Positions 1-26,186 of a stretch of DNA of 26,186 nucleotides are shown in pieces. Within the stretch, counting starts at the first letter, position 1. Every line of letters begins with the position of its first letter. The notes under the pieces were generated by a model that ran no database searches, was not told the origin of the DNA, and saw only the letters and a list, made by a program, of their open reading frames with translations. Both the position numbers and the translations under genes were made by a program. This DNA is from a virus: IMG/VR virus record IMGVR_UViG_3300018481_000065, positions 1-26,186 of that record. One strand, written 5' to 3'.

Positions 1-1
1 C

Positions 2-806
2 ACGACGACTGCTGATGGTGGTGTGGAGTTACGCGCTGTGTTGCCTGGTGAGGAAGCGAATGGATTGGATCCTTCTTCGGACGTGGTGCTCCTCGATTCG
101 TACACGTACATCGGAGACACGGGGTCGATCGAACTTGACGACACCTCATCGAGGTGCCGATGCCGAGACGGAGGATGAGTATGCAGATCGCCTCGTTGAC
201 GAGCTCCGCTTGCTCGCGCCGCGTCCCATCCTTCCAGAGGATTACGCGGTCCTCGCACGACGCAACCCAGCAGTCGCCCGCTCGTTCGCAGTCGATGGGT
301 GGGACGGCGTGGACACGAACAACGAGCGCACCGTAGGCCTGGTGCTCCTTGACGAGTCAGGTGAAGACGTCAACGCGGGAGTGAAGACAGAGGTGGAGGA
401 AGACCTCGAGGCGCTACGGGAAGTCAACTTCGTCGTCTACGTTGGGAGCCCAACCTACACGCCAATCTTCGTCACCACCACAGTGCGCGCGTACCGCGAC
501 TGGAATCCTGCTGACGTGGATGCTGGAGTCGTCGCTGCGATTGAGAACTATCTCTCTCCAGCGAACTGGGCTGTCCAGTTGGACGAGGTGACCTGGGAAC
601 CGCAATCGGTGGTGCGCTACGGCGAGGTGTGGTCGATGATCGACAGGGTGCCCGGAGTCAACTACATCGAGTCGCTCTACGTTGACGACGCGACTGCTCC
701 TGATTCGAGTGACGTGGTGGACATCACTCTGTCTGGGACCGTGCCACTGACACGTCCCGCTGATACGGGCACCGGGATCTCCGTCACCGCGAACCCAGGC
801 CCATGA
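2..806 (+). CDS. Baseplate J-like protein, 5'-partial, with a frameshift near 152
   Basis: The C-terminal part of a baseplate J-like (gp47/JayE type) wedge protein, which helps form the baseplate of contractile tails. The diagnostic stretch is GADAETEDEYADRL, followed by a PRPILPEDY...LARRNPAVARS segment, where the family usually has a GGADAESDEE-like motif and an 'EDYE-LA' motif. The upstream half of the family is readable only in another frame: positions 2-151 encode TTADGGVELRAVLPGEEANG and onward to ELDDTSS, typical of the segment just before the GGAD motif. At 152 one extra base (or two missing bases) moves reading to the frame used from 153 to 806. The ATG at 15 is therefore probably not the true start, and the gene begins before the window. 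The stop overlaps the next start by four bases (ATGA). Confidence 0.75.
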   Translation, partial: RRLLMVVWSYALCCLVRKRMDWILLRTWCSSIRTRTSETRGRSNLTTPHRGADAETEDEYADRLVDELRLLAPRPILPEDYAVLARRNPAVARSFAVDGWDGVDTNNERTVGLVLLDESGEDVNAGVKTEVEEDLEALREVNFVVYVGSPTYTPIFVTTTVRAYRDWNPADVDAGVVAAIENYLSPANWAVQLDEVTWEPQSVVRYGEVWSMIDRVPGVNYIESLYVDDATAPDSSDVVDITLSGTVPLTRPADTGTGISVTANPGP

Positions 807-1396
807 GCGAGATCTCAGAGGACCTCTACGAGGCGATCACTCCTGGGCAGGTTCGTGTTCAAGAGGACGAGGTCGATGAGGACACGGAGGTACTGTGTGA
901 GTCGATCGCAGTGTGTCTCGATCAGTGGTGGCAGATCCTTGGCGTGCAGTGGGACAACATCCTCAGTGCAGAAGAGACACCAACTGAAGCGATCAGGTAC
1001 GCGGCACAGTTCAGCGGGTTGCAAGTTGAGACCCAATGGACAGAGGAGACCCAGCGCACCATGCTTGCTGCTCCTCCTGGGTTCGCACGTGGGACAGTTG
1101 CAGCGATGGTGTCGGCAATCCAGATGACCCTCACTGGGTCGAAGACGGTGTACCTGGTTGAGCGTCCTGACGGTGAGGCCTACCAACTGATCATTCGCAC
1201 GCTTGAGGGTGAGACGCCATCGCCGGAGATGACAGAAGCAGCGATCCGCGCAGTCAAGCCCGCTGGCATCATGCTCGACTATGACGTGTTGACTGGCCAG
1301 ACCTACAACCTGATCGACGTGTCCTACACGACCTACCAGGAAGTGGACGACGCGTACGACTCCTACGATGAGATGAGGTCGGACATTGAGCTCTAA
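803..1396 (+). CDS. Phage tail/baseplate protein (tail protein I-like position)
   Basis: A 197-residue acidic protein whose start overlaps the baseplate J stop (ATGA). In contractile-tail phages the gene after baseplate J usually encodes a gpI/YmfQ/DUF2612-type protein linking baseplate and fibres. Length and layout agree: an N-terminal helical part containing WWQILGVQWDNIL, a central segment around TVAAMVSAIQMTLTGSKTVYLVER, and a C-terminal segment AVKPAGIMLDYDVLTGQTYN, which resembles the 'vkPAGi.y.v' end of such proteins. No fibre repeats or enzymatic motifs are visible. The tail role rests mainly on position and the C-terminal resemblance. Confidence 0.6.
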   Translation: MSEISEDLYEAITPGQVRVQEDEVDEDTEVLCESIAVCLDQWWQILGVQWDNILSAEETPTEAIRYAAQFSGLQVETQWTEETQRTMLAAPPGFARGTVAAMVSAIQMTLTGSKTVYLVERPDGEAYQLIIRTLEGETPSPEMTEAAIRAVKPAGIMLDYDVLTGQTYNLIDVSYTTYQEVDDAYDSYDEMRSDIEL

Positions 1397-1604
1397 CGAC
1401 TCACCATGGCGACATCCCGATCCCCCGCTCGAGGTGCCCGTGCCACGCGAACCGCATCAGTCGCCCGCGGGCGAGTTCGAGCATTTGACTCAAGAGGAAC
1501 TTGAGGAAGAACTCCGTCAGACGGGACGTGCGGCAGGACCACTGTCGACTGACAACAGGGGCATGGATCCTGCGCTCGTTGACGGGAAAGACGACGTGCG
1601 CTAA
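1386..1604 (+). CDS. Small acidic hypothetical protein
   Basis: A 72-residue ORF starting with TTG inside the last codons of the preceding tail gene and ending just before the hairpin at 1625. It is rich in Pro near the N terminus and has an acidic helix LTQEELEEELRQTGR. No family recognised. It would be the last gene of the structural operon. The TTG start is uncertain; in-frame GTG codons lie near 1431 and 1440. An ATG at 1406 belongs to another frame and gives only about 31 residues. Confidence 0.4.
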   Translation: MSSNDSPWRHPDPPLEVPVPREPHQSPAGEFEHLTQEELEEELRQTGRAAGPLSTDNRGMDPALVDGKDDVR

Positions 1605-1624
1605 GACGTTCTAAGGTGGGGGTA

Positions 1625-1661
1625 GATCGGGCCAGGTCCCTTACGGGGACCCGACCCGATC
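1625..1661. terminator. Hairpin between convergent operons
   Basis: GATCGGG at 1625-1631 pairs with CCCGATC at 1655-1661, and inside it GGTCCC pairs with GGGACC around a short TTACG loop. It lies between the end of the + strand tail genes (1604) and the end of the - strand helicase gene (1681). That is the place for a bidirectional terminator. No long T tract follows on either strand. Confidence 0.6.
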
Positions 1662-1680
1662 ATCCCAGCAGCGTGACGCT

Positions 1681-3504
1681 CTACCCGCCGTTCTGCGGGA
1701 AGTCGCGCTCGTCCTCGAACGTCATCCTGCCTAGCGAACGCAGCAGCGCGGCGAGGTCCGACTTGGTCATCCTCGCGATCGACGTGAGCTTGCCGGCGAG
1801 GTTTGCGTCGATGAGTTCGTCCACTGAGTCAGTGACCTTCGGGACGATGAGCACTGGACGATGCTTGAGGCCGATGCGCCGAACACGACGCAACGACTGG
1901 ACCCACGCGTCAGAGTCGAACGCGCGGTCGGCGTAGAACACTGTCTTCGTGTCGGTGAACGTGTGACCGAACTTGCCGACTCCCATCTGGAAGACGAGGA
2001 TGTCCAACTTGCCGTCCTGGTAGGCCTCGATCGTGTCGTCCTTCTGATCGTTCGAGATGTTGCCGTGCACCACGCCAACGCGCAGGTCCTTGAACTCCTT
2101 CCGGAGACGATCAACCATTGACTCTGCTGTCTCGATGAACCAGGCCCACACCAACATCGGTGTCTCGACCTCGCCCTGCTTGATCAGATCCACCAGGAGG
2201 TCCTCCTTGACAGACGACCGAGCGTGGAACGTCCCGTCCTCCTTCGGCAGCGATCCCATGTTCGACGTGATCTGCTGCAGGCGGGTGGACATTGACAACC
2301 AGTTGGTCGCCTCGATCCGCTCGCCCTCGAGGTCGAGGACCCACGAGTTCAACATCGAGTCGAACGCCTTCCGCTGCTTCGCGCTGAACTCGATCTCGAT
2401 GGGACGGTAGATGTAATCGGGCAGGTCCGGCAACACATCGTCCTGGGAACGGACGAACATGAAGTCACGCAGGTAGTGGTGAGGATCGATGTTGGGCTTG
2501 TCACCCTCGATCGACCAACCCCACTGCCCGCGCTCCACGACGCAGAAGAACTCTGCGAAGCGCCAGTAGGAACTGAACCCACGTGGGAACATGATGTTGA
2601 GTTGCTTCCACAGATCGTCCCTGAACTTCGATGTGGGGGACCCACTGAGCATCCACATCTGTCCTGTGCCGCCATCGGTGAGCGACTTGAGCACATCTGC
2701 CTTGACCGCCTTCCGATTCTTCAGCAGGATCGACTCGTCGCAGATGACTACGTCCCAATCGATCTCGAGGTAGTCACGGCGGACCCGGACGATGCGCTCA
2801 CGCGCGTTCTCCATCTTGCCCGACTTCGGGTTGCGGCGCTTGGGACCATCCTCACGCCACTGCTTCACCTTGCGGGCGTTCGTGACCCACTCGGGCTGGA
2901 ACACCTTGCCGTCCTCGTCGCGCAACACGACCTCTTGGATGACCTCGTGGTTCGCGACCGTGACCTCAGTCCCGGGCGCACGATCGGCAGCGGTCGCACG
3001 TGTAACAACACGACCCGACTCCTCCCACCGATCGATCTCCCGCATCCAGTTCCGGCACAACGTCACCGGAGCAAGGATGAGGATGCGCTTCGCCTTCAGC
3101 AGGTCCGCGCACACGACCGACACGGGCGTCTTGCCAAGGCCCGGCGACAGTCCCAGCAGGGACGTCGAGTGCGGGTTGCAGAACATGTACTCCACCGCTT
3201 CACGCTGGAACGGGTACAGGGTGTCCCAGGAAGGATGCGCGACCGCTGCCGTGCGCTCTTCGTCTGAGAATCCTGCGAACCCCCACTCCTCGAACGCGAG
3301 GTCCTGCACGACCTCCGGGGCAGTGCGGATGAAGTCCTCGCCGTAGAACTCGCCAAGGCGAAGGACGTTGTGCGAGGTGGGAGGAAGGCGCCAGGCCTTC
3401 AGGTCCTTATCCCACCGACCGCCGAGTTGCTCCTTGATCTCCTTCGAGGGGTACGTGGGAGCGCGGACGATCATGTCGCGACCGTTGAGTTCGATCCCTG
3501 CCAT
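1681..3504 (-). CDS. SNF2-type DEAD-box helicase/ATPase
   Basis: A superfamily 2 helicase of SNF2/HepA type, about 607 residues, expected to translocate on or remodel DNA. An N-terminal segment around YPSKEIKEQLGGRWDKDLKAW resembles the HARP-like region before some phage SNF2 helicases. Motifs in order: Walker A LSPGLGKT at about 119-126; motif Ia ILILAPVTL; a DExx box VVICDES near 255 (DES instead of DEAH); motif III MLSGSPTSK; and a C-terminal RecA lobe with LRVGVVHGN, a motif V-like FQMGVGKFG and motif VI QSLRRVRRIG with the arginine finger. The ATG at 3504 is preferred because GGAGGT lies nine bases upstream. A GTG at 3510 overlaps the upstream stop and gives two more residues. It is the last gene of a three-gene operon with the zinc-ribbon protein. 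Confidence 0.9.
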   Translation of the reverse strand: MAGIELNGRDMIVRAPTYPSKEIKEQLGGRWDKDLKAWRLPPTSHNVLRLGEFYGEDFIRTAPEVVQDLAFEEWGFAGFSDEERTAAVAHPSWDTLYPFQREAVEYMFCNPHSTSLLGLSPGLGKTPVSVVCADLLKAKRILILAPVTLCRNWMREIDRWEESGRVVTRATAADRAPGTEVTVANHEVIQEVVLRDEDGKVFQPEWVTNARKVKQWREDGPKRRNPKSGKMENARERIVRVRRDYLEIDWDVVICDESILLKNRKAVKADVLKSLTDGGTGQMWMLSGSPTSKFRDDLWKQLNIMFPRGFSSYWRFAEFFCVVERGQWGWSIEGDKPNIDPHHYLRDFMFVRSQDDVLPDLPDYIYRPIEIEFSAKQRKAFDSMLNSWVLDLEGERIEATNWLSMSTRLQQITSNMGSLPKEDGTFHARSSVKEDLLVDLIKQGEVETPMLVWAWFIETAESMVDRLRKEFKDLRVGVVHGNISNDQKDDTIEAYQDGKLDILVFQMGVGKFGHTFTDTKTVFYADRAFDSDAWVQSLRRVRRIGLKHRPVLIVPKVTDSVDELIDANLAGKLTSIARMTKSDLAALLRSLGRMTFEDERDFPQNGG

Positions 3505-3506
3505 GT

Positions 3507-3785
3507 TCACGCCACCTCCTTGCCCGTTGCATCGATCTCGACCACATCATCGCTGACAGGGAACGCGCCGTGGGCGTAGTTGCCCTGGCGGATGTTCGCC
3601 ACGTCCTGGATCGCCTCATCGATCGTGAGGCGCACCTGGCGCCACGTTGCGCGGTACACGCGGCCCCGCGGGCCCCTGAACTGCACAACGCCGATGAACC
3701 CTGTCCGCGCCGCTGCGGGCTTCCCCGACTCGCGGTTGCGAATGATCATGTCCTGATCCTCGCTGCTGATCTTGAACCGCCGCAT
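3507..3785 (-). CDS. Hypothetical protein, basic N terminus
   Basis: A 92-residue protein beginning MRRFKISSEDQDMIIRNRESG. It is Arg-rich in the centre (GPRGRVYRATWRQVRLTIDEA) and ends in an acidic tail. The start is fixed by a TAATG junction with the upstream zinc-ribbon gene. Its stop is overlapped by a possible GTG start of the helicase, so the three genes are likely co-translated. The SSEDQDMIIRNRESGKPAAARTG segment suggests a short DNA-binding or adaptor protein, but I recognise no family. Confidence 0.65.
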   Translation of the reverse strand: MRRFKISSEDQDMIIRNRESGKPAAARTGFIGVVQFRGPRGRVYRATWRQVRLTIDEAIQDVANIRQGNYAHGAFPVSDDVVEIDATGKEVA

Positions 3786-3976
3786 TAGAAACCACACCCA
3801 TCGCACTTGAGCGTGGTGTGAACCTTGCCGCACCTGCAGCACTCGATCGCCCTGTACGACTTCACCTTCTGCTTCGCACCTTCGCGGCAGTCGGGGCAGT
3901 TGACGGTCGAGTCGCTGGGCGACTTCTTGAACTGGGCGCCGCACTTCTTGCAGGCCCTGTGGGTGCTGGTGATCAC
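3785..3976 (-). CDS. Small double zinc-ribbon protein
   Basis: A 63-residue protein with four CxxC pairs: CKKC and CPDC in the first half, CCRC and CDGC in the second. This is the pattern of two short zinc ribbons. It starts with GTG, preceded by the recurrent leader motif CCCCCAAAGG with AAGGAAGG as ribosome-binding site. As first gene of the operon feeding the 92-residue protein and the SNF2 helicase, it could be a nucleic-acid-binding accessory or regulator. The exact function is not readable from sequence. Confidence 0.7.
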   Translation of the reverse strand: MITSTHRACKKCGAQFKKSPSDSTVNCPDCREGAKQKVKSYRAIECCRCGKVHTTLKCDGCGF

Positions 3977-4018
3977 TGTGTGCTTCCTTCCTTTGGGGGT
4001 GTCGCGCGTTCGTCTGAC

Positions 4019-4041
4019 CTACGCGCGTAGCGCGTAGCCTA
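4019..4041 (-). promoter_or_regulatory. Leader hairpin with TATA-like element, copy A
   Basis: Read on the - strand: TAGG, then CTACGCGC, loop TAC, GCGCGTAG (8-bp stem, 4019-4037). The CCCCCAAAGG motif of the zinc-ribbon gene lies 19 bases further on (3990-3999). A TCGACA hexamer 18 bases upstream of TAGGCT could be a -35. This copy has TAGG where others have TATA, and its stem differs from copy B by a compensated base pair (A-T for G-C). Confidence 0.55.
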
Positions 4042-4082
4042 ACAGGTCGCTTGGCACTTTGTCGACCGACCGACCACCAACA

Positions 4083-4110
4083 GCGAGGGGCCCCTTTCAG
4101 GACCCCTCGC
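4083..4110 (-). terminator. Terminator hairpin after the collagen-like gene
   Basis: GCGAGGGG at 4083-4090 pairs with CCCCTCGC at 4103-4110. It lies just downstream of the - strand stop at 4134. Sequence and loop are closely related to the hairpin at 4880-4905. No long T run follows, as is common in high-GC genomes. Confidence 0.6.
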
Positions 4111-4133
4111 GAGCACTGGGTAGAGGTAGTGCT

Positions 4134-4808
4134 CTACGGGACCAAGATGCGCTTGTTGATCCCTGTTGCCGAGGTCACTGTCCACAGGCGGAGGGAAGGA
4201 TCGATCCCCCGCTTGCGAACCTGGACCACGTGGGCGCCGCAACGCTTGCCGCGCATGTTCACTCGAACGAACCTGCTCCGGACGACCTCTGAACTGATCG
4301 CCCGCGCACGATCGACCTTCACTCGGACAGTCGACTCATCGCGCATCCTCGACGGCAGGACGAGACGCGCCCTCTTGCGAATCGACTTGCAGCGCCGATT
4401 GCCGTTGGTGATGTTCACGTTGACCGTTGTGTCCTGAGTGACGTTGATCGGCAACCCACCTGGGCCAACAATGGTTCCTTCGGGTCCTGGGTCACCTGGA
4501 GGTCCGGGCGGTCCCGCGGGACCAGGTGCGCCGTTGCAGACGTAGAACACCTCTTCCTCGGGCTCCGGCGGATTCTCTGTCTTCGTTGGTGCGCCTCTGT
4601 GCTTGTGGATGACAGTGATCTTCACTCCACCGAACTCGCAGTTCTCTCCCGCGGGTTCTGACTCGACGGTGATGGTGTCCCCGCCATGGCAGAAGTGTGG
4701 GTTCCCCTGACACTCCGGCGGTGGTAGCACTGCCGATGCTGTGGACGACAACACGCCCACGGCCAACACGCACACGAACGCGACTGCCGCAGCAATCGTT
4801 CTGGTCAT
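4134..4808 (-). CDS. Secreted collagen-like protein
   Basis: A 224-residue protein with a clear signal peptide: MTRT, a hydrophobic core AAAVAFVCVLAVGVL and an Ala-x-Ala-type site near ASA. It is followed by a Cys-containing region (ECQGNPHFCHGG, ENCEFGG), a short Gly-X-Y collagen-like stretch of about eight triplets (GAPGPAGPPGPPGDPGPEG), and a basic Arg-rich C-terminal domain with two Cys. That C-terminal domain resembles the short beta-rich repeats common in secreted proteins of Solirubrobacterales/Thermoleophilia. The start has a good ribosome-binding site (AGGAGGGG). The gene stands alone between two hairpins, so it is probably its own transcription unit, and it sits among replication genes rather than structural genes. 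It may act on the host surface or be a cargo gene from the host. Function unknown. Confidence 0.7.
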   Translation of the reverse strand: MTRTIAAAVAFVCVLAVGVLSSTASAVLPPPECQGNPHFCHGGDTITVESEPAGENCEFGGVKITVIHKHRGAPTKTENPPEPEEEVFYVCNGAPGPAGPPGPPGDPGPEGTIVGPGGLPINVTQDTTVNVNITNGNRRCKSIRKRARLVLPSRMRDESTVRVKVDRARAISSEVVRSRFVRVNMRGKRCGAHVVQVRKRGIDPSLRLWTVTSATGINKRILVP

Positions 4809-4879
4809 ATCCCCTCCTGAGGGTAGTTAGAGTGCGCGCGACGATAGACGGTTGCTGCACGTGCATCCTCGGCAACGAT

Positions 4880-4905
4880 CGAGGGGCCCCTCTCGGGACC
4901 CCTCG
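4880..4905 (-). terminator. Terminator hairpin
   Basis: CGAGGGG at 4880-4886 pairs with CCCCTCG at 4899-4905, just after the - strand stop at 4932. It is a near copy of the hairpin at 4083-4110 and shares GGGGCCCCT and GGACCCCTCG. Confidence 0.6.
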
Positions 4906-4931
4906 GTACGCGTGTATATGTGTCGGCGGCG

Positions 4932-5153
4932 CTACGCGGTGATCTCCTGGCGTGCGCGTTCACCTGTCGTCAGCGGGACACCGAGATTGAGCGCTGCGTC
5001 GAACGTGGTGTTGACTTGCAGTGCCAGCATCTCGAGGTCCTCCGCCTCCTGGGAGATCGAGAGCACGTTGTTCGCCTCGATCTTGTCTGCCATCGAACGA
5101 AGGGTGTCCACCATCTCCTCGGCGGCGACCTTCGCTAGTTCTTCCTGTGTCAT
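4932..5153 (-). CDS. Small hypothetical protein
   Basis: A 73-residue, mostly helical acidic protein starting MTQEELAKVAAEEMVDTLRS. The start is chosen by the leader CCCCCAAAGGAAGG a few bases upstream of the ATG at 5153. No family recognised. The whole protein could be one helical bundle, with segments IEANNVLSISQEAEDLEMLA and FDAALNLGVPLTTGERARQE. It lies 38 bases after the actinophage zinc-binding gene, probably in the same transcript. The leader here lacks the inverted repeat with TATA seen before other operons. Confidence 0.6.
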   Translation of the reverse strand: MTQEELAKVAAEEMVDTLRSMADKIEANNVLSISQEAEDLEMLALQVNTTFDAALNLGVPLTTGERARQEITA

Positions 5154-5191
5154 GTCGTGTCCTTCCTTTGGGGGTTGACGATCGACGGCGT

Positions 5192-5821
5192 TCAGCCGCC
5201 GACCTTGTGCTTGCGGAACAGTCCTGACTTCGTAATCGATCCCGTGTACCCACATGAGCAGCGCACTGACGGCGCAACAGCAGCGGACGCCCACGCGCCG
5301 TTCGCCCACCGCGGGTCGCAAAGCGACTCGCCGGCGTACGTGCCGCTGTGCTCGCATTGATCGCTCGGGACTTCCTTCGACTCGACCGGCGCGTCCTTGA
5401 AGCAGTGAGTGCACGCCGTCACCTCGAACCGCGCGACGACCTCCTCCTCGCTGAACCCACTGGCCTCGTACACGAGACCGACGAGGGTGCGCCCCGGGGT
5501 GATCGTGTGACACGAAGGACGGTGAACCTTGCCACCCATCACTCCGTGATAGCGGGCCCACCCACCGCGGCGGTCCCACTCGGCCTTGAACGGGATGTCC
5601 GCGTCCAACGCCTCGAGGTACTTGTCGCTGTTCTCGAGCTCGTTGACCTGCTCATCGATCTCGTCCGCCTGCTTGTAGTAGTGCCCGCCCGCCTTGCGGT
5701 AGCGACGTGCGCTCAAACGCAGAGCGTGCATCCGCTGCTCGATCCTGATGGCGGGGAGCATGACGGTGCTCCACTCCTCATCGATCTGGGCGGGAGTCAT
5801 GCTGGTGAGGTCCTGGGTCAT
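5192..5821 (-). CDS. Actinophage-type Cys/His-rich protein
   Basis: A 209-residue protein of a family I recognise from actinobacteriophages and actinobacterial plasmids. In that family a GGW(S/T)R...HVH-S--C-TC...W stretch is followed by CT-CFP-AP. Here the equivalents are GGWARYHGVMGGKVHRPSCH and ACTHCFKDAPV. The N-terminal half is a long helix with coiled-coil character. The C-terminal part has further Cys (CEHSGTY, CDPRW, CSCGYTG), consistent with one or two zinc sites. The function of the family is not known to me. It starts at an ATG preceded by CCCCCAAAGGAAGG and leader hairpin B, so it opens a new transcription unit after the polymerase gene. Confidence 0.65.
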   Translation of the reverse strand: MTQDLTSMTPAQIDEEWSTVMLPAIRIEQRMHALRLSARRYRKAGGHYYKQADEIDEQVNELENSDKYLEALDADIPFKAEWDRRGGWARYHGVMGGKVHRPSCHTITPGRTLVGLVYEASGFSEEEVVARFEVTACTHCFKDAPVESKEVPSDQCEHSGTYAGESLCDPRWANGAWASAAVAPSVRCSCGYTGSITKSGLFRKHKVGG

Positions 5822-5863
5822 GTTGTGCTTCCTTCCTTTGGGGGTTGTGCGCGCTGCTTCGAC

Positions 5864-5886
5864 CTGCGCGCGTAGCGCGCAGTATA
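5864..5886 (-). promoter_or_regulatory. Leader hairpin with TATA element, copy B
   Basis: Read on the - strand: TATA, then CTGCGCGC, loop TAC, GCGCGCAG (8-bp perfect stem, 5864-5882). The extended ribosome-binding motif is at 5835-5844, again 19 bases further. It lies between the polymerase stop (5902) and the 209-residue gene. TATACT could be a -10 box, but its CT is part of the stem. Confidence 0.6.
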
Positions 5887-5901
5887 GCAGCTCAGGAAGC
5901 G

Positions 5902-8496
5902 TTATGCCTCTTCGGTGTCCGCTCGCGCGATCAACTCGAGAGTCGTCTCATCCCAGTCGTACTTGCCCATCTGGCCCCACTTGGGAGCGACGTCTGCGTC
6001 TGAGGCGAAGGGGATGCCTGTGTCGAACGGCAGGTTGTCTTCCATCTCTTCCTTGACGATCGCGAGGACTTCATCGATCAACGCGCGAGGGCACTCAATG
6101 AGGATCGAGTCGTGAACGGTCGAGACGATGTGCGCACCTTCTGGGAGGCGCGCGTGGATCCGAATCAGCGCCGACAGGGTGAAGTCGCTCGCCGTGCCCT
6201 GGATCGGCGTGTTCACTGCCGCGCGTCCTGCAGCACCCGAATCCCAGATTGGGATCAACGGGAAGCGGCGCTTGCGACCTGTTGGCGAGTGGACGATCTG
6301 CTCCTGGTAGACGAGCACCTGCTGCTCTTCGATCCACTTGTTGAACGTGGGCCATCCTCGCAACATGCGATCGAAGAACTCCTTGACCTCTTCCTCCGAC
6401 CAGCGAGTCCCGCCGTTGTCCTCGATGTAATCCATCTCAGGACCGTTCGCGAGCGACCCAGCACCTCGCTGGTACATGACGCCGAAGTTGCAGCACTTTG
6501 CCATGTACCGCTCGTACTTCGACGCCTCCTTACGTGTCTTGTGGAACAGCGCCCAGGTCACCTCCTGGTGCACGTCCCGCCCCTCGATGAAGACCTGCTT
6601 GAACTCATCATCGTCTGACAACCACGCCGCGACTCGCAACTCGAGCTGGGAGTAGTCGGCCTCGAGCAGCACGTTGCCCTCGTCAGCGATGAAGCCGTTC
6701 CGTACCTCGATCCCGGTGTGGGATGAGTCGGGAATGTTCTGGAGGTTGGGTCCGTCAGACGAGAGGCGACCTGTCGCGGTCCCGTGGAGGTTGAAGTTGC
6801 CTCTGATCCTGCCGTCCACATCGACGCGATCGAGCATGCCGTTGACGTAGGTGCCGGCGTTCTTCGTGAGGTTGCGGTACTCGACTATGTCATAGAGGAC
6901 CTGCTTGTGCTCTGGGACAACGCGCGCCAGAGATTTGAGGACCGCCTTCGACGTGGGCCCCTCACGTTGCTTGCCGCGCCTCGAGGTGAACGTGGTCGAC
7001 TGACGACCCTTGCGCTTCTTCCTTGCCTCCGCCAGCGCAGCACGCCAATCGCCGTCAGCGTTCTTCTTGACGACTGCCATCTCCTTCTCACCAAACGGCA
7101 ACCCGAGCGACCCGTTGTCCGATCCGTACACGTACTCCGAAACCTGCTTCGGTGATCCTGGGTTGAAGTCGGGGATGCCTGTCTTGCGCTGAAGGCGTCC
7201 AAGGATCTTGTTCGACCGCGCTGCCAGTTCAGCGGATGCCTCTTCGTAGAAGTCAACATCGATGAGGATGCCACGGTGTTCGATGTCTGCGAGAGCGATG
7301 CACCCTGGGATGAGGTACTCCTCGTAGAGGTCAAGCAGTTCGGTGTCCTGCATCGCCTCGTTCCAGAGGTCCGGGAACAGTCGCGCCGTGTAGTACACGT
7401 CGAGGGCGAGGTACTGGTGGAGGTTCTTGCGCAGTCGTCTCCGCTCCTGCTCGTCCGCTTCCTTCCACTCGGTGATGAACTTGCTCATGTTGATCCCGTA
7501 GTCGATCGCGTCATAGCGGGTCCGGGCGAGGTTCTCGAGAACGTGTGACGCGAACCGGCCCATGGGGCGCTCGTCCATCGTGTAGTGGAGGAGCATTGTG
7601 TCGTGGATGTTGTTCGGCGCGTACGGCAATCCTTCGCGCTCGAATGCCGTCTTGAAGAACTGGAGATCGAACTTGGCGTTGTGGAACACGACCTCCCACT
7701 CGCCGTTGAGCAGACGCTGGATTCGCCGCCAAGGTTTCTTGCGCTGGAGGAGCATGTCGTCAATGACGATCGCCGTGCCCTTCGTCGGCGCCGTGTTGAC
7801 AGCGAACCCAGCAGCAAGGATGCCGTCCCTGATCGGTGAGAGGCCCAGCGTCTCGAGGTCGCACGACATGGTCGTCTGCTCCTCGAGGTAGTCGAATGCT
7901 TCGTCTGCTTCCTTCACCGACTGTGGGACCCACAGGTCCACGTCCGGGAACGGTTCACGTCCGTCCGTCGCAACGAACTTGGCGAGGTCCTGCTCGAAGT
8001 CGCGGTACCAGTCGGGCGCCGCTGTGAGGAACCCACCTGAGAACGTCGCCATGATGTTCATGCCCCACGCCGAATGCCACCGTCCCCTGCACTTCGTGAT
8101 CGGGAGGTTGCGCTCCGCCGACATGAGCGCGGAGAAGCCCACGTTGCCGAGACAGAGGACCTTGGTGCACTCTGCTGCTTTCAACTCCTTGACGAGGCGC
8201 GGACGGCACGACAGCATGGCGCGCTTCATCATCGCCTCCTTCTTGTAGTTGGGGCGACAGTTCAGCGCAGAGGTCAGGTACACCTGGTCGAGGTCGATGC
8301 CGGCACCCTCGAGGCATCGCTTGATCAGGTCACCTGGACCTCCACGCTTCCCAGTGAAGAACGCGTCCTTGGTTGCCATCTCGACCTCGGGGAAGTCGAA
8401 CACGATCGCGACCTCGGCACGATCGAGCGGACGAGACACGACCGCGGGCCTTTCGGTTGGGCACCCACGGCATGTCTCGCATGCTGCTTCGATCAC
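5902..8496 (-). CDS. polA: Family A DNA polymerase with N-terminal UDG-like domain
   Basis: The replicative or repair DNA polymerase, 864 residues, in three parts. Residues about 1-175 resemble family 4 uracil-DNA glycosylases: Cys9, Cys12, Cys80 and Cys97 match the spacing of a 4Fe-4S site, and YLTSALNCRP matches the family's 'vyiTNvvkCRPP'. The catalytic GEAPG motif is replaced by FDFPE, so glycosylase activity is doubtful. Residues about 205-390 are a DnaQ-like 3'-5' exonuclease with D213 and E215 (CDLET), FHNAKFD and LALDVYY. The polymerase part has motif A DYSQLELR from 614, an O helix with R663, K667 and F671, and motif C VHDS at 794-797. The DNA-binding motif ATGRLSSDGPNLQNIP is also present. 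It starts with GTG overlapping the dpdA-like stop (GTGA) and is the last gene of the long operon. Confidence 0.95.
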   Translation of the reverse strand: MIEAACETCRGCPTERPAVVSRPLDRAEVAIVFDFPEVEMATKDAFFTGKRGGPGDLIKRCLEGAGIDLDQVYLTSALNCRPNYKKEAMMKRAMLSCRPRLVKELKAAECTKVLCLGNVGFSALMSAERNLPITKCRGRWHSAWGMNIMATFSGGFLTAAPDWYRDFEQDLAKFVATDGREPFPDVDLWVPQSVKEADEAFDYLEEQTTMSCDLETLGLSPIRDGILAAGFAVNTAPTKGTAIVIDDMLLQRKKPWRRIQRLLNGEWEVVFHNAKFDLQFFKTAFEREGLPYAPNNIHDTMLLHYTMDERPMGRFASHVLENLARTRYDAIDYGINMSKFITEWKEADEQERRRLRKNLHQYLALDVYYTARLFPDLWNEAMQDTELLDLYEEYLIPGCIALADIEHRGILIDVDFYEEASAELAARSNKILGRLQRKTGIPDFNPGSPKQVSEYVYGSDNGSLGLPFGEKEMAVVKKNADGDWRAALAEARKKRKGRQSTTFTSRRGKQREGPTSKAVLKSLARVVPEHKQVLYDIVEYRNLTKNAGTYVNGMLDRVDVDGRIRGNFNLHGTATGRLSSDGPNLQNIPDSSHTGIEVRNGFIADEGNVLLEADYSQLELRVAAWLSDDDEFKQVFIEGRDVHQEVTWALFHKTRKEASKYERYMAKCCNFGVMYQRGAGSLANGPEMDYIEDNGGTRWSEEEVKEFFDRMLRGWPTFNKWIEEQQVLVYQEQIVHSPTGRKRRFPLIPIWDSGAAGRAAVNTPIQGTASDFTLSALIRIHARLPEGAHIVSTVHDSILIECPRALIDEVLAIVKEEMEDNLPFDTGIPFASDADVAPKWGQMGKYDWDETTLELIARADTEEA

Positions 8497-9320
8497 TTGA
8501 GGATCAGGTTGTTACGTGCTGCTGCTGCGAAGACCTCGACGTTGCGCTGGGCAAGGTCAATCACGTCCTCCTGCAGCGGCTCATCGAAGTACCTCTCATC
8601 GCGCCGTGGGTAGTCGGGAACCTTGCCTCCGGGCTCGAGGAGGATCTTGTTCTTCGCGTACACGAACGGTTTGGCACTGTCCGTTGATCGCACCCAGGGG
8701 TACCGACGCGCAACCGCTGCCGTCTGCCAGAGGTCCGTGGGCCACCCGAGGAGGTGAAAGTCGACTCGAGGTCGTGTCGCTTTCACCGAGGTGAGCGATG
8801 AGTCGAACAGGGATGGGATGCCCCCGGGCCAGTTGTAGTAGTCCTTCGACACACCGATCACTGGCTCATCGAGGTTCTGCTCGATGCAGTAGTGATCGTG
8901 CAGGTTGAGCAACGAGCGGAGGCAGTACGTCCATTGAAGGCGTCCTGTGCCCTGTGGGACGTACATCAGTCTCGGGCGTTCTGCGCGGGTGTACTTCGAC
9001 TGCCCCTCCTTGGTCTCGAGATACCTGAGTGTCCTCCTTGCTGCCTCGACTGTCGCGCGAGCGTCGAACAACACGTCCGGCACGACTACCTCGTTCACAC
9101 CAACGTAGGATGCTTGCTCGAGGAGGTCCTCCATCTTGTTCCCAATCCCGTTCTCATGAGCTGAGTTGTCGAGGATCAGGTAGTCGCCGGCGCGCGATCG
9201 ACGCGCGTAGTAGTCGAGGTATCCGTCCTTGTCGAAGAGGTGCGAGAGGAGGAGATGGATTCCTGGACCTGTGGCGAAGCGGTCGAGATCAGGAACGGGG
9301 GGAATCAGCGCTGAAAGCAT
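8493..9320 (-). CDS. dpdA: DpdA-like transglycosylase (7-deazaguanine insertion into DNA)
   Basis: A TGT-fold protein of 275 residues. Family-like motifs: LILDNSAHENG, where D51 takes the place of the Asp in the DSG motif of tRNA-guanine transglycosylases; VVVPDV at 78-83; LMYVPQG; IGVSKDY; FHLLGW; and RSTDSAKPF, which matches the 'HLLG...S.DSskPF' end of DpdA/TGT-like proteins. Phage DpdA proteins exchange guanine in DNA for preQ0 or a derivative. The placement with folE, queD, queE, queC and queF makes DNA rather than tRNA the likely target. The start at 9320 is preferred over an ATG at 9362 because GAGGAGG lies a few bases upstream. It overlaps the end of the DUF6378 gene by 32 bases, and its stop overlaps the polymerase start. 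Which DpdA subfamily it belongs to cannot be told by eye. Confidence 0.8.
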   Translation of the reverse strand: MLSALIPPVPDLDRFATGPGIHLLLSHLFDKDGYLDYYARRSRAGDYLILDNSAHENGIGNKMEDLLEQASYVGVNEVVVPDVLFDARATVEAARRTLRYLETKEGQSKYTRAERPRLMYVPQGTGRLQWTYCLRSLLNLHDHYCIEQNLDEPVIGVSKDYYNWPGGIPSLFDSSLTSVKATRPRVDFHLLGWPTDLWQTAAVARRYPWVRSTDSAKPFVYAKNKILLEPGGKVPDYPRRDERYFDEPLQEDVIDLAQRNVEVFAAAARNNLILK

Positions 9321-9624
9321 CCCGTTCCTCCTCGTCACAGATTTGGCGAGCGATCTCGACATACCCTTCTATGTCGTCGAGGTTATCGACAAGGTGCCCA
9401 CCGTGCGACTCGCGGAGGACTTTGAGCGACACCATGATCATCGTTGCTTGTAGTGCCGTGCACTCGCATCCGAGTATCGCTTCGATCATTCCTGAGAAGC
9501 GGAGCATGTTCGGCACGGGGGACCCGTACGTCTTCGCTCGTTCCTTGACGATCGCAGCACCCTTCGATTGAAACTCAGGAGGACCAACCACTACCTCGAT
9601 CTCGTGACGATGGTCGCCGTTCAT
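9289..9624 (-). CDS. DUF6378-like protein
   Basis: A 111-residue protein with the pattern I know from DUF6378 phage proteins: IVKERAKTYGSPVPNMLRFSGMI near the middle and ATMIMVSLKVLRE followed by LVDNLDDIEGYVEIA at the end. The family is common in actinobacteriophages and resembles small all-helical nucleotide-handling proteins, but no function is established to my knowledge. The ATG at 9624 overlaps the queC stop (ATGA), which fixes the start. It lies between queC and dpdA, so a link to the modification pathway is possible but unproven. Confidence 0.6.
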   Translation of the reverse strand: MNGDHRHEIEVVVGPPEFQSKGAAIVKERAKTYGSPVPNMLRFSGMIEAILGCECTALQATMIMVSLKVLRESHGGHLVDNLDDIEGYVEIARQICDEEERDAFSADSPRS

Positions 9625-10367
9625 AGGACCACCTTCGCTGCCGCGTCCGGGTCCATCTCTGCGAACGCGAACCACCCTCGCGCACGTTCCTGGCACGCGC
9701 CACACTTGCCGCAACCGTACCCCCAAGGGAACCGCGCCGATCGATCACCGTGGTAGCAGGTGTGGGTGTGCTCCACGACGATCCCTAGAACCCCGAGCGA
9801 CGCCGCGAGAGCGAACGTCTCTGCCTTGCTCTTGTGCAAGAGGGGCGCGTGAACGTCAACGAAGTCCTCGTCCAGAGCGAGGCGCAGAGTGCGTGCTGCT
9901 GACTTGACGAACACCTCCCGGCAATCTGGGTACCCAGCATCGTCCGTTTGGCACACGCCAGTGACGAGGTTGTAGTGCCCCAAGGTCGCGCCGTACGCCG
10001 CCGCGAGGGTGAAGAACAGCAGGTTGCGTCCTGGCACGAACGTCGAGGGCAGGTTGTGCTCCTCGGCGTATTTGTTGCCAGTCCCCTCCGGGTTGACGTT
10101 GACTGAGATGTCCTTGTTGGTCAACGCCGCTGCTCCGAGCGCATGGAGGGCAGGCACCGCGAGGATGCGCAACGGCGCCACGCCGAGCATCTCGCAGATC
10201 TCCTCTGCCTTCTCGAGTTCGATCTCATGCCGCTGGGAGTAGTTGAACGCGACCGGGTACACGTTGTCCTTGCCCCAGAGGTCGATCGCCCACGCAAGGC
10301 ACGTGGTCGAATCCTGACCCCCTGAGTGCAGGACGACAGCACCAGTGCCGTCAACGTCGTGTCTCAT
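9621..10367 (-). CDS. queC: 7-cyano-7-deazaguanine (preQ0) synthase QueC
   Basis: Makes preQ0 from 7-carboxy-7-deazaguanine with ATP and ammonia. The N-type ATP pyrophosphatase motif SGGQDSTTCLAW is at 15-20 and onward. The zinc site is complete: C204 and the cluster CGKCGAC (C219, C222, C225), followed by the usual QERARGWF. The segment FVPGRNLLFFTLAAAYG is typical of QueC. Its 248 residues are close to the usual length. Stop and start overlap the neighbouring genes by four bases on both sides. It is a stand-alone QueC; no Gat domain (as in Gat-QueC) is attached. Confidence 0.95.
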   Translation of the reverse strand: MRHDVDGTGAVVLHSGGQDSTTCLAWAIDLWGKDNVYPVAFNYSQRHEIELEKAEEICEMLGVAPLRILAVPALHALGAAALTNKDISVNVNPEGTGNKYAEEHNLPSTFVPGRNLLFFTLAAAYGATLGHYNLVTGVCQTDDAGYPDCREVFVKSAARTLRLALDEDFVDVHAPLLHKSKAETFALAASLGVLGIVVEHTHTCYHGDRSARFPWGYGCGKCGACQERARGWFAFAEMDPDAAAKVVL

Positions 10368-10579
10368 GCTTCCTTCTCCTTGTCAACGACTACCTCGTAT
10401 GACCCACCGCGGAACGACACGGTGAGCCATGCTGGCAGTTCTTGGTTGTGGGGATCACTGTGCATTGACACGACAGTGACTCCCTCTAGTTCACGCCACC
10501 CTGCTGTCTCGTTGAGGTCGATGTGCCCTTCGACCTTCATGCCTCCTGTTGCTGGATCTGACTTGAGGCGAACCTTCAC
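10364..10579 (-). CDS. Small hypothetical protein
   Basis: A 71-residue, probably beta-rich protein (MKVRLKSDPATGGMKVEGHI..., ending VSFRGGSYEVVVDKEKEA). Four-base overlaps with queC downstream and with the 88-residue gene upstream support that it is real. No family recognised. It lies inside the 7-deazaguanine cluster between folE and queC. Confidence 0.6.
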   Translation of the reverse strand: MKVRLKSDPATGGMKVEGHIDLNETAGWRELEGVTVVSMHSDPHNQELPAWLTVSFRGGSYEVVVDKEKEA

Positions 10580-10842
10580 CGACTCATCTCCACAGCGCGG
10601 TCGAGGTGTAGCAACGCCTCGGCGGCGTAGGGAATGATCTCCAGAGGTGCATCGAACGGTTCCCGGGAGTCGGCGTGTTGGACGAGTCGTCCGTCTTCAC
10701 CGAGGGTCATCCCGCCGATGGTCCAGAGATCATCGTCGTTCTTCGACACCTTGAGGTACATGTTGAAACCAGCACCGTTGCCCTGAATAGGGAAGAACGG
10801 AATCGCTTCAACGCGAGGTCTAACTACTGCTCGTTCGGTCAT
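10576..10842 (-). CDS. Small hypothetical protein in the 7-deazaguanine cluster
   Basis: An 88-residue protein starting MTERAVVRPRVEAIPFFPIQ, with segments FNMYLKVSKNDDDLWTIGGM and EIIPYAAEALLHLDRAVEMS. The ATG at 10842 has GGAAGGAG upstream and overlaps the folE stop by one base. It contains no cysteines or obvious catalytic motif. No family recognised. Its place between folE and queC may be chance, since small accessory genes are scattered through the operon. Confidence 0.6.
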   Translation of the reverse strand: MTERAVVRPRVEAIPFFPIQGNGAGFNMYLKVSKNDDDLWTIGGMTLGEDGRLVQHADSREPFDAPLEIIPYAAEALLHLDRAVEMSR

Positions 10843-11462
10843 CAGGAACTCCTTCCGATCATGCGGAAGAACTCTTCCTTCTCGTTCTCCGCGTTCGTGT
10901 TGAACAGCCCCCGTACCGATGAGGTGACTGTCTTCGTCCCGGGCGCTTGCACGCCACGGATCGTCATGCACAAGTGCTCTGCCTCGACCACGACGATCAC
11001 TCCACGCGGTTCGAGATGCTCCTCGAGCGATTCAGCGATCTGGTGAGTGAGTCGTTCTTGGATCTGAAGGCGCCTTGAGAACACGTTGACGAGGCGAGGG
11101 ATCTTCGACAGGCCCACCACTGACGCACCTGGGAAGTACCCCACGTGGGCGTACCCCACGAACGGAACGAGGTGGTGCTCGCAGGTCGAGGTCACTGGGA
11201 TGTCTTTCACAGCAACGATGCCGTCATAGTCATCCGCTGGGAACTTGCGAAGGATGGCCTCAGGGTCGGCGTAGTACCCGCAGGTGAGTTCATCGACCCA
11301 CATCTTGGCAACACGTTCCGGCGTGTCTTCGATCCCCTTGCGGAGGTGCTTCGGGTCGAGGTGGACCACCATGTTCTCCACCGCTTCACGGATCCTGTTC
11401 GTACGTTCGAGTGTCTCGTCCGGGTTACCCCAGCGGGAGAACTCTCTATGGTCCTTCGTCAT
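10842..11462 (-). CDS. folE: GTP cyclohydrolase I
   Basis: Converts GTP to 7,8-dihydroneopterin triphosphate, the first step of both folate and 7-deazaguanine synthesis. The 206-residue protein has the zinc ligands and catalytic motifs of the family: STCEHHLVPF (C94, H97), GLSKIPRLVNVFSRRLQIQE, and EAEHLCMTIRGV with C165, followed by TVTSSVRG. The N-terminal DTPERVAKMWVDEL is also typical. It is followed one base later by the small 88-residue gene and preceded by queE with a one-base gap. In this context it feeds QueD rather than folate synthesis. Confidence 0.95.
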   Translation of the reverse strand: MTKDHREFSRWGNPDETLERTNRIREAVENMVVHLDPKHLRKGIEDTPERVAKMWVDELTCGYYADPEAILRKFPADDYDGIVAVKDIPVTSTCEHHLVPFVGYAHVGYFPGASVVGLSKIPRLVNVFSRRLQIQERLTHQIAESLEEHLEPRGVIVVVEAEHLCMTIRGVQAPGTKTVTSSVRGLFNTNAENEKEEFFRMIGRSS

Positions 11463-11463
11463 G

Positions 11464-12231
11464 TCAGTGTCCTAACTCGTTCCCCCAGAGGAGAACGTGG
11501 TATTGCGATTGGACAACGGCATGGTGCAGCGCCGGCGTGCGCAACACCTCCTCGGTCAACCAGAGAGATCGCTCGAGCAAGTCGAGTCGAACATCGTCCG
11601 GGGCGCGCGTATCGATGCGCTCAGGATTGCCGACAGTGCGGCCAGCATCGTTGCCAGCGGATAGGTACAGCGGACAATCGAAGTGCACTGTCTTTTTGAC
11701 CCACTCGAGGTCGTCGCGATCGAAGATCACGACCTTGGAGAACATCCAATCGTCTGGAAGGCCCCTGAGGTCGCGATGTGTCATAGCGGCACCGTAGAAC
11801 TTCTCCACCGCGTTCCAATCGACCTTCATCTTCGCCGAAGGAGGCTTGGGTGAGATGCACAAGCGGTCGACTGACTTCAACCAATCGTTCCACCGTGACC
11901 CCTGGGTCTCGACTGCGACCTTGAATCCCATCTCCTGGAGTTCGAGCACAACCCATCTAAGGTCGTGTAAGGCGGGGTTGCCACCAGTGATGATTACCCA
12001 GGGGACCCGCCCCAAACGGAAGACACGCCCCGCGATCTCGAACGACGAGAGGCGCTCGTTGTGGCGCACCTCCGCGGGAAGGACAGCGTGGGGCGTGTCG
12101 CACCAGTCGCACTTGTAATCGCATCCGCCAAAGCGAACGAAGTGAGCAGGACGTCCCTGATCAACGCCCTCGCCCTGCAGCGTGGGACCGAAGATCTCAG
12201 CAACGGGGAACAGGTGCTCGCGTTCGATCAT
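11464..12231 (-). CDS. queE: 7-carboxy-7-deazaguanine synthase QueE (radical SAM)
   Basis: Ring-contracts 6-carboxy-tetrahydropterin to 7-carboxy-7-deazaguanine, using S-adenosylmethionine and an iron-sulfur cluster. The 255-residue protein has EIFGPTLQGEG at 12-22, the radical SAM motif CDYKCDWC (C37, C41, C44), ITGGNPAL for SAM binding, VETQGS, and CISPKPPSAKMK, all in the usual order for QueE. The start overlaps the queD stop by four bases. Length is slightly above the usual 210-245. Confidence 0.95.
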   Translation of the reverse strand: MIEREHLFPVAEIFGPTLQGEGVDQGRPAHFVRFGGCDYKCDWCDTPHAVLPAEVRHNERLSSFEIAGRVFRLGRVPWVIITGGNPALHDLRWVVLELQEMGFKVAVETQGSRWNDWLKSVDRLCISPKPPSAKMKVDWNAVEKFYGAAMTHRDLRGLPDDWMFSKVVIFDRDDLEWVKKTVHFDCPLYLSAGNDAGRTVGNPERIDTRAPDDVRLDLLERSLWLTEEVLRTPALHHAVVQSQYHVLLWGNELGH

Positions 12232-12686
12232 GTGATTACTGCTGCTTCTGCCCAGGACGTGGGCGTCTCCCAGAGGCGGATCGATAGCCCGATGTGCTTC
12301 TCAGCGAACTTCTCCTCACCGAAGTGGGTTACCAACTGATGATGGAACTCATCCGCGATCCACCGCGCAAGGTTCTCGCACGTAGTCAGTGGCGTGTCCA
12401 GGTTCCTCGCAACGATCCAGGTGCCAGGCAACTTGCCCTTCAGCGTCTCGTTGAGGTTCTCGTGCTCCACGTACGGTTCGATCCGCTGCTTGTAGATCTG
12501 CTTGAGGATCTCGAAGTCGAACAACATGCCCTCGTCCGAGTCTCCGGTCGCCTCGTTGACGACACCGACCACGCGCACCTCGAGCTTGTACGAGTGCCCG
12601 TGCATCCTTCGGCACTGACCTTCGTGGTGTGGCAGGAAGTGCGCTGCGTGGAACGTGAACTCCTTACAGATCTGGGTTCCCAGCAT
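12228..12686 (-). CDS. queD: 6-carboxy-tetrahydropterin synthase QueD
   Basis: Converts dihydroneopterin triphosphate to 6-carboxy-5,6,7,8-tetrahydropterin. The 152-residue protein begins MLGTQICKEFTFHAAHFLPH. The zinc ligands are H16, H29 and H31, and the catalytic Cys is C25 in GQCRRMHGHSY. The C-terminal active-site Glu lies in RLWETPTSWAE. The ATG at 12686 is chosen because homology starts there. It lies inside the last codons of queF (23-base overlap), so the two are translationally coupled. Confidence 0.93.
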   Translation of the reverse strand: MLGTQICKEFTFHAAHFLPHHEGQCRRMHGHSYKLEVRVVGVVNEATGDSDEGMLFDFEILKQIYKQRIEPYVEHENLNETLKGKLPGTWIVARNLDTPLTTCENLARWIADEFHHQLVTHFGEEKFAEKHIGLSIRLWETPTSWAEAAVIT

Positions 12687-13107
12687 CGGGCTCCTCCTCC
12701 GTGTAGTACCCCCACGACTTCGTGTGGATGGTGATCCCGCCTCGAGGCTTCTGAGTGACCTCGCAGTACACGGGCGCTTTGATTGCCTTGGCGCAGTCGT
12801 CAGCAATCAACGCTGCGAACGCCTCGGCAAAGATGCCTTTGTCGCGGAACGAGTGGAGGTACAACTTGAGTGACTTCGACTCGATCAGCAACTCTGACTC
12901 GGCACCGACCACGATCTTGACCGTGTACCAATCCGGTGCGCTGGTGATGGGGCAGTTCGCCGTGACCTCGTCTGACTCGTAGACCGTCTCGTAGTGCCGT
13001 TCGGGTGCGTTGAACACGTCGAGGGCACCCCCACGATCAGACACCTTCTGTCCGATCGCAGGGGCCTCGCCTTCAACCCCCGACCGAATGGTCGAGGCCT
13101 CACTCAT
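12664..13107 (-). CDS. queF: preQ0 reductase QueF (YkvM-type), possibly altered
   Basis: QueF reduces the nitrile of preQ0 to the aminomethyl group of preQ1 with NADPH. The 147-residue single-domain protein has the nucleophile C52 and the acid D59 in CPITSAPD, and the full QueF signature ESKSLKLY at 76-83 followed by HSFRDKG. PRGGI is near the end. One departure: where Bacillus subtilis QueF has FHE (H96, E97), this protein has FAE, so the catalytic His is replaced by Ala94 while E95 is kept. The intact NADPH signature argues against the archaeal amidinotransferase QueF-L, but the change could alter activity. The start overlaps the DUF669 stop (ATGA). Confidence 0.88.
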   Translation of the reverse strand: MSEASTIRSGVEGEAPAIGQKVSDRGGALDVFNAPERHYETVYESDEVTANCPITSAPDWYTVKIVVGAESELLIESKSLKLYLHSFRDKGIFAEAFAALIADDCAKAIKAPVYCEVTQKPRGGITIHTKSWGYYTEEEPDAGNPDL

Positions 13108-13625
13108 CGCATCGACCGCTTCCGCGTGCCGGTGCTCTTCTTGCGACCGTTGCCGGACGACTTCGCCTTCGCCCTGCTGGGCTTCTTGGGCTCGTCGTCC
13201 TCGTCAGCGGACAGGAGTTGGTTGACGCGGTTCTGCTCCTTGCCCTCGTACATCTCGTTCTCGACCACTGCGATCGCAGCAACGCCGTCGAGGTCGGGAT
13301 CGGTGAGCAGCGGACCTTCCTTGGGAGTGATGTCCACATCGTCCTCCCAGTCGAGCGCGAAGTCCTCTTCCTCACCCTCGATGATGCCGAGTGACATGAA
13401 GATGTCTTTGAGGCGGAACAGCGCCCGCGGTGACAACGAGGTAATCATCCAGAGGCGTTGCCCCTCGTACTCGTCGTCTGTGATCTTCATCTCCCAGTTG
13501 AGGTAGTCGTTGTCGGACGACTTCGACTCCCTCACTTCGATCCGTTCGATGATCACCGGGTAACGACCCTCAGGGACGGGCTCGAACCCGCCCTCGATCT
13601 CTGCGAAGTTGATCTTGGTACCCAT
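13104..13625 (-). CDS. DUF669-like, putative single-strand DNA-binding protein
   Basis: A 173-residue protein starting MGTKINFAEIEGGFEPVPEG, followed by YPVIIERIEVRES and LNWEMKITDDEYEGQRLWMITSLSPRALFRLKDIFMSLGI. This is the pattern of DUF669 phage proteins, which sit beside recombination ATPases and are thought to bind single-stranded DNA. The middle is acidic and the last 25 residues are very basic (KPSRAKAKSSGNGRKKSTG). It follows the Sak4-like ATPase directly. The start is set by GAAGGAGAAGGA upstream of the ATG at 13625. Confidence 0.75.
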   Translation of the reverse strand: MGTKINFAEIEGGFEPVPEGRYPVIIERIEVRESKSSDNDYLNWEMKITDDEYEGQRLWMITSLSPRALFRLKDIFMSLGIIEGEEEDFALDWEDDVDITPKEGPLLTDPDLDGVAAIAVVENEMYEGKEQNRVNQLLSADEDDEPKKPSRAKAKSSGNGRKKSTGTRKRSMR

Positions 13626-13627
13626 GC

Positions 13628-14383
13628 TTATTCCTTCTCCTTCGTTGACGTTGACTTCTTGCGACCCCGTGGCATCGGAACCTCGAGCACATCGAGCAAC
13701 TTGGTGATGTCCGGGTCCTCGATCTCGTCCGGTGCCACTGCCTTCCACTTGGTGCGAACCTTGGTGCGAAACCCACCCCAGTTCTGGAGCAGGAGCGATC
13801 TGAACTCTTCGCCGTCTTCGTCGTCACCCTTCGCGAGGTATCCGACCACGGACATCAGATGAACGACCTCCTCTGCCAACTGACCCGCCATCGACGGCAC
13901 ACGTACCTTGCCCTCCTTCCTCACTTCGACCTCTTTGCTGCCCGCCGTGTAGAACACGTGCAGCGGCAGGTCTCTGAACTCACGCAGGAGGCGGCGCATC
14001 TGTGTTGACACGACGCCATAGTCACCCTGCTCGATGAGGTCGGGCTCCTTGCGGGAAGGACCCTTCTCATCGATGCGAGTGAGCAACCCCCAGATGTGCG
14101 TCTCCGAGATCGAGTCGATCCCGAGTGACTTGTACGGACAGTTCTCATCTGACACGAGCTCGAACGCTTCGTTGTAGTCCTCCCACGAACGGATGCGCGC
14201 AACGTCGATGTCCAGGCCGGCGAGTGTCTCCTCACCGCCCTCGAAGTCGAGTAGCAGCATCGGGTACGTGCGAGGATCCTCTTGTGCCGTGCCGAGCAGG
14301 AATGTCTTGCCGTGCCCCGCCGGCCCGAAGATCAGCGTCTTGACGTACCGTTGGTCCTCAGGTTTGTGAATCTCGAGCGCCAC
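13628..14383 (-). CDS. Sak4-like AAA ATPase (recombination/annealing)
   Basis: A 251-residue P-loop ATPase with Walker A GPAGHGKT at 20-27, a Walker B-like MLLLDFEGG near 43-51, and a second acidic strand SLGIDSIS. Size and layout match the RecA-like Sak4/AAA_24 family of phage recombinases, which work with a single-strand DNA-binding partner, here the adjacent DUF669 protein. The C terminus is basic (RGRKKSTSTKEKE). It starts with GTG at 14383, six bases after GGAGG. The Cas4-like nuclease and RuvC-like resolvase are upstream in the same operon. Confidence 0.8.
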   Translation of the reverse strand: MALEIHKPEDQRYVKTLIFGPAGHGKTFLLGTAQEDPRTYPMLLLDFEGGEETLAGLDIDVARIRSWEDYNEAFELVSDENCPYKSLGIDSISETHIWGLLTRIDEKGPSRKEPDLIEQGDYGVVSTQMRRLLREFRDLPLHVFYTAGSKEVEVRKEGKVRVPSMAGQLAEEVVHLMSVVGYLAKGDDEDGEEFRSLLLQNWGGFRTKVRTKWKAVAPDEIEDPDITKLLDVLEVPMPRGRKKSTSTKEKE

Positions 14384-14531
14384 TAAGCGCCTCCTCTCTG
14401 ATGCGGTCGGAATCGAGATCGATCCTCACGATCTCACCGACCTGGTAGACCTTGTACCCAGCGCCCTCGACCTTCGTTGGATCTCCAGACGCGACAGTGC
14501 GCACCGCAGCCTGGATCGCCTCCCAGTTCAC
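14358..14531 (-). CDS. Small hypothetical protein (57 residues)
   Basis: A GTG start at 14531 is preceded by GGAGGAG and overlaps the stop of the 63-residue gene (GTGA). The product begins VNWEAIQAAVRTVASGDPTK, has EGAGYKVYQVGEIVRIDLDS in the middle, and ends GARDSQT. It overlaps the start of the Sak4-like gene by 26 bases, consistent with translational coupling. No family recognised. Confidence 0.6.
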   Translation of the reverse strand: MNWEAIQAAVRTVASGDPTKVEGAGYKVYQVGEIVRIDLDSDRIREEALSGARDSQT

Positions 14532-14719
14532 GCTCTCCTCCTTCGCTTACTCGTACCGAGCAGCGCCTCGCGGTGTGGGCGCCGTAGGTGGTAGGTCAGG
14601 TACCCTACACCATCGATCGACTCGCCCATGTCGAGCAACTCTTGCGCGAGGTGTGGCTGGTTGTTCTTGGGTTTGTGGTGCACTGATTCTGTTGGACGTG
14701 CTCCCTTACTCCTTGCCAT
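14528..14719 (-). CDS. Small basic hypothetical protein
   Basis: A 63-residue basic protein starting MARSKGARPTESVHHKPKNN and ending in a strongly Arg-rich tail (REALLGTSKRRRRA). It overlaps its upstream neighbour by 14 bases, and its stop overlaps the GTG of the next gene. The LLDMGESIDGVGYLTYHLRRPHRE segment may form helices. The tail suggests nucleic-acid binding, but I recognise no family. Confidence 0.55.
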   Translation of the reverse strand: MARSKGARPTESVHHKPKNNQPHLAQELLDMGESIDGVGYLTYHLRRPHREALLGTSKRRRRA

Positions 14720-14966
14720 CGTCGTCCTGCTCTCGTTGTAGTGGGATCACTTCGGCAATCATCTGCTGCACTGTCTCATCGACCTGACGACCTGCCGCCT
14801 TGATCCTCTTCTCCGCTTCTTGGATCTCAGGTTCCCATGCTCGACGGACGCCGGCGATGTACGCCTCCGCGACTGCGCCGTAGAGGATGAACAGCATGAC
14901 CGCAAACGCGCCGACGACCAACGCCCACGCCCACCATGGTCCTGTTAGTGCTAGATCGATGCTCAT
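14706..14966 (-). CDS. Small membrane protein with coiled coil
   Basis: An 86-residue protein with one N-terminal transmembrane segment (WWAWALVVGAFAVMLFILYG) followed by a charged helix likely to form a coiled coil (EPEIQEAEKRIKAAGRQVDE). Start and stop overlap the neighbouring genes. It lies between nuclease and recombination genes. The role is unknown; anchoring a complex to the membrane is one possibility. Confidence 0.65.
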   Translation of the reverse strand: MSIDLALTGPWWAWALVVGAFAVMLFILYGAVAEAYIAGVRRAWEPEIQEAEKRIKAAGRQVDETVQQMIAEVIPLQREQDDDGKE

Positions 14967-16183
14967 GCTGCCTTCCTGTCTTCGCCTTGCATGAAGGACT
15001 GCTCGATGATGCCCTCAGGGTCGCCACCATCGTCCATCGCCTGACAGATCTCTTTGACCGAACACGAAGGACACCACCACGTTGACTTGTTCGGGTAGCG
15101 CATCTCCTCGACCAACACGGCCTCCTCCATGTCTGAGTACTGAGTGAAGGCCTGCGCTTCGTACGCGAGCAACTCGTCCTGGTTGCGTCGAGGCTCGTAG
15201 CGCTGGAAGAACGGATCCCATCCTTTCGCGAGCAACCCCTCGAGGCATTCGGCGTGCGCCTCTGACGACACCTTGCCTTTCTTGTAGAGCCCGAGGTCCT
15301 TCAGCGCCTCTCGGTACATGTCGGGCGTGGTGAGTTGGTCCTTCGCCGTTGACAGCGCCTTCCCCTCGCTGTTGTGAGGACCGTTCTTGCTGTTGCCTTG
15401 AACCCATCGAGGCTCTTTTGGTGTGTTCTTGATCAGGTAGTTGAAGATCACGCCACGGGGCATCTTGCCAGTGAGGCGCCACACCACGTAGCAGTACCCG
15501 GTAGGTTGCTCATCGAAGTCGAGCCCACGATCGTTCGGCGCGCTGGCGGACGTCTTGTGGTCGACCACCCAGAGGCCTTTGTACGGCGTCGCGCGGTCGA
15601 CCAGCATGTCGATCCGCGCCGTGAGGTAGATCGGTTCACCACTCGTGTTGACAAGGACCTGCTTCGACGTGGGGTGCACCAGCGGGACCATGCAGCGTCC
15701 TGACTCGTGGACGATTACGTCTGCTTCCTTCGGGTACCCCTTCGGGCGCTTGTTGTCGAACTGCTCCATGCCGTTGCCTTCGATCGCGCGCACGTCCGTC
15801 CAGGTCACCTTGGTCATCGACTCGTACTTCGGATAGAGTTCGAGCATGGCGAGGCCCATGAGGCGAAGGTCCCACACGTCCCGCGATGTGTCCTCGGTGT
15901 AGAGGCCCCCAAGTTCGTCCGCTATCTTCGCGTCGAACTCGTCGTGCCATTCCGTGAACGCGTCGAGCGCTGATGTGAGGTCGCCCTTCGACGCGTAGTA
16001 GGACTCGAGTGCTGTGTGGATCCCAGTACCGAACTCGAGAGCGAACGCCGGCGACTTGGGGACCCAGTTGTCGATTGTCTCGAGTCCCCAGCGCCGGCGA
16101 CAGGTCCTGAAGGACGAACGCTCCGTGACTGATACGTCCCTGCCCGCGCGGGTCAGGTCAAGTGGTGTGACTTCCTTCGACAC
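14963..16183 (-). CDS. Cas4/RecB-like PD-(D/E)XK nuclease with Fe-S site
   Basis: A 406-residue exonuclease-like protein. The N-terminal motif is SSFRTCRRRW (C28), then FGTGIHTALE with H56. The catalytic core is ARIDMLVD (D192) followed by GLWVVDHKT (D208, K210). The C terminus has CPSCSVKEIC (C371, C374, C380). One early Cys plus a C-x2-C-x5-C at the end is the iron-sulfur arrangement of Cas4 and AddB nucleases. The GTG at 16183 is chosen as start because AAAGGAG lies just upstream and the N terminus then begins VSKEVTPLDL. It overlaps the RuvC-like gene by 26 bases. Likely role: end resection for recombination with the Sak4-like ATPase. Confidence 0.85.
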   Translation of the reverse strand: MSKEVTPLDLTRAGRDVSVTERSSFRTCRRRWGLETIDNWVPKSPAFALEFGTGIHTALESYYASKGDLTSALDAFTEWHDEFDAKIADELGGLYTEDTSRDVWDLRLMGLAMLELYPKYESMTKVTWTDVRAIEGNGMEQFDNKRPKGYPKEADVIVHESGRCMVPLVHPTSKQVLVNTSGEPIYLTARIDMLVDRATPYKGLWVVDHKTSASAPNDRGLDFDEQPTGYCYVVWRLTGKMPRGVIFNYLIKNTPKEPRWVQGNSKNGPHNSEGKALSTAKDQLTTPDMYREALKDLGLYKKGKVSSEAHAECLEGLLAKGWDPFFQRYEPRRNQDELLAYEAQAFTQYSDMEEAVLVEEMRYPNKSTWWCPSCSVKEICQAMDDGGDPEGIIEQSFMQGEDRKAA

Positions 16184-16562
16184 GTGTTGCTCCTTTGGCG
16201 TGGTAGTACCAGCGGGCGATTGCGCAGGCATCCTTCTCGTGCACTGAGATCCCGGTCGGGTTCTCACCTCGGGATGCTGGCGTGTTCTTCCACTGGGCCG
16301 GTTGCACCCATTGGACGTCTTCTGCCTCCTCCCTCACGACGCGCTCCACTTCCTCGAGCACGGCGCGATGGTGGCGGGAGAACACTGGGCCTGATTCGCA
16401 GACGACATCCGTGGCGTCCATCAGTCGGATAGCGTTGCGCAACCCGTCCCAGGGAGCACAAGCAATCGACGTTGCGGCAACGCGTCCATCGACAAGCAGA
16501 GCGATCCCGGTTTTCACGCCGGGGTCGATCGCGAGGACGCGAGTGCCTTCGGGGGTCGTCAT
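16158..16562 (-). CDS. RuvC-like Holliday junction resolvase
   Basis: A 134-residue RNase H-fold nuclease. Motifs are VLAIDPGVKTGIAL with D13, VVCESGPV with E56, and VHEKDACAIARW with D111, matching the acidic residues of RuvC-type resolvases. The preferred start is the ATG at 16562 (MTTPEGTRVLAIDPG). No clear ribosome-binding site precedes it. A CGATAC hexamer lies 13 bases upstream of the ATG, with TTGTTG 17 bases further, so a nearly leaderless mRNA is possible. It is first in the long operon that ends with the polymerase, and a terminator hairpin at 16609-16636 separates it from the gene upstream. Confidence 0.8.
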   Translation of the reverse strand: MTTPEGTRVLAIDPGVKTGIALLVDGRVAATSIACAPWDGLRNAIRLMDATDVVCESGPVFSRHHRAVLEEVERVVREEAEDVQWVQPAQWKNTPASRGENPTGISVHEKDACAIARWYYHAKGATRVEGSHTT

Positions 16563-16608
16563 GCGAACCACGAACGTATCGGATCGGATCGTGTGGCACA
16601 ACAACGAC

Positions 16609-16636
16609 GATGGGCGCCCCTCTCGAGGCGCCCATC
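16609..16636 (-). terminator. Strong hairpin terminator
   Basis: GATGGGCGCC at 16609-16618 pairs perfectly with GGCGCCCATC at 16627-16636 around an eight-base loop. It lies 27 bases after the - strand stop at 16663, with no other gene before the RuvC-like start at 16562. No T run follows. Confidence 0.7.
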
Positions 16637-16662
16637 GGCACGCGCGTATGTGTTGTGGTGTG

Positions 16663-17148
16663 CTACAGGCGCTCGTCCGTCAGCGCGTCTGACTCGTCCA
16701 TCTCAGCGAGGCGCTCGTCGTTCGCGCATGCCGCGCGATCGTACTCGAGCACCTTGGCGTAGAGCCTGATCGCGACCTCTGACTTCGTGTCCTCGAGCAC
16801 GTTGCTGATTGCGTTCGTGCTCTTCGACCCGCTGTAGTACCCGAGGCGGTGCTCCTGGGTGTGCATCCACTTGGGCAGGCGCTCCTCGAGGATGTCAGCG
16901 ATGGCGCTCGCGTTGTCAAGCGAGCACCCGTCCTCCTCGGGCAGGATGCCGAGCTCGAAGAGGATGTTGTACTTCGCCTGGGCCTCCGCAACGTCCTTCC
17001 CGTGCCACTCGATCGCATACGCGGGATCGGTGTCGAAGGACTCCTTGAACTTCGCCTTGGCGTCAAAGTAGTGACGCTCCCACGAGATGAACTCGTACGA
17101 GAGCGCCTCGTAGACGCGGGCGTGAAGGTCCTGGGTGTTGGTGATCAT
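16663..17148 (-). CDS. Hypothetical protein
   Basis: A 161-residue soluble acidic protein starting MITNTQDLHARVYEALSYEF, with an early SWERHYFDAKAKFKESF helix and a middle segment FELGILPEEDGCSLDN. The ATG at 17148 is preceded by CCCCCAAAGGAG and leader hairpin C, and a strong terminator follows. It therefore looks like a single-gene transcription unit. No family or motif recognised. Confidence 0.65.
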   Translation of the reverse strand: MITNTQDLHARVYEALSYEFISWERHYFDAKAKFKESFDTDPAYAIEWHGKDVAEAQAKYNILFELGILPEEDGCSLDNASAIADILEERLPKWMHTQEHRLGYYSGSKSTNAISNVLEDTKSEVAIRLYAKVLEYDRAACANDERLAEMDESDALTDERL

Positions 17149-17185
17149 TGTGCTTCTCCTTTGGGGGTGGGCGTCGCCGTGTGCG

Positions 17186-17206
17186 CTGCCCGGTACGGGC
17201 AGTATA
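17186..17206 (-). promoter_or_regulatory. Leader hairpin with TATA element, copy C
   Basis: Read on the - strand: TATA, then CTGCCCG, loop TAC, CGGGCAG (7-bp perfect stem, 17186-17202). The extended ribosome-binding motif is at 17158-17167, 18 bases further. A GGGACA hexamer lies 18 bases upstream of TATACT. The stem shares only its outer CTG/CAG with copy B; the inner pairs are exchanged in a complementary way. Confidence 0.6.
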
Positions 17207-17224
17207 GCGGCTAACGACGCAAAG

Positions 17225-17261
17225 TGTCCCGCCCCACGCGTGTTCGTGCATGGGACGGGAC
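17225..17261 (-). terminator. Hairpin after the DUF2510 gene
   Basis: GTCCCG at 17225-17230 and CCC at 17233-17235 pair with GGG and CGGGAC ending at 17261, around a 16-base loop with one internal mismatch. It follows the - strand stop at 17271 by ten bases and lies just upstream of leader C. Confidence 0.5.
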
Positions 17262-17270
17262 CTTTGCTTG

Positions 17271-17663
17271 CTACGAGTAGCGCCCGTACCCGCGGGTCGA
17301 CTGCGGGTCTGCCATCGCAACGGCGATGATGATGAGCAGTACGCCGATTGCTCCGATGATCCCGAGCCACATTCCCCAGGATGCCATCCCGCGGCCTGTG
17401 ACCTGACCGCCCGACTCATCGATCTCCTTCCGCGCCTTGGCGCCGAACACGATCGCGAGGATTGAACCGATGCCCCAGATCCAGAGGAGCGATAGGACCA
17501 ATGATGCGATGGCGTACCCGGACGTCCGAGCGTTCGCCACTGCGTTGATCGGTGAGCGGTTGTCCGTCCACTTCGACCCGTCCCAGTAGCGCTTGGTCGT
17601 AGGATCGCTGGGGTCCTCGTACCAACCTGGGTTCGGGGCACTGACTGTTGCTACGTCACTCAT
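17271..17663 (-). CDS. DUF2510 membrane protein
   Basis: A 130-residue protein with an N-terminal DUF2510 motif, PGWYEDPSDPTTKRYWDGSKWT (P12 to T33). A DUF4190-like part with two transmembrane segments follows, one from about IASLVLSLLWIWGIGSILAI and one from about WLGIIGAIGVLLIIIAVAM. DUF2510 is nearly confined to Actinobacteria and their phages, making this one of the best host indicators in the window. It likely sits in the host membrane with DUF2510 in the cytoplasm. Function is not established. The start follows AAAGGGAAGGA in the recurrent leader. Confidence 0.85.
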   Translation of the reverse strand: MSDVATVSAPNPGWYEDPSDPTTKRYWDGSKWTDNRSPINAVANARTSGYAIASLVLSLLWIWGIGSILAIVFGAKARKEIDESGGQVTGRGMASWGMWLGIIGAIGVLLIIIAVAMADPQSTRGYGRYS

Positions 17664-17744
17664 GTTGTTCCTTCCCTTTGGGGGTTGTTCCCGGCAGTAT
17701 CGCCGGAGGAGGCACGCAGGATTCGACTCCCGCGCGCCCTGGTG

Positions 17745-18008
17745 TTACAGAACGTCGAACGTTGCCAAGAACGGCACGATGCACAACGCGGCGAGGAACA
17801 GGATGACCTGATCCGGGCCCGTCAACGTGTCGAGCGTGATCTGGTGGATGCACACCGCAGCACCGATCAGTGCGGGCAGTGCGAACACGCGCCGCAGGTG
17901 CTGGCGACGTTGCCTTCTCAGCGCCTCCAACTCCCGCTGGTGCGCTGAACGCCTCGCGCTGTTGTGCGCTTCGTCCTCGAGGCGCGCAATAGCGGTCCTG
18001 CTGATCAT
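17745..18008 (-). CDS. Small two-helix membrane protein
   Basis: An 87-residue protein starting MISRTAIARLEDEAHN. It has a basic amphipathic helix (RELEALRRQRRQHLRRV) and then two hydrophobic segments (FALPALIGAAVCIHQ and VILFLAALCIVPFLATF). The ATG at 18008 is preferred because AAAGGAAGGA lies just upstream. An ATG at 18056 would add 16 residues but has only a weak site. A DUF2510 membrane protein follows. Function unknown. Confidence 0.6.
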   Translation of the reverse strand: MISRTAIARLEDEAHNSARRSAHQRELEALRRQRRQHLRRVFALPALIGAAVCIHQITLDTLTGPDQVILFLAALCIVPFLATFDVL

Positions 18009-18061
18009 GGGATCCTTCCTTTCGATGTCTAGGAACGAGAGTAGCCGTTTGGGCATGGTGA

Positions 18062-18394
18062 TCACTTGCCGTACCTCCTTCGCACTAGGTCGAGGCGCTG
18101 GCACACGTGTCCTGCGCTGCCGCGCTTCTTGTATGGGCCACGAACACCACTCGGTGTCTCTCCAGTGCATCCCGATCCGAGTTCGATGAGATCCCGGACA
18201 GGCAATCCTGCCACGAGTCCCATCTCATCGCATCGGCAATGGTCGTACCGTTCTGCTGTCTCCGCCAGCACCTCAGCAGAGACCGACGCTACGCGGACGT
18301 ACTTCGTGCCCCCGTCCTTACTCGGGGCAGGTTGTTCAACGGGCGGAGACGCGATCTGAGCAAGCACGCTGAGATCGATCGTCAGCGCGGTCAT
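18062..18394 (-). CDS. Hypothetical Cys-containing protein
   Basis: A 110-residue protein starting MTALTIDLSVLAQIASPPVE. The second half contains HCRC, GCTGETPSGVRGPYKKRG and HVCQRLDLVRRRYGK, a set of Cys and His that could bind zinc, and a basic end. The ATG overlaps the stop of the upstream winged-helix-like gene (ATGA). No family recognised. Confidence 0.6.
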   Translation of the reverse strand: MTALTIDLSVLAQIASPPVEQPAPSKDGGTKYVRVASVSAEVLAETAERYDHCRCDEMGLVAGLPVRDLIELGSGCTGETPSGVRGPYKKRGSAGHVCQRLDLVRRRYGK

Positions 18395-18672
18395 GCCTGC
18401 ACCTTCACCTTCGGGTTGATCTGGTAGGCGACCTTCGTCTTGGTCGACCCTGACTCGTTGAACGTGTAGCGGGTGACCGCACCGACCATCTCGAGCGCGT
18501 ACATCGCGGCGACAACATCCTGAGGGTACTTTGCCTCCGCTTGTTCGCACAACGTCTCGAACGGCACGGGACCATCTGAGTCAACTAGACCCAGCAGGAT
18601 CTTTGCGACCTGCTGGGCCTTGCTGCTCGTCGGGTGGTCCTTCGCCTTGACGAACTTCGACTTGGTCGCCAT
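18391..18672 (-). CDS. Small winged-helix-like protein
   Basis: A 93-residue basic protein. The segment QQVAKILLGLVDSDGPVPFE, then LCEQAEAKYPQDVVAAMYAL, then VTRYTFN and VAYQINPKV reads as helix-helix-helix-beta hairpin, as in winged-helix DNA-binding domains. It follows another winged-helix-like gene with a TAATG junction. A regulatory role is plausible. I do not recognise a named family. Confidence 0.6.
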   Translation of the reverse strand: MATKSKFVKAKDHPTSSKAQQVAKILLGLVDSDGPVPFETLCEQAEAKYPQDVVAAMYALEMVGAVTRYTFNESGSTKTKVAYQINPKVKVQA

Positions 18673-19076
18673 TAGAGCGTCACCTCTTCACCCGGGACGA
18701 TTGACACGGTGCCACGGGTCCAGGTCCAATCGGTTGTCACGTTGCCTGACATCTCCTTTGCCCTACCTTGCTCCCGGAGGCGCTTGAGGATGTTAGTCAC
18801 AGTGCCACTTGACATGTTGCCCACACGCTCAACGACTACGCGGGTGGGGATAGGGCGCTCTGTTGGGAGGACGTTGAACACGGCGTTCTCCATCTCCTCC
18901 TTGCCTTCCTTAGTCCTGCTCTTCCCATACCAAGGTGAGGACCGTCTGGTTCCGTTCTTGCGCTTCTTGCTGACGTTGAGCAGCGTAAGGAGCGCTTCCT
19001 CACGATCTTGCAGTAAGGAGATTTTCTCTCGAGTATCCGAGAGTTCCGTTCTGATGTCTTCCTGCTTGATTGACAT
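18672..19076 (-). CDS. Winged-helix-like DNA-binding protein with coiled coil
   Basis: A 134-residue protein. Residues about 1-40 form a predicted coiled coil (IRTELSDTREKISLLQDREE), a basic linker follows (KKRKNGTRRSSPWYGKSRTK), and then a winged-helix-like part with IPTRVVVERVGNMSSGTVTN, where SSGTVTNILKRL looks like the recognition helix. Probably a dimeric transcription factor. It starts after a leader variant (CCCCCAGAAGGGAATC). Together with the next gene it may regulate the small-gene operons. Confidence 0.65.
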   Translation of the reverse strand: MSIKQEDIRTELSDTREKISLLQDREEALLTLLNVSKKRKNGTRRSSPWYGKSRTKEGKEEMENAVFNVLPTERPIPTRVVVERVGNMSSGTVTNILKRLREQGRAKEMSGNVTTDWTWTRGTVSIVPGEEVTL

Positions 19077-19102
19077 GATTCCCTTCTGGGGGTTGGTGGT
19101 TA

Positions 19103-19627
19103 TCAGTAGTCGAAGTTGCCGACTACGTCCGACGCTTCCTCACGCGCCGACGCAAGTGCGTCGTGGTCGTCGCGCTCATCCTCGTCCGCGTCCTCGTCCA
19201 GTTCGTCCTCCTCTGCCTCCCACTGTTCGAGCTCGTCGGCGTACGCCTCGAGCGCATCGACCTTCTCACGCGACTCCTCTGCCACGTGACCTTCCTGGAG
19301 ACCTTCGGGCATGTTGTCGATGCCCTCCTGGTACTCCTCTCCGATCTCACGCGCTGTGTCCGCGATCGACTGCACCGCGGACGTCAACTCGTCTGCCGAC
19401 TCGTACCCGCTCGGATCGAACTCGTCCATCGCGTCCCACACGGGACCCAACTTGCTGCTCGACGTCTCGGAACGCTTCGGCGTGTGGTCCTTGCACCAGA
19501 ACAGACGCGGCCCGAAGCGAGGCTCGGCGTGCTTGTACGGCTCGCCAACCTCGACCTCGTGACCGCACCTGCGGCACTTGCGTGGCGACTTCGCCGCCCG
19601 TGCCTTCTGAACGTAGTGAACTCTCAT
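19103..19627 (-). CDS. Actinophage zinc-finger protein (MRVHYV family)
   Basis: A 174-residue protein with the N terminus MRVHYVQKARAAKSPRKCRR, recognised from many actinobacteriophages. A CRRCGHEVEVGEPY motif, a PRFGPRLFWCKDH segment and a TPKRSETSSSKLG segment follow, giving a C-x2-C...C-x2-H zinc site. The second half is a long, very acidic helix ending EEASDVVGNFDY. Function unknown; the shape suggests a nucleic-acid mimic or adaptor, which is speculation. It starts after CCCCCACAAGGAG, and the tRNA-like element lies upstream of that leader. Confidence 0.75.
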   Translation of the reverse strand: MRVHYVQKARAAKSPRKCRRCGHEVEVGEPYKHAEPRFGPRLFWCKDHTPKRSETSSSKLGPVWDAMDEFDPSGYESADELTSAVQSIADTAREIGEEYQEGIDNMPEGLQEGHVAEESREKVDALEAYADELEQWEAEEDELDEDADEDERDDHDALASAREEASDVVGNFDY

Positions 19628-19659
19628 GGTGTCTCCTTGTGGGGGTTGTATGTGTGCGA

Positions 19660-19731
19660 TGGGGCACCTGGGAATCGAACCCAGGCGGCGAGAGGAAGCA
19701 CGAAGTTCTCGCCGGCGCGTCCTGCTGCCCC
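19660..19731 (-). other. tRNA-like element, D arm missing
   Basis: A 72-base stretch with a perfect T arm (CTGGG, loop TTCGATT, CCCAG) and an acceptor stem pairing six of seven bases (GGGGCAG with GTGCCCC) plus discriminator A. The centre is wrong for a canonical tRNA: GGCGAGA and TCTCGCC form a 7-bp stem around a 13-base loop, and no D stem or T8 is present. A forced anticodon loop gives CGT but with a mismatched stem. No CCA is encoded. It lies between the 85-residue gene and the ribosome-binding motif of the MRVHYV gene, so it is probably in the leader of that mRNA. Confidence 0.45.
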
Positions 19732-19741
19732 GGGGGAGGTG

Positions 19742-19999
19742 CTACGACTGAGCACCAACCTTGTACGCGTTGCTGATCGCCTCCGTGAGTTCGTCCCACG
19801 TGGCAAGACCTCCGTACTCCTCCTCCCACTCAGATCGCGTTAGAAGGCGTTGCAGGTCTACCGTCGCGCGCTTGCTGCTTGCGACGACGAGACCCGCGTC
19901 CCACATCTCGAACACGTAGAAGCGGAGGTCGTCCGCGTCAACGCGAATGATCATCTGAGCCATCGGGTTGTCGGCGTTGGCGTAGGTTGCCTTGATCAT
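19742..19999 (-). CDS. Hypothetical protein
   Basis: An 85-residue protein starting MIKATYANADNPMAQMIIRV and containing LRFYVFEMWDAGLVVASSKR and WEEEYGGLATWDELTEAISN. The ATG at 19999 is nine bases after GAGGGG. A GTG at 20005 overlaps the upstream stop (GTGA) and would add two residues. The junction GTGAACATG is the same as at the helicase start. No family recognised. Confidence 0.6.
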   Translation of the reverse strand: MIKATYANADNPMAQMIIRVDADDLRFYVFEMWDAGLVVASSKRATVDLQRLLTRSEWEEEYGGLATWDELTEAISNAYKVGAQS

Positions 20000-20001
20000 G
20001 T

Positions 20002-20220
20002 TCACCAACCCCTCTCGGCGTACATGTCGAGACGCTCCTCGAGTGGGATCGCCTGCGCCTCACGTGCCGCCTCGACAGCGCCCCACGGGTTGTCCGTGGT
20101 GAAGCGCTCGAGCTCGATCTCAGTGCCGTGCTCAATGACGACAACGAGGTGGGTGCAACCCATCTCCGGCTCCGGGACCTCGGTGATCTCGAATCGGAAG
20201 TCGCGTTCAGTGGTAGTCAT
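20002..20220 (-). CDS. Small hypothetical protein
   Basis: A 72-residue protein starting MTTTERDFRFEITEVPEPEM, with a beta-like GCTHLVVVIEHGTEIELERF and a helix AVEAAREAQAIPLEERLDMY. The ATG at 20220 follows the standard leader CCCCCAAAGGAG. It is the first gene of a pair with the 85-residue gene. No family recognised. Confidence 0.6.
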   Translation of the reverse strand: MTTTERDFRFEITEVPEPEMGCTHLVVVIEHGTEIELERFTTDNPWGAVEAAREAQAIPLEERLDMYAERGW

Positions 20221-20244
20221 GTTGTGTCTCCTTTGGGGGTTGAG

Positions 20245-20274
20245 GGGACGCGCCCTATCGGCGCAGCGCGTCCC
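20245..20274 (-). terminator. Hairpin spanning the stop of the DUF6011 gene
   Basis: GGGACGCG at 20245-20252 pairs with CGCGTCCC at 20267-20274. The stem encloses the - strand stop codon at 20255-20257. The next gene's leader motif begins six bases later (20230-20239). It could end the transcript or protect its 3' end. Confidence 0.5.
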
Positions 20275-21016
20275 GGTCGTCGGTGCCATCCATCCGCTCG
20301 TTGAGGACCGTGCGCGCCGTCGCGATGATCCCCTCGAGGTCGCCCGTGGTGAGTTCGGGCGTCTCGAGCAGCGACTTGACGATGAACTTGACCGTCTCCT
20401 CGCGTACCGTCTGCTCGCGATCGCCGTTCATCTCCATCTGCTGCATCCGCGCCTCGTTGCTCTCGATCGCCTCGACCACTGTGTGCGGTTCGGGATCGAT
20501 CGCGCGCTCCTCAGCGACCTTCTGCGCGTCGCTCTTGACCTGGTGCTGCGATCCCGTGTCCTTGCCGTAGCACTCCGGGCCGATGCCGCGCTCGATCGAG
20601 ACGGGATCGGTGAGGGTGCGCGCGCACTTGCCGCAACGCTCCTCCTCCTGGATGCGCGACTCGAACTGCTCACCGTTGATCCAGCGGGCGACCATCGCAG
20701 CAGCGAACACGCGCGCACCGTCCGCGCGATCATCGCTGAACCACTTGCCGCTCTTCGGGTAGAACGTCCCGACCTTGTCCGCCCACCCATCGCTGTCCGG
20801 CGTGGGCACCTCAACGAACACGTGAGTTGCATCCTCGAGCGGGACGCGGGTCCAGTTCTTGCCCTCCTGCTCGCGCGTGTCCTTGAACGCCTTGAACCGG
20901 ATGGTGATGTGCTCGCCCGTGTTCTTCGACGTGACAGTGGCGCGCAAGTCACCTGCGGCGGTCATGCGACCTACGCGAGTGTCGAGGTCCGGGGTGATGG
21001 TTGCTGGGAACTCCAT
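20255..21016 (-). CDS. DUF6011-like zinc-finger protein
   Basis: A 253-residue protein. The first 95 residues look beta-rich (MEFPATITPDLDTRVGRMTA, HITIRFKAFK, ATHVFVEVPTPDSDGW, VGTFYPKSGKWF). The middle contains RCGKCARTLTDPVSIERGIG followed by PECYGK, the DUF6011 signature, a treble-clef-like zinc site also seen in phage proteins that carry a DNA-related N-terminal domain. The last third is helical and acidic. It is the first gene after leader hairpin D. Function unknown; single-strand nucleic-acid handling is possible. Confidence 0.7.
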   Translation of the reverse strand: MEFPATITPDLDTRVGRMTAAGDLRATVTSKNTGEHITIRFKAFKDTREQEGKNWTRVPLEDATHVFVEVPTPDSDGWADKVGTFYPKSGKWFSDDRADGARVFAAAMVARWINGEQFESRIQEEERCGKCARTLTDPVSIERGIGPECYGKDTGSQHQVKSDAQKVAEERAIDPEPHTVVEAIESNEARMQQMEMNGDREQTVREETVKFIVKSLLETPELTTGDLEGIIATARTVLNERMDGTDDRDALRR

Positions 21017-21057
21017 GTTGTGTCTCCTTTGGGGGTGTTGTGCCTGCGCCGTTTGCG

Positions 21058-21078
21058 CTGGCCCGAAGGGCCAGTATA
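21058..21078 (-). promoter_or_regulatory. Leader hairpin with TATA element, copy D
   Basis: Read on the - strand: TATA, then CTGGCCC, loop TTC, GGGCCAG (7-bp perfect stem, 21058-21074). The ribosome-binding motif is at 21026-21035, 22 bases further. The inner pairs differ from copies B and C but remain complementary. Confidence 0.6.
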
Positions 21079-21091
21079 GCGGCTCCTGCGT

Positions 21092-21319
21092 CTATTTGCC
21101 TGCTGCACGTGACTCGTACTTGACGAGCGCCCGCGCTGCGGTCATGCGATCGGAGTAAGGCCCGTACTCGATTCCCGTGTGCCACGACCACCACTTGCCG
21201 TCGCGCTGCTCGCAGTACCCCACCAGCACCGAGTTGGAGTACACCGCCCACATGGGACGATGTACTCCAGGTTCGGATGGGTCTGCTGCCCAGGTCGGTG
21301 CTTTGGCAAACGTAATCAA
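21092..21319 (-). CDS. Small hypothetical protein
   Basis: A 75-residue Trp-rich protein (WAADPSEPG, MWAVYSNSVLVGYCEQRDGK, WWSWHTGIEYGPYSDRMTAA). The TTG at 21319 overlaps the upstream stop (TTGA), in keeping with the other coupled junctions. An ATG at 21253 (MWAVYSNS) would give a 53-residue product. The aromatic pattern suggests a small beta-sheet protein. No family recognised. Confidence 0.5.
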   Translation of the reverse strand: MITFAKAPTWAADPSEPGVHRPMWAVYSNSVLVGYCEQRDGKWWSWHTGIEYGPYSDRMTAARALVKYESRAAGK

Positions 21320-21495
21320 GAGGTGCTCACCGTGAGGGCGATGAACCGCTCGAGGCCTTCCTCGCTCACCGTGCAGTCGCAGGTGAGGCACTTCCACTCC
21401 ATGGTCATCATGTCGTGGTGCATGAACACCAGCGTGTCGAGATGGTACGCGCAACAGCAGCACCAGAACAAGCGATCGATCGGGCGGGCCCCCAT
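21316..21495 (-). CDS. Cys-rich miniprotein (59 residues)
   Basis: Starts at the ATG at 21495, overlapping the upstream stop by one base. The product has four consecutive cysteines (RLFWCCCCAYHLDTLVFMHH), then MEWKCLTCDCTVSEEGLERF. A CCCC block, paired His, and a CxxCxC segment are a likely zinc ribbon of unusual form. The TTG of the next gene overlaps its stop. No family recognised. Confidence 0.55.
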   Translation of the reverse strand: MGARPIDRLFWCCCCAYHLDTLVFMHHDMMTMEWKCLTCDCTVSEEGLERFIALTVSTS

Positions 21496-22499
21496 CAGGA
21501 CCCGAGCTCCTTCGGACCCACGCTGCCCACCTTGTTGTGTCCCGACAGGTCAGCGCGTTCGCCAGCGGCAGCACCTGCGAGGTGACCACTGTACTCGCTC
21601 TTGCGTTCGCTGCTCGACGTGGTGAGGCCGAGGTCGAGCGTGTCCATGAACGCGTCCAGCGCTGCCTTCTCGTTCTTGATCAGGTCCGTGCCGGGCTCGT
21701 GGTCGACCTGCTCTGTCTGCTGACGGTCGACCTCATCGCGCACCATCTTCCGAAGGCGGGACGCGACCTTGGACGTTGCCGAGTCAACGAACGAGCGGCG
21801 CCACACGCCAACGTTCTCCGTGAACACGGGAGCGATCTTCTCCTTGCGGATGAACGCGCGCACCTCCTCGGAGTACGACTTCGCCAGACCTGTCTTCGCC
21901 ATGATGTCCAACACGGCGTCCTCGGGCCCATCGAACGTGCGCTTCTTCTCGAACGTCTGCTTGCCGAACGCTGCGAGTTCGTCGTCCGTCATCTCGGTGA
22001 GCATCTCCGAGGCGGCATCGAACCCATACGACTCCATCACCGACTGGGAGGCGTACACCCTCGCGTAACGATGGTTCTGGGTCATGCGGGACAACGCGTC
22101 TACGAGTTCCGCTTCGATCTGCGGCATGACGAAGTCGTACATCGTCTGAACCATCTGGACGTAGTCCTGACGCCCGACGATGTACCAGCGGTTGTTGTGG
22201 TTCGCGATCGAGGTGCGGTACACCTTGCAGAAGTAGACGCTCCCGAGGCGATGCAACAGGTGCCCCTTCCACGTCTCGAACTCCGACTCGGTCGTGAACA
22301 CGCGCTCCGGCTTTTGGAACGTCCTGCCTGCCGAGTTGCCATCCTCGAGGTCACCAACGTCCTCCATCGAGAGGCCGTGGCGGATGAGGAGACGGTTCGC
22401 CAGTTCCATCGCGACCTCCCGCTCTGCCTCCGAGGGGTTCGAGTCGGATGCCTTGCGCAGGATCGCCCTGATCTTGTCCAGTGTCTTGCTGTCGCTCAT
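21495..22499 (-). CDS. DUF2786 domain protein
   Basis: A 334-residue protein. The N terminus (MSDSKTLDKIRAILRKASDS, NPSEAEREVAMELANRLLIR, HGLSMEDV) matches DUF2786. The next part (FETWKGHLLHRLGSVYFCKV...NRWYIVGRQDYVQMVQTMYD) matches the DUF7168-like region that usually follows. The C-terminal third contains basic helices and an Ala/Gly-rich end. Function unknown, although the family is common in phages and plasmids of Actinobacteria. It is the first gene of the - strand block, after leader E and the standard CCCCCAAAGGAG motif, and is therefore probably expressed early. Confidence 0.75.
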   Translation of the reverse strand: MSDSKTLDKIRAILRKASDSNPSEAEREVAMELANRLLIRHGLSMEDVGDLEDGNSAGRTFQKPERVFTTESEFETWKGHLLHRLGSVYFCKVYRTSIANHNNRWYIVGRQDYVQMVQTMYDFVMPQIEAELVDALSRMTQNHRYARVYASQSVMESYGFDAASEMLTEMTDDELAAFGKQTFEKKRTFDGPEDAVLDIMAKTGLAKSYSEEVRAFIRKEKIAPVFTENVGVWRRSFVDSATSKVASRLRKMVRDEVDRQQTEQVDHEPGTDLIKNEKAALDAFMDTLDLGLTTSSSERKSEYSGHLAGAAAGERADLSGHNKVGSVGPKELGS

Positions 22500-22527
22500 G
22501 TTGATTCTCCTTTGGGGGTTGGGTGCG

Positions 22528-22547
22528 CTGCGACACGACGCAGGATA
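22528..22547 (-). promoter_or_regulatory. Leader hairpin with TATA-like element, copy E
   Basis: Read on the - strand: TATC, then CTGCG, a six-base loop, CGCAG (5-bp stem, 22528-22543). The ribosome-binding motif is at 22509-22518. TTGCCT lies 18 bases upstream of TATCCT. This is the shortest of the five copies. Confidence 0.5.
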
Positions 22548-22782
22548 GCGCACTTCGCCTGGTACAGGCAACTCCGCTACGTGGGAGGTCGTGTTCGAGT
22601 GACGCGCGTGACCGACTATCGTGGGTCGAGGTACGCTCGTGCAGCGACCCCCACGCAACAGGAGCGAGCCAGGTATGGCGGGGGTCATCGAGAGTCGAGT
22701 CGCCTCCTACCCTTGGAGGCCTCGGGCCTGGTTCGCTCCTCCTTTCTAGTGCGCAACTACCCGGCACAGCAGCAACGTGCGC

Positions 22783-22808
22783 GGACGTTCGGGGATGGGT
22801 CCCCGTCC
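22783..22808. terminator. Hairpin in the divergent region
   Basis: GGGGA and TCCCC enclose a TGGG loop, and GGAC with GTCC extends the stem after a short bulge. No gene ends immediately before it on the + strand, so it may be a leader structure or operator rather than a terminator. Confidence 0.35.
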
Positions 22809-22833
22809 TTACACCTGGAGAATAGCCCCACCC

Positions 22834-22853
22834 TTAGATCGCGTTAGATCGCG
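22834..22853. repeat. Tandem decamer TTAGATCGCG
   Basis: Two perfect adjacent copies of TTAGATCGCG, at 22834-22843 and 22844-22853. The ten-base period places both on the same DNA face, as expected for a pair of protein-binding sites. It lies about 140 bases before the primase start. Confidence 0.55.
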
Positions 22854-22993
22854 TCTCGGGCATGACCGTCAGGCGTGAAGGATCATCTGGTCTCATCATG
22901 CTCCGCTGAGGTGAAGGACCCGGTCGTGTAATGATCCCGCGCTCGCGCTGTGACGCGTTGTGACCCCCACCAACTAAGGAGGACCTGCACGGG

Positions 22994-25351
22994 ATGCCGA
23001 GGACCAAAACTATGCTCGACCACGCGCTCGGATACGCGAAGGCGGGCCTACCTGTTCTGCCACTACACGGAATCCTCGAGGATGGATCCTGCACCTGCGA
23101 CGACGCGAACTGCAAGTCGCCTGGCAAGCATCCTCGCACGAAGACAGGGTTGAAGGAAGCGACGACCGACGCGCGCACGATCAGAAAGTGGTGGGGGAAG
23201 AACAGATGGCCCAACGCTTCGATCGGCGGTGTTGGTGGCACGTTCCTCTGTCTGGACGTTGACGTGAAGAGCGGAGGTGTGCGCTCGCTCCAGCGCCTCG
23301 TACAAGCGAACGCGCCCCTACCCGCCACCGCGGTCGCAGAGACAGGTGAGTACGAGATCGAGGGTGCCTTCGAGCGCGGGCAGCACTACTGGTTCAAGAT
23401 GCCGAAGGACGCGCCCGCCGTGTCGTCCCGCGCGAACGTGCGCCCAGGAATCGACATCCGCTGCCACAACGGCTACGCCGTGCTCCCGCCGTCACCTCAT
23501 GTCAGCGGAGTCGACTACGAGTGGATGTCCGGATCGATCAAGGAGGCAGAGGAGGTACCCGAGTGGGTCACCGAACTCGCCCCAGAGGTAGTCGAAGGCG
23601 ACTCGACCTGGGAGCCCGATCCGAACTTCAAGATGTCGCGCGAGGTGCGCGACTTCCTCCGTGGCAAGCATGAGGTCGATCCTGGCGAGCAGCGTGACTT
23701 CCTCACACGTGCAGCGCGGTCGGTGTTGACGACAGGTAAGTCGGTCGAACGCGCTGCCGAGTTACTCTGGGAAGGGTACGATGGCAACGGCGGGTTGTGT
23801 TCGTGCGAGTGGGGCGAGGATCCGTGGTTCGACTCTGAGGTGCTGTCGATCGTGTCTGACATCTACCTCAAGGGCCCATCGTCGCCAATGGAGAAGGACT
23901 TCTCGCCAACGGACATCCTCGAGACAGATAAGGGGAACGCGAAGCGCCTCATCAGTTCCTACGAGGAGGGGCACGTGTTCTACGTCCCCGACTGGGGCAA
24001 GTGGTACGTATGGGACGACACCGCGAAGCGTTTCTACGAAGACAGTGGCTCGAGGGTGCGCGTCAAGTTCGCGGACGAGGTGACCAAGGCGATGATGGTC
24101 GAAGCAGCAGAGCGCCATTCTGAGGATGAGTCGAAGCGCCTCTTCTCTCATGCCGTGCGATCGCAGAACAAACCGCGCATCGATGCGGCGGTGGTAGTTG
24201 CCAAGGACTACGTGGGAGTCGAGTCGGCAGACCTCAACGCGGACCCGATGCTGTTCGGCGTCGCGAACGGCGTGGTTGACTTGCGCACTGGCGAACTGCT
24301 CGACCCGGACCCGAAGTACAGGATCACCAAGCGCGCGTATGTCGAGTACGAACCAGACGCCCAGTCGAACGTGTGGGATGAGTTCCTCGAGCAGGTGGTC
24401 CCAGACGAGGACCTGCGCGAGTTCCTACAGCGGGCCTTCGGGTACACGTTGACCGGAGACGTCAGCGAACACAAGTTCTTTTACCTCCACGGCCCGCCGG
24501 CGTCTGGCAAGTCAACCCTCCTCGAGGCGCTCGCGTACCTGATGGGACGCTACGCCGAATCAGCGGACCCGACTACGTTCATGCACAACCCGAACCGCTC
24601 CGCCAACGGGCCGAGTGAGGACCTCGCACGTCTCGCGAACGCGCGGATGGTCGTGACTCACGAGATCGAGAAAGGATCGCGCTGGGCGGACGGACACCTC
24701 TCACGACTCACGGGAGGCGACACGGTGACGGCGCGCTTCTCGTACCAACCCACGTTCAAGTTCAAGCCTCAGTTCAAGTTGTGGTTCTCTGCCAACCACA
24801 AACCGAGGATCCCATCGACCCAGTCAGGACTGTGGCGGAGGATCCTCGTCGTCCCGATGGAGGTTGTGATTCCTCAGAACGAGCGCAACCCGCAACTCCC
24901 GCGCGCCTTGCGTCGGCCCGAAGTGCAGTCGGCGATCCTTGCTTGGGCGCTCGAGGGCGTACGTGCATGGCGTGAACAACACGAGGCAGAGCACGAGATG
25001 GTCGTCCCCGAGATCGTTCTCGATGAGATCGAGGCGTATAGAGTTGAGGAGGATGAGCTTTCTGGGTTCATTGCCGACTGCGTTGAGAAACTCGAAGGCA
25101 CACCTCTGCCTCCTCCCTCGATGCGCGTGTCAACCAAAGCGATGTTCGAGCGCTACACGGAGTGGGCTCGAGAGGTCGAAGGCAAGAAGATTCCACTGCC
25201 CCGGAACAGGTTCAGTCAGGAGATGAAGGCGCGTGGTTTTGAGACACGTCAGATGGTGTTCGAGGGTGGGCAGAAACTCGACGGGTGGGAGGGCGTGAGG
25301 TTGAGGAAGAAAGGTAAGATCACAACTCCCCAAGACAGAAAGCGAAGGTAA
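22994..25351 (+). CDS. PrimPol primase-polymerase/SF3 helicase fusion
   Basis: A 785-residue replication initiator. Residues about 1-190 are a PF09250-type bifunctional primase-polymerase: ALGYAKAGLPVLPLHG, a zinc-like CTCDDANCKSPGKHP, the catalytic LCLDVDVKSGG (D88, D90), HYWFKMP, and GIDIRCHNGYAVLPPSPH. The second half is a D5/DUF5906-type superfamily 3 helicase: FFYLHGPPASGKST with Walker A from about 500, EDLARLANARMVVTHEIEKG with the B motif, FKLWFSANHKPRI (sensor) and WRRILVVP (arginine finger). The C-terminal tail carries a small helical domain. The start has AAGGAGG 11 bases upstream. It is the first gene of the rightward operon and would prime and unwind DNA for the family A polymerase. 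Confidence 0.9.
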   Translation: MPRTKTMLDHALGYAKAGLPVLPLHGILEDGSCTCDDANCKSPGKHPRTKTGLKEATTDARTIRKWWGKNRWPNASIGGVGGTFLCLDVDVKSGGVRSLQRLVQANAPLPATAVAETGEYEIEGAFERGQHYWFKMPKDAPAVSSRANVRPGIDIRCHNGYAVLPPSPHVSGVDYEWMSGSIKEAEEVPEWVTELAPEVVEGDSTWEPDPNFKMSREVRDFLRGKHEVDPGEQRDFLTRAARSVLTTGKSVERAAELLWEGYDGNGGLCSCEWGEDPWFDSEVLSIVSDIYLKGPSSPMEKDFSPTDILETDKGNAKRLISSYEEGHVFYVPDWGKWYVWDDTAKRFYEDSGSRVRVKFADEVTKAMMVEAAERHSEDESKRLFSHAVRSQNKPRIDAAVVVAKDYVGVESADLNADPMLFGVANGVVDLRTGELLDPDPKYRITKRAYVEYEPDAQSNVWDEFLEQVVPDEDLREFLQRAFGYTLTGDVSEHKFFYLHGPPASGKSTLLEALAYLMGRYAESADPTTFMHNPNRSANGPSEDLARLANARMVVTHEIEKGSRWADGHLSRLTGGDTVTARFSYQPTFKFKPQFKLWFSANHKPRIPSTQSGLWRRILVVPMEVVIPQNERNPQLPRALRRPEVQSAILAWALEGVRAWREQHEAEHEMVVPEIVLDEIEAYRVEEDELSGFIADCVEKLEGTPLPPPSMRVSTKAMFERYTEWAREVEGKKIPLPRNRFSQEMKARGFETRQMVFEGGQKLDGWEGVRLRKKGKITTPQDRKRR

Positions 25352-25354
25352 GAC

Positions 25355-25525
25355 ATGATCAGTACGAGGTCGTTCCTTGAAGCAGCAGAAGAAGAGATCA
25401 CTGACCACTTGAACGGCGACGAGGAGATGGATGATGAGCGCCTCGAAGCGTGGACACTGTTTTCCTTGGTCGTGATTGCTAGGCAACTCACGGTGATCTC
25501 GACCCGGGTGGGTCCTGATGAGTGA
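25355..25525 (+). CDS. Small acidic hypothetical protein (56 residues)
   Basis: Starts at the ATG at 25355, a few bases after the primase stop, with GAAGG upstream inside the end of that gene. The product begins MISTRSFLEAAEEEITDHLN, has an acidic DEEMDDERLEAW, and ends in a hydrophobic helix LFSLVVIARQL and TRVGPDE. The next gene starts inside it (8-base overlap), which supports coupling. No family recognised. Confidence 0.55.
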   Translation: MISTRSFLEAAEEEITDHLNGDEEMDDERLEAWTLFSLVVIARQLTVISTRVGPDE

Positions 25526-25778
25526 CCTCGAACGCGAACGCGTGAACCCAACCGACCGCGCTGTCCCCGATCGCGGCGTGTACGCGACACGAACGAACGA
25601 GTGCGGGTGCAGGTCCGTTCCCGAGGGAGTACACCTCAGTGGGTGCCCCCACAACACGAACTGGCCTCGTCCGGCGCGACTGTGCCCTCACTGCACTCGA
25701 CGGGGGAAGTGGACGGGCGATGTGTGCCCCCACTGCGGGTACGTTGACGCCGGGGGTCCACAACTACACCTGTTGTAG
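25518..25778 (+). CDS. Small zinc-ribbon protein
   Basis: An 86-residue protein starting MSDLERERVNPTDRAVPDRG. It has CGCRSVPEGVHLSGCPHN and then LCPHCTRRGKWTGDVCPHCG, a clear CxxC...CxxC zinc ribbon, with the earlier Cys/His group perhaps making a second site. It overlaps the 56-residue gene by eight bases and ends the operon before the hairpin at 25814. Function unknown; zinc-ribbon partners of primases are known, but no such link can be shown here. Confidence 0.6.
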   Translation: MSDLERERVNPTDRAVPDRGVYATRTNECGCRSVPEGVHLSGCPHNTNWPRPARLCPHCTRRGKWTGDVCPHCGYVDAGGPQLHLL

Positions 25779-25813
25779 TGCTGCAGGCGCGGTCCTCAGC
25801 TAGCGGAGTTGAA

Positions 25814-25830
25814 CTCGGGCCTCGCCCGAG
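25814..25830 (+). terminator. Hairpin after the primase operon
   Basis: CTCGGGC at 25814-25820 pairs with GCCCGAG at 25824-25830 around a CTC triloop, 36 bases after the zinc-ribbon stop. No T run follows. Confidence 0.55.
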
Positions 25831-25873
25831 GTGATTGAGGTGAGTTGGACGCTGCATGAGAAGTCGTGCCCAG

Positions 25874-25980
25874 AATCACCTAATCGTCATGGGTCACCTT
25901 TTATTTCGCTTACTCGGTATACGTGCGCGCATTAGAAAAAGTAGTCGTATATACCCATGATGGTCCACGATAAGGTGATT
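25874..25980. repeat. Imperfect inverted repeat with AGGTGATT boxes
   Basis: AATCACCTAATCG and TCATGGG (25874-25893) are matched on the other side by CCCATGA at 25954-25960 and CGATAAGGTGATT at 25968-25980, with seven extra bases between the two right-hand blocks. The 13-base blocks match at 12 positions. A third AGGTGATT lies at 25829-25836. The arms frame a 60-base AT-rich core. Confidence 0.6.
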
Positions 25981-26101
25981 GGGCCCCTCGCCCGGCTACT
26001 CTGCTCGCGGTACGATCGGTCGTTGATCGCAGCGGAACCTGATACGTTTGTTGCCGGACGCGTTACCTACTAATCAACTCACCCCCGAAGGAGTGATCGT
26101 T

Positions 26102-26186
26102 ATGGCGAACACCGCCACCAAGGACAACGCCAAGACCAACGGCAAGGACGAGGCCAAGGACGAGGCGAAGAAGCCGTCAAAGCGCG
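26102..26186 (+). CDS. Lys/Ala-rich protein, 3'-partial
   Basis: The first 28 residues of a gene that runs out of the window: MANTATKDNAKTNGKDEAKD, then EAKKPSKR. It starts after CCCCCGAAGGAG, a close match on the + strand to the extended motif used by the - strand genes. The low-complexity, basic N terminus might be a flexible tail of a DNA-binding protein. Family not readable. Confidence 0.6.
   Translation, partial: MANTATKDNAKTNGKDEAKDEAKKPSKR

Follow-up and report, generated by a model that had tools for sequence, protein, structure and literature searches.

An operon in the DNA analysed here, a window of 26,186 bases that is one whole IMG/VR virus record (IMGVR_UViG_3300018481_000065), very likely encodes a self-contained DNA-modification pathway, in which preQ1 would be made and then exchanged into the phage DNA. 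Modification with 7-deazaguanines is a known disguise of phage DNA from bacterial DNA-cutting enzymes, and this phage would be a further member of the group that uses it. The operon joins the genes for preQ0 synthesis and QueF with a gene whose product belongs to a family that lacks annotation and escapes both Pfam and NCBIfam; this family was placed on the branch of transglycosylases tied to complete replacement of G.

Layout of the operon and genes for preQ0 synthesis

A previous sequence-only reading of the window had described queF, queD, queE, folE, queC and the gene for a 275-residue protein as one overlapping operon. Start and stop coordinates confirmed this. All six genes lie on the minus strand at the positions given in that reading (Table 1), and translational coupling extends from the DUF669 (SSB-like) gene at 13,625 through the DNA polymerase A (PolA) gene, which ends at 5,902, neighbouring genes overlapping by 1-32 bp or being separated by a 1-bp gap. 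The contig is probably a 26-kb fragment of the phage genome.

Table 1. Operon genes, with their window coordinates and the evidence for each assignment
Gene or product	Coordinates	Strand	Evidence
queF, preQ0 reductase (preQ0 to preQ1)	12664..13107	-	PF14489, TIGR03139; residues aligned to 4f8b and 33 phage QueF
queD, 6-carboxytetrahydropterin synthase, 152 aa from ATG at 12686	12228..12686	-	PF01242, TIGR03367, motifs
queE, radical-SAM 7-carboxy-7-deazaguanine synthase	11464..12231	-	TIGR03365; CxxxCxxC motif
folE, GTP cyclohydrolase I, first step from GTP	10842..11462	-	PF01227, TIGR00063; motifs
88-aa ORF, ATG at 10842	10576..10842	-	no Pfam match; weak tblastn matches
71-aa ORF	10364..10579	-	no family match
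queC, preQ0 synthase	9621..10367	-	PF06508, TIGR00364; P-loop and Zn cysteines
DUF6378 protein, between queC and dpdA-like gene	9289..9624	-	PF19905 (3.7e-12); gene order
Predicted DpdA-like DNA-guanine transglycosylase, 275 aa, CP220/immuto branch	8493..9320	-	fold model, profiles, invariant residues
DNA polymerase A with 3'-5' exonuclease and N-terminal UDG-superfamily domain	5902..8496	-	PF00476, PF01612, PF03167

The five que/fol enzymes were identified by profile searches with Pfam, NCBIfam and PHROGs. QueC (PF06508, 5.9e-63; TIGR00364, 207 bits), FolE (PF01227, 6.5e-66; TIGR00063, 206.8 bits) and QueE (TIGR03365, 206.7 bits against a cut-off of 206.1) all cleared the curated cut-offs. 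QueD and QueF fell slightly under their NCBIfam equivalog cut-offs and were strong in Pfam: QueD gave 2e-24 and 85.8 bits with TIGR03367 (cut-off 89.25) and 2.6e-29 with PF01242, and QueF gave 72.9 bits with TIGR03139 (cut-off 86.9) and 4e-14, above the cut-off, with PF14489.

The expected motifs were found in each of them: CDYKCDWC in QueE, SGGQDS and CGKCGAC in QueC, CEH and HLCM in FolE, CRRMHGH and ENLA in QueD, and CPITSAPD and ESKSLK in QueF. The catalytic residues had been described as intact except one in QueF, and the sole departure was indeed Ala94 of that protein.

The two small ORFs of the operon remained without a family. The 88-aa ORF had zero Pfam matches, and its region gave weak tblastn matches only in two related loci (L001 and L004). 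The 71-aa ORF was without match in Pfam, PHROGs, NCBIfam and PADLOC. The DUF6378 gene is kept in the close lineage (L001-L005 and L038).

PolA is the next gene of the operon after that of the 275-residue protein and a conserved neighbour of it, standing outside the 7-deazaguanine pathway. Its N-terminal uracil-DNA-glycosylase-superfamily domain (PF03167) covers residues about 27-161, and the polymerases of most relatives align over part or whole of this domain. From the shared operon, modification during or just after replication had been suggested; the arrangement shows co-expression with the polymerase, and alone does not time the modification.

Elsewhere in the window, a 224-residue ORF at 4134-4808 contains a collagen-like stretch (GPAGPPGPPGDPGPEG), and a small membrane protein with DUF2510 and DUF4190 domains is encoded at 17271-17663. 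Small membrane proteins of this type are associated with actinobacteria, which hints at an actinobacterium as the host of the phage. The Rfam search found neither riboswitches nor other Rfam families in the window.

The 275-residue protein and its transglycosylase branch

The 275-residue ORF starts with the ATG at 9320, upstream of which lies GAGGAGGAA. The protein had no match in Pfam (PF01702 included), NCBIfam or PADLOC, and matched one PHROG, of unknown function. A search of viral contigs with the single sequence gave no relative, whereas an alignment-based search did find relatives. The first family profile was built from tblastn relatives and from contigs found through QueE, and it recovered 48 viral loci. 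Two family members matched Pfam DUF6610 weakly (E 0.001).

Searching the sequences of solved structures with the family profile yielded no more than a chance match, and the fold was therefore compared through a model. An AlphaFold (AF2) model built from 37 sequences, those of the window and of viral contigs, reached a pLDDT of 95.6 and a pTM of 0.92. Its top 12 matches in the PDB were all tRNA-guanine transglycosylases (TGT; probability 1.00, E 6.5e-6), with moderate TM-scores of 0.47-0.56. Matches in a viral structure library included DpdA2 of Vibrio phage nt-1 (R9TGF0), as well as several proteins annotated as queuine tRNA-ribosyltransferase. The protein as modelled has the TGT fold.

Residues D51, G192, S212, D214 and N260 were invariant in 44 family sequences. 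The stretches LDNSAH, HLLGW and RSTDSAK of the window protein aligned with LDSGAF, HGFGIT and CDSSSW of DpdA1. The catalytic aspartate pair of the TGT family thus appears to be present as D51 and D214; the match to E. coli TGT was weak and insufficient alone for assigning it. The TGT zinc site, Cys-x-Cys-x2-Cys, is absent, since the protein has only two cysteines, at positions 133 and 145. A tRNA TGT of the PF01702 type was rejected on these grounds, the missing zinc site and the missing PF01702 match.

Among phage genomes, the family profile found CPT_0056 of CP220 at E 2.4e-15 (98.1% in hhalign), and gave no match in the genomes of 9g, nt-1 and the mycobacteriophages. Direct scores with this profile were 112 bits for the immuto DpdA, 62 for the CP220 protein and 13 for nt-1 DpdA2, while DpdA1 members and E. 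coli TGT received about 6 bits or less. Profile-profile alignment to the DpdA1 group (9g, EC151 and the mycobacteriophage group) was moderate, 76-91%, with the catalytic motifs in register. The DpdA1 profile gave the window protein 2.1 bits versus 236-410 for its members, and this group was rejected. So was DpdA2 (the nt-1 group), to which the protein is related by fold only, with about 2-27% in hhalign to nt-1 DpdA2. The motifs of HVTV-1 gp69 aligned but its score was weak, leaving it a distant candidate only.

By these scores the window protein groups with the CP220 and immuto proteins. The earlier reading had called it DpdA-like, and had named grouping with tRNA-type TGT as the outcome that would speak against this. 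No such grouping was seen, E. coli TGT scoring -0.1 bits. The DpdA-type identity stood, and the subfamily proved to be neither DpdA1 nor DpdA2. We take the CP220/immuto branch to be the published DpdA3 subfamily; a 2023 paper in Nucleic Acids Research reportedly gave the branch this name and tied it to complete replacement of G. CPT_0056 itself would be linked to dADG replacement by homology. In the Campylobacter phages CP220 and CPt10, 100% of dG is replaced by dADG (PMC8306585).

QueF, the predicted base and alternative readings

In the window QueF, the catalytic C52 and D59, the ESKSLK motif and the substrate Glu, E95, are all present. The active-site His preceding E95 is absent: position 94 is Ala in the alignment, where the QueF of B. 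subtilis (4f8b) and V. cholerae (3bp1) have His. The departure noted in the sequence-only reading was therefore real. It is not damage peculiar to this phage, as 29 of 33 phage QueF lack the His at this position, which is Cys in 22 and His in four. From this comparison the loss appears as a general feature of phage QueF rather than decay in one phage. Catalysis by the predicted QueF could be altered, because the usual His is missing.

We propose that FolE, QueD, QueE and QueC would convert GTP to preQ0, which QueF would reduce to preQ1. The DpdA-like enzyme would then act on phage DNA already synthesised, exchanging guanine for the 7-deazaguanine base by way of a covalent aspartate intermediate, with D214 as the predicted nucleophile and D51 as the predicted acid/base. 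The product would be mainly dPreQ1, possibly with some dPreQ0, and the modified base may serve to block host restriction enzymes.

A variant of this pathway differs only at its end. QueF may act like QueF-L, adding ammonia onto DNA-bound preQ0 to give dG+ (archaeosine), or the route may end mainly at dPreQ0 or dADG. We considered this unlikely. QueF and QueF-L have the Cys, the Asp and the thioimide intermediate in common (PMC5485725), the His of bacterial QueF is lacking here, and phage QueF and QueF-L are hard to tell apart by sequence according to Hutinet et al. (PMC6884629). On the other hand, ESKSLK is intact, and the QueF profile scored bacterial (B. subtilis) QueF at 137 bits versus 37 for archaeal QueF-L; on this measure the window QueF does not seem closer to the QueF-like archaeosine synthase than to QueF. 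Moreover, Dp-1 and HVTV-1, earlier predicted to have QueF-L, proved to carry dPreQ1; the QueF of Dp-1 retains the His.

The genes may instead serve host tRNA, boosting a queuosine precursor during infection, with the TGT-like protein acting on tRNA. The grouping of this protein with the phage DpdA-type enzymes and not with tRNA TGT, its lack of the zinc-site cysteines and of a PF01702 match, and the DNA polymerase and recombination genes in the conserved operon all argue against such a role, which we regard as very improbable, even though FolE, QueD, QueE, QueC and QueF with a TGT make up the first six bacterial queuosine steps and Hutinet et al. raised the idea for phages without DpdA. The absence of tRNA-specific downstream enzymes had also been pointed out. 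Among the scanned ORFs none had a Pfam domain pointing to a later queuosine step, and the window contains no tRNA gene. Slightly less probable still is a route in which the phage polymerase incorporates the bases from ready-made dNTPs and the TGT-like protein does something else. This was the earlier proposal for the Campylobacter phages, before their DpdA was recognised, and the operon does end in PolA. However, D51 and D214 are kept in all 44 sequences of the TGT-like protein, no gene for a nucleotide kinase or for 7-deazaguanine ribosyl transfer was recognised in the window, and modification in CAjan requires dpdA (PMC6884629).

The preferred reading therefore remains base exchange in DNA. 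That the phage DNA is modified, the main claim of the sequence-only reading, is supported by the branch of the transglycosylase, the missing zinc site and the adjacent PolA, and we consider it highly probable. We expect dPreQ1 to be the main base, with fair confidence. The precedent for it comes from other DpdA branches, and not directly from the CP220/immuto branch in the literature read. Replacement of "some guanines" had been predicted. The replacement was supported; "some" may understate it, because complete replacement has a precedent on the CP220/immuto branch. Near-complete replacement of G is nevertheless a tentative expectation, on balance doubtful. A transglycosylase of the complete-replacement branch together with a phage-type QueF without the usual His raises a bolder reading, somewhat more doubtful than the last, in which the positively charged preQ1 takes the place of most or all guanines throughout the uncultured lineage, which is high-GC in the window.

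Since the contig is a 26-kb fragment, the phage could encode a further tailoring enzyme outside it. A formyltransferase-domain gene (PF00551), considered as such an enzyme, turned up only in immuto; 23 contigs of the window lineage lack it.

Distribution of the operon and comparison with known systems

In most of the 48 loci the gene order was exonuclease, AAA-domain protein, DUF669, QueF, QueD, QueE, FolE, QueC, (DUF6378), DpdA-like protein and PolA. The DpdA-like gene was nearly always beside preQ0 genes and PolA, adjoining the latter in most relatives, and QueF was present in most loci. The DpdA-like gene is thus linked to the preQ0 synthesis genes in a conserved operon, and the conservation of gene order in many independent contigs indicated that the operon is not a chance arrangement.

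QueF was found in about 22 of the 28 lineage contigs searched, 19 over the Pfam cut-off and three more by tblastn. A full route including QueF had been called less usual, which holds among isolated phages, where it is uncommon, but in the window lineage it is standard. Several long loci (L062, L068, L069 and L071) lack QueF, so that in sequence comparison it behaves as an optional last step.

The Streptomyces linear plasmids NZ_CP108842 (L084, 6036-8858) and NZ_CP108712 (L085, 6150-8735) carry QueD, QueE and FolE beside a DpdA-like homolog with the catalytic aspartates kept, and QueC is nowhere on either plasmid. The base inserted in these cases may be an earlier intermediate, for instance 7-carboxy-7-deazaguanine. 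The phage operon, including the DpdA-like gene and PolA, recurs on a contig assigned to a Methanothrix (archaeal) genome bin (L079, 3657-13236), where no que genes were recognised in the vicinity. This contig is probably of phage origin, and the phage perhaps uses host preQ0.

A large, almost unsampled phage lineage would be added to those with 7-deazaguanine DNA. Most of it pairs the transglycosylase with QueF, which predicts dPreQ1-rich DNA, possibly fully substituted. If this is true, DNA in which natural G is scarce or missing would also bear on sequencing, restriction and nuclease-based defence.

Among known systems, CP220 of the firehammerviruses has a protein of the same branch (CPT_0056) with the catalytic aspartates conserved, and encodes QueC elsewhere in its genome. 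It differs in its all-dADG DNA and in the position of the gene, amid tail and replication genes without a que operon, and the two proteins are only about 20% identical. In Flavobacterium phage vB_FspM_immuto, a strong profile match annotated as DNA guanine transglycosylase DpdA (QQO91744) has QueD, QueE, FolE, QueF and PolA nearby, a precedent for this branch and QueF together. At about 306 aa its QueF is longer, QueC is encoded at a distance, and the PF00551 gene adjoins dpdA. The Bacillus phage BSTP12 group and Weizmannia phage Youna2 have a preQ0 cluster with a homologous protein directly upstream of PolA, but the search of the cluster gave no QueF, and the homologous protein shares only about 26% identity with that of the window.

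Mycobacterium phage Funsized and Arthrobacter phage Mufasa8, whose QueF are among the closest isolate matches to that of the window, likewise have DpdA, QueF, QueC, QueD, QueE and FolE in one operon. Their DpdA belongs to the 9g-type (DpdA1) group, and the cluster adjoins a ParB-like gene, not PolA. Dp-1 and HVTV-1 resemble the window in having complete preQ0 genes and QueF, but the transglycosylase of Dp-1 is of the DpdA1 group and that of HVTV-1 would be the distant candidate gp69. The DNA of both Dp-1, which has DpdA and QueF, and HVTV-1 was measured to carry dPreQ1; in HVTV-1 about 30% of G is present as dPreQ1, and the DNA resists every enzyme tested (PMC6884629).
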